Made by a program: the position numbers and the translations under genes. Positions 1-64,000 of a stretch of DNA of 64,000 nucleotides are shown one piece after another (the stretch's first letter is position 1; each line of letters begins with the position of its first letter). Origin of the DNA: Burkholderia sp. IMCC1007 (GTDB taxonomy: Bacteria; Pseudomonadota; Gammaproteobacteria; Burkholderiales; Burkholderiaceae); contig NZ_JAPVQY010000009.1 in assembly GCF_027257875.1 (NCBI RefSeq), positions 133,016-197,015 on the forward strand. The letters are read 5' to 3'. The notes under the pieces are model-generated. The model saw only the letters and a program-made list of their open reading frames with translations, was not told the origin of the DNA and made no database searches.

Positions 1-554
1 TAGTCGGCGATATCGGGCGGGAGTTTCACGTCGTAGGTCAGGAACCGGGTGACGACCGGTGCGTACATCGCATCGGCGATACCGATCTGCGCGCCGAACA
101 GCCAGGGGCCGCCGTACGCGGACAGACATTCGCGCCAGATCGTCACGATGCGCTCGATGTCGTGCTGCGCGCGCGACCAGATCCGGAAACCGGGAAAATG
201 CGCACGCAGGTTCATCGGCAGCGCGGAGCGCAACGCGCTGAAGCCGGAGTGCATCTCGCCGCAGATCGAACGGCAATGCGCACGCGCATGCCGATCGTCG
301 GGCAGCAGCCGCGCCTGCGGCCGAATCTCGTTCAGGTATTCGGCAATCGCGAGCGTGTCCCACACCGTGCTGCCGTCGTGCGTCAGGCACGGCACGAGAA
401 TCGACGGCGAGAGCAGCAGCAGCTCCGCGCGCGATGCCGCGTCGATCGGCACGCTCACCGTCTCGAACGCGAGCCCGCTCAGTTTCGCGAGCAGCCAGCC
501 GCGCATCGACCACGACGAATAATTGCGACTGCTGATGGTCAATGTCGATTCCAT
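1..554 (-). CDS. Glutathione S-transferase family protein (3' end cut by window)
   Basis: The reading frame starts at 554 with ATG behind a strong AGGGGAG ribosome site and runs off the left edge, so the C-terminus is missing. The N-terminus has the thioredoxin-fold opening of GSTs (ISSRNYSSWSMRGW), followed by the VPxL...VPxL-like segment where the cis-proline would sit (LVPCLTHDG) and a DTLAIAEYL stretch that matches the glutathione gamma-glutamyl binding region. A helical C-terminal domain follows (FGAQIGIADAMYAPVVTRF, the N-capping box region). It would conjugate or reduce small electrophiles in the cytosol, substrate unknown. It is divergent from phaZ. The catalytic residue is probably Ser or Cys near residue 10. 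Family is secure, specificity is not. Confidence 0.85.
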   Translation of the reverse strand, partial: MESTLTISSRNYSSWSMRGWLLAKLSGLAFETVSVPIDAASRAELLLLSPSILVPCLTHDGSTVWDTLAIAEYLNEIRPQARLLPDDRHARAHCRSICGEMHSGFSALRSALPMNLRAHFPGFRIWSRAQHDIERIVTIWRECLSAYGGPWLFGAQIGIADAMYAPVVTRFLTYDVKLPPDIAD

Positions 555-856
555 GTCGCTCCCCTGCTGATTGCCGTTTGCGCCCCCGCACCGAAAGCGC
601 ACGCCACGCCGCCCGAACCGCACCACACCTGTGCGGCGCATTCGCCGAAGTGGCGCAGCGCCGCACGATGCAGCCGCCGGATCGGCAGCCGCGCCCCGCG
701 GCGGCCGTGTGTGGCGTGCGCGCATGCGGTGCCCGTGCCTGCATGATTCGCCGCGCTTCGCGCCGCGTTCGTAAACCGCGTGCAACGCCCGTGCCAGCGC
801 AATGCTGGCACACCCCTTGCCTCGCTAAACGCAACGTGACGCACCGAGCGACGGCC
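555..856. promoter_or_regulatory. Divergent intergenic region between GST and phaZ
   Basis: About 300 bp without a convincing gene. It must hold the promoters of both flanking genes, but I can point to no clear -35/-10 pair or operator. Composition is as GC-rich as coding DNA. Confidence 0.4.
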
Positions 857-2215
857 ATGAACCTGCTTGCCTATCCGCTTTACCAATGGTCTGCGGAATG
901 CCTGCGCCCGGCGCGTGCATGGGCGGCCGCCACGCGCGCGACGATGTCGCTGTGGCCGCCCGCCGCGTCGACACCGACGGCCCGCATGGTCGACGCGCTG
1001 TGCGAACTGCTCGAATGCTGCGCGTTCTCGCACCGGCGTCCGCCGTTCGGCATCGCATCGATCACCGTCGACGGCAACACGATACCCATCGTCGAGGAAG
1101 CCGCCGCGGCGACGCCGTTCGGCACGCTGCTGCATTTCCGGAAGGCGCGCACGGTGGCACGCCAGCCGCGCGTGCTGATCGTCGCGCCGATGTCCGGGCA
1201 CTTCGCGACGCTGTTGCGCGGCACGGTCAGCACGATGCTGGCCGATCACGACGTGTACATCACCGACTGGCACAACCCGCGCGACATCCCGCTGTCGGCC
1301 GGGCGCTTCGGCTTCGACGAATACGTCGCGCACGTGATCGATTTCATTCGGCACATCGGCCCGGACGCGCACGTCCTTGCGATCTGCCAGCCGACCGTCG
1401 CCGCGCTTTCGGCGGTCGCGCTGATGGCCGCCGCCGGCGATCCGGCACAGCCCGCGAGCCTGACGTTGATGGCGGGGCCGATCGACTGCCGCGTGAATCC
1501 GACGAAGGTCAACGCGCTCGCGACGAGCCGGCCGATCGACTGGTTCGCGCGCCACCTGATCAGCGTGGTGCCGCCCGGCTTCGCCGGCGCGCAGCGTTGC
1601 GTGTATCCGGGCTTCGTGCAGGTCGGCGCATTCATGTCGATGAATCCCGACCGCCATGCGGCGTCGTTTGCCGACCTCTACTTCGAGCGTGCGAAAGGCG
1701 ATCCGGCGAAAGCCGACACGCTGCGCCGCTTCTATGACGAATACTTCGCGACGACCGATCTCACTGCGGAGTTCTATCTGGAGACGGTCGAGAAAGTGTT
1801 CCAGCAGTACGCGCTGCCGCGCGGCGAATTGACGGTCGGCGGCCGGCTGGTGGAGCCCGCCGCGATCCACCGCACCGCGCTGCTGACGATCGAGGGCGAG
1901 AAGGACGACATCTGCGCGGTGGGCCAGACCGTGGCCGCGCAGGAGCTGTGTTCGGGGTTGCCGTCCTACCTGAAAACGCATCACGTGCAGACGGGCGCGG
2001 GCCACTACGGCGTGTTCAACGGCAGCCGCTGGGAAACGCAGATCTATCCGATCGTGCGCGCGACGATTCACGACAACGAGCCGTACGACCGCACCGCCGA
2101 TCCCGACCGCGACGTGAGCGGCGCGCACTACGTGACGCTGCGCGCGTTGCTCGATGCGCGCGCAACCCTTCGCGACGCGGCGACGCCCGACATGCAATCC
2201 GATCACGTGCGCTGA
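857..2215 (+). CDS. phaZ: Intracellular polyhydroxyalkanoate (PHB) depolymerase
   Basis: A 452-residue protein of the PhaZa1/PHB depolymerase C-terminal family, which thiolyses or hydrolyses stored poly-3-hydroxybutyrate granules in the cytoplasm. The nucleophile motif is the cysteine variant of a lipase box (ICQPTV, Cys177) rather than Gly-x-Ser-x-Gly. Candidate triad partners are Asp350/351 in EGEKDD and His383 in GAGHYGVF, in the order known for the Ralstonia enzyme. An N-terminal TDWHNPRDIP block is also typical. No signal peptide is seen, as expected for granule mobilisation. The start was placed at MNLLAYPLYQW because family members begin there, and the upstream in-frame extension is not protein-like. 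The last codons and stop are contained in a 51-bp tandem duplication. Confidence 0.93.
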   Translation: MNLLAYPLYQWSAECLRPARAWAAATRATMSLWPPAASTPTARMVDALCELLECCAFSHRRPPFGIASITVDGNTIPIVEEAAAATPFGTLLHFRKARTVARQPRVLIVAPMSGHFATLLRGTVSTMLADHDVYITDWHNPRDIPLSAGRFGFDEYVAHVIDFIRHIGPDAHVLAICQPTVAALSAVALMAAAGDPAQPASLTLMAGPIDCRVNPTKVNALATSRPIDWFARHLISVVPPGFAGAQRCVYPGFVQVGAFMSMNPDRHAASFADLYFERAKGDPAKADTLRRFYDEYFATTDLTAEFYLETVEKVFQQYALPRGELTVGGRLVEPAAIHRTALLTIEGEKDDICAVGQTVAAQELCSGLPSYLKTHHVQTGAGHYGVFNGSRWETQIYPIVRATIHDNEPYDRTADPDRDVSGAHYVTLRALLDARATLRDAATPDMQSDHVR

Positions 2216-2282
2216 ATCCGCGCTGCCGCGACGACGCCCGACATGCAATCCGATCACGTGCGCTGAATCCGCGCTGCCGCGA
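2181..2282. repeat. 51-bp perfect tandem duplication across the phaZ stop codon
   Basis: Two identical 51-bp units, 2181-2231 and 2232-2282. Unit one carries the last phaZ codons and TGA; unit two repeats the same tail and stop in the 3' flank. Identity is complete, so the event looks recent. Confidence 0.95.
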
Positions 2283-2420
2283 CGAGCATCGCGGCACCCG
2301 GCATCGACGCGAATCCCCTCCGCGCCGGGGGCGCGGCGCGCGATGCCCGGCAATGCGCGGCCCGCCCGGAGGCGGCGTACCGCAGCCTTGCGGATGCGTC
2401 GCGCCCGACGCGACGAGGGC

Positions 2421-2855
2421 TTACGCGCCCGCGTCGCCCCACGGCGTCGGCGCAGGGACGTCGCATGGCCCTTCGACGTCGATCGACTTGAAATCGGCCG
2501 GCCCGACGATCTCCAGATACTCCATGTCGGGCGAGTAGTCGAACAGGTAATGCACGATTCCCGGCGCCTGGTGCACGCAGTCGCCGGCGTTCACCAGCGT
2601 CTCGCGCTCGCCGTACATGAAGCGCGCCCAGCCCTTCAGCATGATCACGATGTGGAAGTCGGCCTCGTGACGGTGCCAGCCGGTGCCCGCCGCCGGTGCA
2701 TGATTCGCCCTGACGAGTTGCGCGACGACCCGGCCGTTCGTCGCGCCCGCGATGCCGAGATCGCGATACAGGAAAAAGTCGCGCAGGCCTTCGCCTTGAT
2801 ACGGCGTGTCCTGCGGCTTCACGTGGGAAAAAGCGGTAGGGGTCGGCGTGCTCAT
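2421..2855 (-). CDS. Small cupin-domain protein
   Basis: A 144-residue single-domain cupin. The first cupin motif is visible as TGWHRHEADFHIVIMLKGWARF (shown here only as its core HRHEADFH: His, His, Glu metal ligands) and the second as GDCVHQAPGIVHYL with the last His ligand. This predicts a metal-binding beta-barrel, function unassigned: dioxygenase, isomerase or ligand sensor are all possible. A GAGGAG site precedes the ATG. It lies 70 bp downstream of hisP on the same strand, so it may be the last gene of the amino-acid transporter operon. There is no signal peptide. Confidence 0.82.
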   Translation of the reverse strand: MSTPTPTAFSHVKPQDTPYQGEGLRDFFLYRDLGIAGATNGRVVAQLVRANHAPAAGTGWHRHEADFHIVIMLKGWARFMYGERETLVNAGDCVHQAPGIVHYLFDYSPDMEYLEIVGPADFKSIDVEGPCDVPAPTPWGDAGA

Positions 2856-2925
2856 CGTGGCGCTCCTCGCTCGAAAGAGTCGTCCGGGACAAGCATTTAG
2901 CGTTCCAGGTTGCGACCGCGCCCGC

Positions 2926-3693
2926 TTACTTGAGCCGCCCCGACAGGAATTGTCCGAGCCGCTCGCTCTTCGGGTTGACGAGGATCTCCTGCGGATCGCC
3001 CTCCTCCTCGATCTTGCCCTGGTGCAGGAAGATCACGTGATTCGACACGTTGCGCGCGAAGCCCATCTCGTGCGTGACGACGACCATCGTGCGCCCTTCC
3101 TCGGCGAGCTTCTGCATCACCTTCAGCACTTCGCCCACCAGCTCAGGATCGAGCGCCGACGTCGGTTCGTCGAACAGCATCACCTCGGGCTCCATCGCGA
3201 GCGCCCGTGCGATCGCCACGCGCTGCTGCTGGCCGCCCGACAGGTGCGACGGATACATGCTCTCGATGCGCGTCGGCAGGCCGACCTTCTCCAGATATTT
3301 GCGGGCCCGCGCGATTGCTTCGTCCTTGCCGACGCCGAGCACGGCCATCGGTGCCTCGATCACGTTCTCGAGCACCGTCATGTGCGCCCACAGGTTGAAG
3401 TGCTGGAACACCATCGACAGCTTCGTGCGCATGCGCTGCAGCTGCTTGTGGTCGGCCACGCGCAGCGACCCGTTGCGATCGCGCGCGGTCTGGATCGGCT
3501 CGGTGCCGATCGTGATCTGCCCCGAGCACGGCTGCTCGAGGAAGTTGATGCAGCGCAGGAACGTGCTCTTGCCGGAGCCGCTCGAGCCGATGATGCTGAT
3601 CACGTCGCCGGCCTTCGCCTTCATCGACACGCCCTTCAACACCTCGTTGTCGCCGAATTTCTTGTGGAGATTTTCAACGGTCAGCTTGTACAT
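2926..3693 (-). CDS. hisP: Histidine/lysine-arginine-ornithine ABC transporter ATPase
   Basis: A 255-residue polar amino-acid transporter ATPase, the energy-coupling subunit on the inner face of the membrane. Visible motifs in order: Walker [10 protein letters not shown] near residue 36, Q-loop VFQHFN, signature LSGGQQQR, Walker [15 protein letters not shown] and H-loop VTHEMGFAR. The insert with RDRNGSLRV before the Q-loop region matches HisP rather than GlnQ. It is last of the four transporter genes in the order argT-hisQ-hisM-hisP. A GGAAGGA site lies 7 nt before the ATG. Confidence 0.95.
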
Positions 3694-3726
3694 GCTTGGT
3701 CCTTCCTTGCGAATCTTGCGTATGCG

Positions 3727-4440
3727 TTAGTGGCTGCGCGGCGAGAGGTACGCGAGCCAGCGCGTCTCGAGCTTGCGGAATGCCCAGATGAGCGTGAACA
3801 CGACGGCGGCGTACAGCACGGCTGCGACGCCGTAGGCCTGGAACGACATGTACGTCGCGGAATTGACGTCGCGCGTGACCTTCAGGATGTCGGGCACCGT
3901 CGCGGTGAACGCGAGTGTGGTCGCGTGCAGCATCAGGATCACTTCGTTGCTGTAGCTCGGCAGCGAGCGGCGCAGCGCGGACGGCAGGATGATGCGCGTA
4001 TAGAGCTTGAAGCGCGACATCCCGTACGCCATCCCTGCCTCGATCTCGCCGGCCGACGTCGCCTTGATCGCCCCCGCGAAGATCTCCGTCGCATACGCGC
4101 ATTCGTTCAGCACGAACGCGAGCAGCGTGCAGTTCATCGCGTTGCGGAAGAACGTGTCGAGCAGCACGTGGTTGTGCACGACCTGCAGGCTGTAGATGCC
4201 GGTGTAGCACATCAGCAGCTGCACGTAGAGCGGCGTGCCGCGGAACACGTACGTATAGAGCCACACCGGGCCGGAGATCCAGCGGTTCGACGACGCGCGC
4301 GCGATCGCGAGCGGCACCGCCAGCGCGAAGCCGAGCGCGATCGACACGACCAGCAGCCACAGCGTGATCGCGAGGCCGCTGAAGCGGTAACCGTCGGTGT
4401 ACAGATAGTTCTGCCAGTACTGGCTGATGATTTCGATCAC
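3727..4440 (-). CDS. hisM: Amino-acid ABC transporter permease HisM
   Basis: A 237-residue inner-membrane permease with the MetI-type fold. The EAA loop is visible (EIEAGMAYGMSRFKLYTRIILP). I chose the GTG at 4440: it overlaps the hisQ stop in a GTGA arrangement (4 bp), has CGGAGG 8 nt upstream, and gives the family's usual N-terminus (IEIISQYWQNYLY). This is translational coupling with hisQ. HisM pairs with HisQ to form the heterodimeric channel. Confidence 0.93.
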   Translation of the reverse strand: MIEIISQYWQNYLYTDGYRFSGLAITLWLLVVSIALGFALAVPLAIARASSNRWISGPVWLYTYVFRGTPLYVQLLMCYTGIYSLQVVHNHVLLDTFFRNAMNCTLLAFVLNECAYATEIFAGAIKATSAGEIEAGMAYGMSRFKLYTRIILPSALRRSLPSYSNEVILMLHATTLAFTATVPDILKVTRDVNSATYMSFQAYGVAAVLYAAVVFTLIWAFRKLETRWLAYLSPRSH

Positions 4441-5126
4441 AGTGCAAGCCTCCGGACGCCGACGGAATAACGCTTCTCGAGGTGGTGCAGCACGACGTTC
4501 GACACCGTCGTGATCGCGAGATAGATCGCGCCGGCCGCGAGCGTGAAGAAGAAGAAATCGAGCGTGCTCTTGCCGGCGTCCTGCGACGCCTTCACCACGT
4601 CGGCGAGGCCGATGATCGATACGAGCGCAGTGGCCTTCACGAGCACCTGCCAGTTGTTGCCGATGCCCGGCAGCGCGAAGCGCATCATCTGCGGGAACAG
4701 GATCCGATGGAACACGCGCCAGCCGCTCATCCCGTATGCGAAGCCCGCTTCGAGCTGGCCGCGCGGCACCGCGAGGAACGCGCCGCGGAACGTCTCGGTG
4801 AAGTACGCGCCGTAGATGAAGCCCAGTGTGACGACGCCGGCCACGAACGGGTCGATGTCGATCTGGTCCCAGCCGAGCAGGTCGGTCACGTTGTTCAGCA
4901 GGATCTGGATCCCGTAGAACAGCAGCAGCATCAGCACGAGGTCGGGCACCGCGCGGATCAGCGTCGTGTAGAAGGTGCCGACCGATTTCAGCGCGCGGTT
5001 GGTCGACAGTTTCGCGGCGGCGCCGGCGAGGCCCAGTATCAGCGACGCGGCCAGCGACAGCACCGCGAGCTTCACGGTCTCGACCGTGCCGGCCCACAGC
5101 AGCGGGCCAAATCCTTGGAAAATCAT
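4437..5126 (-). CDS. hisQ: Amino-acid ABC transporter permease HisQ
   Basis: A 229-residue permease partner of HisM. The conserved ALVSIIGLADVVKA and the EAA loop (QLEAGFAYGMSGWRVFHRI) are present, as is the IDIDPFVAGVVTLGFIYGAY block typical of HisQ. The start MIFQGFGPLLWAG was chosen because it aligns with the N-terminus of enterobacterial HisQ (228 residues). An upstream ATG at 5168 would add 14 residues and neither start has a good ribosome site. Lower translation than argT is therefore likely. Confidence 0.9.
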   Translation of the reverse strand: MIFQGFGPLLWAGTVETVKLAVLSLAASLILGLAGAAAKLSTNRALKSVGTFYTTLIRAVPDLVLMLLLFYGIQILLNNVTDLLGWDQIDIDPFVAGVVTLGFIYGAYFTETFRGAFLAVPRGQLEAGFAYGMSGWRVFHRILFPQMMRFALPGIGNNWQVLVKATALVSIIGLADVVKASQDAGKSTLDFFFFTLAAGAIYLAITTVSNVVLHHLEKRYSVGVRRLAL

Positions 5127-5260
5127 GTAAGGGATCCAGAACGATGTGGCTGGAGTATCAATCGCCATTGACTGCGCATCGAGCGCGTTCTCCGCACGAC
5201 CCGATGCCGTCCGCGCGTCAGGCCGGACGCATCATGCGAAGCCAAGTGGCACCCAGTGAC

Positions 5261-5298
5261 CGATGCGGCACGCATCGCAGCCGATGCGCGCCGCATCG
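5261..5298 (-). terminator. Intercistronic hairpin between argT and hisQ
   Basis: CGATGCGGC (5261-5269) pairs with GCCGCATCG (5290-5298). After one A/C mismatch, CGCATCG (5271-5277) pairs with CGATGCG (5282-5288) around a CAGC loop: 16 base pairs in total. It starts 5 nt after the argT stop in the direction of transcription, with no T-run. It is likely to stabilise the argT message or attenuate read-through, giving more binding protein than permease. Confidence 0.75.
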
Positions 5299-5302
5299 AC
5301 GG

Positions 5303-6076
5303 TCAGCCGCCGTAGACGTCGAACGCGAAGTACTTCTTCTCGAGCTTCTTGTACGTGCCGTCCTTGATGATGTCGGCGATCGCGTGGTCGATCTTCGCCT
5401 TCAGGTCGGCGTCGTCCTTGCGCAAGCCGATGCCGGCGCCGTTGCCGAGCGTCTTCGGATCGTCGATGTCCTTGCCGGCAAAATCGAAGTTCGCGCCGCG
5501 CGGCGTCTTCAGGAAGCCGAGGTCGGCCTGCACCGCGTCCTGCAGCGCGGCGTCGAGGCGGCCGGACATCAAGTCCTGGTACACGCCGTCCTGGTTCTGG
5601 TAAGGCACGACCTGCACGCCCTTCGGCGCCCAGTACGCCTTCGCGTAGGTTTCCTGAATGGTGCCCTGCTCGACGCCGACCGACTTGCCCTTCAGCGATT
5701 CGGCCGTCGGCTGCAGGCCCGTGCCCTTCTTCGCGACGAGGCGCGTCGGCGTGTTGAACAGCTTGTCGGAGAACGCGATCTGCTCGGCGCGCGCCGGCGT
5801 CATCGACATCGACGACAGCACGCCGTCGAACTTCTTCGCCTTCAGCGCCGGGATCATCCCGTCGAAATCGTTCTCGACCCACACGCATTTCGCCTTCAGG
5901 CGCGCGCAGATTTCGTTGCCGAGATCGACGTCGAAGCCGACGACCTTGCCGCTTGCGTCCTTCGATTCGAACGGCGGATAGCTGGCGTCGACGCCGAACC
6001 GGATCGTCGACCAATCCTTGGCGTGGGCACCGACCGCGATGCAGGCAAGGGCAATACTGAGCGCGAGTTTCTTCAT
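5303..6076 (-). CDS. argT: Periplasmic Lys/Arg/Orn- or histidine-binding protein
   Basis: A 257-residue solute-binding protein (SBP family 3). The signal peptide MKKLALSIALACIAVGAHA is followed by the family N-motif IRFGVDASYPPFE and by GFDVDLGNEIC. The mid-domain GVEQGTIQETYA and hinge residues fit ArgT/HisJ. I set the start at MKKLALS because AGGAAC lies just upstream and the signal peptide then begins properly. It captures cationic amino acids in the periplasm for HisQMP. Whether histidine or arginine/lysine is preferred cannot be read from sequence, though the HutC-type operator upstream favours histidine. Confidence 0.92.
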   Translation of the reverse strand: MKKLALSIALACIAVGAHAKDWSTIRFGVDASYPPFESKDASGKVVGFDVDLGNEICARLKAKCVWVENDFDGMIPALKAKKFDGVLSSMSMTPARAEQIAFSDKLFNTPTRLVAKKGTGLQPTAESLKGKSVGVEQGTIQETYAKAYWAPKGVQVVPYQNQDGVYQDLMSGRLDAALQDAVQADLGFLKTPRGANFDFAGKDIDDPKTLGNGAGIGLRKDDADLKAKIDHAIADIIKDGTYKKLEKKYFAFDVYGG

Positions 6077-6169
6077 GGCGTTCCTGTCATAGGCGAACTG
6101 GGCACGGGTCCCGTCGGGCGTCGCCGCCGTGAACCCTTCCAACCGGGAGCCTTCCGTTTGCCGGCGCCC

Positions 6170-6187
6170 AAGTTGTACATACAACTT
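6170..6187. promoter_or_regulatory. HutC-type operator between argT and hutC
   Basis: AAGTTGTACATACAACTT: 8-bp arms AAGTTGTA / TACAACTT around a CA centre. GntR/HutC repressors bind such GT-N(1)-TA-N-AC-like palindromes (compare CTTGTATGTACAAG-type hut operators). It sits 94 bp upstream of the argT start and 380 bp upstream of hutC, within a gene-free region 6077-6566 in which I see no other element. Confidence 0.75.
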
Positions 6188-6566
6188 TGCCTTTTCCACC
6201 CCGATGCCAGCAATCCGTGTTTATCTCTAATTGTCGGCGGATTGTTTCCATGAGCGAATTTCCCTTATATTTCAATTCACTACACATTACGCGAGGCTGA
6301 AGGCGAGCTTTCGCCGCGTGACTCGGGTAGCGCCGGCACGGATTGATCTGTCTATACTTTTCGTTTTCCCGCACGTACCGGCCCGCGGACGGCGTCGCTG
6401 CACGCACGTGGCGCGTCGATCCGGCGCTCGCATGCCTGCCGGGATAACCCGAACCGGCCGTCCGCAGTCGGGCCGCGCGGCGTCGAACCCGGTACACTCC
6501 GCCCGGACACCGCACGAAGGCCGACCGGCGACGGCACGCGGCCGCCGTCTCTTGAACAGCAACGCA

Positions 6567-7262
6567 ATGACCACACCGATCTATCAGGAAATCAAGGACT
6601 TCATCCTCGCGCGCATCCATGCCGGCGAATGGGCGGAGGGCGACCAGGTGCCGTCGGAGAACGAGCTCGCGCGCGAATTCAACGTCGCGCGGATGACGGT
6701 CAACCGCGCGCTGCGCGAGCTGACGGCCGAGCAAGTGCTCACGCGCACGCGCGGCTCCGGCACCTACGTCGCGTCACCGAAATACGAATCGACGCTGGTC
6801 GCGATCCGCAGCATCTCGGACGAGGTCGCCGCGCGCGGCCACAGCTATCGCGCGCAAGTGCTGGAAGTCGGCGCGGCCGTCGCCGATGCGAAGCTCGCCG
6901 ACGAGCTGCAGCTCGACACCGGCAGCGCGATCTTCCATTCGCGCGTGCTGCACTTCGAGAACCACACGCCCGTGCAGCTCGAAGAACGCTGGGTGAATCC
7001 GGCCTGCGCGCCGGAATACGCGTTGCAGGACTTCACGACGACGACGCCGAACCAGTACCTGACGCGCGTCGCGCCGCTGCAGCGTGTCGAATACCGGATC
7101 GAGGCCGCGATGCCCGACACGGCAACGCGCCGCCACCTGACGATGGACGAGCGCGAACCCTGCCTGTTGCTGCATCGGCGCACGTGGTCGCAGGGGATGG
7201 TCGCGTCGGTCGCCAATCTTTGGCATCCGGGCAGCCGCTATCGGTTCACCGGGCATTTCTGA
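6567..7262 (+). CDS. hutC: GntR-family histidine-utilisation repressor HutC
   Basis: A 231-residue GntR-type regulator. The N-terminal winged helix (YQEIKDFILARI..., NELAREFNVARMTVNRALREL) is followed by a UTRA ligand domain ending in WHPGSRYRFTGHF, a signature of HutC, which senses urocanate in the hut pathway. The start was placed at MTTPIYQEI, the family's N-terminus. No hut catabolic genes are adjacent. Instead it faces the argT-hisQMP operon, so here it may control histidine uptake. Confidence 0.9.
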   Translation: MTTPIYQEIKDFILARIHAGEWAEGDQVPSENELAREFNVARMTVNRALRELTAEQVLTRTRGSGTYVASPKYESTLVAIRSISDEVAARGHSYRAQVLEVGAAVADAKLADELQLDTGSAIFHSRVLHFENHTPVQLEERWVNPACAPEYALQDFTTTTPNQYLTRVAPLQRVEYRIEAAMPDTATRRHLTMDEREPCLLLHRRTWSQGMVASVANLWHPGSRYRFTGHF

Positions 7263-7323
7263 TTCAGGCGGGGGCGCAGGACGCCGCGGCCGGTGATGGG
7301 TGGTACGTCGTGCGTGGCGCGTG

Positions 7324-7379
7324 GTGCGGCGTGCGGCGTGCGGCGTGCGGCGTGCGGCGTGCGGCGTGCGGCGTGCGGC
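7324..7379. repeat. 7-bp tandem repeat, GTGCGGC x 8
   Basis: Eight perfect GTGCGGC units, then one degenerate copy, in the gap between the ends of hutC and the glycosyltransferase remnant. A likely variable-number locus by slipped-strand change. Confidence 0.95.
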
Positions 7380-7384
7380 GTGCG

Positions 7385-7930
7385 TCAGCGTACACCCGAG
7401 CGCACATGGCGCTCGATTGCATCGATCGCGATCCGCAACCCGTCCTCCTGCGCGATACGCGCACCCAGTTCGCCAGCACGTGCTCGCGTGTCGGCTCGCG
7501 CGGCGAATGCGATCGCGCGGGCTAGCGCGGCTGCATCCACCCGCCGCCCCGCAACCGGCGCACTCGCCACGCCGAGCCGCCGCAGCCGGTTCGCCCAAAA
7601 GAACTGATCGCCCGCGAACGGCACGACGACGGACGGAATGCCAGCCCGTGCAGCCGAATGTGTGGTGCCCGATCCGCCATGATGAATCGCCATCGACGTG
7701 CGCGGAAACAGCCAGTCGTGCGGCGTCTCGCCGATCACGCACACGTGCGCCGGCAACATCGACGCATCGATACCGCTCCAGCCCGGATAGAACAATGCGC
7801 GCCGGCCGTCGAGCGCGCGCAGCAGCGCATCGACCATCGCGGCCCGGTCGAAACCGGTCATGCTGCCGAAACCGACATACGCGGGCGGCTCACCCGCTTC
7901 GAGGAAAGGCCGCCGCGCGCGCAAGCGCAT
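7385..7930 (-). pseudogene. 3' remnant of a UDP-glycosyltransferase (GT1/MGT family)
   Basis: Only the C-terminal nucleotide-sugar domain remains, about 180 residues against about 400 or more for the family. It starts abruptly just before the inter-domain motif GEPPAYVGFGSM, and contains the GT1 donor signature IHHGGSGTTHSAARAGIPSVVVP and the following PFAGDQFFWANRL block. The acceptor-binding N-terminal half is absent and the sequence runs into the 5' end of the TetR gene on the other strand. I infer a deletion between two originally divergent genes. No promoter or start for this remnant is apparent. Confidence 0.75.
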
Positions 7931-8504
7931 CCAGATGCTCGCGCATCTTGCCGCGACGGGCGCACGCCTGTTCGACGCGCACGGCTACGACGCCGTCACG
8001 ATGGAGCAGATCGCCGCGCAGGCCGACGTCGCGAAACGCACGCTGTACAACCACTTTCCGACGAAGGAAGCCGTGCTCGCGCACTGGCTGGAGGGTGAGC
8101 TCGCACGCGACCTCGCGCACCTGCAACGCGACGTTGCGCGACGCAAGCGCTTCACGTCGCGGCTCGCGTGCGTGCTCGATGCGTCGGCCGCGTGGTGCGA
8201 GCAGCATCCGGTCTACCTGCTCGCATATCTGCGGCATCGGTTCCTGAGCATCGGGGCGGCGCAGCCGGACGGCGGCGGGGAGAACGTCAGCGACATCGCG
8301 CTCGTGTGGCAGCAGCTGATCGCGGCCGGCCAGCAAGCCGGCGAGCTGGACGCCGCGCTGCAGGCCGACCAGCTCGCGACGTGGTTCCATCACCTGTATC
8401 TCGCGGCGATGCTGCGCTGGCTGACCGTGCCCGGGTTGTCGCTGAAACGGGAATTCCAGTCGATCGCGAAGCTGTTCGTCGAAGGCGCGCAAGCGAACGC
8501 CTGA
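7860..8504 (+). CDS. TetR-family transcriptional regulator (5' end altered)
   Basis: The HTH region is clear: LFDAHGYDAVTMEQIAAQADVAKRTLYNHFPTKEAVLAHWLE, quoted here by its key parts VTMEQIAAQADV and RTLYNHFPTKEA. An alpha-helical ligand domain follows to the normal end. The listed ATG (7860) gives 214 residues, but its first ~20 residues are antisense to the glycosyltransferase remnant and no ribosome site is seen. The next Met (7935) lies just before the first helix. The native start may have been lost in the deletion that truncated the neighbour. It was probably the regulator of that gene. Confidence 0.72.
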   Translation: MLPKPTYAGGSPASRKGRRARKRIQMLAHLAATGARLFDAHGYDAVTMEQIAAQADVAKRTLYNHFPTKEAVLAHWLEGELARDLAHLQRDVARRKRFTSRLACVLDASAAWCEQHPVYLLAYLRHRFLSIGAAQPDGGGENVSDIALVWQQLIAAGQQAGELDAALQADQLATWFHHLYLAAMLRWLTVPGLSLKREFQSIAKLFVEGAQANA

Positions 8505-8535
8505 GCGGCGGCCGCTGGCGCGACGGCCGTTGATC

Positions 8536-8563
8536 GCGATGCGCGATGCGCGATGCGCGATGC
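8536..8563. repeat. 7-bp tandem repeat, GCGATGC x 4
   Basis: Four perfect copies 32 bp after the TetR stop, in a 221-bp gap that otherwise holds only the ribosome site of the next gene. Confidence 0.9.
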
Positions 8564-8725
8564 GCACGCATTTTCGCAACGAATGCAGCGACGGGATGCC
8601 AAATTTCCCGAGCCGCAGTATGCTGATGTCGTACGGCACGCACGATACATCGGGCAATCCCCTAGTCCGCACATCGCTGCGCCGCCGTCGAGTCCGCAAT
8701 CATGCATTGCAAGGAGGGCTTCGTG

Positions 8726-9079
8726 ATGGCTACTACGCATCAGCACTTCCACCTCGAACTACGGCACGCCACCGCGCCGACGTACTTCATCAGTTACCTG
8801 TTCCCCGCCTTGCTGTTCGTTTACGAACTGCTGCGCGTCGGCCAGTGGGTCCGCGATCACGGAATGCAATTCGCCGCATTCAAGCAGATGGGTTACGAGT
8901 ACCTGCTGATGCTGCTGTTCGTCGGATTGCAGATCGTCGTCGAAGCGATCTTCCTGCTCGGCGCCGCGATGCGCCGGGATCATCGCGATTTCGAGCATCG
9001 CCTGCCGAACGTGATCCTCGGCATCGGCTGCTCGATCGCACTCCTCGCGATCGACCTCGCGATCCAGCTGTCGTTCTGA
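8726..9079 (+). CDS. Small integral membrane protein, function unknown
   Basis: A 117-residue protein with three likely membrane helices: around YFISYLFPALLFVYELL (residues 20-40), YLLMLLFVGLQIVVEAIFLL (60-82) and NVILGIGCSIALLAIDLAIQL (95-116). No domain is recognised. The start at ATG 8726 was chosen because AAGGAGGG lies 8 nt upstream. An upstream in-frame ATG at 8702 lacks a site. It is a single-gene unit closed by a hairpin. Confidence 0.75.
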   Translation: MATTHQHFHLELRHATAPTYFISYLFPALLFVYELLRVGQWVRDHGMQFAAFKQMGYEYLLMLLFVGLQIVVEAIFLLGAAMRRDHRDFEHRLPNVILGIGCSIALLAIDLAIQLSF

Positions 9080-9081
9080 CT

Positions 9082-9100
9082 CGGCGGGCGTGCCCCGCCG
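9082..9100. terminator. Bidirectional hairpin between convergent genes
   Basis: CGGCGGG / CCCGCCG, 7 bp with a 5-nt loop, immediately after the membrane-protein stop and facing the end of the hydrolase gene. No clear T-run on either side. Confidence 0.6.
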
Positions 9101-9121
9101 GTCGTAGCAGCGCTCAGGCGC

Positions 9122-9970
9122 TCAGGCGCCCGCGTCGCGCAGGAACGTCGCGACGGCTGCCAGCACGTCGTCGGTCCGCTCGCGGTGCGGCATGTGCCCG
9201 CATCCGTCAAGCAGCAGGAGCGACGACGGCCCGGCCACGCGCGCGGCGATGCGCTTCGGATGCACGTCCGAACCGTATTCGTCCTGCTCGCCGTGAATCG
9301 CGAGCGTCGCGCAGTGCACGTGCGGCAGTTCGTCGTCGAGACTCCAGTCGCGAAACGCCGGCGACAGCCACGTGTCGACCCACGCGCGCAGCACCCATTC
9401 GGCCCTGTCGCCGTGATAGCGCGCGAGCCGGTCGAGCTGGCCCGGCGCGTCGAACTGCTCGCCCGCTTCGCGAATGCCGTCGCGCGTGCGATCTTCGACG
9501 AATGCCTGCGCGGCGACGGTCACCAGTGCACGGCAACGCGTCGGTTGCGCGGCCGCGCAGCCGACCGCCATGCCGCCGCCGACGCTGTGCCCGAACACGA
9601 CGAACGCATCGATGCCGAAGTGCTCGAGCACCGCACGAAACCCGTGGTCGGCTTCGTCGCGCACGAACGTCGTGCGGAGCCGGCCCGGATGACGATCCGA
9701 GCGGCCGAAGCCGAGCCGGTCGTACGCGATCACGTCGCGTCGCGTCGCGCGTGCCAGTTGCGCGGGGAAATCGCGCCACAGGTCGACACAGCCGAGCGAA
9801 TCGTGCAGCAGCACGATCGGTGCGGCCGGCTTAGGTGCGGCCGGCTTAGGCGCGGCCGGCTCAGGCGCGCCAGCCCGCCGCCAGCGCTTCGCAAAGAGAC
9901 GCCCTTGCGGTGTCTCGACGAAAGTCTCTTCGGTCACGATATCGGTCATCTGTCTGTCGTCGTTCTGCAT
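9122..9970 (-). CDS. Alpha/beta-hydrolase
   Basis: A 282-residue alpha/beta-hydrolase fold enzyme. The oxyanion-region motif VLLHDSLG, nucleophile elbow GHSVGGG (Ser), acid near GEQDEYGS (Asp) and catalytic His in DGCGHMPHRE are all present. It would hydrolyse an ester, lactone or similar, substrate unknown. A proline/alanine segment (PAAPKPAAPKPAAP) near residue 45, encoded by a 15-bp repeat, interrupts the N-terminal strands. The start is uncertain: ATG 9970 and ATG 9949 both lack a good ribosome site. Confidence 0.82.
   Translation of the reverse strand: MQNDDRQMTDIVTEETFVETPQGRLFAKRWRRAGAPEPAAPKPAAPKPAAPIVLLHDSLGCVDLWRDFPAQLARATRRDVIAYDRLGFGRSDRHPGRLRTTFVRDEADHGFRAVLEHFGIDAFVVFGHSVGGGMAVGCAAAQPTRCRALVTVAAQAFVEDRTRDGIREAGEQFDAPGQLDRLARYHGDRAEWVLRAWVDTWLSPAFRDWSLDDELPHVHCATLAIHGEQDEYGSDVHPKRIAARVAGPSSLLLLDGCGHMPHRERTDDVLAAVATFLRDAGA
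9819..9863. repeat. 15-bp in-frame tandem repeat (3 copies)
   Basis: Three near-identical 15-bp units within the hydrolase gene encode PAAPK-type pentapeptides; copies differ by one or two bases. Confidence 0.9.
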
Positions 9971-10063
9971 GAAAACGGCGGCACGCCGGCGTGCCGCATC
10001 GAATGCCGGTGATGGTGGCCCGGCGCCGCGCGCCGCGTCAGGCGAGCCCCATCGCGCGCCCGC

Positions 10064-10981
10064 TCATTCGGGCTGCGGCGGCAGGTATTCCATCTGCGCT
10101 TCGTCGTACAGCCGGTAGATCAGCGCCTGTATCGCGCGAATGTCCTCCGACTCGTCGAGCATCCGCATGCTCATGATGATCGGCGACACGAGGTTCGGGT
10201 CGTCGAGCGGCTTGTAGCTGATGTCGTCGCGCTTCAGGCCATATACGCTGTGCGGCACGACCGACACGCCCTCGCCCATTGCGACGAGTCCGAGCGCGAT
10301 CTGCAGTTCGCGCGTCTCGTAGATGCGCCGCGGCTGCAGCGCGCGATCGTGGAAGGCCGCGAGCACCTGGTCCGCATAGCTCGGCCGCGGCTCCTTCGGG
10401 AAGATGATCAGCGTGTCGTGCACGAGATCGTGCAGCGACAGCACCGACTTCGCGCCGTCGAGCGGATGGCCGACCGGCAGCGCGACGATCATCCGCTCCT
10501 CGCGCAGCACGACCCGCCGCACGCTCGGATCCTCGTGGCGGATCCGTCCGAACCCGACGTCGATGCGCCCTTCCTTCAGCGCCTTGATCTGGTCCATCGT
10601 CGACATTTCATGCAGGGTCAACTCGACGGCCGGATACTCGCTGCGAAAGCGCCGGATGATCTTCGGCAGCATCCCGTACAGCGTCGAGCCGACGAAACCG
10701 ACCGACATGCTGCGCTCGATCTTGCCGACGCGCTTCGTCATCGATTCGAGCTCGGTCGTCTGCGCGAGCAGTTGCACCGCGTGCGAATAGAAGAAGCGCC
10801 CGGCGTCGGTCAGCTTCAGCGGCCGCGCGTTGCGCTCGAACAGCGGCACGCCGAGTTCGTCCTCGAGCTGCTGGATCTGCCGGCTCAGCGGCGGCTGCGC
10901 GATGTGCAGCCGCTCGGCCGCCCGCGTGAAATTCCGCTCCTCGGCAACCGCGACGAAGTAGCGGAGATGTCTCAACTCCAT
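10064..10981 (-). CDS. LysR-family regulator, CatR/BenM-like
   Basis: A 305-residue LysR protein. The N-terminal HTH (MELRHLRYFVAVAEERNFTRAAERLHIAQPP; key part RAAERLHIAQPPLSRQI) and the effector-domain phrases FVGSTLYGMLP, ALKEGRIDVGFGRI and ALGLVAMGEGVSVVP closely resemble CatM/BenM/CatR, which sense muconate or benzoate and activate aromatic ring-cleavage genes. No cat or ben gene is adjacent within the window, so its target is elsewhere or it has been re-purposed. GGGAGG precedes the ATG. Confidence 0.87.
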   Translation of the reverse strand: MELRHLRYFVAVAEERNFTRAAERLHIAQPPLSRQIQQLEDELGVPLFERNARPLKLTDAGRFFYSHAVQLLAQTTELESMTKRVGKIERSMSVGFVGSTLYGMLPKIIRRFRSEYPAVELTLHEMSTMDQIKALKEGRIDVGFGRIRHEDPSVRRVVLREERMIVALPVGHPLDGAKSVLSLHDLVHDTLIIFPKEPRPSYADQVLAAFHDRALQPRRIYETRELQIALGLVAMGEGVSVVPHSVYGLKRDDISYKPLDDPNLVSPIIMSMRMLDESEDIRAIQALIYRLYDEAQMEYLPPQPE

Positions 10982-11135
10982 TTCGATCCCTCCCGGACCG
11001 GCACCGGACGCTCATCCGGCAGCGCGCCGGCCACGCTCGCGCCTTTCGTCCCGTGCGTGCCTGTCCCGATCCCATGACGATACCTCAGCCGGCGTCGGTA
11101 CCGGTTCGAGCCGCATCGCGCAAAACGCAAAACAA

Positions 11136-11160
11136 AACGGGAAGCGCGCGGCTTCCCGTT
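11136..11160 (-). terminator. Rho-independent terminator after the DUF3717 gene
   Basis: AACGGGAAGC / GCTTCCCGTT, a 10-bp perfect stem with a 5-nt loop, followed on the minus strand by TTGTTTTGCG. It lies 42 bp past the stop codon. Confidence 0.88.
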
Positions 11161-11201
11161 CCTTCATCGACGCTGCACTGCGGCATCGGCGCGACCGCGC
11201 G

Positions 11202-11447
11202 TCATGCCTCGGTCGCGTACAGCGCGTCGCGCTGCGCGTCGCTCAGCGAATCGAGCGGCACGTCCGGCAGCCGATAGCAGATCATCGCGCCGTACAGCTC
11301 GGCGAGACAATTGCTGCCGGCGTCCAGAACGTAGCCGTCCTCGCCGTCCGGGGCGGGCGGATACACTTCGCGCCACGCATTGATCGCGGCTTCGATTCGC
11401 ACGATGGAAACGGGTCCGGCCTTCCGCTCGGCGGGTGATGCGCTCAT
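11202..11447 (-). CDS. DUF3717-like small protein
   Basis: An 81-residue soluble protein. The pattern VRIEAAINAWREVYPP followed by an acidic stretch and LSDAQRDAL at the end matches the Burkholderiales DUF3717 family, whose function is unknown. AGAGGAA lies just before the ATG. It is 296 bp downstream of lysP on the same strand with a terminator between, so it is probably transcribed separately. Confidence 0.78.
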   Translation of the reverse strand: MSASPAERKAGPVSIVRIEAAINAWREVYPPAPDGEDGYVLDAGSNCLAELYGAMICYRLPDVPLDSLSDAQRDALYATEA

Positions 11448-11680
11448 GGATTCCTCTGGGTTGCGCTGCGCGGGCCATGCTGGCCGCGACGAAACGATGA
11501 AAACGCCGGGCGCCGCCGGCCGTCGCAGGCAGCGCACACGCCGGATGCCGATCCGCGCCGCGCTCGTCGCGCCGGCCGGGCCGCAGCCCGGTAGGGTCGG
11601 GAAATATAACCGGCTTTGACCCCGTGCAGGCGAAAGCCGACAAAAAAAGCGGGGTCGGCAAGCACGATCGCGCACAAAGA

Positions 11681-11708
11681 AAACGGGAAGCCCGCGGGCT
11701 TCCCGTTT
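11681..11708 (-). terminator. Rho-independent terminator after lysP
   Basis: A 28-bp perfect palindrome with arms AAACGGGAAGCCCG / CGGGCTTCCCGTTT, followed on the minus strand by TCTTTGTG. It shares the AACGGGAAGC arm with the next hairpin at 11136. Confidence 0.9.
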
Positions 11709-11743
11709 CGTCGGAGCTCGCGCGGCGGCGTGCCGCGCCCGCA

Positions 11744-13279
11744 TCAGCCGGCGGTTTCGCGGTTCGTCACGCGCTGCGCTTGCGCGCCGCGATTCGCGGC
11801 GACCCACGGCGCGATCTCCATGTCCTCGTAACGCACGAACCGGCTCTTGTTCATGAACCGGTAGCCGAGCCACACGACGACGAACAGCGGAATGCCGACG
11901 TAGGTCGCGGCGACGCCGGCCCAGTCGATCCGGTTCGCGAGGAACGCCTGATAGTCCTGCCCCAGCGCGATCACGAGACACAGCACGAACGCGAACAGCG
12001 GGCCGAACGGGAACCACTTCGACTGGTACGGCAGCTGGTCGACCGAATAGCCCTGCGTCACGTAACCCTTGCGGAACCGGTAATGGCTGATCGCGATGCC
12101 GAGCCACGCGATGAAGCCGGTCATCCCCGACGTGTTCAGCAGCCACAGGTACACCGTCTTGTCGCCGTAGAGCGACGTGAAGAAGCACAGCGCGCCGACG
12201 GCGGTGGTCGCATACAGCGCATTGCGCGGCACGCCGCCCGGCGACAGCTTCGCGAACAGCTTCGGCGCACGGCCTTCGGTCGCGAGGTTGTACAGCATCC
12301 GCGTGGATGCGTACATGCCCGAGTTGCCGGCCGACAGCACGGCCGTCAGGATCACCGCGTTCATCACGCCGGCCGCGAACGCGAGGCCCGCGTGGCGGAA
12401 CACGAGCGTAAACGGGCTCACGCCGATGTCGGTGACGTCGCTCTTCAGCAGGTTCGGGTCGGTGTACGGAATCAGCACGCCGATCACGAAGATCGCGAGC
12501 ACATAGAACAGCAGGATCCGCCAGAACACCTGGCGCACCGCGCGCGGGATCGTCGTGCGCGGGTTTTCCGATTCGCCGGCCGCGACGCCGATCAGCTCCG
12601 TGCCCTGGAACGAGAAGCCCGCGATCATCGCGACGCCCATCAGCGCCGGCAGGCCGCCGGCGAACGGCGCGTCGCCGATCGTCAGGTTGCCCCAGCCGTT
12701 GCTCGGCGCGCCCTTCAGAATGCCGAAGATCATCAGCAGGCCGACGCCGATGAACGCGACCACGGTGACGACCTTGATCAGCGCGAACCAGTATTCGGCT
12801 TCGCCAAAGCCGCGCACGGTCAGCGCGTTGAGCAGGAACATCACGCCGAGGAACGCGGCGCTCCACCAGACGCCCGGCACGTTCGGGAACCAGTAGTGCA
12901 TCACGAGCTGCGCGGCGACGAGTTCGACCGCGATCGTCACCGCCCAGTTGTACCAGTAGTTCCAGCCGAGCGCGAAGCCGAAGCCTTCGTCGACGTATTT
13001 CGCGCCGTAGGTCGCGAACGACCCCGACACCGGCATGAACGCGGCCATTTCGCCGAGGCTCGTCATCAGGAAGTAGACCATCAGGCCGATCAGCATGTAC
13101 GCGACCATCGCGCCGCCGGGGCCGGCCTGCGAAATCGATGCGCCGGACGCGACGAACAGGCCCGTGCCGATCGAGCCGCCGATGGCGATCATCGTCAGGT
13201 GGCGCGCCTTCAGCGCGCGATGAAGCTTGGGTGGGTTCGCGGACGAACCGGGTTGGTCGGAATTCGGGATTGCGGACAT
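11744..13279 (-). CDS. lysP: Lysine-specific amino-acid permease (APC superfamily)
   Basis: A 511-residue secondary transporter with 12 predicted membrane helices. The N-terminal helix motif AIGGSIGTGLFVASG, the GFGFALGWNYWYNWAVT block and FSFQGTELIGVAAGES match LysP/AAT-family amino-acid:proton symporters, and the overall pattern is closest to LysP. I set the start at MSAIPNSDQ because family N-termini align there; an upstream ATG (13324) would add 15 arginine-rich residues. No good ribosome site was found for either. Substrate is inferred from family. Confidence 0.88.
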   Translation of the reverse strand: MSAIPNSDQPGSSANPPKLHRALKARHLTMIAIGGSIGTGLFVASGASISQAGPGGAMVAYMLIGLMVYFLMTSLGEMAAFMPVSGSFATYGAKYVDEGFGFALGWNYWYNWAVTIAVELVAAQLVMHYWFPNVPGVWWSAAFLGVMFLLNALTVRGFGEAEYWFALIKVVTVVAFIGVGLLMIFGILKGAPSNGWGNLTIGDAPFAGGLPALMGVAMIAGFSFQGTELIGVAAGESENPRTTIPRAVRQVFWRILLFYVLAIFVIGVLIPYTDPNLLKSDVTDIGVSPFTLVFRHAGLAFAAGVMNAVILTAVLSAGNSGMYASTRMLYNLATEGRAPKLFAKLSPGGVPRNALYATTAVGALCFFTSLYGDKTVYLWLLNTSGMTGFIAWLGIAISHYRFRKGYVTQGYSVDQLPYQSKWFPFGPLFAFVLCLVIALGQDYQAFLANRIDWAGVAATYVGIPLFVVVWLGYRFMNKSRFVRYEDMEIAPWVAANRGAQAQRVTNRETAG

Positions 13280-13876
13280 AAACGAGACGAACGTTGAGCG
13301 GGCCGGCATCCGGGGCCGGCGCATGCGGGATCGGGGCGCGCGATGCGCCGCCTGCCGTGCATTCGATGCGGCCCCGATACGCGTTGCGCGCCGGGCGCCT
13401 GCGGCGAAGCGCGGATTCTACCTGATTCGTCAGCGGGACAGCTCCGGTCCCGACGCGTCGCCATCGCATGCAGACGCCGCAGAATCAACGGGTTGGACGC
13501 AGCGCGCACGGCGCCGCGCCGACCGCGGCGGCGCCCGGACAGAAAGCCGTATTTTTTCAGGGCCGGTTCGCAATGCCAAAGCCGCAATACCCGAGCGGTA
13601 TTCGATGCAGGGCCGGATCGCGCATTAATCCGACAAGGCAATCCGCATGCGCCCCATTATTCAGACAAAACACATGCACTCGCGATTGATTTAAATCAAA
13701 TCGTTCACGCAGGACGCGGTAATCATGCGTAACGGTTCGGGATCGCCAGTCACGCATGCAGGTTTCGCATCGCCCGGCTAAAATTCAGGAATTCGCGAGA
13801 TAATACGGATTAATTCGAAATATTAGCGCGCGGCATCGTCTACGACGCAACTGCCCGTCGCCCCGCCCCCCCGAGG
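13280..13876. other. Long divergent intergenic region, lysP / diguanylate cyclase
   Basis: About 600 bp without a gene. The half next to the cyclase (13620-13850) is unusually AT-rich for this DNA and holds the FNR-type box listed separately. The lysP-proximal half shows no distinct element. Confidence 0.6.
13686..13725 (+). promoter_or_regulatory. FNR/ANR-type box with downstream -10
   Basis: TTGATTTAAATCAA (13686-13699) is a perfect match to TTGAT-N4-ATCAA. TAATCA at 13720-13725 fits a -10 element for a start near 13732, which would place the box centre about 40 bp upstream, the class II FNR arrangement. The regulated gene would be the diguanylate cyclase at 13877. Confidence 0.72.
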
Positions 13877-15409
13877 ATGAAGCCATACCCGCTGCCCGCC
13901 GCGCTGCGCCGCCATACCGCGGCGGCCGTCGCACGCGTTTTGTCGCCCCGCGGCGTACTCGTCGCGGGCATCGTGCTGCTGCTGTTCAGCTGGGGACTCT
14001 CCACGTCGCTGTTAATCGAGGCGCGCCACGACGCATATGACCATGCGGTCCAAAATGCGCGCAACCTGATGCTGCTGATCGAGCGCGATATTTCGCGCAA
14101 TATCGAACTGTATGATCTGTCGCTGCAAAACGTCGTCGACGGTGTCGCCGATCCGGAGCTGATGGCACTGCCGCCGCGCCAGCGTCACCGGCTGCTGTTC
14201 GATCGCGCGGCGACCGGCGCGTATCTCGGCGCCATTTTCGTGATGGATCCGCACGGCAATATCGTGATCGACTCGGCCGCGTCGCCGCCGCGGGGCGGCA
14301 ATTTCGCCGATCGCGCGTATTTCGCCGTGCACCGCGACCGCCTCGCGCAGGGCCTCTACATCAGCCGGCCCTATGCATCCCGGCTGCGCGGCGGCGCACT
14401 GACGATCGCGCTCAGCCGCCGGATCACGCTCGCCGACGGCCGCTTCGGCGGCATCGTCGTCGGCACGCTCAGCGTCGACTACTTCCGCGCGCTGCTCGAC
14501 GGTCTCGCGGTCGGCCGGCACGGCAGCGCGGCGATCGTCGAGAACAACGGCGCGCTCGTGTCGCGCCTGCCGTACGACGCGCGGGTGGTCGGCCTCGACC
14601 TTCACGACGCCCCGCTCTTCATCGAGGCGCAGCGCCGCAGCGAAGGCGCGCTCACCGGCGTCGGTACGATCGACGGCGTGCGGCGCATCTATGTTTACAA
14701 GCATCTCGATAACCTGCCGCTCATCGTCGACGTCGCGCCGGCCGAGATCGACATCTACGCATCGTGGCGCAATCGCGCGATCTGGACCGCGGTGCTGATG
14801 GGCCTGTTCACCGCATTCATCGTCGGGGGCTCGCTCGCGCTGTCGCGCGAGCTCAAGCGTCGGCAGATGGCCGAGTCGAAGCTGTACCGGCTCGCGCACA
14901 CCGATTCGCTGACCGGCCTCGACAATCGCGGCACGTTCGACGCTGTGCTCGCGAAGGAAGCGCAGCGCGCGTCGCGCAGCGGCCGCCCGCTGTCGGTGCT
15001 GTTCGTCGACGTCGATCACTTCAAGGCGTTCAACGACTACTACGGCCATCTCGCCGGCGACGACGTGTTGCATCGCGTCGCGCAATCCGCATCGTGCTGC
15101 CTGCGCCGCGACGGCGACCACATCGCGCGCTACGGCGGCGAGGAATTCGTCGTCACGCTGCCCGACACCGATGCGCAGGGCGCGGCCACCGTCGCCGAAG
15201 CAATCCGCCGGGCGATCGCCGGGCTCGCCATCGCGCATGGCGCGAGCCCGTACGGCCACGTGACGGCCAGCATCGGCGCCGCCACCGCCACCGGCGGGCG
15301 CGTGAATGCCGCGACGCTGCTGCGGCAGGCCGACGAGGCGCTGTACCGCGCGAAGTCAGGCGGCCGCAATCGCGTGTCAAGCCCGGAGCCGAGCGCGGCC
15401 GACGCGTGA
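13877..15409 (+). CDS. Membrane diguanylate cyclase with periplasmic Cache sensor
   Basis: A 510-residue c-di-GMP synthase. Membrane helix one is about residues 26-47; a periplasmic dCache-like sensor spans about 50-298 (GAIFVMDPHGNIVIDS, RAYFAVHRD, ISRPY, GTLSVDYF); helix two is about 301-324; the GGDEF domain is about 335-500. The active site reads GGEEF (420-424), and RDGD (411-414), exactly five residues before it, is an intact allosteric I-site, so both activity and product inhibition are expected. The start ATG has GAGG directly before it. A perfect FNR-type box lies 178 bp upstream. Confidence 0.92.
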   Translation: MKPYPLPAALRRHTAAAVARVLSPRGVLVAGIVLLLFSWGLSTSLLIEARHDAYDHAVQNARNLMLLIERDISRNIELYDLSLQNVVDGVADPELMALPPRQRHRLLFDRAATGAYLGAIFVMDPHGNIVIDSAASPPRGGNFADRAYFAVHRDRLAQGLYISRPYASRLRGGALTIALSRRITLADGRFGGIVVGTLSVDYFRALLDGLAVGRHGSAAIVENNGALVSRLPYDARVVGLDLHDAPLFIEAQRRSEGALTGVGTIDGVRRIYVYKHLDNLPLIVDVAPAEIDIYASWRNRAIWTAVLMGLFTAFIVGGSLALSRELKRRQMAESKLYRLAHTDSLTGLDNRGTFDAVLAKEAQRASRSGRPLSVLFVDVDHFKAFNDYYGHLAGDDVLHRVAQSASCCLRRDGDHIARYGGEEFVVTLPDTDAQGAATVAEAIRRAIAGLAIAHGASPYGHVTASIGAATATGGRVNAATLLRQADEALYRAKSGGRNRVSSPEPSAADA

Positions 15410-15415
15410 CGGGAC

Positions 15416-15475
15416 GTGACGTGACGTGACGTGACGTGGCGTGACGTGACGTGGCGTGGCGTGACCTGACGTGAC
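15416..15475. repeat. 5-bp tandem repeat (GTGAC/GTGGC, about 12 units)
   Basis: A run of GTGAC units with scattered GTGGC variants directly after the cyclase stop codon. Confidence 0.9.
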
Positions 15476-15618
15476 GGCTGGCCGCGTCGCGCCGCGACGG
15501 CGTGGACAGCCCGCACACCTTCAGCTAGCGTTACGTCAGCTGCGCATGCGGCGCGGCGCCGGCCCGCGCAGGCCGCCCGCGCGTATTCCGGCCGCCCGCC
15601 GGCCACCCTCGATCCGTC

Positions 15619-16698
15619 ATGACCGCCCAGCTCCCCTCCCGCCTGCCGCCGCTCGTGCGCCACACGCTTCGTCCGCTGCTGGACCCGTACCGGCGCTACC
15701 GGCACGCGAAACTGATCCACGCGGCGCGCGTCGCGCTCGCGATTCTCGTGTCGATCGCGCTGTCCACCGGCCTGCGCGTGCCGCACGGCGAATGGTCGAC
15801 GATCACCGTGCTGATCGTCGTCGGCGGGCTGCAGCATCACGGCAACATCCGCAAGAAGGCGGCCGAGCGCGCGCTCGGCACGTCGATCGGCGCGCGCGCG
15901 GGGCGCGCGCTGATCCTGCTCTACTCGTTCCTGCACGCGCCGCTCGCGATCTATCTGCTGATGGCGATCGCGTGCGGCTTCTGCGCGTATCACGCGATCG
16001 GCAAGGCCGGCTATATCGCGCTGCTGTCGGCGATCACGATGGTGATCGTCGCCGGGCACGGCGACAACGAGATCGTCGACGGCCTGTGGCGCGCGGTGAA
16101 CGTGCTGACCGGCATCGCGATCGCGCTGGCGTTCTCGTTCGCGCTGCCGCTCTACGCGACCTACTCGTGGCGCTACAAGCTCGCCGACGCGCTGCGCGCG
16201 TGCGCGGCCGTGCATGCGCGGCTCGCGGGCGACCGGCACGTGAGCGACGACGCGCACCTGAAGGAGATGGCCGCGCTGAGCACGCTGCTCGTGCAGTTGC
16301 GCTCGCTGATGCCGTCGGTGTCGAAGGAATGCGATATTCCGGTCTCGCAGCTCGAGGCGATCCAGCGCGGCCTGCGCCTGTGCATCGGCTATCTGGAGAT
16401 CCTGTCGAGCACCGTGCCGGCCCGCGACGACGTGACGTCCCGCGAGTACGTGCGCACCGCGATGAAGGCCGTGAACCGGCGCATCCGCGACACGCTCGTC
16501 GGCGCGAGCCGCGCGCTGAAGTTCGGCACGCCGAGCCGGCTCACGCCGCGCCGCCGGCCGGCCGATCCGCCGCATGACGCGTCGCCGCTGCCGCCGCCGC
16601 AGTTGTCCGGCTACGTGTCGATCACGGTCAAGCTGGCCGGTGAAGTGGATCAGTTGCGCGAGAAACTGCTCGATACGGCGCGGGCGTGGAATATTTAA
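15619..16698 (+). CDS. FUSC-family inner-membrane protein
   Basis: A 359-residue protein with an N-terminal membrane domain of about six helices (residues 35-180; ALAILVSIALSTGL, WSTITVLIVVGGLQ, IYLLMAIACGFCAYHAIG, ALLSAITMVIVAG) and a cytoplasmic helical C-terminal half. The RKKAAERALGTSIGA motif is the FUSC/aromatic acid exporter signature also seen in YccS and AaeB. It is shorter than full-length AaeB (about 650), with one membrane block. The substrate may be an aromatic acid or another toxic compound, unproven. Confidence 0.85.
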   Translation: MTAQLPSRLPPLVRHTLRPLLDPYRRYRHAKLIHAARVALAILVSIALSTGLRVPHGEWSTITVLIVVGGLQHHGNIRKKAAERALGTSIGARAGRALILLYSFLHAPLAIYLLMAIACGFCAYHAIGKAGYIALLSAITMVIVAGHGDNEIVDGLWRAVNVLTGIAIALAFSFALPLYATYSWRYKLADALRACAAVHARLAGDRHVSDDAHLKEMAALSTLLVQLRSLMPSVSKECDIPVSQLEAIQRGLRLCIGYLEILSSTVPARDDVTSREYVRTAMKAVNRRIRDTLVGASRALKFGTPSRLTPRRRPADPPHDASPLPPPQLSGYVSITVKLAGEVDQLREKLLDTARAWNI

Positions 16699-18375
<1,677 letters not shown>

Positions 18376-18391
18376 GCCGTTTTACCCGAAG

Positions 18392-18420
18392 CCGGCGCGC
18401 GTAGCCGATACGCGCGCCGG
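18392..18420 (+). terminator. Hairpin terminator after argG
   Basis: CCGGCGCGCGTA (18392-18403) and TACGCGCGCCGG (18409-18420) form a perfect 12-bp stem with a GCCGA loop, 17 bp past the stop. No T-run, as often in GC-rich genomes. Confidence 0.8.
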
Positions 18421-18512
18421 GCCGGGCCGCGCCGGGCAGGCCGTGTGTGCGTCGATGCATGCGCGGCCTGCCGGTTCTTCTGCTTGGCCCCTGCCTTTCT
18501 CCGCTTCTCGCG

Positions 18513-18575
18513 CTTTCCCCGCTTTCCCCGCTTTCCCCGCTTTCCCCGCTTTCCCCGCTTTCTCCGCTTTCTCCG
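18513..18575. repeat. 9-bp tandem repeat, CTTTCCCCG x 7
   Basis: Five perfect CTTTCCCCG units then two CTTTCTCCG units in the argG-kinase gap. Strong strand asymmetry: pyrimidine-rich on +, purine-rich on -. Confidence 0.95.
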
Positions 18576-18679
18576 CTTTCCTTCCGTGCTTTCACCCGCG
18601 ATCGCGTCGCGCGCAAACGGCGCTGCAACGCTGCCGCGATCATGGCAAGCTGCGAGTCGTTCGATTTCCGACCCGGCTC

Positions 18680-19177
18680 ATGACTTCCCTCTTCGTCATT
18701 CACGTGAACGGCCCAATCAACAGCGGCAAGACGACGATCGGTCGCGCACTCGCGCGCGTGCTGCCCGATGCGCGCTTCATCGACGGCGACGATCACGACG
18801 CGCCCGACGACGCCCCGTTCCACGAGCAGTGGGCGATCGCGCTGGCGCGCGTCGTCAACGAGATCGCGCATGCGCGCGAACGTCATCTGGTGATCGCCTA
18901 TCCGATCGGCGACGCGGAATTCCGGCAGTTGCGCGCGGCCTGCGACGCACGCGATGCGCGCCTGTTCGTCGCGACGCTCGCGCCGCCCGAAGCGGTCGCC
19001 GCGTCGGATCGCGGCACGCGCACGCTGACGGACTGGGAGCGGCAGCGTATCGCCGAGATGTATCGGGAAGGGTATGCGGCGCGCGCGTTCAGCGACTGCT
19101 TCGTCGATACGTCGAGCGCGCCGGCCGATGCGTGTGCGGCGGAGATCGCGCGCCGCGCGGCGCTTCCGGCACCTTGA
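18680..19177 (+). CDS. Small P-loop nucleotide kinase-like protein
   Basis: A 165-residue P-loop NTPase with Walker A GPINSGKTT at residues 11-19 and a mononucleotide-kinase-like layout (short DGDDH motif near residue 34 resembling the acceptor site of gluconate/shikimate-type kinases; TDWERQRIAEMY region near 130). The phosphoryl acceptor cannot be named. No signal peptide. The start ATG lacks an obvious ribosome site. It is downstream of argG's terminator, so likely independent. Confidence 0.72.
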   Translation: MTSLFVIHVNGPINSGKTTIGRALARVLPDARFIDGDDHDAPDDAPFHEQWAIALARVVNEIAHARERHLVIAYPIGDAEFRQLRAACDARDARLFVATLAPPEAVAASDRGTRTLTDWERQRIAEMYREGYAARAFSDCFVDTSSAPADACAAEIARRAALPAP

Positions 19178-19345
19178 TGCGCGCCGCCTGCAGCGCGTAG
19201 AACCTCGCGGCCCTTGCGGATATATCCTCGGGGCTTTTCATCCGCCGGGCACTTCCTGCTCTGCATCCCGTGCTTGTGGTTCGGGCTCCGCGCATGAGCA
19301 TGCGGCGTACGCGTCCGGATCCACGATCGCCGGCGCGCGCCGCCT

Positions 19346-20656
19346 TCAATGATGATGCTGCACGCGCGACACGACTGCGTCGCGCGCACCCTTGCGGCTC
19401 AGCAGCAGCGTGACGAGCGCCGACACCGCGAGCGTGCCGGCCACCACGTACAGCCCGGCCGCATAGCCGCCCGTCACGTGCTTGAGCCAGCCGATCGCGA
19501 ATGGCCCGACGAACCCGCCGAGGTTGCCGATCGAGTTGATCATCGCGATCCCCGCGGCCGCACCGGCGCCCGACAGGAACGCGCTCGGCATCGCCCACAG
19601 CGGCGCCTTCGCGGCGCTGATCCCGACGTTGACGACCACCAGCGCGAGCACGGTCACGAGCGCCGTACTCGCCTGCCCCGCGAACACGAAGCCGGCGCAG
19701 GCCAGCACGCACGGAATCACCACATGCCACGTGCGCTCGCCGCTGCGGTCCGAATGGCGCGCCCACCCGATCATCGCGACGACGGCGGCAATGCTCGGGA
19801 TGCCGGTCAGCAGGCCCGTCTGCAATGCGGTGAAGCCGAACTGCTTGACCATCAGCGGCGCCCACAGGCCGAGCGTATAGAGCCCCGCCGACGTGCCGAA
19901 GTAGATCAGCGCGAGCGCCAGCACACGCGGGTCGCGCAGCGCCTGCCACGCGCCGGCCGTATGCCCGGCGTGCGTGTGCCGCACGTCGGCTTCCGACTTC
20001 AGCTTCGCGATCAGCCAGTCGCGCTCGTCCGCCTTCAGCCACGCGGCCTTCGACGGCGCATCGGTCAGGCACTTCAGCACCACGAAGCCGAGCACGACGG
20101 CCGGCAGCGCCTCGACGACGTACAGCATCTGCCAGTCCGCGAGCCCGAACATCGGCGGCATCTGCATGATCGCGCCCGACAGCGGCGAGCCGATCGCGGT
20201 CGAGATCGGCGCGGCCGCCATGAACCATGCGGCGGCCACCGCGCGTTGCTTCGCAGGGAACCACAGGCTCAGGTACAGGATGATGCCGGGGAAGAAGCCG
20301 GCTTCCGCGATGCCGAGCAGGAAGCGCAACGCGTAGAAGCTCGTCGGCCCGGTCACGAATGCGGAGACCGCCGACACGATGCCCCACGTGATCATCACGC
20401 GCGCGATCCAGATGCGGGCGCCGACGCGGTGGAGAATCAGGTTGGATGGCACTTCGAACAGAAAGTAGCCGATGAAGAACAGGCCGCCGCCCAGTCCGAA
20501 CGCGGTCGGCGACAGGCCGATCGCCTTGTTCATCGTCATCGCCGCGAAGCCGACGTTGACGCGGTCGAGAAAGCTGACGAAGTAAAGCAGCATCACGAAC
20601 GGAATGATGCGCCACATCAGTTTCCGCGCGACGCGGGTTTCCAGATCCGCTTGCAT
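19346..20656 (-). CDS. MFS permease, tartrate/dicarboxylate type (ACS family)
   Basis: A 436-residue major facilitator with 12 helices. The phrase FLDRVNVGFAAMTMNKAIGLS and GYFLFEVPSNLILHRVGARIWIARV (key part FEVPSNLIL) is the hallmark of the anion:cation symporter family that includes TtuB tartrate transporters. AAGGAGGAG lies just before the ATG. It is 188 bp downstream of the dehydrogenase on the same strand, so the pair probably imports and oxidises the same hydroxy-diacid. Confidence 0.88.
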   Translation of the reverse strand: MQADLETRVARKLMWRIIPFVMLLYFVSFLDRVNVGFAAMTMNKAIGLSPTAFGLGGGLFFIGYFLFEVPSNLILHRVGARIWIARVMITWGIVSAVSAFVTGPTSFYALRFLLGIAEAGFFPGIILYLSLWFPAKQRAVAAAWFMAAAPISTAIGSPLSGAIMQMPPMFGLADWQMLYVVEALPAVVLGFVVLKCLTDAPSKAAWLKADERDWLIAKLKSEADVRHTHAGHTAGAWQALRDPRVLALALIYFGTSAGLYTLGLWAPLMVKQFGFTALQTGLLTGIPSIAAVVAMIGWARHSDRSGERTWHVVIPCVLACAGFVFAGQASTALVTVLALVVVNVGISAAKAPLWAMPSAFLSGAGAAAGIAMINSIGNLGGFVGPFAIGWLKHVTGGYAAGLYVVAGTLAVSALVTLLLSRKGARDAVVSRVQHHH

Positions 20657-20844
20657 GTGTCTCCTCCTTCGAGGTCGAGCCGAGCTCCCTGCTTGCAGGT
20701 GCCCGGCGGGTGCTCAACGAGCGCTGACCGGCGCAGCGCCGAAGCGCGCGCACCGGCGCCCGGCTCGCGTCGAATGTGCGAGTCGCGGGCAATCAATTTC
20801 CGGTGGAGGCGAGCGGACGGCGATCGTCGCGCGCCTCGTTGCCG

Positions 20845-21927
20845 TCAGGCAGCGACCGCCGCGGTCGCGACGCGCTCGCAGACGGCCGCCGTCACCTGCG
20901 CGGTCGTGGCGCTGCCGCCGAGATCGCGGGTATGCAGCGACGGGTCGGCCGTGACGGCCTCGATCGCCTGCATTACGCGCGCGGCCGCCTCCGTCTCGCC
21001 GAGATGCTCGAGCAGCATCACGACCGACCAGAACGTGCCGACCGGATTCGCGAGCCCCTTGCCCATGATGTCGAACGCGGAACCGTGGATCGGCTCGAAC
21101 ATCGACGGATAGCGGCGCTCCGGATCGATGTTGCCGGTCGGCGCGATGCCGAGGCTGCCGGCGAGCGCGGCGGCGAGGTCGCTGAGGATGTCCGCGTGCA
21201 GGTTCGTCGCGACGATCGTGTCGAGCGACGCCGGGCGGTTCACCATGCGCGCGGTCGCCGCATCGACGAGTTCCTTGTCCCACGTGACGTCGGGGAATTC
21301 CTGCGCGACCTGCTTCGCGATCTCGTCCCACATCACCATCGCGTGACGCTGCGCGTTGCTCTTCGTGATGACGGTCAGCAGCTTGCGCGGCCGCGATTGC
21401 GCGAGGCGGAACGCGAAGCGCATGATGCGTTCGACGCCGGCGCGCGTGAGGATCGACACGTCGGTCGCGGCCTCGATCGGATGACCCTGGTGCACGCGGC
21501 CGCCGACGCCCGCGTATTCGCCTTCCGAGTTCTCGCGCACGATCACCCAGTTCAGGTCGTCCGGGCCGCAGCGCTTCAGCGGCGCATCGATGCCGGGCAG
21601 GATGCGCGTCGGGCGCACGTTCGCGTACTGGTCGAAGCCCTGGCAGATCTTCAGGCGCAGGCCCCACAGCGTCACGTGGTCGGGCACGTCCGGGTCGCCG
21701 GCCGAGCCGAACAGGATCGCGTCCTTGCCGCGCAGCGCGTCCAGGCCGTCGGCCGGCATCATCGCGCCGTGCTCGCGGTAGTAGTCGGCGCCCCAGTCGA
21801 AATCCTCGAACTCGAACGCAAACCGGTCGCTGCCGCGAGCCAGCGCTTCCAGAACCTGCTTGCCGGCAGGCACCACTTCCTTGCCGATCCCGTCGCCGGG
21901 AATGGTCGCGATACGGTAGGTCTTCAT
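20845..21927 (-). CDS. ttuC: Tartrate dehydrogenase / D-malate dehydrogenase family
   Basis: A 360-residue NAD-dependent beta-decarboxylating dehydrogenase of the isocitrate/isopropylmalate superfamily. IATIPGDGIGKEVVPAG begins the fold. VRENSEGEYAGVGGR, the metal-binding aspartates of DIMGKGLANP-adjacent loops and GSAFDIMGKG are seen; the block matches TtuC/YeaU (DmlA) rather than LeuB. It oxidises tartrate or D-malate, probably with decarboxylation, in the cytosol. The start at MKTYRIATIPG has GAGGA upstream. The upstream ATG at 21963 was rejected. Confidence 0.88.
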   Translation of the reverse strand: MKTYRIATIPGDGIGKEVVPAGKQVLEALARGSDRFAFEFEDFDWGADYYREHGAMMPADGLDALRGKDAILFGSAGDPDVPDHVTLWGLRLKICQGFDQYANVRPTRILPGIDAPLKRCGPDDLNWVIVRENSEGEYAGVGGRVHQGHPIEAATDVSILTRAGVERIMRFAFRLAQSRPRKLLTVITKSNAQRHAMVMWDEIAKQVAQEFPDVTWDKELVDAATARMVNRPASLDTIVATNLHADILSDLAAALAGSLGIAPTGNIDPERRYPSMFEPIHGSAFDIMGKGLANPVGTFWSVVMLLEHLGETEAAARVMQAIEAVTADPSLHTRDLGGSATTAQVTAAVCERVATAAVAA

Positions 21928-22035
21928 GCTGACATCCTCGATTGATCGTGAGCGTGAATGCACTTTACCTAACCTGCAGTACCGGAACCGGCGCTAGAAT
22001 CAAAGCATCTTTAACTTCGGTTCATTAATCCAGAC

Positions 22036-22944
22036 ATGGCGGATACCGTGCAGCCGGCCGATCTCGGCTTCTTCTCGACGCTGGCCGCGTCGGGCAGCCT
22101 GAGCGCGGCCGCGCGCGAGCTCGGGCTGACCGCGGCGGCGGTCAGCAAGCGGCTCACGCAGATGGAACGGCGTGCGGGCGTGACGCTCGTCAACCGCACG
22201 ACGCGACGCATGATGCTGACGCCCGAAGGCGACGTGTATCTCGACTACGCGCGCCGGATCCTCGATCAGATGGACGAGCTGGGCGAACTGCTCGGCAGCG
22301 CGAAACAGCGGCCGAAGGGGCTGCTGCGCGTGAACGCGACGCTCGGCTTCGGGCGTGGCCACGTCGGGCCGGCGATCTCGCGCTTCGTCGCGCGCTATCC
22401 GGAGGTGTCGGTGCAGCTGCAGCTGTCGGTGATGCCGCCGCCGCTGACCGACGACGCGTTCGACGTCTGTATCCGCTTCGGCGAGCCGCCCGACACGCGG
22501 GTGGTCGCGCGGCGCCTCGCGCCGAACCGCCGGCTGCTGTGCGCGGCGCCCGCGTATCTCGCGCGGCACGGGACGCCCGGCACGCCGCACGAGCTGACGC
22601 GGCACAACTGCATCGGCATCCGGCAGGGCGACGAGGGTTACGGGATCTGGCGGCTGACGAGCGGGCGCGGTGCGGCGCGCCACACCGAAGCGGTGCGAAT
22701 CAACGGCAACCTGACGACGAACGACGGCGAGATCGCAGTGAAGTGGGCGCTCGACGGGCATGGGATCCTGATGCGCGCCGAGTGGGATATCCGCGACTAT
22801 CTGGCCGACGGGCGGCTCGTCGTCGTGTTGCCCGACTACGAGACGCCGAGCGCGGACATCTATGCGGTGTATGCGCAACGGCATCAGATGTCGACGCGGA
22901 TACGGGCGTTCGTGGAGTTTCTGGCGGGGGAATTGGGCGGGTGA
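22036..22944 (+). CDS. LysR-family regulator of the tartrate/malate module
   Basis: A 302-residue LysR regulator divergent from the dehydrogenase with 108 bp between starts, the usual LysR target layout. The HTH is LSAAARELGLTAAAVSKRLTQME; the NRTTRRMMLTPEGD wing and effector-domain GFGRGHVGPAISRF place it with TtuA/DmlR-like proteins. It probably activates the dehydrogenase-permease pair in response to the hydroxy-diacid and represses itself. The promoter region is AT-rich near 21995-22030 (TAGAAT-like -10). Confidence 0.87.
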   Translation: MADTVQPADLGFFSTLAASGSLSAAARELGLTAAAVSKRLTQMERRAGVTLVNRTTRRMMLTPEGDVYLDYARRILDQMDELGELLGSAKQRPKGLLRVNATLGFGRGHVGPAISRFVARYPEVSVQLQLSVMPPPLTDDAFDVCIRFGEPPDTRVVARRLAPNRRLLCAAPAYLARHGTPGTPHELTRHNCIGIRQGDEGYGIWRLTSGRGAARHTEAVRINGNLTTNDGEIAVKWALDGHGILMRAEWDIRDYLADGRLVVVLPDYETPSADIYAVYAQRHQMSTRIRAFVEFLAGELGG

Positions 22945-23112
22945 CGGGGGCGCCCTGCTGGACGAAGTCGGACCGTAGGCCCTGCGCAAACCGCGTTCGG
23001 CGCTGACTCGACATGCCAGCGCAATGCCAATATTTCCACTATTTTCCTGCAATTTCGCCAGAATATTTACACAATCGGCCACCGAACCAGCATCGCACCA
23101 TGCCGCCTGCAG

Positions 23113-23134
23113 GCCAAAGTGCTATTATTTTGGC
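23113..23134. promoter_or_regulatory. Inverted repeat upstream of hipBA, candidate operator
   Basis: GCCAAA-N10-TTTGGC at 23113-23134, in an AT-rich stretch 39 bp before the hipB start. HipB-type antitoxins autoregulate through such palindromes. Only one copy is seen; most hip operators have more. Confidence 0.5.
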
Positions 23135-23172
23135 GTTATCCTGCAAAAATCGATGAAATATTAGCTCCGATC

Positions 23173-23685
23173 ATGGCCAAGAAGACCGCCCCGCTCTTGC
23201 CGGCATCCAATCGGCTACTCGTCGACTTCGGCGAGCGGCTGAAGCTGGCGCGCCTGCGCCGAAAGCTGACGGCGAAACAGGTCGCCGAACGCGCCGGCAT
23301 GTCGCCGATGACGCTTCGCTCCCTCGAAGCGGGCGGTTCCGGCGTAACGATCGGGGCCTATCTTTCCGTCATGCAGACGCTCGGGCTGCAGGACGATCTG
23401 GAAAAGCTGGCCGCCACGGACTCGCTCGGCCGCCAGCTTCAGGACGCCCGCCTCGCCACACCGCGGCGCCGGAAGGAAACAGCATCGCCTCCCGCGGCAG
23501 CGGCGCGCGCATCGGCCAACAGGCGCGCTCGCGCGCGGGTCGCCCCCGCGCCCCAGACCGGGGAAACAGCCGCGACGGCAGCCGGTCGCGCCCTGCCAGA
23601 CGACAATCGCGGTACGACCGCCGCGGATCTGGCCGCATTGCTGAAACCGGTGGGCAGGCGGCACGGGGGCCCAGCCAAGAAATGA
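23173..23685 (+). CDS. hipB: HipB-like XRE antitoxin with long basic tail
   Basis: A 170-residue protein. Residues 17-75 are an XRE/Cro HTH ([21 protein letters not shown], then [13 protein letters not shown]). Residues 85-170 are low-complexity, rich in Ala, Pro and Arg ([17 protein letters not shown]), likely disordered; E. coli HipB is only 88 residues. The stop overlaps the hipA start in ATGA (23682-23685), giving coupled translation. It should bind HipA and repress the operon. Confidence 0.85.
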
Positions 23686-24953
23686 CGACCATCTCCGTCT
23701 ATGCGGACTGGAACAGCCTGCCCGCTCCCCGAAAGCTCGGTGTTCTGCACGCGCGGCAGACGCGCGCCACCGAACGGTTCGAATACCAGTACGACGCGGT
23801 TGCGCTGGCTGCGCCCGAGTTCGCCGGTGTGCAGCTCGACCCCGGCATCGGCCTCTTCGAAGGACCGCAATATCCGGTTCCGCCGCGCAACACGTTCGGC
23901 GCGTTCGCCGATTCGAGCCCCGACCGGTGGGGCCGCATGCTGATGGATCGCCGGCTGGAGCGCGACATTCGCGCCGGACTGCGACCGAAGGGCACGCGAC
24001 TGCATGAGTCCGACTACCTGCTCGGCGTTCATGATCTCTATCGAGTCGGCGCATTGCGCTACAAGCTCGACGACACCGGAGAATTTCTCGACGACCGCAT
24101 CGATCTCGCCGCGCCACCGTTTGCGGAGATTCGTGAACTCGAGCAAGCCAGTCGAGCTCTGGAGGAAGACGTCGACAACATCGCGCCGGACGGTCGCGAT
24201 TGGCTGTCGATGCTCATCGCGCCCGGCGGCTCGCTCGGCGGCGCAAGACCGAAAGCCAGCGTGGCCGACGATCGCGGGCATCTGTACATCGCAAAGTTCC
24301 CGAGCGCGCGAGACGACTACGACGTAGGTGGCTGGGAAATGGTTGTCAATGCACTGGCGCTCGGCTGCGGCTTGAACGTCGCCCATGCAGAAGCGCGGAA
24401 ATTCGCCAGTGACCATCACTGCTTCCTTGTCCGGCGCTTCGATCGGACTGCCGATGGCCGCAGGCTGCATTTTGCGTCGGCCATGACGATGACCGGACAT
24501 GTCGACGGCGACGATGCATCCACCGGCGCCAGCTATCTGGAACTGGCGGAGGTGCTCATCCGACACGGCGCGCGAGCGAATGCAGACCTGCGCGAACTAT
24601 GGGCGCGCATCGTATTCAACCTTCTCGTCTCGAATACCGACGACCATCTTCGCAATCACGGATTCATTCTCGAGCCGGATGCGGGCTGGAGACTCTCCGC
24701 CGCGTACGACATGAACCCCGTCGCCGTGGCCGATTGTCTCAAGCTCAACATCACGGAAGCCGACAACGCGCTGGACCTCGAACTCGCCCGCGAGGTATGT
24801 GAATATTTTCGGCTGAGCCTGAAAGACGCCGACGAGATCATCGACGACTTCCGCGGCGTCGTCGCCCAATGGCGCACGCTCGCGGCACGACTCGCGCTTT
24901 CCGCCCGCGAACAGGAGCGCATGGCCGACGCGTTTCGCCTGGCCGGCGCCTGA
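23682..24953 (+). CDS. hipA: HipA-family serine/threonine kinase toxin
   Basis: A 423-residue HipA-type protein. The catalytic loop [12 protein letters not shown] (Asp320, Asn325) and the DFG-equivalent AYDMNP (Asp343) are intact. The P-loop/autophosphorylation segment [11 protein letters not shown] (residues 182-192, Ser184) replaces E. coli's SVAGAQEK. The N-terminal HipA_N domain occupies about 1-115. HipA kinases phosphorylate glutamyl-tRNA synthetase or other translation targets and induce persistence; the target here is unknown. All key residues are present, so I expect an active toxin. Confidence 0.88.
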
Positions 24954-25095
24954 GCACGTCATTCGACCATGCTCGTCGTCGACGCTGACCACGCCGTCGA
25001 GCCGATTTTGCGCACCGCGACGTCCATCGCGAAATCGAGGAACCGAATACAATGCGTCGATTCCCCGCCGCTGCGCCAACCTTGCCGGAGCCGCC

Positions 25096-25722
25096 ATGTT
25101 CGACCTGACCACGCTGACCACCTTCACGGCCGTCGTCCTGGGCCTGTTCCTGATCCCCGGCCCCGCCGTGCTGCTCGTGCTGAGCCGCACCGTGCAGGGC
25201 GGGCGCAAGACCGGCATCCTGACCGGGCTCGGCGTCGCGAGCGGCGATTTCGTGCATGCGCTGTTCGCGGCCGTCGGCTTGTCCGCGCTGCTGATGACGT
25301 CGGCGCTCGCGTTCAACGTCGTGAAGCTGGTGGGTGCCGCGTACCTGATCTACCTCGGCGTGCGCGCGCTGCTCGACAGGCCGTCCGATCCGTCGCTGCC
25401 GAAGGTGTCGCCCGTCACGCCGCTGAAGGCGTACCTGCAGGCGATTCCCGCCGAAGTGCTGAATCCGAAGACCGCGCTGTTCTTCCTCGCGTTCATGCCG
25501 CAGTTCGTGCATCCGGAACGCGGCTCGACGTTCGTGCAGTTCGCGGTGCTCGGGCTGATCTTCGTCGCGCTCAGCTCGCTCTACACGACGCTGATCGCAT
25601 GCTCGATCCGCCCGCTGGGCCGCCTCGTGAAGCGGCTCGCATGGCTCACGCGCTGCCAGGGGAAGATCATCGGGTCGATCTTCATCGCGCTCGGGCTGCG
25701 GGTGGCGGTGCAGCAGCGCTGA
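25096..25722 (+). CDS. LysE/RhtB-family amino-acid exporter
   Basis: A 208-residue exporter with about six helices. The N-terminal GLFLIPGPAVLLVLSRTVQGG with the IPGPAVLLV signature, GVASGDFVHALFA and PKTALFFLAFMPQF are diagnostic of RhtB-type LysE transporters, which export neutral or basic amino acids or homoserine lactones. CGGAG precedes the ATG. Substrate unknown. Convergent with rtcR. Confidence 0.9.
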   Translation: MFDLTTLTTFTAVVLGLFLIPGPAVLLVLSRTVQGGRKTGILTGLGVASGDFVHALFAAVGLSALLMTSALAFNVVKLVGAAYLIYLGVRALLDRPSDPSLPKVSPVTPLKAYLQAIPAEVLNPKTALFFLAFMPQFVHPERGSTFVQFAVLGLIFVALSSLYTTLIACSIRPLGRLVKRLAWLTRCQGKIIGSIFIALGLRVAVQQR

Positions 25723-25811
25723 ATGGGCACGGCCGCATGACGCGCGCCGACGTTGGGGGCCCGCGTCGAAGCGACTGACGCCGGCCGGCACGGGCGCGGT
25801 GCCGTCGGACG

Positions 25812-27431
25812 TCAACGCGCGACGTCGAGCGCCAGCCGCACCGCCTCCCAATCGAGCCCGAATCGCGCGAGGTACTTGCGCAACCGGTCCGCGTCGTTCG
25901 GCTGCTTCTTGTTCTGCCGCGACACCGCGAACAGCGTGCGCCCGGCTTCCGACAAACTCGCCGATACGCGGCACACGTCCAGCACGCGTTCGAGCTGCGC
26001 GCGGTCGAACAGGTCGAGTTCCGCCGCCCGCGCACCGAATACCGCGTCGACGTGCGCGTCCGGCGCCCGGCCGCTGCCCGGCGACGACCACGTGCGCGTC
26101 AAGCGCTCGACCTCCTGTTCGGCGATGCCCTCGGTAATCCGCCCGGCATCGGCCAGCGTCGCCATCCGCGTGATCGATGCGGACAGCTCGCGGAAGTTGC
26201 CGGCCCACGTCGCGCGCGGCGATGCGGCGAACGCGAGATAGCGCCGCTTCGCTTCCACGTTGAACCGCACCTGTTCGCCCTGCTCGCGGCCGAAACGATC
26301 GAGTTCGAATTCGAGGTTCGGCTCGATGTCCTCGCGGCGTTCCGCGAGCCCCGGCAATTCGTAAGTCCACAGGTTGATCCGCGCATACAGATCCTCGCGG
26401 AACGTGCCGGCCGCCACCATCTGCCGCAGGTCGCGGTGGGTGCCGGCGATCAGCTCGAAATCGCTGGTCGCCTCGACGTCCGCGCCGACCGGCAGGAAGC
26501 GCTTCTCCTCGATCGCCTTCAGCAGCATCGCCTGCTCGTCGAGCCCGAGTTCGCCGATCTCGTCGAGAAACAGCAGGCCGCCGTCCGCCGCGCGCAGCAG
26601 GCCCGCGCGGGCGGACTGCGCGCCGGTGAACGCGCCCTTCACGTGCCCGAACAGCGTGGACATCGCGGCGTCGCCGCGCAGCGTCGCGCAGTTGATCTCG
26701 ATGAACGGGCCCGCGAGCCGATGGCGGCCGCGCTTCAGTTCGTACACGCGCTTCGCGAGAAACGACTTGCCGGCGCCCGTCGGGCCGACCAGCAGCATCG
26801 GCGCGCGCGAACGCACGGCCACGCGCTCCAGCTGCTCGATCAGCGCGTTGAAGCGCGCGTTGCGCGTCGCGATGCCGGCCTTCAGGAACGACACCGTCTC
26901 GTCGCGCTCGTGCGTGAAGCGCTGCGCGATGCGGTTGTAGCGCGACAGGTCGAGATCGATCACCGACACCGTGCCCGGCCCGCTCGGCCCTTCGTCGGTC
27001 TGCTGCGGCGGCCCGGTTTGCACGAGGCGCGCGGGCAGGTAGCGCGCTTCCGCGAGCAGGAACCAGCAGATCTGCGCGACGTGCGTGCCGGTCGTGATGT
27101 GAACCAGATAGTCCTCGCGGTCGAGATCGAACGGATAGGCGCGCGCGTAGTCGTGCAGCGTCGCGTAGACCTCCTCGAAATCCCACGGGTCGCGGATCGT
27201 GATCGGCGTGAGGCGCACGTCGGTATGCGGCGACAGTTCCGCGAGATCGTCGCGCACCTGCAGCGCGAGGCGCGTGTAGCCCGGCGGATGCAGCAATTCG
27301 AGGCGATCGATCGCGAGATCCGGTTGCGCGCACAGCGACACGGTCGGGCGCCACTTGCGGAAACGGCGCGGCGCGCGGCCGCCCTGGTCGAGCACGGTGC
27401 CCAGAAAGCCGATGGCGACGGTTTTGCGCAT
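25812..27431 (-). CDS. rtcR: RtcR, sigma54-dependent activator of RNA-repair genes
   Basis: A 539-residue bacterial enhancer-binding protein. Residues 1-180 form the RtcR regulatory domain, a CARF-like Rossmann fold (IGFLGTVLDQG at the start, HITTGTHVAQICWFLL near 111-126). The AAA+ domain has Walker A GPTGAGKS (216-223), the sigma54-contacting loop GAFTGA (266-271), Walker B LLFLDEIGE and an arginine-finger region. A C-terminal helical segment would carry the DNA-binding HTH. In E. coli and Salmonella, RtcR responds to damaged tRNA pieces ending in 2',3'-cyclic phosphate. It is divergent from the sigma54 promoter at 27580. Confidence 0.95.
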   Translation of the reverse strand: MRKTVAIGFLGTVLDQGGRAPRRFRKWRPTVSLCAQPDLAIDRLELLHPPGYTRLALQVRDDLAELSPHTDVRLTPITIRDPWDFEEVYATLHDYARAYPFDLDREDYLVHITTGTHVAQICWFLLAEARYLPARLVQTGPPQQTDEGPSGPGTVSVIDLDLSRYNRIAQRFTHERDETVSFLKAGIATRNARFNALIEQLERVAVRSRAPMLLVGPTGAGKSFLAKRVYELKRGRHRLAGPFIEINCATLRGDAAMSTLFGHVKGAFTGAQSARAGLLRAADGGLLFLDEIGELGLDEQAMLLKAIEEKRFLPVGADVEATSDFELIAGTHRDLRQMVAAGTFREDLYARINLWTYELPGLAERREDIEPNLEFELDRFGREQGEQVRFNVEAKRRYLAFAASPRATWAGNFRELSASITRMATLADAGRITEGIAEQEVERLTRTWSSPGSGRAPDAHVDAVFGARAAELDLFDRAQLERVLDVCRVSASLSEAGRTLFAVSRQNKKQPNDADRLRKYLARFGLDWEAVRLALDVAR

Positions 27432-27432
27432 G

Positions 27433-27468
27433 TTTATCTCATGGGATAAAAGCCAATCCGATTTTATC
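27433..27468. promoter_or_regulatory. Candidate RtcR enhancer (TTTATC half-sites)
   Basis: TTTATC-N6-GATAAA (27433-27450) and a further TTTATC at 27463-27468, the two TTTATC elements 30 bp (three helical turns) apart. They lie 140-175 bp upstream of the predicted sigma54 start and touch the rtcR start codon, allowing autoregulation. Assignment to RtcR is inference. Confidence 0.5.
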
Positions 27469-27579
27469 TAAATTCGGCAGTCGAGCGACAACGACCTTCC
27501 CTTCGCTCGCCGCCCCAAAATAAACAATCCTCTTTTGTTTCAACCACTTGTCGACATTTTCAATGGCTGCGCCAGCCGC

Positions 27580-27595
27580 TGGCACGCTCCTCGCT
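27580..27595 (+). promoter_or_regulatory. Sigma54 promoter of the rtc leader-slipin-rtcB unit
   Basis: TGGCACGCTCCTCGCT: TGGCACG at -24 and TCGCT at -12, with canonical GG-N10-GC spacing. Consensus is TGGCACG-N4-TTGCT, so there is one mismatch in the -12 box. Predicted start is near 27606. Confidence 0.85.
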
Positions 27596-27632
27596 AAATA
27601 AGAGGGGCCGGATGTCCCGCTGGCCCGCGAGC

Positions 27633-27651
27633 CAGGGTTCAAAAAGCCCTG
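27633..27651 (+). ncRNA. T-arm-like hairpin at the start of the rtc leader
   Basis: CAGGG (27633-27637) pairs with CCCTG (27647-27651) around TTCAAAAAG. The TTCAA start of the loop recalls a tRNA T-loop but the loop is 9 nt, not 7. No acceptor stem can be drawn around it. Possibly a decayed tRNA-like unit. Confidence 0.4.
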
Positions 27652-27719
27652 CTGGTGCGCCGCCGCCGAACCTCGTTCGTTGCGGCCGCGCATGCCGCCA
27701 TGGACAGACGAAGGCAAAG

Positions 27720-27765
27720 GGGCGCGCGAGGCAGCTTCGTCCGGGTTCGAATCCCGGGGCGCCCA
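27720..27765 (+). ncRNA. Minimal tRNA-like element (acceptor plus T-arm)
   Basis: GGGCGC (27720-27725) pairs with GCGCCC (27759-27764), a 6-bp acceptor. The T-arm is textbook: CCGGG-TTCGAAT-CCCGG (27741-27757). Between them are only 15 nt, able to form CGAGG-CAG-CTTCG (27727-27739), so there is no D-arm/anticodon-arm pair. An alternative is GACGAAG (27707-27713) pairing with CTTCGTC (27735-27741). An unpaired A follows the acceptor. It cannot decode. Confidence 0.68.
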
Positions 27766-27766
27766 C

Positions 27767-27838
27767 TGTTCGGAAGCTCAACAGGTAGAGCAGCCGGCGC
27801 AAGCCGGTGTGTGGCGGGTTCGAATCCCGTCCGAACGT
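27767..27838 (+). ncRNA. tRNA-like RNA lacking an anticodon loop
   Basis: The fold is a near-complete class I cloverleaf. Acceptor TGTTCGG / CCGAACG (27767-27773 / 27831-27837, one T-G wobble). D-stem GCTC / GAGC (27776-27779 / 27788-27791) with loop AACAGGTA that keeps the GG of the D-T contact. Five-nucleotide variable loop GTGTG. T-arm GCGGG-TTCGAAT-CCCGT (27814-27830). In place of the anticodon arm is GCCGGC-GCAA-GCCGGT (27793-27808), a 6-bp stem with a GNRA tetraloop. No anticodon and no encoded CCA. It lies directly after the minimal element, 1 nt apart. Confidence 0.82.
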
Positions 27839-28094
27839 TGTCCGCAAGGACAATTTCTGATGAAAGCAGTACCCGCCGGCGCGGGCCGACAGGCCCGCCG
27901 CGCGTCGAACCGGTTGCGGTTCCGCGCGATCGGCCGGGCGGCCGGACGGCCAGCGCGAACGCGCACGACGACGCGATGCAGGATGCGTCGCCGCGTGCTG
28001 CCGCGCCGGCCAACGCGCCGCCCGCCCGATCGCGTCGCACCCCGATCCGTACGAGGCATGTCGTCCGGCGGTCATTGAAGAAAAGGACAAGAAT
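27839..28094 (+). other. Structured 3' part of the rtc leader RNA
   Basis: No gene. Serial hairpins follow the tRNA-like unit: TTGTCC-GCAA-GGACAA (27838-27853), GCGGGCC-GACA-GGCCCGC (27881-27898), and CGCG-TC-GAACCG-GTTG-CGGTTC-CGCG (27901-27926). A GGCC-rich stretch follows to 27950. The slipin ribosome site AAAAGGA lies at 28082. Predicted leader length from the sigma54 start is about 490 nt. Confidence 0.7.
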
Positions 28095-29234
28095 ATGTGG
28101 AAGCGTCATGTAGTGAAAAAGAACGAACGCGCGCTGCTGATGAATGAGGGCGATTTCGTGAAGGTTCTCGAACCGGGCGTGTTCAAGGCCTTCGATCCGT
28201 TCAAGCGACTGTCGGTGCAAACCGCGCGTCTCGACGCGCCGCTCGCCGACGAAGCGTTGGCCGACTATCTGCGTCACGACGCACCGGACGTGCTCGCGCA
28301 GCACTTCGTCGCGATGGACCTGGCCGACGACGAAGCGGGCCTGCGCTACGAAGACGACGTGCTCGTCGAGATCCTGCCGCCGGGCACGCGCCGGCTGTAC
28401 TGGCGCGGCCTGATCGCGCACCGTCTGGAGCGCGTCGACCTCGCGCAGGACAGCATGCTGCCGGCCGCACTCGCGAAGCGCATCGCGCAACCGGCGCTGC
28501 GTGCGCGCGGCGTGGCGGGGCTGGCGGGCGTGCTGCTTGCGCAGGTGCCGGCGTATCACGTCGGGGTGCTGAAGATCGACGGCAAGATCGAGCGGCTGCT
28601 GGACGCGGGCGTGACGGCGTTCTGGCGCTTCAACCGCGACGTGGCGGTCGAGCTCGTCGACCTGCGCCTGCAGCCGCTCGAAGTCGCGGGGCAGGAAATC
28701 CTGACGCGCGACAAGGTCGCGCTGCGGCTGAACCTGTCGGCGACGTGGCGTTATGCGGACGTGCTGCATGCGTTCGCCCAGCTCCAGAAGCCGCTCGAAC
28801 ACCTGTATCGCGAGCTGCAGTTCGCGCTGCGTGCGGCCGTCGGCACGCGCTCGCTCGATGAACTGCTGGAGGACAAGCAGGCGATCGACGACGTCGTGAT
28901 CGCGCAGGTCCGCACGCGCCTTGCGCAATCGGGCGTCGACGTGCGCAGCGTCGGCGTGAAGGATATCGTGCTGCCGGGCGACATGAAGACGATCCTCGCG
29001 CAGGTGGTCGAAGCCGAAAAGGCCGCACAGGCGAACGTGATCCGCCGCCGCGAGGAAACGGCGGCGACCCGCTCGCTGCTGAACACCGCGAAGGTGATGG
29101 AAGAGAACCCGACCGCGCTGCGACTCAAGGAGCTGGAAACGCTCGAGCGCGTCGCGGAACGGATCGACCGCATCTCGGTGTTCGGCGGTCTCGACCAGGT
29201 GCTGAACGGACTCGTCAGCATCAAGGGCGCATGA
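28095..29234 (+). CDS. Slipin (SPFH/band 7 family) protein of the rtc locus
   Basis: A 379-residue protein. The SPFH/band 7 domain covers about residues 160-300 (VAVELVDLRLQPLEVAGQEILTRDKVALRLNLSATWRY is the core; key part LEVAGQEILTRDKVAL), followed by a charged helical stretch with VEAEKAAQANVIRRREETAATRSLLNTA (core AEKAAQANVIRRREETAA) that is typical of slipins. The N-terminus (MWKRHVVKKNERALL) lacks a membrane helix, unlike stomatin, so membrane attachment may be peripheral. Slipins recur beside rtcB in proteobacterial RNA-repair operons but their role there is not established. The start has AAGGA upstream. It is 88 bp before rtcB. Confidence 0.87.
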   Translation: MWKRHVVKKNERALLMNEGDFVKVLEPGVFKAFDPFKRLSVQTARLDAPLADEALADYLRHDAPDVLAQHFVAMDLADDEAGLRYEDDVLVEILPPGTRRLYWRGLIAHRLERVDLAQDSMLPAALAKRIAQPALRARGVAGLAGVLLAQVPAYHVGVLKIDGKIERLLDAGVTAFWRFNRDVAVELVDLRLQPLEVAGQEILTRDKVALRLNLSATWRYADVLHAFAQLQKPLEHLYRELQFALRAAVGTRSLDELLEDKQAIDDVVIAQVRTRLAQSGVDVRSVGVKDIVLPGDMKTILAQVVEAEKAAQANVIRRREETAATRSLLNTAKVMEENPTALRLKELETLERVAERIDRISVFGGLDQVLNGLVSIKGA

Positions 29235-29322
29235 TGCACGAAGCACACGAAGCGCATGAAACTGGATGAAACGGCGCGGCGCAGGGCCGCCGCGCCGCAC
29301 GCATGAACGAATGGTGAAGCCT

Positions 29323-30546
29323 ATGAGTAACGACGATTATCAACTGATGGAACTGGCGAACGGCAAGCCGGTGAAGATGTGGACGCAAGGCGTCGCCGTC
29401 GAGGACGACGCGCGCACGCAGTTGCGCAATACCGCACAGATGCCGTTCATCTTCCGGCACGTCGCGGTGATGCCGGACGTGCACCTTGGCAAGGGCTCGA
29501 CGATCGGCAGCGTGATCCCGACGAAGGGCGCGATCATTCCGGCGGCGGTCGGTGTCGACATCGGCTGCGGGATGATGGCTGCACGCACGACGCTGCGCGC
29601 CGCCGATCTGCCCGACTCGCTCGCGGGCCTGCGCAGCGCGATCGAACGCGCGGTGCCGCACGGCCGCGCGCCGGGCCGCCGCGATCCCGGCGCGTGGGGC
29701 GATCGCACGCCGGCCGCCGTGACGGATGCATGGAAGTCGCTGCTGCCGGGTTTTCAGCGGATCGTCGACAAGTATCCGAAGCTGCAGAAGACGAACAACT
29801 ACGCGCATCTGGGCACGCTCGGCACCGGCAACCACTTCATCGAAGTGTGCATCGACGAAGCCGATCGCGTGTGGTTCATGCTGCATAGCGGCTCGCGCGG
29901 CGTCGGCAACGCGATCGGCAGCCTGTTCATCGAACTCGCGCAAGCCGACATGCGGCAGCACATCGCGAACCTGCCGGATCGCAATCTCGCGTATTTCAAC
30001 GAGGGCAGCCGGCACTTCGACGACTACGTCGAAGCGGTCGGCTGGGCGCAGGACTACGCGCGCCGCAACCGGCAGGCGATGATGGATGCGGTGATCGGCG
30101 CCGCGCGTGACGTGATCGCCAAGCCATTCGGGCTCGACGAGCACGCAGTGAACTGCCACCACAACTACGTGCAGCGCGAACGCCACTTCGGCGAGGACGT
30201 GCTCGTGACGCGCAAGGGCGCGGTGTCCGCGCAGAAGGGGCAACTCGGGATCATTCCGGGCTCGATGGGCGCGAAGAGCTTCATCGTGCGCGGGCTCGGC
30301 AACCCGGAGAGCTTCTGCTCGTGCAGCCACGGCGCCGGCCGCTCGATGAGCCGGACCGAAGCGAAGCGCCGCTTCACGGTCGACGACCAGGTGAACGCGA
30401 CGCGTGGCGTCGAATGCCGGAAGGACGCGGGTGTCGTCGACGAAATCCCGATGGCCTACAAGGACATCGATGCGGTGATGGCGGCGCAGCGCAGCCTCGT
30501 CGAAGTGGTGCACACGCTGCGCCAGGTGGTGTGCGTGAAGGGATAG
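29323..30546 (+). CDS. rtcB: RNA-splicing ligase RtcB
   Basis: A 407-residue GTP- and Mn-dependent RNA ligase that joins 2',3'-cyclic phosphate or 3'-phosphate ends to 5'-OH ends. Metal ligands Asp79 and Cys82 lie in VDIGCGMM; further ligands are His171 (GTGNHFIEV), His188 (LHSGSRGVG) and His280 (NCHHNYV). The guanylylated catalytic histidine is His336 in CSHGAGRSMSR. All active-site residues are intact. The start MSNDDYQLM was chosen since an upstream in-frame ATG would add 19 arginine-rich residues. No rtcA (RNA cyclase) follows in this locus. Confidence 0.96.
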   Translation: MSNDDYQLMELANGKPVKMWTQGVAVEDDARTQLRNTAQMPFIFRHVAVMPDVHLGKGSTIGSVIPTKGAIIPAAVGVDIGCGMMAARTTLRAADLPDSLAGLRSAIERAVPHGRAPGRRDPGAWGDRTPAAVTDAWKSLLPGFQRIVDKYPKLQKTNNYAHLGTLGTGNHFIEVCIDEADRVWFMLHSGSRGVGNAIGSLFIELAQADMRQHIANLPDRNLAYFNEGSRHFDDYVEAVGWAQDYARRNRQAMMDAVIGAARDVIAKPFGLDEHAVNCHHNYVQRERHFGEDVLVTRKGAVSAQKGQLGIIPGSMGAKSFIVRGLGNPESFCSCSHGAGRSMSRTEAKRRFTVDDQVNATRGVECRKDAGVVDEIPMAYKDIDAVMAAQRSLVEVVHTLRQVVCVKG

Positions 30547-30717
30547 CGGGCGCGTCGCCAAGACCCGCGCGCATCTTCGATCGCCGTCGCACGATTCGCG
30601 GCCGCAGCAGCGGTATACTCGTTGCTGTCCGGCCGCGCTCGATCCGCATCGCGCGCTTACGATGCGCTTTCAACCGGACGTCCGCCCTACTCCCCGTCAT
30701 CGCCGATACGAACCGTC

Positions 30718-31872
30718 ATGTTTCGTCATCTCCCGCTTGCTGCCGCCGTCATCCTGCTCACCGTGTCGCTGTCCGCTGCCGCGCGCGACTCCGCGCAACA
30801 TCCGGTCGCGCGCGATTTCAAGAACTGGTCGGTCGTCTGCGACAACGCGAACCGCTGCGTCGCCGAAGGCGGCAACGACGACATCGACGACACGCGCACC
30901 AGCCTGATCGTGCGGCTCGCGCGCGACGCCGGCCCGGATGCGCGACCGTCGCTGGAGATCTTCGCGTCGGCGCCGCTCGATCTGCGCACCGCGCGCGCGG
31001 ACGGTCGACCGTTCGACGCAGTGCCGGCCGAGTGGCACGCGCTCGCCAAGAGCAACGAAAACGACGACGTCTATCCGTTCCATATTCGTACCGGCGATCC
31101 GACGACGGTCGACGCATGGCTGACGATGTCGCACAACGCGCAGGTGCTGAGCTTCGGCGACCCGGCCGATACGCGCACGCCGCGGGTATCGCTGTCGGGA
31201 CTCAATGCCGCGCTGCTGCTGATCGACGACACGCAAGGCCGCATCGGCACGGTCACCGCGCTGCTGCGCAAAGGTGCCAAGCCCGCATCGGCGGTGCCCG
31301 CCGCACCGGCGCTGCCGCCCGCGCCCGTTCCGGCGCCGCGCGTGGCCGATCTCACGCCGGCCGAACAACGCCCGCTCGTCGACGCGGTATTCGACAAGTT
31401 CGGCGCCAGCGTGAAGCGTTGCGCGGCCGATGCCGGCGACGAGATGTCGCTGGCCGATCGCCGCAAGGCCGCATCGGCCACCGCGATCTCGACCACCGAC
31501 GCGATCGTGTCGATCCCGTGCGAGACGAGCAGCGCGTACAACCATACGGACCTGTGGTATCGCGTGCACCGCAGCGCGCCGTATGCGCCGACGCCGCTCG
31601 ACTTCGGCGAGAACGCCAGCGCGGGCCTCGACCCGGCATCGTTCTCGAACCAACTGACCGAAGCGATCTACGATCCCGCGCATGCGACGCTGTCGAGCCT
31701 CGATCGCGTGCGCAGTGCCGGCGATTGCGGGTCGAGCGCGTCGTGGGTGTTCGACGGCCGGCGCTTCGTGCTGAACGACGTCGCGATGCACGGCGCGTGC
31801 AACGGGTTGTTCCAGGCTCAGTGGCCGCGGCTGTATCGCACCGGTGGGTCGGTGGATACGCAGCAGCCCTGA
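30718..31872 (+). CDS. DUF1176-family periplasmic protein
   Basis: A 384-residue exported protein. The signal peptide is MFRHLPLAAAVILLTVSLSAAA. The mature part opens with VARDFKNWSVVCDNANRCVA, the DUF1176 (invasion-associated-like) start with paired cysteines, and ends with CGSSASWVFDGRRFVL and MHGACNGL, again typical. An Ala/Pro linker lies near residues 190-205. Function unknown. No ribosome site is evident before the ATG. Confidence 0.82.
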   Translation: MFRHLPLAAAVILLTVSLSAAARDSAQHPVARDFKNWSVVCDNANRCVAEGGNDDIDDTRTSLIVRLARDAGPDARPSLEIFASAPLDLRTARADGRPFDAVPAEWHALAKSNENDDVYPFHIRTGDPTTVDAWLTMSHNAQVLSFGDPADTRTPRVSLSGLNAALLLIDDTQGRIGTVTALLRKGAKPASAVPAAPALPPAPVPAPRVADLTPAEQRPLVDAVFDKFGASVKRCAADAGDEMSLADRRKAASATAISTTDAIVSIPCETSSAYNHTDLWYRVHRSAPYAPTPLDFGENASAGLDPASFSNQLTEAIYDPAHATLSSLDRVRSAGDCGSSASWVFDGRRFVLNDVAMHGACNGLFQAQWPRLYRTGGSVDTQQP

Positions 31873-32088
31873 CGAAAACGCATCGCGGCGTCGCGGCCGG
31901 TGATCGACAACGATACCGGGGCGCCGATCCATGCACCGTTCTTTCCTTGCGTCGACGCATCGACGCATCGACGCGACTCGGCTCTACGACCGTGTGCGCG
32001 TCGCGCAGACGCTCACGACCGGTGCGCAAGGCACCTGCCGTATTGCGCGGCGTACCGCGGAACCCACGTCGCCTCGCATCACCTCACA

Positions 32089-32757
32089 TCACTCGCCGAC
32101 GATCGAGATCGAGAACCCGTCCCAGCCCTTGAGCCCGACCGTCTGCACGGCGGTCGTCGTGACGTTCGGCTCCGCAACGATCCGCGCGAACCCGTTGCGC
32201 ACGCCGACGACGTCCGGCTCGTGATTGTCGGGATCGGCGACGCGCCCGCGCCGCACGACGTTGTCGACGACGATCACCGTGCCGGGCCGCGACAGCTTCA
32301 GCGCGGCGTCCAGATAGACGGCGTTGTTGTCCTTGTCCGCGTCGATGAAGATGAAGTCGAAAGGCGCCTCGCCCGCATCGACGAGCCGCGCGAGGCTGTC
32401 CTTCGCGCTGCCGACGATCACCGACACGATGCCCGCGAAGCCGGCGCGCGCGATGTTCTGCGTCGCGACCTTCGCATGGTCGGGATTCAGTTCGAGCGTG
32501 ACGAGTTGCCCGCCGGGCGGCAACGCACGCGCGAGCCAGATCGTGCTGTAGCCGCCGAGCGTGCCGACCTCGAGGATGCGCCGCGCACCGCGGATCGTCG
32601 CGAGCAGCTGCAGCAGCTTGCCCTGGTTCGGCGCGACGTTGATCGCGGGTAGCCCGGCCGCATCGCTCGCCGCGAGCGCGGCGTCGAGCGCGTCGTCGGA
32701 CGGCACGAGCGTCGCCGAGAAATACGCATCCACCTTGTTCCACTGATCCTGATCCAT
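32089..32757 (-). CDS. SAM-dependent O-methyltransferase (class I, COMT-like)
   Basis: A 222-residue methyltransferase_3 family member. SAM motif I ILEVGTLGGYSTIWLA, motif II VTLELNPDHAKVA and the metal-binding FIFIDADKDNNAVYLDAAL with VVDNVVRRGRV (two Asp and Asn ligands) match catechol-type and caffeoyl-CoA-type O-methyltransferases dependent on a divalent cation. AAAGGAC precedes the ATG. The acceptor is unknown, probably a small phenolic. It is 141 bp from metY, divergently. Confidence 0.88.
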   Translation of the reverse strand: MDQDQWNKVDAYFSATLVPSDDALDAALAASDAAGLPAINVAPNQGKLLQLLATIRGARRILEVGTLGGYSTIWLARALPPGGQLVTLELNPDHAKVATQNIARAGFAGIVSVIVGSAKDSLARLVDAGEAPFDFIFIDADKDNNAVYLDAALKLSRPGTVIVVDNVVRRGRVADPDNHEPDVVGVRNGFARIVAEPNVTTTAVQTVGLKGWDGFSISIVGE

Positions 32758-32898
32758 CGCGCGTCCTTTGCCTGTCGTTCGTGGAAAAGGCATTCTATGC
32801 GCCGCCATCCCATAAGCAACAAACCATTCGTTCTAAGGACAGCGGCGCACGTGCTCCTATAATCGCTCGACGATCACAACAACAGACGGAGCACACCC

Positions 32899-34194
32899 AT
32901 GACCGATCAGGCCTCTTCGAACTGGCGCCTCGAAACCATCGCCGTGCACGGTGGCTATCGCCCCGACCCGACCACGCGCGCGGTGGCGGTGCCGATCTAC
33001 CAGACCGTTGCGTACGCATTCGACGACACGCAGCACGGTGCGGACCTGTTCGACCTGAAGGTCCAGGGCAACATCTACACGCGGATCATGAACCCGACGA
33101 CGGACGTGCTCGAGCAGCGGATCGCCGCGCTCGAGGGCGGCATCGGCGCGCTGGCGCTCGCGTCGGGCCAGGCGGCCGTCACGTACGCGATCCAGACGAT
33201 CGCGGAAGCGGGCGACAACATCGTGTCCGCGAGTTCGCTGTACGGCGGCACCTACAACCTGTTCGCGCACACGCTGCCGCAGTACGGGATCACGACGCGC
33301 TTCGCCGATCCGCGCGATCCGGCATCGTTCGAGCCGCTGATCGATGCGCGCACGAAGGCGATCTTCGCGGAATCGGTCGGCAACCCGCTCGGCAACGTGA
33401 CCGACATCGCCGCGCTCGCGGAAGTCGCGCATCGCCACGGGATCCCGCTGATCGTCGACAACACGGTGCCGTCGCCGTACCTGCTGCGTCCGTTCGAGCA
33501 TGGCGCGGACATCGTCGTGCACTCGCTGACGAAATATCTCGGCGGGCACGGCACGAGCCTCGGCGGCGCGATCGTCGACTCGGGCAAGTTCCCGTGGGCG
33601 CAGCACGCGGACCGCTTCAAGCGGCTCAACGAGCCGGACGTCAGCTATCACGGCGTCGTCTACACGGAAGCGTTCGGGCCGGCCGCGTACATCGGCCGCG
33701 CACGCGTGGTGCCGCTGCGCAACATGGGCGCGGCAATCTCGCCGTTCAACGCATTCCAGATCCTGCAGGGCATCGAAACGCTCGCGCTGCGCATCGAACG
33801 CATCAGCGACAACGCGCTGAAGATCGCGCAGCATCTCGCGCGCCATGAAAACGTCGAATGGGTGAACTACGCGGGGCTGCCCGATCATCCGGACCACGCG
33901 CTCGTCGCGCGCTACCTGTCGGGCCGCGCGCCGGGCATCCTGACGTTCGGCGTGAAGGGCGGCCGCGACGGCGGCGCGAAGTTCCAGGACGCGCTGAAGC
34001 TGTTCACGCGGCTCGTGAACATCGGCGATACGAAGTCGCTCGCGACACATCCGGCATCGACGACGCACCGGCAGTTGTCGCCGGCCGAACTCGCGAAGGC
34101 CGGCGTGAAGGAGGAAACGGTGCGGCTGTCGATCGGCATCGAGCATATCGACGACCTGCTCGCCGATCTCGACCAGGCGCTCGCGCGGCTGTAA
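32899..34194 (+). CDS. metY: O-acetylhomoserine aminocarboxypropyltransferase
   Basis: A 431-residue PLP enzyme of the Cys/Met metabolism family that makes homocysteine directly from O-acetylhomoserine and sulfide. The opening WRLETIAVHGGYRPDPTTRAVAVPIYQT, here by its core AVHGGYRPDP, the YTRIMNPTTDVLEQRIAALEGG core NPTTDVLEQR, and the PLP lysine in HSLTKYLGGHG are characteristic of MetY rather than MetB or MetC, as is the length. It acts in methionine biosynthesis in the cytosol. GGAG precedes the ATG. Confidence 0.93.
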   Translation: MTDQASSNWRLETIAVHGGYRPDPTTRAVAVPIYQTVAYAFDDTQHGADLFDLKVQGNIYTRIMNPTTDVLEQRIAALEGGIGALALASGQAAVTYAIQTIAEAGDNIVSASSLYGGTYNLFAHTLPQYGITTRFADPRDPASFEPLIDARTKAIFAESVGNPLGNVTDIAALAEVAHRHGIPLIVDNTVPSPYLLRPFEHGADIVVHSLTKYLGGHGTSLGGAIVDSGKFPWAQHADRFKRLNEPDVSYHGVVYTEAFGPAAYIGRARVVPLRNMGAAISPFNAFQILQGIETLALRIERISDNALKIAQHLARHENVEWVNYAGLPDHPDHALVARYLSGRAPGILTFGVKGGRDGGAKFQDALKLFTRLVNIGDTKSLATHPASTTHRQLSPAELAKAGVKEETVRLSIGIEHIDDLLADLDQALARL

Positions 34195-34200
34195 CGGGAA

Positions 34201-34230
34201 CGGGCGCGCGCCGCCGGTCGGCCGCGCCCG
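34201..34230 (+). terminator. Hairpin terminator after metY
   Basis: CGGGCGCG (34201-34208) pairs with CGCGCCCG (34223-34230), and inside it GCCG (34210-34213) pairs with CGGC (34219-34222), leaving one bulged C. It begins 7 nt after the stop. Confidence 0.72.
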
Positions 34231-34314
34231 GTATCGGGGGGCGGCAACGATTCGCCAGTGCGAGGCGTGGCCGCGCATCGAAACGAAGACGTTCGGGAAA
34301 TCGGCAAGCGCGCG

Positions 34315-35505
34315 TCAGGCGCCGCTCTGCTTCTCGCGTCGGCGTTGCACCAGCCAGTCGAGCAGTTGACGCCCGTCGCGTTCGCCGAACCATTGCGCAT
34401 GCCCGATCAGGTAACCGTCGTACGCAACGTCGACGATATCGGGCGCGTTGACGATACAGCCGAAATACGCAACTTCCGACAGTGCGAACTCCGTATGCAC
34501 GATCGGCAGCAGCGCAACCAGCGCCGCGTGTGCAGCGTCGCTCAGCGGTTCGAGCGACTCGTAGCCGTCGAGCAGCGCGGCGATCTGTTCGTACTCCACA
34601 CGGCGCGCATCGGCCGGCGCCATCCAGTCGATCGTGTTGCGCTCGATCGCAAGCGCGACGTCCATCACCGCGCAGGTGCAATCCGACAAACCGAAATCGA
34701 GCAACGTCCGCACGTCTGCGCCGGGCCCGGCGTCGGTCCACAGCAGGTTCGACGCATGCCAGTCACCGTGCGTCCACAGCGGCGGCAATGCTGGCAGCAG
34801 CGGCACGAGGCGCGCATGATACGGGCCAATGACGTTCGCGACGTCGCCGCGCCAGTCGCGCGTACCGAGCGCGTTCACGAGCAACGGTTGCGCCGTGACC
34901 CAGCGTTCGAGCGCAGCGGCAAGATCATCTGACGACAGCACGCGAAAACTCGACAGCAGCGGGCGAACCGGCCGCGCCGGCGCGTCGTGGCCGGCCGACG
35001 CGCGATGCAATCGGGCCAGCGCGCGGCCGGCCGCATATGCGTGCGACGGATGCGTGAACGGCTTCCACGACATCACGCCGCGATACGCGTCGACACCGGG
35101 CGCGACCACGTGCACTTCATATGTCCAGTCGCCGGATGCGAACGCGGTTGCGCCGTTACGATCGGCCAGCACGTCCACCACCGGCATCCCGCGTTCGCGC
35201 AGATGCGCGATGAAGCGATGCTCCTCCTCGAGCCCCGCGACATCGCGCAGGCTTGCGTGATGTCGCTTGACGAACAACCCGCGGCCGTCCGCCATCCGCA
35301 CGAGCACGGCGGCCGCAAATTGCCGCGGGCTGTGCCACGTCAGCCGCACCGGTTCACCCGCGCCGTCGATCCGCGCGAGCACGGCCGCCACTTCGTCGTG
35401 CGTGATCAGCGGCCAGTCGCGTTCGGCCTGCTCGCCGTCCACGCCGAATTGCGGGGGCGCGACGTCGCGCGACAGGGGGCCGTCCGGCTCGAGGGGAAAT
35501 GACAT
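34315..35505 (-). CDS. APH-fold phosphotransferase, third gene of a TonB-PnuC operon
   Basis: A 396-residue small-molecule kinase of the aminoglycoside phosphotransferase fold. The catalytic loop is HGDWHASNLLW (Asp, Asn) and the metal-binding segment LLDFGLSDC (Asp). A nucleotide-binding Lys lies in GLFVKRHHA. The nearest general types are SrkA/YihE and thiamine/choline/homoserine kinases; specificity cannot be read. Because it follows a PnuC facilitator by 36 bp, I infer it phosphorylates the imported compound and traps it inside the cell. Ribosome site GGAGCAA. Cytosolic. Confidence 0.85.
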   Translation of the reverse strand: MSFPLEPDGPLSRDVAPPQFGVDGEQAERDWPLITHDEVAAVLARIDGAGEPVRLTWHSPRQFAAAVLVRMADGRGLFVKRHHASLRDVAGLEEEHRFIAHLRERGMPVVDVLADRNGATAFASGDWTYEVHVVAPGVDAYRGVMSWKPFTHPSHAYAAGRALARLHRASAGHDAPARPVRPLLSSFRVLSSDDLAAALERWVTAQPLLVNALGTRDWRGDVANVIGPYHARLVPLLPALPPLWTHGDWHASNLLWTDAGPGADVRTLLDFGLSDCTCAVMDVALAIERNTIDWMAPADARRVEYEQIAALLDGYESLEPLSDAAHAALVALLPIVHTEFALSEVAYFGCIVNAPDIVDVAYDGYLIGHAQWFGERDGRQLLDWLVQRRREKQSGA

Positions 35506-35541
35506 GAACGACGTTGCTCCGTAGTTGAATCGGTGCGCGAA

Positions 35542-36186
35542 TCAGCGCACGCCGCCGCCCGACGCGAGCGGCCCGCCGGCAGCCGCACGCAATGCGGCGG
35601 CGGTCCGGCTCCAGTCGCGCCAGCCGATCACGGCGAGCGCGATGAACAGCGCATAGAGGCCGGCCGTCAGATACAGTTCCTTGAACACGAACATCCCGAC
35701 GTACACGACGTTCACGACGATCCACAGCCCCCACGACGCGATGTAGCGCCGCGCGGTCCAGTATTGCGCGACGAGGCTGAACGCGGTCAGCGACGCATCG
35801 ACGAACGGCAGCGCCGCGTCGGTCCAGCGCGCCATCATCCCGCCGAGCAATGCGCTGCCGACAACGGCCGCGATCAGGTCGGGCAGCATCTTCATCGGTC
35901 GTACGCCGGTCACGGGCGCGACGTCGCCGGCCGGCGCCGCCTCGCCGCCCGCACCGCCGCCTGCCTCGCTCGCGCGCTGCGCGAGCCAGCGCTGCCAGCC
36001 GTACACCTGCAGCACCGCGAACGCGCCCTGCAGCAGCATGTCGGAGTACAGCTTCGCATCGAAGAAGATCCAGCCGTACAGCGCGACCGACGCGAGGCCG
36101 ACCGGCCAGCACAGCATGCGCCGCTTCGCGGTCAGCCAGATCGCGAGTGCGCTGACGATCACGCCGGCGATTTCGAGTGGGGACAT
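35542..36186 (-). CDS. PnuC-family vitamin/nucleoside facilitator
   Basis: A 214-residue membrane protein with about seven helices: MSPLEIAGVIVSALAIWLTAK, MLCWPVGLASVALYGWIFF, DLIAAVVGSALLGGMMARW, GLWIVVNVVYVGMFVFKELY, LYALFIALAVIGWRDW. Tryptophan-rich PnuC motifs (RRMLCWPVG, QVYGWQRW, WGLWIVVN) are clear. PnuC-type carriers are facilitators that need cytosolic phosphorylation of their substrate: nicotinamide riboside (PnuC), thiamine (PnuT) or riboflavin (PnuX). A Gly/Ala-rich loop (about residues 72-92) is unusual. It lies 60 bp after the TonB receptor stop. AGGAGAG precedes the ATG. Confidence 0.86.
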   Translation of the reverse strand: MSPLEIAGVIVSALAIWLTAKRRMLCWPVGLASVALYGWIFFDAKLYSDMLLQGAFAVLQVYGWQRWLAQRASEAGGGAGGEAAPAGDVAPVTGVRPMKMLPDLIAAVVGSALLGGMMARWTDAALPFVDASLTAFSLVAQYWTARRYIASWGLWIVVNVVYVGMFVFKELYLTAGLYALFIALAVIGWRDWSRTAAALRAAAGGPLASGGGVR

Positions 36187-36245
36187 CGTCTGGGCTCTCC
36201 TGGTGGGCCGCCGGGGCCGCGCGTCACGCCGCGGGATCCGATCGA

Positions 36246-38477
36246 TCAGAAATCATAGGTCAACGATACACGGGCGGTGCGCGGCGCACCGGCGAACAGG
36301 TACGCATCGCCCTGCTGCTCGCCTGCATCGCGCCAATAGAACTTGTTGAACAGATTGTCCACCGACACGCGCAACACCGTGCGATGGCCGCCGATCTTCG
36401 TCGTATAGCGCGCGCCGAGATTGAACACGAACCACGACGGCACGCGCGCGGTGCCTTCCTCGTTCGCGTTGCGCGCGGCGCTGTATTCCACGCCGCCGAC
36501 CACGTTCAGGCCCGCGACGCCCGGCACCGCGTAGTCCGCGTACAGCGACGCGCGCAGCGCGGGCACGTTGATGATCTGGTGCCCTTCGTAGGCAGGCGAA
36601 CCCGAATCGACGGCGCGCGCACGAATCGCCGCGACGCTGGCCGTCAGGCCCAGCCGCTCGGTCACGCGCCCGGCCGCGCCGAGTTCGATCCCTTGATGCC
36701 GCTGCGTGCCGCGCTGCACGAACGTGTAGGACGTGCCCGATGCGTCAGGATCGGCGAACTGGAACGGCTTGCTGATCGAGAACACGGCGGCCGTGAGGCT
36801 CAGACGGTCGAGCCAGTCGTATTTCGCGCCGACCTCGATCTGGTGCGATTCGACCGGCGGCAGGAACGCATACGCGTTGGTCGCGCGCACCGGCGCCTGA
36901 TCGCCGAGCGACAGCGCCTTGCTGTACGACGCATACAACGACAGTACGCTCACCGGCTTGTAGACGAGCGCGACCTGCGGCAGGAACACCGAACGGTCGG
37001 TATGCGTCGCGTCGCCGTCGAGGCTGCTCCAGCTGCGCTGACGCAGCAGCACTTCCTTGCCGCCCGCAAGCACCTGCCAGTGTTCGCCGAGGCTGATGCG
37101 GTCGAGCCCGAACACGCCGTACTGCCACGAGTCGAGCTGCGGATACGACGGCCCGGGCGTGTTCGGCGACGGTGCAAACGCAACGTCGGGCCCGTAGATG
37201 TTCTCGCTGCCGACGTAGTCGTACACGGCAGTCGCCATATGCACGACGCGGCGCTGCACGCTCACGCCGAGCGTCAGCTCGTGGCGCAGCGGGCCCGTCG
37301 CGAACTTGCCGGTCGTCACGGCGCGCAGATCGTCGTTGCGCCGGTATTCGCCGGGGCTGCGGAAGTCGTACACGTCGTAGTCGCCGTTCGCGCCGAAGAA
37401 GAACGGCGACGTCGCGCCGGCCGCGCAGCTTGCCGCATACGAACAGCCATACGCGAACGCACTGTTGTCGTCGATCATCGTGCGGCTGCGGCCGGCAGCG
37501 ATGTACGCTTTCCAGTCGTCGTTGAACTGGTAGTCGAAACGCGCGTTCAGGTTCAGCGCATCGGTCGTCACCGGTTTCGCCCACGGCTGCGTGCCGAGCG
37601 CCTTCGACGTCGTCTTCACCGACGGCACGACCGTGCCGCCGAGCAGCTGGTAGCCGGGCGCGGACCGCTGGATCCACTGCTGGAACTCGGCATTGAGCTG
37701 CAGGCTCGCGCGCGGGCTGATGTCCCAGTCGGCGGCGATCGAGCCGAACGTGCGCCGGCCGTTCGTACCGTCGATATAGGAGTGCATGTTCTCCTTCGCC
37801 GCATTGATCCGGAAACCGAACTGATTGTCCGGGCCGAAGCGGCGGCCGAGATCGACGGCCGCCGACGTCGAGCCGCGGCTGTCGACGCCGCCCGTCACGC
37901 TCGCGACGTTCGCGGAGCGCTTCGTCACGAAGTTGATCACGCCGCCCGGCGCGACCACGCCGCTGTCGATGCCGGCCAGCCCCTTCAGGATCTCGACGCG
38001 CTCCTTGTTCTCGAGCGGCACGTTCTGTTCGCCGGATACCGTCAGCCCGTCGATCCGGATCGCGCTCGCGAGATCGACCGGGAAGCCGCGGATCGCGAAG
38101 CCTTCGTAGTAGCCGACCGGCGCATAGTCGTTGACGACCGATGCATCGTTGCGCACCACGTCGCTCAGACGCTTGGCCTGCTGATCGTCGATCACCGCGC
38201 GCGTGATGACGTTCACCGACGCCGGCGTGTCGCGCAGCGGCGCGCCGTCGAGCCCCGCGACCGATGCTTCGCGCGCGCGAAACGTGCTGCCGCGCTCGCC
38301 GCTGACCGTGATCGCCGGCAGCGTCGCGCTGCCGGACGCATCGCTGTCCGGCGCGGGCGCGTCTCCCTGTGCTGCGGCGCCCTGCGCCGCGAAAAGCGTG
38401 ATGCCGAAGCCGACGCCAAGCCCGACCTTCGCGCGCCGCCGCCGTGCGGGCGACGCTGTTGTTCTATTTACCGTCAT
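36246..38477 (-). CDS. TonB-dependent outer-membrane receptor
   Basis: A 743-residue receptor, annotated by homology as siderophore type. The signal peptide runs to AAQG near residue 37. The plug domain includes LRDTPASVNVITRAVIDDQQA (core TPASVNVITRA), FAIRGFPVD, and ENKERVEILKGLAGIDSG; the barrel ends in the aromatic RVSLTYDF. The start MTVNRTTASPA is followed by basic residues as in a signal peptide. Being first in an operon with a PnuC carrier and a kinase, its ligand may be a vitamin or nucleoside rather than iron. No riboswitch was recognised upstream. Confidence 0.9.
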   Translation of the reverse strand: MTVNRTTASPARRRRAKVGLGVGFGITLFAAQGAAAQGDAPAPDSDASGSATLPAITVSGERGSTFRAREASVAGLDGAPLRDTPASVNVITRAVIDDQQAKRLSDVVRNDASVVNDYAPVGYYEGFAIRGFPVDLASAIRIDGLTVSGEQNVPLENKERVEILKGLAGIDSGVVAPGGVINFVTKRSANVASVTGGVDSRGSTSAAVDLGRRFGPDNQFGFRINAAKENMHSYIDGTNGRRTFGSIAADWDISPRASLQLNAEFQQWIQRSAPGYQLLGGTVVPSVKTTSKALGTQPWAKPVTTDALNLNARFDYQFNDDWKAYIAAGRSRTMIDDNSAFAYGCSYAASCAAGATSPFFFGANGDYDVYDFRSPGEYRRNDDLRAVTTGKFATGPLRHELTLGVSVQRRVVHMATAVYDYVGSENIYGPDVAFAPSPNTPGPSYPQLDSWQYGVFGLDRISLGEHWQVLAGGKEVLLRQRSWSSLDGDATHTDRSVFLPQVALVYKPVSVLSLYASYSKALSLGDQAPVRATNAYAFLPPVESHQIEVGAKYDWLDRLSLTAAVFSISKPFQFADPDASGTSYTFVQRGTQRHQGIELGAAGRVTERLGLTASVAAIRARAVDSGSPAYEGHQIINVPALRASLYADYAVPGVAGLNVVGGVEYSAARNANEEGTARVPSWFVFNLGARYTTKIGGHRTVLRVSVDNLFNKFYWRDAGEQQGDAYLFAGAPRTARVSLTYDF

Positions 38478-38988
38478 TGTTCTGGATGGAAAACTCGCCA
38501 CTCGACCCTGTCGAAACACGTTACGAAGCTGCGAAGCGCGAACCCGCGCACGAATCCGCGACGGGCCCGGCAAATCTCTGCGGGCACGCGCGCGGACACG
38601 ACATTCATCAGACGAATCGGGCGACGCGGCCGCATGCGTGCCGATCGATCGGGAAACCGCAGGATGGGACATCGGATCCGGATGACGCGCCGGGCACCGA
38701 CGCGGCCGCCGATTCGTTCGTCGGGTGCCTGTCGGGCGCGCCGGTTGCATCGCGCGACCTTGTGTTGCGGGGGACGCTTCGAACGCCCCGGTGCGGGCGC
38801 ACGGCGCGGCGGTGCGCCGTTCGTCGGAATGGCGGCAGGCCCGGCGCGCGCGGCATCGCGGCGTGGCGCGCATTTTACCCCGCGGCGCGCGCGGCGGCGG
38901 GGAAAACCGCCCGGCGGGTGCGCGGGCAGACGCGGTGGGCGGTGGGCGGTGGGCGGTGGACGGCCTGGCGGCCGCCGCCGCTCGACAA
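38478..38988. other. Intergenic region upstream of the TonB-PnuC-kinase operon
   Basis: About 510 bp without a gene. It holds a short GGTGGGC-type tandem repeat near 38936-38960 and GC-rich low-complexity DNA (CGGGCG runs near 38880-38930). I looked for TPP, cobalamin and FMN riboswitch conserved cores on the minus strand and found none, and saw no convincing Fur box. Confidence 0.45.
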
Positions 38989-40707
38989 CTACGCGGTATC
39001 GGCGGCTTTCAGCCCCCATGTGTCGATCATCTGCTGGCGCATCACGAACTTCTGCACCTTGCCGGTCACCGTCATCGGCAATTCGTCGACGAAACATACG
39101 TACTTCGGGATCTTGTAGTGCGCGATCTGGCCGTCGCAAAATGCGCGCACGTCGTCCTCGGTCATCTGCTCGTCGGCGCGCAGCACGATCCACGCGCACA
39201 GCTCCTCGCCGTACTTCGCGTCGGGCACGCCGAACACCTGCACGCTCTGGATCTTCGGATGCCGGAACAGGAATTCCTCGATCTCGCGCGGATAGATGTT
39301 CTCGCCGCCGCGGATCACCATGTCCTTCAGCCGGCCGACGATGTTGCAGTAGCCGTCCGTATCGAGCGTCGCGAGATCGCCCGTGTGCATCCAGCCGTCG
39401 ACGATCGTTTCGCGCGTTTTCGCATCGTCGTCCCAGTAGCCGAGCATCACCGAATAACCCTTCGTGCACAGCTCGCCCGTCTCACCGACCGGCACGATCT
39501 CGCCGTTCGGGTCGACGATCTTCACTTCCAGATGCGGCTGCACGCGCCCGACCGTCGTCGTGCGTTTCTCGAGCGGATCGTCGGTCGAACTCTGGAACGA
39601 CACGGGGCTCGTCTCCGTCATCCCGTACGCGATCGTGATTTCCGACAGATGCATCTGCGACACCACGCGCTTCATCGTCTCGATCGGGCACGGCGAGCCG
39701 GCCATGATCCCGGTGCGCAACGTCGACAGATCGAATTTCGCGAACTCCGGATGATCGAGCTCCGCGATGAACATCGTCGGCACGCCGTGCAGCGCGGTGC
39801 AGCGTTCGTCGGCCACCGCCGCGAGCGTGGCGACCGGGTCGAACGCCTCGCCGGGGAACACCATCGCGGCTCCGGTCGACACACATGCGAGCACGGCCAG
39901 CACCATCCCGAAGCAGTGATACAGCGGCACCGGAATGCAGAGCGCATCCTGTTCGGTGAAACGCATCGCCATCGCGATGAACCGCGCATTGTTGACGACG
40001 TTGCGATGCGTGAGCGTCGCGCCCTTCGGGCTGCCGGTCGTGCCGCTCGTGAACTGGATGTTGATCGGGTCGGTCGCAGCAAGCGTCGCGCCGATCGCAT
40101 CGAGCGCCGCGACGTCGAGCACGTCGCGGCCGCGCGCGACGACGTCCGGATAGCGCAGCATGCCCGGCGTATGGCCGTCGCCCATCCGGATCACGATGCG
40201 CAGCGCGGGCAGCCGCGCCGCATGCAGGTCACCCGGCGCGCAATGCGCGAGTTCGGGCGCCAGCGCCTGCAGCATCTCCAGGTACTTCGACGACTTGAAC
40301 TGCTCGGCCGCGATCAGCGCGCGGCAGCCGACCTTGTTCAGCGCGTAGTCGAGTTCCGCGAGCCGGTAGGCCGGATTGATGTTGACGAGGATCGCGCCGA
40401 CGCGCGCGGTCGCGAACTGCGCGAGCAGCCATTCGACGCGATTCGGCGACCAGATGCCGACGCGGTCGCCCTTTTCGATGCCGAGCGCGGCAAGGCCGGC
40501 CGCGAGTACGTCGATCTCGTGCGCGAACGTGCGCCAGTCCCAGCGAATGCCCTGCTCGCGGAACACGACGGCCGGCCGCGCCGGAAAGCGCGCGGCGGTG
40601 TCGCGCAGCAGCGCGGCGACGGGCGCGTCCGACAGCGGCACGTCGGTGCGGCCGCGCACGATCGACAGGCCGTCGCACGGCACGCCGGTTGCGATGGCGG
40701 TGGTCAT
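38989..40707 (-). CDS. AMP-dependent acyl-CoA synthetase, last gene of the qhp operon
   Basis: A 572-residue ANL-superfamily ligase. The P-loop-like motif [16 protein letters not shown], the YGMTETSP block, the hinge/catalytic [12 protein letters not shown] and [15 protein letters not shown], and the C-terminal [10 protein letters not shown] with the catalytic Lys are all present. It activates a carboxylate with ATP and CoA; the profile resembles medium-chain/aryl ACSF2-like ligases. It starts 46 bp after qhpB, so it probably ligates CoA to the acid made from the amine. AGGAGA precedes the ATG. Confidence 0.9.
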
Positions 40708-40753
40708 GTGTGTCTCCTGGTCGGCGGCGCCGGCCCACGGGCCGGCGCGCGCG

Positions 40754-41872
40754 TCATCGTGTAAAGATCTGCGCGGTCGTGATCGCCATGTCGCCGCCCG
40801 GCACGCGAATGTCCTTCAGCTTCTTCAGCGTGTCGGCGTCGTACACCGCGACGGTGTTGAAGGTGCCCGCGAGGTACAGCTTGCTGCCGTCGCGGTTGAA
40901 CGACAGGCAGTAGTACGAATGATCGAGCGGCGCGGCTTCCACCAGCTTCTCGTTCTTCACGTCGTACTTCGCGAGCCGGTTCAGCACGCCGTACATCGCG
41001 TTCGGATCCTTCGGCGACACCCCGCCCGTGAAATACACCTCGGTGACCGGCGCGAAATCCTTGACCGTCGCGTTGCCCGTCTTCAGGTCGATGTCGATGT
41101 AGCCGTACATCGTCTGCGCGGAGGCCGGATCCTTCTTCTCGTCCTTGAAGCGGTCGGCCGTGTAGAGCAGGTTGAACGTATGCTGCGGACGCTGTTGCGG
41201 CCACACGTACAGCACGTCCGGCTGGCCGTGCAGCGGCTGTTTCCAGTTGCGCAGCGGCACCGCGACGTCGTACTTGCCCGTCTGCACGTTCATCCGGTAG
41301 ATGTCCGCGCCGACGATGAACAGCGACCCGTCGTCGGCCGCCTGCAACATCGTCGTCTGGCGCGGCGCCGCGAACGTGCGCACCGGCTTCGCGTCGAGCC
41401 CGCCGTCGGTGCGGTACACCTGCAGGCGCGGCGACGCCACTTCATAGCTGTCACGGTTCAGCTTCGTCGGATTGACGACGCTGTAGATCTCCTTGCCGTC
41501 CGGGCTCAGCCCGATCGAGAACATCGCGCGCGCACGCTCGTTGCCGGCTTCCGCGAGATCCGCGTGGAACACGGTCTTGCACGAATCGAGGTCGATGCCG
41601 TACAGGTCGCCGTAGTGATTGTTCAGCACATAGGCGCGCGTGCGGTCCGGGCTGATCTGGATCGTGCCGGGGCCGAACGCGTCGGGCAGCGTGCAGGTCT
41701 TCGCGATGCTGTCGGTGCCCGTGTCGATCACCGTCAGGTTGTTCGGATAGTTCGTGACGGCGAGGTACTCGCGCCCGGCCTGCAGCGGCGCATCGGCCGC
41801 GGCCGACAGCGACGCGGCCGATGCGAGCGCGGCGGCGAGGAGCGCGCGGCTCAGGGGTGTCGTGAATCGCAT
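40754..41872 (-). CDS. qhpB: Quinohemoprotein amine dehydrogenase beta subunit
   Basis: A 372-residue secreted subunit. The signal peptide [26 protein letters not shown] is followed by a seven-bladed beta-propeller: [19 protein letters not shown] opens, and repeats such as [19 protein letters not shown] and [22 protein letters not shown] recur. In QHNDH it packs on the alpha and gamma subunits and helps form the active site, with a substrate pocket containing an Asp. Start set by the signal peptide and AAGGAT. Confidence 0.93.
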
Positions 41873-41900
41873 GGGGAATCCTTGATCGGTGCCGGGTGGA

Positions 41901-42224
41901 TCACTTGTCTTTGGGGAACACGCTGCCGAGCTGGCGCCAGTCCGCGCCGGAATCGATCGCATGCTTGTTCCAGTCGGGATAGGTGCTCATCATGTCGGGC
42001 ACCTGCGCGGGCCACCAGCACGGATCGGAGCAGCCGTACAGGTCGGCTTCCATCGGCTGGCACAGCGACGCGACCCCGCCGAACACGTCCGTTTCCCAGC
42101 CGGGATCGGTCGTCGACGTGCAGCCCGCGACGGACGTCATCGCCACGACTTCCTCGAGGCGATCCTGCTGCACGGCCTCCTCGAGCTTTCTCGCCTTGTT
42201 GTTGAGCGGCTTCAGATGTTTCAT
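41901..42224 (-). CDS. qhpC: Quinohemoprotein amine dehydrogenase gamma subunit precursor
   Basis: A 107-residue precursor of the CTQ-bearing catalytic subunit. A 28-residue leader ([18 protein letters not shown]...) precedes the mature part beginning near [13 protein letters not shown]. Mapping on the Pseudomonas/Paracoccus subunit, thioether pairs are Cys35-Glu44, Cys55-Asp61 and Cys69-Asp77, and the cysteine tryptophylquinone cofactor forms from Cys65 and Trp71. All residues are conserved. It starts one base after qhpD ends. Post-translational work is done by QhpD, QhpG, QhpE and QhpF. Confidence 0.96.
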
Positions 42225-42225
42225 G

Positions 42226-43656
42226 TCAGTTCGCCTTGCGCGGAGTGATGTGGTTGTCGATGAACGCCGGGTTGCCGGCGATGATCCGGCTGTAGACCTC
42301 GATACCGAAATCGATCCAGTCGCGCATCAGCTCGCAGTAGTGGTAGGTCGGATGCGCGGGGTCGCCGTAGCGCGCGTAGCTCTCGTGATAGCAACCGCCC
42401 GAGCACAGGTTGCGGATGCGGCAGGTTTCGCAGCCGGTGCCGCTGCGATCGAGGCGTTGCGACAGGAAGTCGTTGAGCTGTGCCTGCGCGACGCCTTCGT
42501 GCACGTTCCCGAAAGTCGGCAGCGTCGAGCCCGTGAAGCGGTGGCACAGGTTCAGGTCGCCCTTGTGATCGACCGCGAGCATCTTGAGCCCCGCGCCGCA
42601 CGGCAGCGACTTCTTGTGCCCTTCGTGCAGGTCGGTGATCAGCTGATGCAGGTTCGAGAAGCCGATGTTGCGGTTCTCGAGCGCGGCGGCCAGGTAGCGC
42701 CTGCCGAGCGCCTTCATGTTCGCGAACACCTGCGCGAGTTCGGCCGGCTGCAGGTTGAACGTGTCGAGCTGGCCCGACGTGACCGGCGCGAAGCCGACTT
42801 CCGCGAAGCCGAGCTCGTTGAACAGGTGATCCCAGATCCCTTCGATGTCGGTCACGCCGCTCGTGAGCGTCACGCGCGCGCCGACCGGGCGGCTGCGGTA
42901 GCGCTCGAGCAGCATCTCGACCTTGCGGCGCACGACGTCGTAGGTGCCCGCGCCGCCGACCGTGCGGCGGTTCAGGTCGTGGATCTGGCGCGGCCCGTCG
43001 ATGCTGATCGACAGCCCGAAGCGATGCGCGTCGAGCCAGTCGATGATGTCCTCGGTCAGCAGCGTCGCGTTGGTCGTCATCACGAACTCGACCTGCTTGC
43101 CGAGCGCGCCGAAGCGCAGCTCGCAGTACTCGACCATGCACTCGATCAGCTTGCGGTTGCTGAGCGGTTCGCCGCCGAAGAACACGACCGTGTAGCGCGG
43201 CAGGTCGGGCGACTCCTTCAGCAGCATCTCGACCGACGCCTTCGCGGTGTCGATGTCCATCCGCCGCCCGGCGGACGGCGTGTCGAGGTCTTCCTTGTAG
43301 CAGTAGGTACAACTCAGGTTGCAGCCGGTGTTCACGTTCAGCACGACCGTATCGATCGCGGTGCGCTCGACGCGCTTCACCGCGATCTCGGGCGTGAGCG
43401 GCGAGCCGTCGCTGACGACCTCGAGGGCCATCAGCTCGCCGAGCGTCTCGGCGAGTTCACCGTGCGGCGAGCGGCCGGCCAGCCGCGCGAACAATTCGTC
43501 GGCCGTGCAGCTGCTCGCACGCAGTGCGTCGATGATGTCGGCCGTCACGCGATCGGCCGCGAACAGCGAACTGCTCGGCACATGGAACATCAGGCGCTCG
43601 TCGTCGACGCGCACTTCGTGCACGTTACGTTCGACCACGTTCAGCAGGGCGCTCAT
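42226..43656 (-). CDS. qhpD: Radical SAM peptide-modifying enzyme QhpD
   Basis: A 476-residue radical SAM/SPASM protein. The SAM cluster motif is CNLSCTYC at Cys112, Cys116 and Cys119. The C-terminal SPASM cysteines appear as [20 protein letters not shown], and [17 protein letters not shown]. In known systems QhpD forms the three Cys-to-Asp/Glu thioether bridges in QhpC. The N-terminal ~90 residues resemble a RiPP recognition element region. AAGGAGA lies upstream of ATG 43656. Confidence 0.95.
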
Positions 43657-43727
43657 CGGATTCTCCTTGGATTCTTCGGATTCGGACCGGGCCGCACGGC
43701 GGCCCGGCGCAGAGGCATGCGGACCGG

Positions 43728-45335
43728 TCAGGGCAGCGGCGGATTGTTCCAGCGCTGCACCGCGACGATCATGTGCCCGGTGCCCGTCACCATGCGCGAG
43801 CCGTCCGTCACCGTGGCGACGACGTTCAGGTTGCCCGTGTTGTTGGTGCCCATCCGGCGCGCGGGGTTCGGGCCCGCGTTGCCCGGCGTGAAGATGCCCG
43901 TCGACACCTGCATCGCGCCGGCGAACTGCGTGTCGCGATCGTTCTTCGACTGGTCGTCGAACGGCGCGACCGACCATTGCGCGGGCACGACGCCGATACG
44001 GAACGGCTTGCCCGCACCGTCGACGCCCCATGCCACCGCATCGAAACGCCCTTCCACCTTCGGCGTCGACCCGCCGTTGCCGCCGATGCGCGCGACCGCG
44101 AAGTCAGGCTCGACCTTCACGTCGTGGATCTCGCGATAGACCGCGAAGCCGTCCGCGTGCGCCGCGCCGACGCTCACGCTGCGCGGGCCGGCCGCGCTGC
44201 CGTCGGCAGCTTTCACGCGCACGCGCACATATCCCGGCGTGCGCTCGAGCACCGCTGCGACGGTCACGCCTGCGCCGAACGCGGGCGTGCCCTGCAGGTT
44301 CGCGCCGACGATCGTCACGTCGGTCTCGCCGCCGGCCTTCACATAGGCCGGCTGCACCGCGACGATCTGGACCTTGCCGAGCTTCGCCGCGTTGAAGTCG
44401 AGGCCGCGCTCGTCGTGCGCATCGTCGAACATGCGGCCGCGCAGCGTGCCGTCGCTCGCCATCAGCACCTGGCGCATCGTCGTGTCGCCGACCTTCACGC
44501 TCGCGCGCCACTCGTAGCCCGTATAGAGCACTGCGGTGCCGGTGCCCGCGAGCGGGCTGCCGTCCGCGAAGCGGCCCTTCAGCTCGACGTCGAAGCGGTC
44601 GCCCGCGCCGCCCTTCACGGTCATCGTGCCGTACGCGTCGCCCTTGCCCGGCATGTGGCCGCCGAAGCTCCACGTGCCGGCGAGCGCGGTCGCGGGCGCA
44701 TGATGCCGCTTCCAGTCGGTCCATGCCTTGCTGTCGTACGGATAGTCCTTCGCGAGCATCGGCGCCATCTCGGTCAGCGCGACCTTGAACCAGTCGCGGT
44801 CGCGGCCCATCGCCGAATACTCGATCGACGGCCACTGCCCGAGGTGGAAGTTCACGAGCCTGTCCCATTCGGCGACCGGGCGGCGCTGCAGCAGCGGACG
44901 CGCGGCCGAGTGGCAGCGCGCGCACATCTGCTTGAACTCCTCGTTGTTGACGGTCTCCTGCGTGTTCAGTCGACGCTCGGGCGCATAGCGGAAATCCTTC
45001 GTCTCCGACGGCGCGAGGCCCTGCGTGTCGGACAGGTACTTCACGAGGATGCGGCGCTCGTCGTCGCTGATCGTGAGGCCGTGCATCGTCTGCATCCGCG
45101 CGATCGTCATCAGCCAGCCTTCCGGCGTCTTGCGCTGATGGCTGATGCGGCTCCACGAATCCTTCGACTCGGCCGCGTGACAGGCCGCGCATGTCTGGCT
45201 CAGGATCGCGTGCGCATCGCGCGGTGCCTGGGCCTGCGCCGGCACGGCGCCCGAGGCCAGCGCGAACGCACCGGCGGCCACGACGGCCGCGGCCGCGCGG
45301 GGCGGCCGGCTGCGTCGAATGAAAGTCTTGAACAA
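43728..45335 (-). CDS. qhpA: Quinohemoprotein amine dehydrogenase alpha subunit
   Basis: A 535-residue periplasmic subunit with two c-type heme sites in the N-terminal domain: CAACH (Cys49, Cys52, His53) and CARCH (Cys138, Cys141, His142). The C-terminal part consists of beta-barrel domains (residues 220-535). The signal peptide ends near PAQAQA. I use a TTG start at 45335: there is no ATG at the signal peptide, and AAAGGAG lies 8 nt before the TTG. Electrons from the CTQ cofactor pass through these hemes. First gene of the leftward operon, behind a sigma54 promoter. Confidence 0.94.
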   Translation of the reverse strand: MFKTFIRRSRPPRAAAAVVAAGAFALASGAVPAQAQAPRDAHAILSQTCAACHAAESKDSWSRISHQRKTPEGWLMTIARMQTMHGLTISDDERRILVKYLSDTQGLAPSETKDFRYAPERRLNTQETVNNEEFKQMCARCHSAARPLLQRRPVAEWDRLVNFHLGQWPSIEYSAMGRDRDWFKVALTEMAPMLAKDYPYDSKAWTDWKRHHAPATALAGTWSFGGHMPGKGDAYGTMTVKGGAGDRFDVELKGRFADGSPLAGTGTAVLYTGYEWRASVKVGDTTMRQVLMASDGTLRGRMFDDAHDERGLDFNAAKLGKVQIVAVQPAYVKAGGETDVTIVGANLQGTPAFGAGVTVAAVLERTPGYVRVRVKAADGSAAGPRSVSVGAAHADGFAVYREIHDVKVEPDFAVARIGGNGGSTPKVEGRFDAVAWGVDGAGKPFRIGVVPAQWSVAPFDDQSKNDRDTQFAGAMQVSTGIFTPGNAGPNPARRMGTNNTGNLNVVATVTDGSRMVTGTGHMIVAVQRWNNPPLP

Positions 45336-45407
45336 GGCTCTGCTCCTTTACGTGGGGTCTCGAATCGTCCGGCATGCAGCGCTGCGGCGCTTGTCTCATG
45401 CTCTTCA

Positions 45408-45423
45408 AGCACAGGCCGTGCCA
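45408..45423 (-). promoter_or_regulatory. Sigma54 promoter of qhpA operon
   Basis: On the minus strand TGGCACGGCCTGTGCT: TGGCACG at -24, GTGCT at -12, GG-N10-GC spacing correct. Start predicted near 45397, 60 bp before the TTG start codon. Confidence 0.78.
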
Positions 45424-45568
45424 ATCGCCCGATCCGGATTTGCCACAAGGAAAACACGCGCTTTTGTCGCCGAACGCTCGGGAAAATCCCGATTCAAACC
45501 GACGCGCCAAATCGGCATTCGCGCGCCTTCGCGGCCGCTGCGTCACGTCGGCCGGCCGCGCGCGTGCC

Positions 45569-45611
45569 GCATGTCGCGTCTCACGTTGCATGCGAATTCT
45601 CAAATTGAGAC
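45569..45611. promoter_or_regulatory. Two candidate enhancer sites for the qhp sigma54 activator
   Basis: Site B TCTCAAATTGAGA (45598-45610) is a palindrome. Site A around 45575-45590 (CGCGTCTCACGTTG) shares the left half. The same GTCTCAA-N-TTGAGAC core is the centre of the long palindrome at 53750. Site B lies about -148 from the rightward and -207 from the leftward sigma54 start. Confidence 0.68.
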
Positions 45612-45725
45612 GCCGCACCGCGCACGCCGCGCACCGCCGATCTGGCGCGGCATCATCGACGCTCGCACCGCGCGCCCCGCGCCGCATGGCGCGCGCGGCC
45701 CGCGTGCAGACCGCATTGCGGCCAT

Positions 45726-45741
45726 TGGTACGGAAGCTGCT
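45726..45741 (+). promoter_or_regulatory. Sigma54 promoter of the aldehyde dehydrogenase operon
   Basis: TGGTACGGAAGCTGCT: TGGTACG at -24, CTGCT at -12, GG-N10-GC. Start near 45752, 31 bp before the ATG. Confidence 0.75.
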
Positions 45742-45782
45742 TTTTGCATCGGCACCCGAACCCCGATGAGCGAGGAGCTTTC

Positions 45783-47276
45783 ATGCAGGCAACGTTGTCG
45801 TTACTTCCGCAAACCCAGTCGTTCATCGCACGCACGCCGTCGATGCTGATCGGCGATACGTGGCGCAGCGCCGAGAGCGGCGCGACCCTGGCCGTCCACA
45901 ACCCCGCGACCGGCGAAGAACTGTGTCGCGTGCCGGCATCCGGCGCGGCCGACGTCGATCACGCGGTGCGCGCGGCACGCCACGCGTTCGACGATTCCGC
46001 GTGGAGCCGCATGCGGCCGCGCGAACGGCAGAACCTGCTGTGGCGTCTCGCGGATCTGCTCGAGCGCGACGCGCAGCAACTCTCCGAACTCGAGTGCGTG
46101 AACAACGGCAAGAGCGCGCAGATCGCGCGCGTGATGGACGTGCAGCTCGCGATCGATTTCCTGCGCTACATGGCCGGCTGGGCGACCAAGATCGAAGGCG
46201 CCACCGTCGACGTATCGATGCCGCTGATGCCCGACAGCCAGTTCCACGGCTTCATCCGGCGCGAGGCGGTCGGCGTGGTCGGCGCGATCGTCGCGTGGAA
46301 CTTCCCGCTGCTGCTCGCGTGCTGGAAGCTCGGCCCCGCGCTCGCAACGGGCTGCACGATGGTGCTGAAACCCGCCGACGAAACGCCGCTCACCGCGCTG
46401 CGGCTCGCGGAACTCGTGCAGGAAGCCGGCTATCCGGCCGGCGTGTTCAACGTCGTCACCGGCACCGGCGTCGACGCGGGCGCGGCGCTCGCGCACCACC
46501 CCGACGTCGACAAGCTGACCTTCACCGGCTCGACCGAAGTCGGCAAGCTGATCGGCAAGGCCGCGATGGAATCGATGACGCGCGTGACGCTCGAACTCGG
46601 CGGCAAGTCGCCGACGATCGTGTGCGACGATGCGGACCCGGCCGTCGCGGCCGCCGGTGCGGCCACCGCGATCTTCTTCAATCACGGCCAGGTGTGCTGC
46701 GCAGGTTCGCGCCTGTACGTGCAGCGCAAGCACTTCGATCGCGTGGTGGGCGACATCGCGGGCATCGCGAGCAACATGAAGCTCGGCAATGCGCTCGATC
46801 CGTCGGTCGACATGGGCCCGCTGATCTCGGCGAAGCAGCAAAAGCGCGTGGCGGGTTACATCGAGCGCGGCCGCGAACTCGGCGCGCAGCTCGCGTGCGG
46901 CGGCGAAGCGTACGGCCCCGGCTACTTCGTGAAGCCGACCGTGCTCGTCGACGTCGACCAGAAAGGCCCGCTCGTGCAGGAGGAAATCTTCGGCCCGGTG
47001 CTGGTCGCGATGCCCTTCGACACGATCGACGACGCGATCCGTCTCGCGAACGACACGCGCTACGGGCTCGGCGCGAGCATCTGGACCAACAATCTGTCGG
47101 CCGCGCACCGGATGATCCCGAAGATCCGCTCCGGCTCGGTGTGGGTCAACTGCCACAGCGCGCTCGACCCCGCGCTGCCGTTCGGCGGCTACCGGATGTC
47201 GGGCTTCGGCCGCGAGATGGGCGCGGCCGCGATCGAGCATTACACGGAGTTGAAGTCGGTGCTGATGAACGTGTGA
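45783..47276 (+). CDS. Aldehyde dehydrogenase (aryl/alkyl aldehyde type)
   Basis: A 497-residue NAD-dependent ALDH. The active site is FFNHGQVCCAGSR with the nucleophilic Cys; the general base is in TLELGGKSP (Glu); the coenzyme fold has FTGSTEVGKLIGKAA. The profile resembles phenylacetaldehyde dehydrogenase (PhaE/FeaB) and related betaine-aldehyde-like enzymes. In this locus it would oxidise the aldehyde released by QHNDH to an acid. Start at MQATLSLLPQ has GAGGAG 7 nt upstream. First gene of the rightward unit. Confidence 0.92.
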   Translation: MQATLSLLPQTQSFIARTPSMLIGDTWRSAESGATLAVHNPATGEELCRVPASGAADVDHAVRAARHAFDDSAWSRMRPRERQNLLWRLADLLERDAQQLSELECVNNGKSAQIARVMDVQLAIDFLRYMAGWATKIEGATVDVSMPLMPDSQFHGFIRREAVGVVGAIVAWNFPLLLACWKLGPALATGCTMVLKPADETPLTALRLAELVQEAGYPAGVFNVVTGTGVDAGAALAHHPDVDKLTFTGSTEVGKLIGKAAMESMTRVTLELGGKSPTIVCDDADPAVAAAGAATAIFFNHGQVCCAGSRLYVQRKHFDRVVGDIAGIASNMKLGNALDPSVDMGPLISAKQQKRVAGYIERGRELGAQLACGGEAYGPGYFVKPTVLVDVDQKGPLVQEEIFGPVLVAMPFDTIDDAIRLANDTRYGLGASIWTNNLSAAHRMIPKIRSGSVWVNCHSALDPALPFGGYRMSGFGREMGAAAIEHYTELKSVLMNV

Positions 47277-47302
47277 TCGCGTCGCCGACATGAGTCAGGC
47301 TT

Positions 47303-47329
47303 GCGCCGCGCGGCGAGGTCGCGCGGCGC
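47303..47329 (+). other. Hairpin between ALDH and HiPIP genes
   Basis: GCGCCGCGCG (47303-47312) pairs with CGCGCGGCGC (47320-47329), 10 bp, 7-nt loop. It may separate or stabilise the two transcripts. Confidence 0.6.
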
Positions 47330-47393
47330 GCGTGTTGCCCCGGTTCGCAGTCTTCTGCGCTGCTCTCCACCTATAACGACAACGAGGCACCCG

Positions 47394-47714
47394 ATGCCGC
47401 ACCGCCCCGCTTCCCGCCGTGCCTTCATGATCGCCGCCGCCGGCCTGCTGTCGGCCGCCGCGCTGCCGCGCGCTGCGTGCGCCGCGCCGGCGCTGCTCGA
47501 TGAAACCGATCCGGCCGCAAAAGCGCTCGGCTATCGCAGCGACGCCGCGCACGTGGACCGCGCCGCGTTCGCGCGCTATGCGCCGGGCCAGGACTGCGGC
47601 CGCTGCAGCCTGTACCAGGGCAAGGCCGCCGATCCGAGCGCACCGTGCCCGCTGTTCGCCGGGAAACGGGTCGCGAACGGCGGCTGGTGCAACGCGTACA
47701 ACCCTCGGGCCTGA
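47394..47714 (+). CDS. High-potential iron-sulfur protein (HiPIP)
   Basis: A 106-residue exported electron carrier. A Tat-like leader ([11 protein letters not shown], twin Arg at residues 8-9) ends near ACAAPA. The [4Fe-4S] ligands are Cys68, Cys71, Cys85 and Cys99 (CGRC...APCPLF...GGWCNAY), the HiPIP spacing. It would accept single electrons in the periplasm, plausibly from the QhpA hemes in place of azurin or cytochrome c550. GAGG precedes the ATG. Confidence 0.9.
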
Positions 47715-47947
47715 GCGCCGCCACCCCGCGAAATCCGCACCGCCTGCGCGCGATGCACGCCGCCCCGTCACGTTCGCCGACGACGGCCCTCCCGCGAGCG
47801 CGAGTCGCCCGCACCGCCGCGCCCCGCCTGGGTCTTAGGTTTTTGACCGGATGGATTTATGCCCGGGCTTATGCCAGACTCGGCGGGCCTTTTTGCGTGC
47901 GGCCGCGCCGGATCGGACGGCCCGACATTCTCCTGAGGAGGGGCGAC

Positions 47948-49879
47948 GTGCAAGACTACTTCCCTTCCGGCCAACGACTCCCGGACCGGCTGCAGGCAAC
48001 GCGCCTGATTCGCGAACGACTCAGTTCGGACGGCGTGCTGCCGCAAGGCTGCCTGCGCATCGAAATCGACCAGTCGTGGCGGCGCAGCCTCGATCACGGC
48101 GTGCGCTGGGACGACGACGCGCGCCTGAACCTGCATGAATTCTGCAATCTCGACGAGCTGCGCGACGCGAACCGCCTGCTGCTCGACGCGGCTGCACCCG
48201 AACTCGCATTTCTCGCCGAGCGTTGCGGACGCGACGGCATGATCATGCTGGCCGATGCGCGCGCAACCATCCTGTCGGTCGACGGCGACGCGAGCGCGCT
48301 CGCCGCACTCGGCATCGGCGACATCCGCGCCGGCGCGAACTGGTGCGAATCGCTGCGCGGCACCAACGCGCTCGGCACCGCGCTCGTCGAAGGTTGCGCG
48401 GTCGCGATCGACAGCGGCGAGCATTTCCTCGGCCGGCTGAGCCGCTTCTCGTGCCGCTCGGTGCCGCTGCGCGATCCGCACGGCAACCCGATCGGCGTGC
48501 TGGACCTCACGCGCGAAGGCGAACTGCCGCTCACGCTCGACGGGATGTCGATGCTGATGAGCACGGCGGCCACGCACATCGAGACGCGCCTGTTCGACGC
48601 GTACTTTCCCGAGCACGTCGTGCTCGTATTTCATCCGCGCCGCACGTATCTCGGCTCGAGCTGGAGCGGCGTGCTCGCCGTGTCGGAAGACGGCCGCATC
48701 GTCGCCGCGAACGCGCATGCGTGCGAGTTGCTCGGCGCCGCACGCGACGCACTCGTCGGCCGCCGCTGCGAAAGCGCATCGCTCGCGCGCACGCCGTCGT
48801 TCGTCGCGTTCGCCGAGCAAGGCGGGATGCTGCGCATCGAAGGCGTCGACGCCGCGTTCCACTGCAAGGCGCTGCGCCTGCCGCGCACGACGGCCGTGCC
48901 GGCCGTGCGCGAACGCGTATCGGCCCCGGCGGCCGGCGCCCGGGATGACGCCTGCACGCAGGCGCTCGCGGCCCTTGCCGGCCGCCAGCCGCGGCTGTTG
49001 CGCGCGCTGACGATGGCGCGACAAGGGCTCAACAACGGGCTGCCCGTGCTCGTGCAGGGTGAAACCGGCACCGGCAAGGAAGTCGTCGCACGCGCGCTGC
49101 ACGATGCGAGCATGCGCGCCGGCAAGCCGTTCGTCGCGGTGAACTGCGCGTCGATCCCCGAAGGGCTGATCGAGTCCGAGTTGTTCGGCTATCGCGACGG
49201 CGCATTCACGGGCGCACGCAAGGGCGGGATGACGGGCCGGCTGATGCAGGCGCACGGCGGCACGCTGTTTCTCGACGAAATCGGCGACATGCCGCTGCAT
49301 CTGCAGGCGCGCCTGCTGCGCGTGCTGCAGGAACGCAAGGTCGCGCCGCTCGGCGCGGGCGACGAGCAGGCCATCGACATCGCGGTGATCTGCGCGACGC
49401 ACCGCGACCTGCAGACGATGGTGCGCGACAAGAGCTTCCGCGAAGACCTCTACTACCGGATTCACGGCGTCAACGTGCTGCTGCCCGCGCTGCGCGAGCG
49501 CGACGACGTCGACCTGATCGTCAACGCGCTGCTCGCGCGGCTCGGCGCGCCGCATGTGCGCATCAACGCGGAGCTCGCCGACGTATTCCGCCAGCATCGC
49601 TGGCCCGGCAACATCCGCCAGCTCGAGATGGTGCTGCGCACGGCGCTCGCGGTGCGCGACGAGCACGACGACGTGCTGGGCCTCGATCATCTGTGCGACG
49701 GCTTCATCGACGGCGTGTGCCCGTCGCGCGATGCGTCGTTCGGGCTGATCCGCCGTCACGAGGACGACCTGATCCGCGAATCGCTCGCGCGTCACGACGG
49801 CAACGTCGCGGCCGCCGCGCAGACGCTCGGGATCAGCCGCGCGACGCTGTATCGCCGGCTCAAGCGGCTGCAGTCATGA
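47948..49879 (+). CDS. Sigma54-dependent activator of AcoR type
   Basis: A 643-residue enhancer-binding protein. An N-terminal GAF-type domain (about 70-240; [28 protein letters not shown]) is typical of AcoR/MimR regulators; a PAS-like segment follows ([23 protein letters not shown]); AAA+ with Walker [15 protein letters not shown] loop and FLDEIGD; C-terminal Fis-type HTH ([21 protein letters not shown]). A GTG start at 47948 was chosen as it has GAGGAGGGG just upstream; an ATG far upstream overlaps the HiPIP gene. It probably drives the three sigma54 promoters of this locus in response to the amine. Confidence 0.92.
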
Positions 49880-49928
49880 CGGTGCGCGCGCGTTCGGCTG
49901 CTGCTTTCCGTACGGATCGATCGCGCCG

Positions 49929-51656
49929 ATGCTGAAACTCGTCCTGCGTTTCGTGAAGACCGACGATCGCGCGCAGCTCGCGCGCGCGCTCGGCTGGCTG
50001 TACGGTTTCGTGCGGCCGCACCGGCTCGCGATCGCGGGGCTGCTCGCGTTGTCGGCCTGCGCGTCGCTGCTGGCGCTCGCGCAGCCGTGGCTCACGAAGG
50101 AGCTGATCGACCGCGGGCTCGTCGGCAAGGATTTCCGGATGCTCGTCGCGATCGCGTTCGCGATGGTGTTCGCCGGCTTCGTCGGCACGCTGCTCGGCGG
50201 CGTCAACCGTTACCTGCATACGCGGCTGTCCGGCCGCGTGCTGTTCTCGCTGCGCAGCGCCGTCTACGCGCACCTGCAGCGGCTGTCGCCGTCGTTCTAC
50301 GGGCAGCGCCGCCTCGGCGACCTGCTGTCGCGCCTCGACGGCGACGTCGCCGAGATCCAGCGCTTTGCGCTCGACGCGCTGTTCTCCGCGGTGTCGAACG
50401 TGATCGGGCTGGTCGGCACGCTCGTGCTGCTGGTGACGCTGTCGTGGAAGCTGTCGCTGGTCGCGCTGCTGCTGATTCCGTTCGAGATCCTGTGGCTGCG
50501 CACGATGCGCCGCAAGGTCGAGCGCGATGCGCGGTCGGTGCGCGAAGGCGCGGCCGACGTGTCGTCGTTCCTCGTCGAGACGCTGCCCGCGATGAAGTTC
50601 ATCCAGGCGGCCGGCCGCCAGCGCGCGGAGCAGGCGCGGCTCGACGGCCTCGGCGAGCGCTACATGGAGCGCCTGCTGAAGCTGCAGGTCACCGAATTCA
50701 TCACGCAGTCGGTGCCCGGCACGCTGACGTCGCTGTCGCGCGCCGGCGCGTTCATCGTCGGCGGCTACTGGGTGATTCGCGGCGACTGGCCGCTCGGTTC
50801 GCTGATCGCGTTCTCGAGCTATCTCGGGATGGCGATCGGCCCGGTGAAGAGCCTGCTCGGGCTCTACGTCGCGCTGCAGCGGATGACGGTGAGCCTCGGC
50901 CGCGTGATGGAACTGCAGCGCGCGCTGGTGGCCGTGCAGCCGCCGGCCGTCGCGCGTGAGCTGCCGCCGCGCGGCGACCTCGAATTCGTCGACGTGTGGT
51001 TCGCGCACGACGAGCGCGCGCAGCCAGTGCTGCGTGGCGCCGCCGCGCGCGTGCCGGCCGGCAGCAAGGTCGCGTTGTCGGGGCTGTCGGGCAGCGGCAA
51101 ATCGACGCTGATCGACCTGATGCAGCGCTTCTACGATCCGCAGCGCGGCAGCGTGCGCATCGACGGCGTCGACCTGCGCGACGTCGATCTCGATGCGCTG
51201 CGCCGGCACGTCGCGGTCGTCAGCCAGGACATCGTGCTGTTTCGCGGCAGCCTCGCGGACAACATCCGTTACGCGGCGCCGAACGCGACGCGCGACGACA
51301 TCGCGCTCGCCGCGCGCGCGGCCCGCCTCGACGAACTGATCGCGACGCTGCCGGGCGGGCTCGACGGGCCGGTCGGCGAGCGCGGGCAACAGCTGTCCGG
51401 CGGCCAGAAGCAGCGCATCGCGATCGCCCGCGCGCTGCTGCAGGCGCCGGCGATCCTCGTGCTCGACGAGGCGACGTCGGCCGTCGACGAAGCCACCGAG
51501 CGGCAGGTCATCGCGCAGATCGACACGCTGTTCGGCGATCGCACGCGCATCCTCGTCAGCCACCGCGCGTCGACGCTCGCCGGCGTCGACCTGCATTTCG
51601 AGCTCGCGGACGGGCAACTCGCGCGCCGCACGCACCGGGACGTCGCGCATGCGTGA
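49929..51656 (+). CDS. qhpF: ABC exporter of the QhpC precursor
   Basis: A 575-residue half-size ABC exporter: a six-helix membrane domain (residues 30-310) and an ATPase domain with Walker A LSGLSGSGKST, signature LSGGQKQR, Walker B ILVLDEATSAVDE. In known qhp clusters QhpF moves the crosslinked gamma subunit to the periplasm. It overlaps the protease gene by 8 bp. No N-terminal C39 peptidase domain, consistent with leader removal by the separate protease QhpE. Confidence 0.9.
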   Translation: MLKLVLRFVKTDDRAQLARALGWLYGFVRPHRLAIAGLLALSACASLLALAQPWLTKELIDRGLVGKDFRMLVAIAFAMVFAGFVGTLLGGVNRYLHTRLSGRVLFSLRSAVYAHLQRLSPSFYGQRRLGDLLSRLDGDVAEIQRFALDALFSAVSNVIGLVGTLVLLVTLSWKLSLVALLLIPFEILWLRTMRRKVERDARSVREGAADVSSFLVETLPAMKFIQAAGRQRAEQARLDGLGERYMERLLKLQVTEFITQSVPGTLTSLSRAGAFIVGGYWVIRGDWPLGSLIAFSSYLGMAIGPVKSLLGLYVALQRMTVSLGRVMELQRALVAVQPPAVARELPPRGDLEFVDVWFAHDERAQPVLRGAAARVPAGSKVALSGLSGSGKSTLIDLMQRFYDPQRGSVRIDGVDLRDVDLDALRRHVAVVSQDIVLFRGSLADNIRYAAPNATRDDIALAARAARLDELIATLPGGLDGPVGERGQQLSGGQKQRIAIARALLQAPAILVLDEATSAVDEATERQVIAQIDTLFGDRTRILVSHRASTLAGVDLHFELADGQLARRTHRDVAHA

Positions 51657-52341
51657 CGACGGGAGCGTGCGCGTCGGTATCGTCGACAGCGGCTATCCGC
51701 CGTCGCTGAGCGCGCGCGTGGTCGACGCGCGGCGCTTCTCGCTCGACGATGCTTTGGTACTGCGGACCGGCGCCGCCGAGCCGGACCGGCTCGGCCACGG
51801 CAGCGCGATCTGCGCGACGATCGCGGACGCCGCGCCCGATGCGGCGCTGATCGTCGCGCAGGTGTTCGACGCGCGCGGCGTGACGAGTGCCGCGCAAATC
51901 GCGCACGCGATCGACTGGTTGCTGACACAACGTGTTCGCGTGATCAACCTGAGCGTCGGTGTGCGTGCCGATCGCGACTCGCTGCGCGACGCATGCGCGG
52001 CGGCCGTCGCGCAACGCGTGACCGTGTTCGCGTCGAGCCCCGCACAAGGCACGCCGGTGTTTCCGGCCAGCTATCCGGGCATCGTGCGCGTGACGGGCGA
52101 TGCACGTTGCGCATTGGGCCAATGGTCGTGGCTCGACAGCGCGCAGGCCGATTTCGGTGCGATCGTCTCGAGCGGCGCACCGCGCGCGCCGGCCGGCGCG
52201 AGCATCGCGTGCGCGGCGCTCAGCGGCCATGCCGCGCACTGGTTCGCGCGGCACCCCGACGCGGATACCGCCGCGCTCGTCGCGCATCTGCGCGAAGCCG
52301 CGGCTTACGTCGGCGTCGAACGGCGCACCCACGCATCATGA
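51649..52341 (+). CDS. qhpE: Subtilisin-like leader peptidase QhpE
   Basis: A 230-residue compact subtilase without signal peptide or prodomain. Catalytic triad: Asp13 (IVDSG), His50 (GHGSA) and Ser185 (GASIACAAL). In characterised systems it cuts the 28-residue QhpC leader. It overlaps qhpF by 8 bp and qhpG by 4 bp (ATGA), consistent with one coupled message. Confidence 0.9.
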   Translation: MRDDGSVRVGIVDSGYPPSLSARVVDARRFSLDDALVLRTGAAEPDRLGHGSAICATIADAAPDAALIVAQVFDARGVTSAAQIAHAIDWLLTQRVRVINLSVGVRADRDSLRDACAAAVAQRVTVFASSPAQGTPVFPASYPGIVRVTGDARCALGQWSWLDSAQADFGAIVSSGAPRAPAGASIACAALSGHAAHWFARHPDADTAALVAHLREAAAYVGVERRTHAS

Positions 52342-53654
52342 AGCGCGCGCCGATCGCCGTGCTCGGCGCAGGCCCGGCCGGCGCCGCCGCCGCGCTCGGC
52401 CTCGCGCGGCTGGGCTATCCGGTGACCGTCGTCAGCGAATGGCGGCGCTTCGATGCGGTCGAAGGCGTGTCCGATCGCGTGCTGCAAGGGCTGCGCCATG
52501 CGGGGCTCGTGCAGGCGGCCGCGTGCGCGCTGCCGCCGTGCGCGCGCACGACGCGCTGGAACGGCGACACGCGCACGCTCAATCACGAACACCTGATCGA
52601 TCGCCGCCGTTTCGACGAAGCGCTGCGCCGCGATCTCGCCGCAGCGGGCATCGCGGTGCGCGAAGCGACGGTGCGCGCGGTGCAGGCCGACGGCGACGGA
52701 CATGCGATCCGCATCGATACGCGGGCCGGCTGCGACACGCTGCATGCGGCGTTCGTCGTCGAGGCGCGCGGGCGCCTCGCGCCGCTCGCGCGCGACGCGA
52801 TGCGCGGGCCGCAAACGCTGAGCCTGCTGAACGTTTGGCAGCGCACACCCGGCGATCCGGCATCGGCAGTCGAGAGCCTGCCCGACGGCTGGGCGTGGAT
52901 GGCGCGCCTGCCCGACGGCCGCTGCTACTGGCAGGCGACGCTCGACGTCGCGACCGCGACGCTGCCGCCGCGCGACGCGCTGCCCGCGTGGTGTGCGACG
53001 CTGCGGCACACGCCGCTCGCACGCGACTTCTTCGGGAACGAGGCCGGGGACGATGCGCGCGTGTTTGCACGCACCAGTAGCGCGACGCTGTGCGGCGACA
53101 CGGGCGGCACGAACTGGCTGCGTATCGGCGACGCGGCAATGGCCGTCGATCCGTTGTCCGGCAACGGAATCTTCCAGTCGCTGTCATCCGCGCTGCAGGC
53201 GCCGGCCGTCATCCATACGTTGCTCGCGCATCCGGAGCGCGCGGCACTCGCGCTGCGCTTTCACGAGCGGCGCATCACCGCGCTGTTCATGCGTTTCGCG
53301 CGGATCGGCCGCGACTTCTACGCGCTCGACACGCAATGGACCGATCGACCGTTCTGGCGGGCGCGCCGCGCGTGGCCCGACGATGCGCCGTCGCATCGCG
53401 CGCCCGATTTCGACGCGCTCGCGATCGAGCGTGCGCCCGTGATCGAAGGCGATACGATCGCCGAAGCCGACGTCGTCACGAGCCCCGACCAGCCGCTCGG
53501 AATCTGGCATCTGCAAGGCATCGCGCTCGCGCCGATCGTCGCCGCGCTGCGCGACCAGCCGGCCGCGCAGGTGCTGGCGCAGTTCGCGCCGCAGCAAGCC
53601 GCGCTCGTGCGGCGCTGGCTCGAAACGCAGGGTTATCCGTTCTCGCGCGCGTAA
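52338..53654 (+). CDS. qhpG: FAD-dependent tryptophan hydroxylase QhpG
   Basis: A 438-residue flavoprotein with the Rossmann motif VLGAGPAGAAAALG at the start and the FAD motif LRIGDAAMAVDPLSGNGIFQS near residue 255 (key part GDAAMAVDPLSGNG), of the tryptophan halogenase/monooxygenase type. In known qhp systems QhpG hydroxylates the tryptophan of QhpC that becomes CTQ. It starts in a 4-bp ATGA overlap with qhpE and ends the maturation block. Confidence 0.9.
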   Translation: MKRAPIAVLGAGPAGAAAALGLARLGYPVTVVSEWRRFDAVEGVSDRVLQGLRHAGLVQAAACALPPCARTTRWNGDTRTLNHEHLIDRRRFDEALRRDLAAAGIAVREATVRAVQADGDGHAIRIDTRAGCDTLHAAFVVEARGRLAPLARDAMRGPQTLSLLNVWQRTPGDPASAVESLPDGWAWMARLPDGRCYWQATLDVATATLPPRDALPAWCATLRHTPLARDFFGNEAGDDARVFARTSSATLCGDTGGTNWLRIGDAAMAVDPLSGNGIFQSLSSALQAPAVIHTLLAHPERAALALRFHERRITALFMRFARIGRDFYALDTQWTDRPFWRARRAWPDDAPSHRAPDFDALAIERAPVIEGDTIAEADVVTSPDQPLGIWHLQGIALAPIVAALRDQPAAQVLAQFAPQQAALVRRWLETQGYPFSRA

Positions 53655-53749
53655 CGCGCGCTCTTTCTCTGTCCCCCCACCTCGTCGTGCCTGCATGCCG
53701 CGATGCTCGGGTCGCCGCATGCGCGTTTTCGCGCGGACGCTTCTTCTGC

Positions 53750-53788
53750 GTCGCATGTCGCGTCTCAAGTTGAGACGCGACATGCGAC
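53750..53788. promoter_or_regulatory. 39-bp perfect palindrome, enhancer candidate upstream of the porin
   Basis: Arms of 19 bp around a single G at 53769, with core CGTCTCAA-G-TTGAGACG. It lies 96 bp after qhpG and about 152 bp before the predicted porin start of transcription. The core equals the sites between qhpA and the ALDH gene. As RNA it would be a strong hairpin, so it could also end the qhpG transcript. Confidence 0.75.
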
Positions 53789-53894
53789 ACGCGATGCGAA
53801 TTGCTACGCGATTGATACGCGATCCCGCACGAATCGACCGCACCGCTCAATGAAATGGAACGCAGCCCGCGCATCGCGGTCTTGAAACCGGTGA

Positions 53895-53910
53895 TGGCAT
53901 GCCATCTGCT
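53895..53910 (+). promoter_or_regulatory. Sigma54 promoter of the porin gene
   Basis: TGGCATGCCATCTGCT: TGGCATG at -24 and CTGCT at -12, GG-N10-GC. Predicted start near 53921, 63 bp before the ATG. Confidence 0.75.
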
Positions 53911-53983
53911 TATCGAAGGTCAAGCGCCGCACACGCCGCGCGACCGACCATCGACCGTTTCATCTTTCTAGCCCGCATTCCAC

Positions 53984-55123
53984 ATGAAAAAACTACCCTT
54001 CATCCTGTCGGCAGGATTCCTGATCGGTTGCGCGAACGCGCATGCACAAAGCTCCGTCCTGCTGTTCGGTGTGCTCGACGAAGGCATCAACTACACGAAC
54101 AATGTCGGCGGGAAGTCGTCATGGCAGATGGCGAGCGGCGATCTCTCGACCAGCCGCTGGGGCATCAAGGGCGACGAGGATCTCGGCGGCGGGCTGCACG
54201 CGATCTTCGACCTGGAAAGCGGCTTCGCGGTGGAAAGCGGCCAGCTCGGCTACGGCAACCGCCTGTTCGGCTTCCAGTCGTATGTCGGGCTGCAGTCCGC
54301 GCGGCTCGGCACGCTGACGCTCGGCCGCCAGTTCGATAGCGTCTCCGATACGATCGGGCCGCTGACCGCGAACGGAAGCTGGGCCGGCTTCCTGTTCTCG
54401 CATCCGCTCGACAACGACAACACCGACGCGTCGTTCCATGCGAACAACGCGGTGAAGTACACGAGCCCCGTGGTCGGAGGGTTCTCGGGCACTGTGATGT
54501 ATGCATTGAGCAATCTCGCCGGCGGCTTCGCGCAGAACCGGATGCTCGGCGTCGGCCTGAACTACACGTACCAGACGCTGTCGGTCGCCGCCGTCTACGA
54601 GAACATGTCGAATCCCGGCACCACGGCGGGCGGCGCACTGACGCCGGACGACACGGATTTCGTCGCGGGCAACCAGAAGATCTACGGGATCGGCGTGAAC
54701 TACGGAATCGGCGCCGCGACGCTCGGCGCCGTGTATTCGCACGTGAACGTCGGGCACCCGGATGCGTCGCTGTATGCGGGCAGCCTCGGCCTCGCGAATG
54801 CGCGGCTCACGTTCGACAACATCGAAGTCAACGCGAAGTACAACGTCACGCCGTCGTTTCTGGTCGGCGGCATGTACACGTACACGCGCGGCGGTCTCGA
54901 TCAGGCCGGCGTGAAGTCGTCGCTGCACTGGAACCAGTTCGGCGCGACGGCGCAGTACCTGCTGTCGAAGCGCACGTCGGTCTACACGCAGGTCGCGTAT
55001 CAACTGGTGGGCGGCAGCGCGACCGGCACGCCGCTCGATGGCGCGCTCGTGCCGGGTTCGCCCGGTGCGTCGTCGAACGGGCACCAGATCGTCGCGCGCG
55101 TGGCGCTGAATCATACGTTCTGA
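53984..55123 (+). CDS. Outer-membrane trimeric porin (Burkholderia/OmpC type)
   Basis: A 379-residue general porin. The signal peptide MKKLPFILSAGFLIGCANAHA is followed by SSVLLFGVLDEGINYTNN, SRWGIKGDEDLGGGLHAIFDLESGF (core GIKGDEDLGGGL) and the terminal phenylalanine strand ARVALNHTF, the beta-barrel insertion signal. Its own sigma54 promoter and palindrome suggest it is induced with the qhp genes and lets amines or other charged substrates into the periplasm. Confidence 0.93.
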   Translation: MKKLPFILSAGFLIGCANAHAQSSVLLFGVLDEGINYTNNVGGKSSWQMASGDLSTSRWGIKGDEDLGGGLHAIFDLESGFAVESGQLGYGNRLFGFQSYVGLQSARLGTLTLGRQFDSVSDTIGPLTANGSWAGFLFSHPLDNDNTDASFHANNAVKYTSPVVGGFSGTVMYALSNLAGGFAQNRMLGVGLNYTYQTLSVAAVYENMSNPGTTAGGALTPDDTDFVAGNQKIYGIGVNYGIGAATLGAVYSHVNVGHPDASLYAGSLGLANARLTFDNIEVNAKYNVTPSFLVGGMYTYTRGGLDQAGVKSSLHWNQFGATAQYLLSKRTSVYTQVAYQLVGGSATGTPLDGALVPGSPGASSNGHQIVARVALNHTF

Positions 55124-55140
55124 GCGTGCGTGTTGCATGC

Positions 55141-55164
55141 CGTGCCGCGCACCGGTGCGGCACG
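55141..55164. terminator. Bidirectional hairpin between porin and DUF2970 gene
   Basis: CGTGCCGC (55141-55148) pairs with GCGGCACG (55157-55164) around 8 nt that include ACCGGT. It lies between two convergent stops. Confidence 0.7.
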
Positions 55165-55170
55165 CGGCGC

Positions 55171-55374
55171 TCAGAACCCCTGCATCGTCACCGTCGGATC
55201 GACGACCAGATGCACGACGCCGTAGATCACAGCACCGATCAGCACCGCGAGCACGATCGCGACGAACGGCAGCATCGTGAAGTTGGCGTTCGCGAGATCG
55301 GTCGCGTGCGCCTTGCTGTTGCGTACGCCGAAGAAACTCCACAGAACCAGGCGGATCATGCTGAACAGTTTCAT
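55171..55374 (-). CDS. DUF2970 small membrane protein
   Basis: A 67-residue protein. The motif IRLVLWSFFGVRNSKAHATDLAN at the start (core VLWSFFGVR) and one membrane helix (residues 33-57) are those of DUF2970, common in Burkholderia and Pseudomonas. AAGGAG precedes the ATG. Function unknown. Confidence 0.85.
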   Translation of the reverse strand: MKLFSMIRLVLWSFFGVRNSKAHATDLANANFTMLPFVAIVLAVLIGAVIYGVVHLVVDPTVTMQGF

Positions 55375-55517
55375 GATGTTGCTCCTTTCCTCTATCGGTT
55401 GACGCTATCGTCGATCCGACAGGCGTCCGAAAAAAGAAGCAGTTGCGCACGGTTTTTGCGCAGCACGGGCTGTGCGACCGCGTGTCGCATGGGCGCAGCA
55501 CCGCGGCGGCGCGCGCG

Positions 55518-57707
55518 TCAGAGATCGAGCACGAGCGGCTCCGCGGCCCCTTGCGCCGGCTGCGCGACGCACAGCAGCGCGCAGCCCGGGCCGACCGATG
55601 CATCGTGCGCCTGCACATAGTCGACCGCGCCGGACAGCACGCGCGTCGCGCACGTGCCGCATGATCCGGACCGGCATTCCGACGGCACCGCCACGCGTTG
55701 CCCTTCGGCGAATTCGAGCAGCGTGCCGTCGGCGGGCGTCCATCCGGCATCGCGCGCCGAGCGGCGAAACACGACGGGTACGCTCGGTGCCGGCGACGCC
55801 GCTGCCGCGCGGGCCGTGCTGCGCGCGACGCTCGACGGCCCGAACGCCTCGAAGCGGATACGCTCGTCCGGCACGTTCAGCGCGCGCAGTCCTTCATACA
55901 AATCGCGCATGAACGCGGACGGCCCGCACAGATAGAAGTCGTAGTCGTCAAACGGCAGGATCCGCTTCAGTTGCGCGATGTCGATGCGGCCCGGTCGCGC
56001 CGCGCCGTCGCGTTGCGGCTGGCTGTCGAACCAGTGCAGCGCGACGCGTGCGTCGGTGTCCGCGATGCGTGTCAGCGCCGCGGCGAACGGCCGGTCCGCC
56101 GTATCGCGTGCGCCGTGCACGAACACCACGCGGCGCGACGGCGCATCGTCGGCAAGCGCGCGGCGCAGCATCGCGATCATCGGCGTGATGCCGATACCGG
56201 CCGACACCAGCACGGCCGGGCGCGGGCTCGCGACGTCGAACGTGAAACGGCCGCGCGGCATCTGCGCGTCGAGCGTCATGCCGGCCCGCGCGTGGTCGTG
56301 CAGCCATGTCGACACGCGCCCTTCCCGCTTCACGGTGATCCGGTAATCCGCGCCGCCGGGCGCATCGGAGAGCGTGTAGCTGCGGATCGTCGGCGCATCG
56401 TCGCCGGGGACCGCGACCCGCAGCGTCAGATGTTGTCCGGCTTCGTATGCGGGCAACGCGTCGCCGTCGGCCGGTTCGAAATGGAACGAACGAATCGCGC
56501 GCGCTTCGTCGACGATCTTCGTGATGCGCAGCGACCGCCATGCGGGCGCTGGGGTAGGTGTGGCCGCGGAGAGCGCCGGCCGGGCCGTTGCCGCCGCGCC
56601 ACCCGACGCCGCTGCTATCGCCATCGCCGCAAACTGCGGCGCGGGCTCGACCGCCGACCACCGGAACGGCAGTACGCGCCGCGTGCGCCGCACTTCGCGT
56701 ACATGAAACCGCACGACGCGCTGCGCGCCGGCGAAGGACGCGACGAGCGGGCCGTCCCATACGATCTCAGCATCGGCGGCGACGTAGAGCAAATCGCCGC
56801 TGTCGAAATCGACGAACAACAATCCCGCGCGCGGATCGTGCTGCAGGTTGCCGAGCGTGTTGAAGAAGCGGTTGCCGCTGAAATCCGGCGTCGTCAGCGT
56901 ATGCGCATCGTCGACGCGCACGAAGCCCGGCATCCCGCCGCGATGCGACACGTCCGCGCCGCGCGCGGAACCCGCATCCACCGACGTGTTCGCACTCGCG
57001 ACGAAGAACGTATCGGCCTGCGCGAGCAGCGCGCGGTCCGCGTCGCTCAGCCGGTTAGATATGTCGGATGCGCCCGATACGTGGGATACGCCGGATGCAT
57101 CGGATGGATTGGATGTATTGGATGCGTTGGATGCGTTGGATGCGTTGGACACGCTGGATACGTCCGATACGTCGGATTCAACCACCTCGGCCGCTGCACC
57201 AACCTCGTCCCCGACAAACGTCGGCTTGCGGCCCTGGATGTACTTCGCGCAGTTGCCGAAGCTCTGCTCGACCGCGATCGTCAACGCATCGCCATCGATC
57301 GCGCGCACGACGCCGTTCACGCGATTGCGCCGGCGCGTATCGAATTCGATCCCGAGCCCGCCGAGCGGCGCGCCCGGCCGCCACGCGCCGGCCAGCGGAT
57401 CGCCCGGCAGCGCGCGCGCCGCGATGCGCAGCGTCCGGGCGTCCGGCGACGTGACGAAACCCGGCGCACCGACCCGCAACGTCGCCCACGGCTGGCCGCT
57501 CGCATCGACGCCGCCAAGCACGAAAAACGGCAGTTGCGCGAAAAACGTCCGGTGCTGGTCCGGCATGAAGCGCCGGATCCCGCGCCGGCCGGCCGCGCTC
57601 GCCGCGTCCGTCACGCCTGCGCGCTGCTGCACGGCAAGCTCGCCCGCGTGGAATGGTGCGGTGTCGAGTTCCCAGCCCGGTACGACGGCGGTCGGCGCAT
57701 TCATCAT
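55518..57707 (-). CDS. PNPOx-like / ferredoxin reductase / 2Fe-2S ferredoxin fusion
   Basis: A 729-residue cytosolic oxidoreductase of three parts. Residues about 1-330 are a pyridoxamine-5'-phosphate-oxidase-like split barrel (FFVLGGVDASGQPWATLRVG, PDFSGNRFFNTLGNLQHDPRAGLLFVDF). Residues about 395-620 are an FAD/NAD(P) reductase (RSYTLSDAPG for FAD, GIGITPMIAMLR for nucleotide). Residues about 640-729 are a plant-type ferredoxin with CRSGSCGTC and a distal LLCVAQP. In the first part sits an Asn/Ser/Asp tripeptide-repeat linker (residues ~176-217) coded by 9-bp repeats. The substrate is unknown. Two tandem ATGs (57707, 57704) share one AGGAG site. Confidence 0.88.
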   Translation of the reverse strand: MMNAPTAVVPGWELDTAPFHAGELAVQQRAGVTDAASAAGRRGIRRFMPDQHRTFFAQLPFFVLGGVDASGQPWATLRVGAPGFVTSPDARTLRIAARALPGDPLAGAWRPGAPLGGLGIEFDTRRRNRVNGVVRAIDGDALTIAVEQSFGNCAKYIQGRKPTFVGDEVGAAAEVVESDVSDVSSVSNASNASNASNTSNPSDASGVSHVSGASDISNRLSDADRALLAQADTFFVASANTSVDAGSARGADVSHRGGMPGFVRVDDAHTLTTPDFSGNRFFNTLGNLQHDPRAGLLFVDFDSGDLLYVAADAEIVWDGPLVASFAGAQRVVRFHVREVRRTRRVLPFRWSAVEPAPQFAAMAIAAASGGAAATARPALSAATPTPAPAWRSLRITKIVDEARAIRSFHFEPADGDALPAYEAGQHLTLRVAVPGDDAPTIRSYTLSDAPGGADYRITVKREGRVSTWLHDHARAGMTLDAQMPRGRFTFDVASPRPAVLVSAGIGITPMIAMLRRALADDAPSRRVVFVHGARDTADRPFAAALTRIADTDARVALHWFDSQPQRDGAARPGRIDIAQLKRILPFDDYDFYLCGPSAFMRDLYEGLRALNVPDERIRFEAFGPSSVARSTARAAAASPAPSVPVVFRRSARDAGWTPADGTLLEFAEGQRVAVPSECRSGSCGTCATRVLSGAVDYVQAHDASVGPGCALLCVAQPAQGAAEPLVLDL
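57057..57182. repeat. In-frame 9-bp repeat, about 14 units
   Basis: Units of the GGATGCGTT type, three of them identical (57120-57146), the rest diverged by one to three bases. On the coding strand each unit encodes a tripeptide (x-x-Ser, such as Asn-Ala-Ser). Confidence 0.9.
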
Positions 57708-57739
57708 GTTCTCCTGAACAAGCGCGGTGGCAGTGACCG

Positions 57740-58384
57740 TCAAGCGGCGAGCAGGCCCGCGCGCGTCGCCGGCATCGCGACGAAGCCCGGCAACGCCTCG
57801 ATACGCGCGAGCCACGCGCGCACGTGCGGATACGGTTCGAGCGACACGCCGCCTTCCGGTGCGTGCGCGATGTACGTGTACGCGGCGATGTCCGCGATCG
57901 TCGGCTGCGCGCCGGCCGCGAACGGCTTGCCGGCCAGCTCGCGATCGATCACGTCAAGCACCTTCGCGGCCGTGCGCTTGGCCGCTTCCGCGTCGAGCTG
58001 TGCGCCGAACACGGTCACGAGCCGTGCGGCCGCGGGACCGGACGCGATCGGGCCGGCCGCGTACGACAGCCAGCGCTGCACGACCGCCGCGCCGACCGGA
58101 TCGTCGGGCAGCCAGTGCGCGTCCCCGTAGCGCTTCGCGAGATACACGAGGATCGCGTTCGAATCGGCGATCACGGTGCCGTCGTCGTCGATCACCGGCA
58201 CCTGCCCGAGCGGATTGAGCGCGAGAAACGCCGGTTCGCGCTGCGCGCCGGCCGCGAGATCGACGTCGATGGTCCTGGACGGCAGCCCGAGCAGCGACAG
58301 GAACAACCGGACACGGTGCGCGTGCCCGGACAACAGGAACGAATAGACGCGAATGGGCGAGGCGGGCTTGCTGGCGGCAGACAT
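57740..58384 (-). CDS. Glutathione S-transferase
   Basis: A 214-residue cytosolic GST. The thioredoxin-fold domain (residues 10-88) includes RVYSFLLSGHAHRVRLFLSLL with a Ser/Gly start site, LNPLGQVPVIDDDGTVIADSNAILVYLA with the cis-Pro (VPVID) and the glutathione-binding DSNAI motif. The helical domain follows (GKPFAAGAQPTIADIAAYTYI, N-capping box). It is 127 bp from a divergent LysR gene that may control it. Confidence 0.92.
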   Translation of the reverse strand: MSAASKPASPIRVYSFLLSGHAHRVRLFLSLLGLPSRTIDVDLAAGAQREPAFLALNPLGQVPVIDDDGTVIADSNAILVYLAKRYGDAHWLPDDPVGAAVVQRWLSYAAGPIASGPAAARLVTVFGAQLDAEAAKRTAAKVLDVIDRELAGKPFAAGAQPTIADIAAYTYIAHAPEGGVSLEPYPHVRAWLARIEALPGFVAMPATRAGLLAA

Positions 58385-58510
58385 GGAAACACTCCGGAAT
58401 CTCGCGCCGCCGGGGATCGGCGACGAACGGCTCCAGCGTAGCGCTCGCCGTTCGTCGCCAGAAGACGGATAATCGCGGAAACATTCTCCGCTTTCATAGG
58501 ACAATCGACG

Positions 58511-59452
58511 ATGGCTGATCTGCGCGACGTGAACCTGAACCGGCTGGCGATCTTCGTCGCGGTGGTCGACGCCGGCTCGCTGACGGCCGCGGCCGAGCGG
58601 CTCGGCCTCGCGAAGACGGTCGTCAGCACGCACATGCAGCGCCTCGAATCCGAGGTCGGCGCGAATCTGCTGGTGCGCACGACGCGGCGGCTGAGCGTGA
58701 CCGATGCCGGACGCGTGTTCTACGACGCGTGTCGCGAGATCGTACGCGCGACCGAAAGCGCGCTCGACGCGGTGTCGTCCGACGCGGGGCCGCTGCGCGG
58801 CACGCTGCGCGTGAGCGTGCCGATCGACTATGGCGCGCTGGTCGTCGCGCCGGCCGTCGTCGCGCTGCGCGACGCGCATCCGGGGCTCGACGTCGAGCTG
58901 ATTGCGAACGACCGCGTCGTCGATCTCGTCGCCGACAACCTCGACGTCGCGATCCGCATCGGCCGCCTCGCGGATTCGAACTACCGCGCGGTGCAGTTGG
59001 GCGAGTATGAGAAATGGCTGGTCGCGAGCCCGGCGTTCGTCGCGCGCCACGGGCTGCCGCGCGAACCGGACGCGCTGGCCGCGCTGCCGTTCGTGATGCT
59101 GTCGACGCTGCCGCGCCCGCATACGATCGAGCTCGACCATGCACGCGACGGCCATGCGGCGGTGCGCTGTGTCGCGCCGGTCGTGTCGAACACCGCGACC
59201 GCGTGCCGCGCGATCGTGCTCGCGGGTGGCGGCTTCGGGCTGCTGACGGATTTCTCGACCGCGGACGACGTCGCCGCCGGCCGGCTCGTGCGGCTGCTGC
59301 CCGCGTGGCGCTCGGCGCCGGCCGGGATCCATGCGGTGTATCCGTCGACGCGACTGCCGTCGCCGAAGGTGCGGGCGTTCATCGATGCGATGAAGGCGAA
59401 GCTCGGGGAAACTCCGGCCGCACCGATGACACGGCGGTCGCGGTCGAAGTAG
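58511..59452 (+). CDS. LysR-family regulator divergent from the GST
   Basis: A 313-residue LysR protein. HTH region LTAAAERLGLAKTVVSTHMQRLESEVG, then NLLVRTTRRLSVTDAGRVFYD wing. The effector domain (residues 95-290) ends in a basic tail (TRRSRSK). Close to regulators of the DsdC/AaeR-like group of small-molecule sensors; inducer unknown. AGGACAA precedes the ATG. Confidence 0.86.
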   Translation: MADLRDVNLNRLAIFVAVVDAGSLTAAAERLGLAKTVVSTHMQRLESEVGANLLVRTTRRLSVTDAGRVFYDACREIVRATESALDAVSSDAGPLRGTLRVSVPIDYGALVVAPAVVALRDAHPGLDVELIANDRVVDLVADNLDVAIRIGRLADSNYRAVQLGEYEKWLVASPAFVARHGLPREPDALAALPFVMLSTLPRPHTIELDHARDGHAAVRCVAPVVSNTATACRAIVLAGGGFGLLTDFSTADDVAAGRLVRLLPAWRSAPAGIHAVYPSTRLPSPKVRAFIDAMKAKLGETPAAPMTRRSRSK

Positions 59453-59563
59453 CAAAAAGAAGAAACGTGAAGGTCAGCGCTCAATACGCGTGCATGAGTC
59501 GTCTCACGAGCAACGACTTCAGGTCTTGCGCGAGGCGAGGATAGTCGTCCGATCCCCACGTCC

Positions 59564-60223
59564 TTACCCGCCCGCTTCGCCCAACGTCCCCAGCAACACC
59601 TTCCTGCAGCTCGCGACCATCTGCGCCTCCGGGTCGCGATAACCGGTGAGCAGCCACGCCGCGCCGACGTTCGTCATCGCGCCGACGAGCGCGAGCCCGA
59701 TCAGCCGCTGCTCGGTGCGCTCCGCCGGCGTCACGGCCTCGCGCGACGCGCCGATCGCCATGATCAGCTTGCCGAAGTCGAGCAGCATCCGCTGATAGGT
59801 CATGTCGGTATCCGCGCTCACGCCCATCACTTCGAGCAGCAGCACGCGCGCCGCGCATGGATCGCGCAGGAAACCGAAGAATGCGGCGAGCCCCGCGTCG
59901 ACACTCTCGCGCAGATCGCCGCCGCGCTCGGCCACCGCGCGCGCGACCGCGTCGTGCAGCTGCTGCGCGTGATGCAGATAGGTGCAGCGCAGCAGATCCT
60001 CGGTGCTGTCGAACGCCGCGTAGAAATAGCGGTCGTTGAGCTTCGCCTCCTGACAGATCGACCGCACGGTCGCCTTGCGAAAACCCACCGTGCCGAACAC
60101 GCGCGTCGCCGCGCGAATCAACGCGTCGCGCCGCTCGGCGGCCCGTACCTCGGGCGCCACGCCGCCATACGACCGGCCCCTTTTTTCCGTTTCGAGTGCT
60201 TTCTCCATTCCGCTATTTGACAT
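59564..60223 (-). CDS. TetR-family repressor of the SDR-monooxygenase operon
   Basis: A 219-residue TetR protein. HTH residues 35-80: RDALIRAATRVFGTVGFRKATVRSICQEAKLNDRYFYAAF (core VRSICQEAKLNDRYFYAAF); the C-terminal domain has no known ligand motif. It faces the SDR gene across an 87-bp gap with a GTGGTG-N8-CACCAC palindrome. Start ATG 60223 lacks a good ribosome site; ATG 60208 is an alternative. Confidence 0.85.
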   Translation of the reverse strand: MSNSGMEKALETEKRGRSYGGVAPEVRAAERRDALIRAATRVFGTVGFRKATVRSICQEAKLNDRYFYAAFDSTEDLLRCTYLHHAQQLHDAVARAVAERGGDLRESVDAGLAAFFGFLRDPCAARVLLLEVMGVSADTDMTYQRMLLDFGKLIMAIGASREAVTPAERTEQRLIGLALVGAMTNVGAAWLLTGYRDPEAQMVASCRKVLLGTLGEAGG

Positions 60224-60243
60224 CAGGACACCCGAAAACTAAA

Positions 60244-60263
60244 GTGGTGACGATCAACACCAC
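60244..60263. promoter_or_regulatory. TetR operator candidate
   Basis: GTGGTG-N8-CACCAC, 20 bp, centred between the divergent starts. The size and position suit a TetR-type site. No proof beyond symmetry. Confidence 0.6.
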
Positions 60264-60310
60264 AATAGATGCGCCGCCGGTACAGCGCAAGCGGCACGGG
60301 AGGACGACGA

Positions 60311-61213
60311 ATGAAGGGCTTTTCCGGCAAGGTCGCCGCGATCACCGGCGCCGGTTCGGGCATGGGCCGCAGCCTCGCGGTCGAGCTCGCGCGGCGCGGC
60401 TGCGAGGTCGCGCTCGCCGACGTCAACGACGTCGGGCTCGCCGGCACGGCGGCCGCATGCGCGAAGCACGGCGTGCGCGCGAGCACGCGGCGGCTCGACG
60501 TCGCCGATCGCGACGCGGTGTTCGCGTGGGCCGATTTCGTGCGCGCGGAACACGGCAAGGTCAACCTGATCTTCAACAATGCGGGCGTGTCGCTGGCCGC
60601 GAGCGCCGAGACCGCGCGCATCGCCGATCTCGAATGGATCGTCGGCATCAACTTCTGGGGCGTCGTGCATGGCACGCAGGCGTTCCTGCCGCATCTGCGC
60701 GCGTCGGGCGACGGGCATGTGATCAACACGTCGAGCCTGTTCGGGCTGATCGCGATGCCGACGCAAAGCGCGTACAACGCGACCAAGTTCGCGGTGCGCG
60801 GCTTCACCGAAGCGCTGCGCATGGAACTCGAGCTCGACGGCGCACCGGTGAGCGCGACCTGCGTGCATCCGGGCGGCGTCGCGACCAACATCGTCGATGC
60901 AAGCCGCGTCGACACCAGCATCCATGCGCTCACCGGCCAGGACGAAGCGACCCATCGCCGCCAGGCAAACCGGCTGATCAACGCGACGACGGCCGACGAT
61001 GCCGCACGGCAGATCCTCGCCGGCGTCGAGCGCAACGCGCGCCGCGTGCTGGTGGGCGCCGATGCGCGTCGTCTCGACAAGCTCGCGCGCCTGCTCGGCG
61101 CCGGCTATCAGCGGCTGATGCTGCGCCACGTGCGCCGCGCCCGCACACGCAACCTCGAACGCGCGCATCCCCCGGCCGCGCGCCCGACCACGCCGACCAA
61201 GGACCCCGCATGA
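60311..61213 (+). CDS. Short-chain dehydrogenase/reductase
   Basis: A 300-residue classical SDR. NAD(P)-binding GAGSGMGRS at residues 13-21, NNAG motif NNAGVSLA, catalytic Ser in INTSSLFGL, YNATK (Tyr, Lys). A C-terminal tail rich in Arg/Pro (ARPTTPTKDPA). First gene of a three-gene operon and overlaps the next by 4 bp. Would oxidise an alcohol to the ketone used by the monooxygenase, by inference. GGGAGG precedes the ATG. Confidence 0.9.
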   Translation: MKGFSGKVAAITGAGSGMGRSLAVELARRGCEVALADVNDVGLAGTAAACAKHGVRASTRRLDVADRDAVFAWADFVRAEHGKVNLIFNNAGVSLAASAETARIADLEWIVGINFWGVVHGTQAFLPHLRASGDGHVINTSSLFGLIAMPTQSAYNATKFAVRGFTEALRMELELDGAPVSATCVHPGGVATNIVDASRVDTSIHALTGQDEATHRRQANRLINATTADDAARQILAGVERNARRVLVGADARRLDKLARLLGAGYQRLMLRHVRRARTRNLERAHPPAARPTTPTKDPA

Positions 61214-62772
61214 CCTCGACGACGACCGACCGGCGCGATGCGCCGCCCGCCCGCGGCGACAGCCGCGACCTCGACGTGCTGATCGTCGGCGCCGGCCTGT
61301 CCGGCATCGGCGCCGCGTATCACCTGAAGAAGCGCTGCCCGCATGCGAGCGTCGCGATCGTCGAGGCGCGCGATGCGATCGGCGGCACCTGGGACCTGTT
61401 CCGCTATCCCGGCATTCGTTCGGATTCCGACATGTTCACGCTCGGCTACAGCTTCCGCCCGTGGCACAGCGACAAGGCGATCTCCGACGGCCAGACGATC
61501 CTCGACTACATTCGCGACACCGCGCGCACGTACGGCATCGACAAGACGATCCGCTACGGCCAGAAAGTCGTCGCGGCCGACTGGGATTCGAACCGCGCGC
61601 GCTGGACGGTGCGCGTCGAGCGCGCGCACGACGGCACGCGCGACACGCTCGTCTATACGTGCCGCTTCCTCTACATGTGCAGCGGCTACTACGACTACGA
61701 CGGCGGCTACCTGCCCGACTGGGCCGGCATGGAATCGTTCGAAGGCCGTATCGTGCATCCGCAGCACTGGCCGAAGGACCTGTCGTACGCGAACCGGCGC
61801 GTCGTCGTGATCGGCAGCGGCGCGACGGCCGTCACGCTGGTGCCGTCGATGGCGGCCGACGCGCAGCACGTGACGATGCTGCAGCGCTCGCCGACCTACA
61901 TCGTGTCGCTGCCGGTGCGCGACAAGATCGCGAACGCGTTGCGCCGCGTGCTGCCGTCGAAGCTCGCGCACCGGCTCGTGCGCGTGAAGAATGTGTTGCT
62001 GACGATGTACCTGTACAACGTGTCGCGCCGCAAGCCCGCGCGCACCAAGCGGTTCATCATCCGCGCGGCCGCGAAGCAACTCGGTGCCGACTTCGACGTC
62101 GCGAAGCACCTGACGCCGCGCTACATGCCGTGGGACCAGCGCGTGTGTCTCGTGCCGAACGGCGACCTGTTCAAGGCGATCCGCGCGGGCCGCGCGTCGA
62201 TCGTCACCGACGAGATCGAGCGCTTCACGCCGACCGGCCTGAAGCTGAAAAGCGGCGAGCAGCTCGACGCCGACGTGATCGTCACGGCCACCGGGCTGAA
62301 GGTGAAGCTGCTCGGCGGCGCGCGCGTGACGGTGGACGGCCGCGCGGTCGACTTGCCGCAGACGGTGTCCTATAAAGGAATGATGTACAGCGACGTGCCG
62401 AACCTCGCGTCGTCGTTCGGCTACACGAACGCGTCGTGGACGCTGAAGGCCGAGCTGATCTCGCGCTACGTGTGCCGGCTGCTGAACCACATGCGTGCGC
62501 ACGGCTACGACACGTGCGTGCCGCGGCTCGGCGCCGGCGATCTCGGCGACGTGCCGGCCGTGAACCTGAGCTCCGGCTACATCCAGCGCGCAGCCGGCAT
62601 CCTGCCGAAGCAGGGCCACCGCAAGCCATGGAAATTCCATCAGAACTACGTGCTCGATCTCGCATCGCTGAAGTTCAGCGGACTCGCCGATTCGGCGATG
62701 CAGTTCGAACGCCGCGCGCAAGCCGGCCCGGCCGCCGCGCCGGTTGCCGAACCCGTACTCGAAACCCGCTGA
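61210..62772 (+). CDS. Flavin monooxygenase, Baeyer-Villiger type
   Basis: A 520-residue FAD/NADPH monooxygenase. FAD Rossmann motif VLIVGAGLSGIGAAYHL, the BVMO fingerprint FxGxxxHxxxW seen as FEGRIVHPQHWP, and the second nucleotide motif VIGSGATAVTLVP are all present, as is the GTWDLFRYPGIRSDSDMFT region. It would insert oxygen next to a ketone to give an ester or lactone, using the SDR product. Starts in an ATGA overlap with the SDR. Confidence 0.92.
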   Translation: MTSTTTDRRDAPPARGDSRDLDVLIVGAGLSGIGAAYHLKKRCPHASVAIVEARDAIGGTWDLFRYPGIRSDSDMFTLGYSFRPWHSDKAISDGQTILDYIRDTARTYGIDKTIRYGQKVVAADWDSNRARWTVRVERAHDGTRDTLVYTCRFLYMCSGYYDYDGGYLPDWAGMESFEGRIVHPQHWPKDLSYANRRVVVIGSGATAVTLVPSMAADAQHVTMLQRSPTYIVSLPVRDKIANALRRVLPSKLAHRLVRVKNVLLTMYLYNVSRRKPARTKRFIIRAAAKQLGADFDVAKHLTPRYMPWDQRVCLVPNGDLFKAIRAGRASIVTDEIERFTPTGLKLKSGEQLDADVIVTATGLKVKLLGGARVTVDGRAVDLPQTVSYKGMMYSDVPNLASSFGYTNASWTLKAELISRYVCRLLNHMRAHGYDTCVPRLGAGDLGDVPAVNLSSGYIQRAAGILPKQGHRKPWKFHQNYVLDLASLKFSGLADSAMQFERRAQAGPAAAPVAEPVLETR

Positions 62773-62779
62773 GGCCGAC

Positions 62780-63766
62780 ATGAGCCATACGCTCCATCTG
62801 ATCCTGAACGCGCTGCTCGGCGCCATCGCGGTGCTCGCCGCGCTCGCGCTGTTTTCCGGTTACGTCGCGAGCCGCGTGACGCGCGCGTTTCCGCCCGAGG
62901 GCCGCTTCGTCGACGTCGACGGCGACCGCCTGCACTACGTCGAGTACGGCAGCGGCCCGCCGCTCGTGTTCGTGCACGGGCTCGCCGGCCAGTTGCGCAA
63001 CTTCGCGTACCTGCCGCTCGCGCGGCTCGCGCAGCGGCATCGCGTGATCCTCGTCGACCGGCCCGGCGCCGGCCGCTCGCTGCGCGGCGCCGGCTCGCAG
63101 GCGAACGTGTTCGCGCAGGCCCGCACCATCGCCGCGTTCATCGACGTGCTGAAGCTCGACCGGCCCGTGCTCGTCGGTCACTCGCTCGGCGGCGCGATCG
63201 CGCTCGCCGTCGGCCTCAACCATCCGGAGCGCGTGAGCCGGCTCGCGCTGATCGCGCCGCTGTCGCACGAGCAGACCGAGCCGCCGGGGCCGTTCAAGCC
63301 GCTGATGCTGCCGTCGCCGCTGGTGCGCCGCTTCGTGTCGTGGACCTTCGCGATCCCGCTGACGATCCTGACGGGCCGCAAGGCCGTCCAGCAGGTGTTC
63401 GCGCCGGAAGCCGTGCCGCGCGACTTCCCGGTCAAGGGCGGCGGCCTGCTCGGGCTGCGCCCGCACGTGTTCTACGCGACGGCGACGGACTTGCTGTCGG
63501 CGCCCGTCGACCTCCCCGCGATGGAGCGACGCTACGCGGAACTGTCGTTGCCGGTCGACGTGCTGTACGGCCGCGCCGATCCGATCCTCAACTGGCGCGA
63601 CCACGGCGAGGCGCTCGCGAAGAAGTCCGCGCGCGTGCGGCTGAAGGTCGTCGAAGGCGGGCACATGCTGCCGGTCACGATTCCGGAGGCGACGGCGGAC
63701 TGGCTGCTCGAAGTCGCCGCGCAGCCGGGCGATGCGACCGTGCGGGGCACGCATGTCGAGCATTGA
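62780..63766 (+). CDS. Membrane-anchored alpha/beta-hydrolase
   Basis: A 328-residue hydrolase. An N-terminal membrane helix (MSHTLHLILNALLGAIAVLAALALF) anchors it, then the fold: PLVFVHGLAG, catalytic Ser in VGHSLGGAIAL, Asp in YGRADPILN, His in GGHMLPVT. It likely cleaves the ester or lactone made by the monooxygenase. Starts 7 bp after it. GAGG precedes the ATG at 62780. Confidence 0.88.
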   Translation: MSHTLHLILNALLGAIAVLAALALFSGYVASRVTRAFPPEGRFVDVDGDRLHYVEYGSGPPLVFVHGLAGQLRNFAYLPLARLAQRHRVILVDRPGAGRSLRGAGSQANVFAQARTIAAFIDVLKLDRPVLVGHSLGGAIALAVGLNHPERVSRLALIAPLSHEQTEPPGPFKPLMLPSPLVRRFVSWTFAIPLTILTGRKAVQQVFAPEAVPRDFPVKGGGLLGLRPHVFYATATDLLSAPVDLPAMERRYAELSLPVDVLYGRADPILNWRDHGEALAKKSARVRLKVVEGGHMLPVTIPEATADWLLEVAAQPGDATVRGTHVEH

Positions 63767-63791
63767 TAGCCAGAGCGGGTACTGACGGGCT

Positions 63792-63817
63792 GCACCTGCG
63801 TGGCGATGCGCAGGTGC
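63792..63817 (+). terminator. Hairpin after the SDR-BVMO-hydrolase operon
   Basis: GCACCTGCG / CGCAGGTGC, 9 bp with an 8-nt loop, 25 bp past the stop. Followed by CTCGCTCCTT. No T-run. Confidence 0.6.
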
Positions 63818-63963
63818 GGCCTCGCTCCTTACGACAGGCAAGTCGTTGAGTCGCGCGTCCGATGGGTGCTCGGCATGTCGGCCGCGGGCGCGCGCTGTGG
63901 CTCGCGGCACCGCCGCTTGCGTACGTCGCGCCGGCAGTCCGGCAGTTCGGCGGCCGGTCGCGC

Positions 63964-63993
63964 CGGGTCGCGGCGGGCCGGGTCGCGGCGGGC
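63964..63993. repeat. 15-bp tandem repeat at the window end
   Basis: Two perfect copies of CGGGTCGCGGCGGGC, the start of a third at the edge. From 63818 to the edge I see no gene. Confidence 0.85.
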
Positions 63994-64000
63994 CGCGCCG

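Follow-up and report, generated by a model that had tools for sequence, protein, structure and literature searches.

A conserved composite RNA with two tRNA-like folds precedes the slipin gene in rtc operons of Burkholderia and other bacteria and is a candidate partner of slipin in RNA repair

In 2016, Burroughs and Aravind (Nucleic Acids Res) reportedly described SPFH/Band-7 repair modules that have a novel tRNA-like molecule as their cognate RNA. In rsr-yrlBA-rtcBA operons, the tRNA mimics YrlA and YrlB are encoded beside a scaffold-like protein, Rsr (Ro60), together with RtcB and under the control of RtcR. The vault particle is a further related system: its major vault protein (MVP) has an SPFH shoulder, and the particle also holds vault RNA and the TROVE-containing protein TEP1. 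In Anabaena, a trn operon with a spare tRNA array and rtcB share the repressor TrcR and rise under translational stress, and the slipin gene alr0740 is reported to rise in a trcR deletion (PMC10272220). The Anabaena system differs from the one examined here in that its genes occupy separate loci, a repressor takes the place of RtcR and the available sections of that study mention no tRNA-like leader (PMC10272220). Cleaved tRNA is reported to be what RtcR responds to (PMC7790460).

The window, a stretch of 64,000 nucleotides from Burkholderia sp. IMCC1007 (contig NZ_JAPVQY010000009.1, positions 133,016 to 197,015), carries an RtcR-regulated rtc operon with a divergent rtcR gene, a sigma54-type promoter and rtcB (Table 1). 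Here a tRNA-like RNA adjoins the gene of a Band-7 protein, slipin, in an RNA-repair operon, the features by which Burroughs and Aravind reportedly define their kind. The window's RNA most likely belongs to that kind, whose published description may already include details worked out here. The kind itself is thus not new, and the statement of an earlier, sequence-only reading of this DNA that nothing of the sort had been described does not hold at that level, in view of what the 2016 abstract reportedly names. No description of this particular RNA was found in the literature searched, including passages of PMC11090510, PMC6514570, PMC7824862, PMC11237479, and PMC7652931; PMC11237479 cites Burroughs and Aravind for Band-7 proteins in complex assembly. 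The slipin-RNA unit and the YrlA/YrlB-Rsr unit occupy comparable places in their operons, but the RNA described here has another partner gene, another architecture and no YrlA score above the gathering threshold.

Table 1. Features of the rtc locus, in positions of the window.
Feature	Position	Strand	Description
rtcR	25812-27431	minus	CARF-sigma54 activator with RtcR (PF06956) and Sigma54_activat domains; divergent from slipin-rtcB
Sigma54-type promoter	27580-27595	+	TGGCACGCTCCTCGCT; GG-N10-GC
Module A (5')	27620-27701	+	Hairpin P1 and helix P2 with conserved AU bulge (GGU-GCGC ... GCGC-AU-GCC)
TL1, reduced tRNA-like fold	27720-27765	+	Acceptor stem, short hairpin and T-arm; no D-arm
TL2, tRNA-like cloverleaf	27767-27838	+	Rfam tRNA, 39.5 bits, E 2.4e-6 (gathering score 29)
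TL2 anticodon arm	27793-27808	+	GCAA tetraloop at 27799-27802
GTCC-GCAA-GGAC hairpin 3' of TL2	27840-27851	+	By eye
3' conserved block	27866-27950	+	Starts with GCAGTACC; by eye
slipin (SPFH/Band-7)	28095-29234	+	PF01145, 98.5 bits; without transmembrane-like segment
rtcB RNA ligase	29266-30546	+	PF01139, 433 bits

Approximately 490 nt without a convincing gene separate the sigma54-type site from slipin. The site, which has one mismatch to the sigma54 pattern, lies 149 bp from the start codon of rtcR. Matches to this pattern are not scarce in the window (145 at up to three mismatches, below the shuffled count), so support for the promoter comes from its position and conservation: 14 of its 16 positions are invariant in 31 aligned Burkholderia leaders, and, in the comparison beyond the genus, a site with at least 10 of the 12 consensus letters stands before 31 of the 32 leaders scanned, L197 being the exception. 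The earlier proposal of a sigma54- and RtcR-controlled operon is supported. Neither a sigma70 promoter nor a terminator was found in 27400-28150. RtcA (PF01137) was not found in the window's genome by profile search; in enteric bacteria it is reported to contribute to RtcR activation (PMC9650030).

The leader had also been read as free of open reading frames, which stands in part. Mechanical ORFs do overlap it (e.g., 27655-28113, 152 aa), but the gap between rtcR and slipin ranges from 662 to 676 nt among Burkholderia relatives and its differences are not multiples of three (31 leaders). Such out-of-frame lengths speak against a leader peptide. As to the neighbourhood, a HipA-like protein (23682-24953; HipA_C) is encoded just 3' of a small ORF (23119-23685) that is HTH-like by eye; together they would form a hipBA-like pair (23119-24953), with a LysE-type gene between the pair and rtcR. 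A gene for a DUF1176 protein (30622-31872) follows directly after rtcB on the same strand.

The leader is composite. Module A scores 75.7 bits in the window with its covariance model R2, the training set of which includes the window sequence. P2 is the longer of its two helices, and P1 corresponds to the T-arm-like hairpin noticed earlier upstream of the tRNA-like folds, now placed in a conserved, covarying module. Three more hairpins had been listed as well: P1 and P2 covary, and the one 3' of TL2 is seen by eye. The two contiguous tRNA-like folds of that reading were recovered as TL1 and TL2. Against Rfam, TL1, taken as 27721-27763, gives sub-threshold matches only (mascRNA, 21 of 42.5 bits); two pairs of its acceptor stem go from GC to AU, each in one row. 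In TL2, the D-stem pairs GCTC with GAGC, the T-arm contains TTCGAAT, and GCAA closes the anticodon stem. The sole Rfam family above its gathering score in the window is tRNA, and ARAGORN called no tRNA at all there. The T-loop motif occurs four times in the window against 0.84 expected, four being reached in 3 of 100 shuffles; the motif also stands at 61584-61594 on the minus strand, and ARAGORN calls no tRNA at that place. Folding of the leader has a z-score of -1.44, with 18 of 200 shuffles folding equally well, and the minimum-energy fold of the lone window sequence pairs TL1 with TL2 instead of giving a tandem cloverleaf. The leader exceeds chance by its conservation and covariation; motif or folding energy alone is insufficient.

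Sixty-five Burkholderia genomes were searched and RtcR was present in 40 of them. All 41 distinct Burkholderia loci have two T-loop motifs within 450 nt upstream of slipin. An alignment of TL1-TL2 from 39 of these loci, omitting L041 (reduced TL2) and L119 (segment duplicating another row), varies little, with 99.7% of cells paired versus 98.1% in shuffles. Nevertheless, these same-genus rows contain seven pairs with double changes versus 1.8 in shuffles, and 28 double-change cells versus 6.9. In 37 of the 39 rows, a GNRA tetraloop takes the place of the TL2 anticodon loop, which agrees with the earlier description of the folds as incompetent for decoding: nearly all Burkholderia rows lack a usable anticodon loop.

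For TL2, 34 loci were compared (8 of the 41 Burkholderia loci and 26 outside the genus; 32 distinct rows) in a MAFFT alignment that was not fitted to structure and from which two ordinary tRNAs of L046 were removed. The 20-pair cloverleaf has 96.4% of cells paired, versus at most 46.0% in slid versions, and 88 double-change cells versus 24.7 in shuffles. Its D-stem is invariant, while all five pairs of the anticodon stem change on both sides. The 12 pairs of module A, in 35 loci, are paired in 92.1% of cells (slid versions, at most 50.7%) with 60 double-change cells versus 16.8 in shuffles; the number of pairs with a double change is equalled by 35 of 500 shuffles. This alignment was chosen by motif and hand-set anchors, so R2 matches its own training members by construction, and it omits the motif-less leaders L094, L099, L101, L103, L104, L111, and L197. 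Kinship inflates the double-change counts, yet the slid controls retain the kinship and score far lower. The sequence-only reading had named a covariation search as the check on its folds; the covariation is strong over the 34 loci, and the failure of pairing in relatives that would have spoken against the folds was not seen.

Two covariance models were used in searches: R1, built from Burkholderia sequences only, and R2, the model of module A, which contains no tRNA part. R1 matched leaders at E<1e-6 in, among others, Rhodocyclaceae, Chitinibacter, Formivibrio, Thiobacillus, Pseudomonas nitroreducens, and P. aeruginosa PA7. The T-loops of the tRNA-like RNA are 64-83 nt apart and lie approximately 180-430 nt before the slipin start codon. 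In L197, three T-loop motifs spaced 71 nt apart precede slipin, a triple tRNA-like version. As judged from these comparisons, the predicted composite leader RNA is conserved, structured and covarying beyond Burkholderia.

Outside Burkholderia, 132 distinct RtcR loci were analyzed, comprising named loci (the best 80 of 530 relatives) and loci from genomes sampled by order, class, and phylum (64 places taken; nine genomes with partial or weak RtcR matches omitted). The named loci lean to the window's RtcR because the best 80 of 530 relatives were taken. With that composition, 39 loci contain slipin, 41 contain Rsr, 43 have rtcB with neither of these detected over the span covered, and nine show none of them. 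A match to R1 or R2 at E<=1e-4 was obtained in 30 of the 39 slipin loci, the named ones again being the best 80 of 530, and R1 alone, built without outside loci, matched 27 of the 39 at the same threshold. Neither model matched, at E<=1e-4, the leader of any of the 84 RtcR loci that have Rsr or rtcB but showed no slipin over the span covered; this count takes leader matches only, and L185, an rtcB-only locus, has an R1 match about 4.7 kb away. The contrast of 30/39 versus 0/84 gives a Fisher value of 5e-21 with kinship ignored. At least two T-loop motifs within 450 nt occur in 26 of the 39 slipin loci, one in 12 and none in one; L059 has module A and no T-loop motif. Among Rsr and rtcB-only loci, the motif occurs within 450 nt in 3/41 and 2/43, respectively, which is about the background for these loci (145 in 725,674 nt, both strands). 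The bearers are L196 (an ordinary tRNA-Pro), L219, L238, L239, and L244; a stricter T-arm scan adds L184 and L233.

The nine slipin loci without an R1 or R2 match at E<=1e-4 are seven from Enterobacterales (L094, L099, L101, L103, L104, L110, and L111), each with a single T-loop motif, i.e., a reduced version, plus L204 and L213. All four loci in which slipin is not the first gene, being located behind rtcB or rtcA, keep one or two T-loops 250-375 nt before slipin. The close relatives L039 and L040, where rtcR adjoins rtcB and slipin is absent, gave no R1 or R2 match. Slipin and Rsr occurred together in none of 173 loci (the first 30 Burkholderia loci being examined over 1.5 kb only). The RNA thus follows the slipin gene, wherever it sits, rather than RtcR or RtcB, as far as these predicted matches indicate, and the functional tie to RtcR suggested by the sequence-only reading is not borne out. 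Some tRNA-like leaders do occur outside slipin loci: in the Rsr loci L238, L239, and L244, the leaders are 1.1-1.5 kb long and show three or four T-arm-like hairpins in the stricter scan, with R1 at E 0.2 or worse and no tRNA called by ARAGORN in L238. Seven loci without slipin (L043, L049, L053, L054, L073, L219, and L230) have rtcR-rtcB gaps of approximately 540-780 nt, which by eye hold a small basic ORF instead of the RNA; its product presumably resembles a zinc-ribbon protein.

The R2 model was also used to search 349 genomes sampled by order and 339 sampled by phylum, with strict filters that lose weak matches. It yielded 22 distinct loci, 21 of them with the match up to about 0.6 kb upstream of slipin; 12 belong to the training set, and nine of the other ten precede slipin. 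Eight loci lie in genomes where no RtcR was found. Seven of these precede slipin and six have full-length R1 matches at E<1e-7. A match of 34.7 bits in L294/L304, which lies close to a gene for guanylate kinase and has no slipin, was treated as chance. In four of the eight loci, real tRNA genes stand before the RNA and share its strand: Gly-Cys-Pro-His in L297, Gly-Phe-Cys-Pro-His in L299, seven tRNAs (at about 7.8 to 9.9 kb) in L300, and Pro-Leu-Ser in L302. A single tRNA-Arg precedes the RNA in L301, and L298, L303, and L304 have none there. An rtcB gene is located near the slipin module in L297, L298, L299, L300, and L302. In L185, the R1 match far from rtcR was predictive, since it then revealed a slipin gene 0.4 kb downstream; this place (L185/L305) also holds Asn-His-Gly tRNAs, the RNA itself, and a second, distant RtcB, and its slipin shares 44% identity with that of the window. 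The loci with tRNA arrays, RNA, and slipin (L297, L299, L300, L302, and L305) may represent RNA-repair operons that also resupply tRNAs. In L303, the RNA and slipin are followed by an AAA ATPase gene, and no rtcB match was obtained in 14 kb. ORFs flanking the loci without RtcR revealed no common regulator; AbiEi-, HipA-, and HTH_17-type domains were encountered in one locus each, the HipA protein being encoded near the slipin module of L300.

Several readings of the tRNA-like folds can be weighed against these data. Non-functional tRNA fragments, left for example by an integrated element, would account for the degenerate tRNA likeness and for nothing else; they are contradicted by the covariation and by retention of the folds in 41/41 Burkholderia loci and in other families, and we give them next to no credence. 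A set of spare decoding tRNAs, by now partly degenerate, that resupplies cleaved ones is very improbable. It would agree with the real arrays found ahead of the RNA in half of the eight loci without RtcR and in L185/L305, and with the canonical 7-nt loops with U33 in six of the 34 TL2 rows, but these six carry six different anticodons, most loops are of another type, and the tRNAs of the arrays are separate genes. In the window, TL2 passes the gathering score of the tRNA family (RF00005) but ranks 58th of the 59 tRNA matches in its own genome, has a GCAA tetraloop in place of a 7-nt anticodon loop with U33, and is not followed by an encoded CCA. A functional tRNA in this genome was rejected on the basis of the rank, the GNRA loop, and the missing ARAGORN call. 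A YrlA-type Y RNA that has lost Rsr is likewise disfavoured, to the point of being hardly credible. The YrlA model (RF02553) does give a score of 19.6 bits on the window versus a gathering score of 69, in a match that links the TL1 T-arm with the TL2 D-arm, but a pair of ordinary neighbouring tRNAs from this genome reaches 20.3 bits. Scores above gathering (69-107 bits) were obtained in 8 of 15 other loci (14 with Rsr by BLAST, plus L206) and in none of 19 loci (18 with slipin seen, plus L063, which is 582 nt long). Rsr/TROVE was detected in none of the 65 Burkholderia genomes at E<=0.001, the control matching in Deinobacterium only, as the earlier remark on the absence of Rsr had it. A Y RNA of this type was rejected for its sub-threshold score, similar to that of ordinary tRNA pairs, and for the absence of Rsr from the genus.

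The slipin profile matches stomatin SPFH domains, and the protein has a Band-7 domain and an SPFH fold. Its predicted model (pLDDT 82.9, pTM 0.62) matches stomatin, HflK and prohibitin over residues 143-363 in a fold search, with the major vault protein lower; the search barely covers residues 1-142, for which no match is claimed. Stomatin has an N-terminal membrane segment. In the 38 slipins examined, no membrane-like segment was found, the best 19-residue hydropathy mean being at most 1.75 and never N-terminal. A soluble SPFH scaffold is plausible because a transmembrane-like stretch is absent and the predicted fold matches SPFH. Hints of expression come from P. aeruginosa. Strain PA7 has slipin as the first gene, and its TL2 is called tRNA-Arg by ARAGORN. 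The tRNA gene PA4581.1 is reported among the highest increases in a later cystic-fibrosis isolate, its meaning being unknown (PMC8743555), PA4582 is described as belonging to the rtc operon, with its function unknown (PMC8619066), and the SPFH gene PaFlo8 is placed in the rtc locus of PA14 (PMC13086221). We infer that PA4581.1 is TL2, matched by its locus number before PA4582 and not by sequence.

The explanation we prefer, and regard as somewhat probable on the comparative evidence, is that the leader encodes a composite RNA, with transcription predicted to start from the sigma54 promoter, that acts as the partner RNA of a soluble slipin in RtcB-dependent repair of cut tRNA. Cleaved tRNA would activate RtcR and turn the operon on, and the RNA would be produced together with slipin and RtcB. 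Slipin would form a ring or cage and bind the RNA by its tRNA-elbow surfaces, i.e., the invariant D-stem and the near-invariant T-arm; the anticodon arm would be free to vary or to take a tetraloop cap since decoding is not used. The resulting slipin RNP would hold tRNA halves or RtcB together, a part that Rsr with Y RNA may play in the other type of operon. The position of the slipin-RNA unit, where Rsr sits in other operons, argues for such an RNP role near tRNA repair. A more specific and rather doubtful form of this idea is a vault-like repair particle, the SPFH counterpart of Rsr/Y RNA, in which a soluble SPFH cage surrounds a dedicated RNA with two tRNA elbows and no decoding loop and captures tRNA halves for RtcB; where RtcR is missing, it would be delivered together with a replacement tRNA array. 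Points against a partner RNA are the lone-sequence fold with its weak z-score, the nine slipin loci without a match, the tRNA-like leaders of three Rsr loci and the six canonical TL2 loops. Moreover, in every slipin locus where the predicted RNA was found, it lies ahead of the gene and in the same direction, as would also be the case for a cis-acting leader whose folds, acting within the 5' UTR, are sensed or are processed (e.g., by RNase P or Z) and control the stability or translation of slipin-rtcB. tRNA-like elements are natural sites of RNase P and RNase Z and would suit such a function, as would the spacing of the T-loops, but the distance of the folds from the start codon and the retention of module A with a tRNA elbow whether or not RtcR is present, which implies differing control, make a cis leader unlikely, though deserving consideration. 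Less likely still is a decoy, inhibitor, or feedback ligand, which would compete for an anticodon nuclease or attach to RtcR's CARF domain; the sequence-only reading had in view a decoy or ligand of this sort, or an RNA that RtcB might process and religate. The tRNA likeness and the place in an RtcR operon would fit it, and competitive inhibition was raised for YrlA by the authors of PMC7790460, but in the same report YrlA, the Salmonella operon's own tRNA mimic, is described as not being a nuclease substrate (PMC7790460). In addition, a GNRA loop replaces the anticodon loop in nearly all Burkholderia rows, with which a nuclease decoy fits poorly, the RNA is present where no RtcR was found, and leaders of slipin-less RtcR operons gave no model match.

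The details worked out here are that the folds stand in tandem, that the 5' module covaries, that the anticodon arm is GNRA-capped, that the RNA keeps to slipin outside RtcR operons as well, and that tRNA arrays can precede it. The RNA also raises an annotation issue: in eight loci of other species, ARAGORN names TL2 as a tRNA, and no two of these share an anticodon. It bears on what RtcB repairs in bacteria and on why rtc operons carry slipin or Rsr. Defined by covariation and following slipin, it is a concrete candidate for a partner, and its distribution points to slipin-RNA and Rsr-Y RNA as alternative cassettes of RNA-repair operons.
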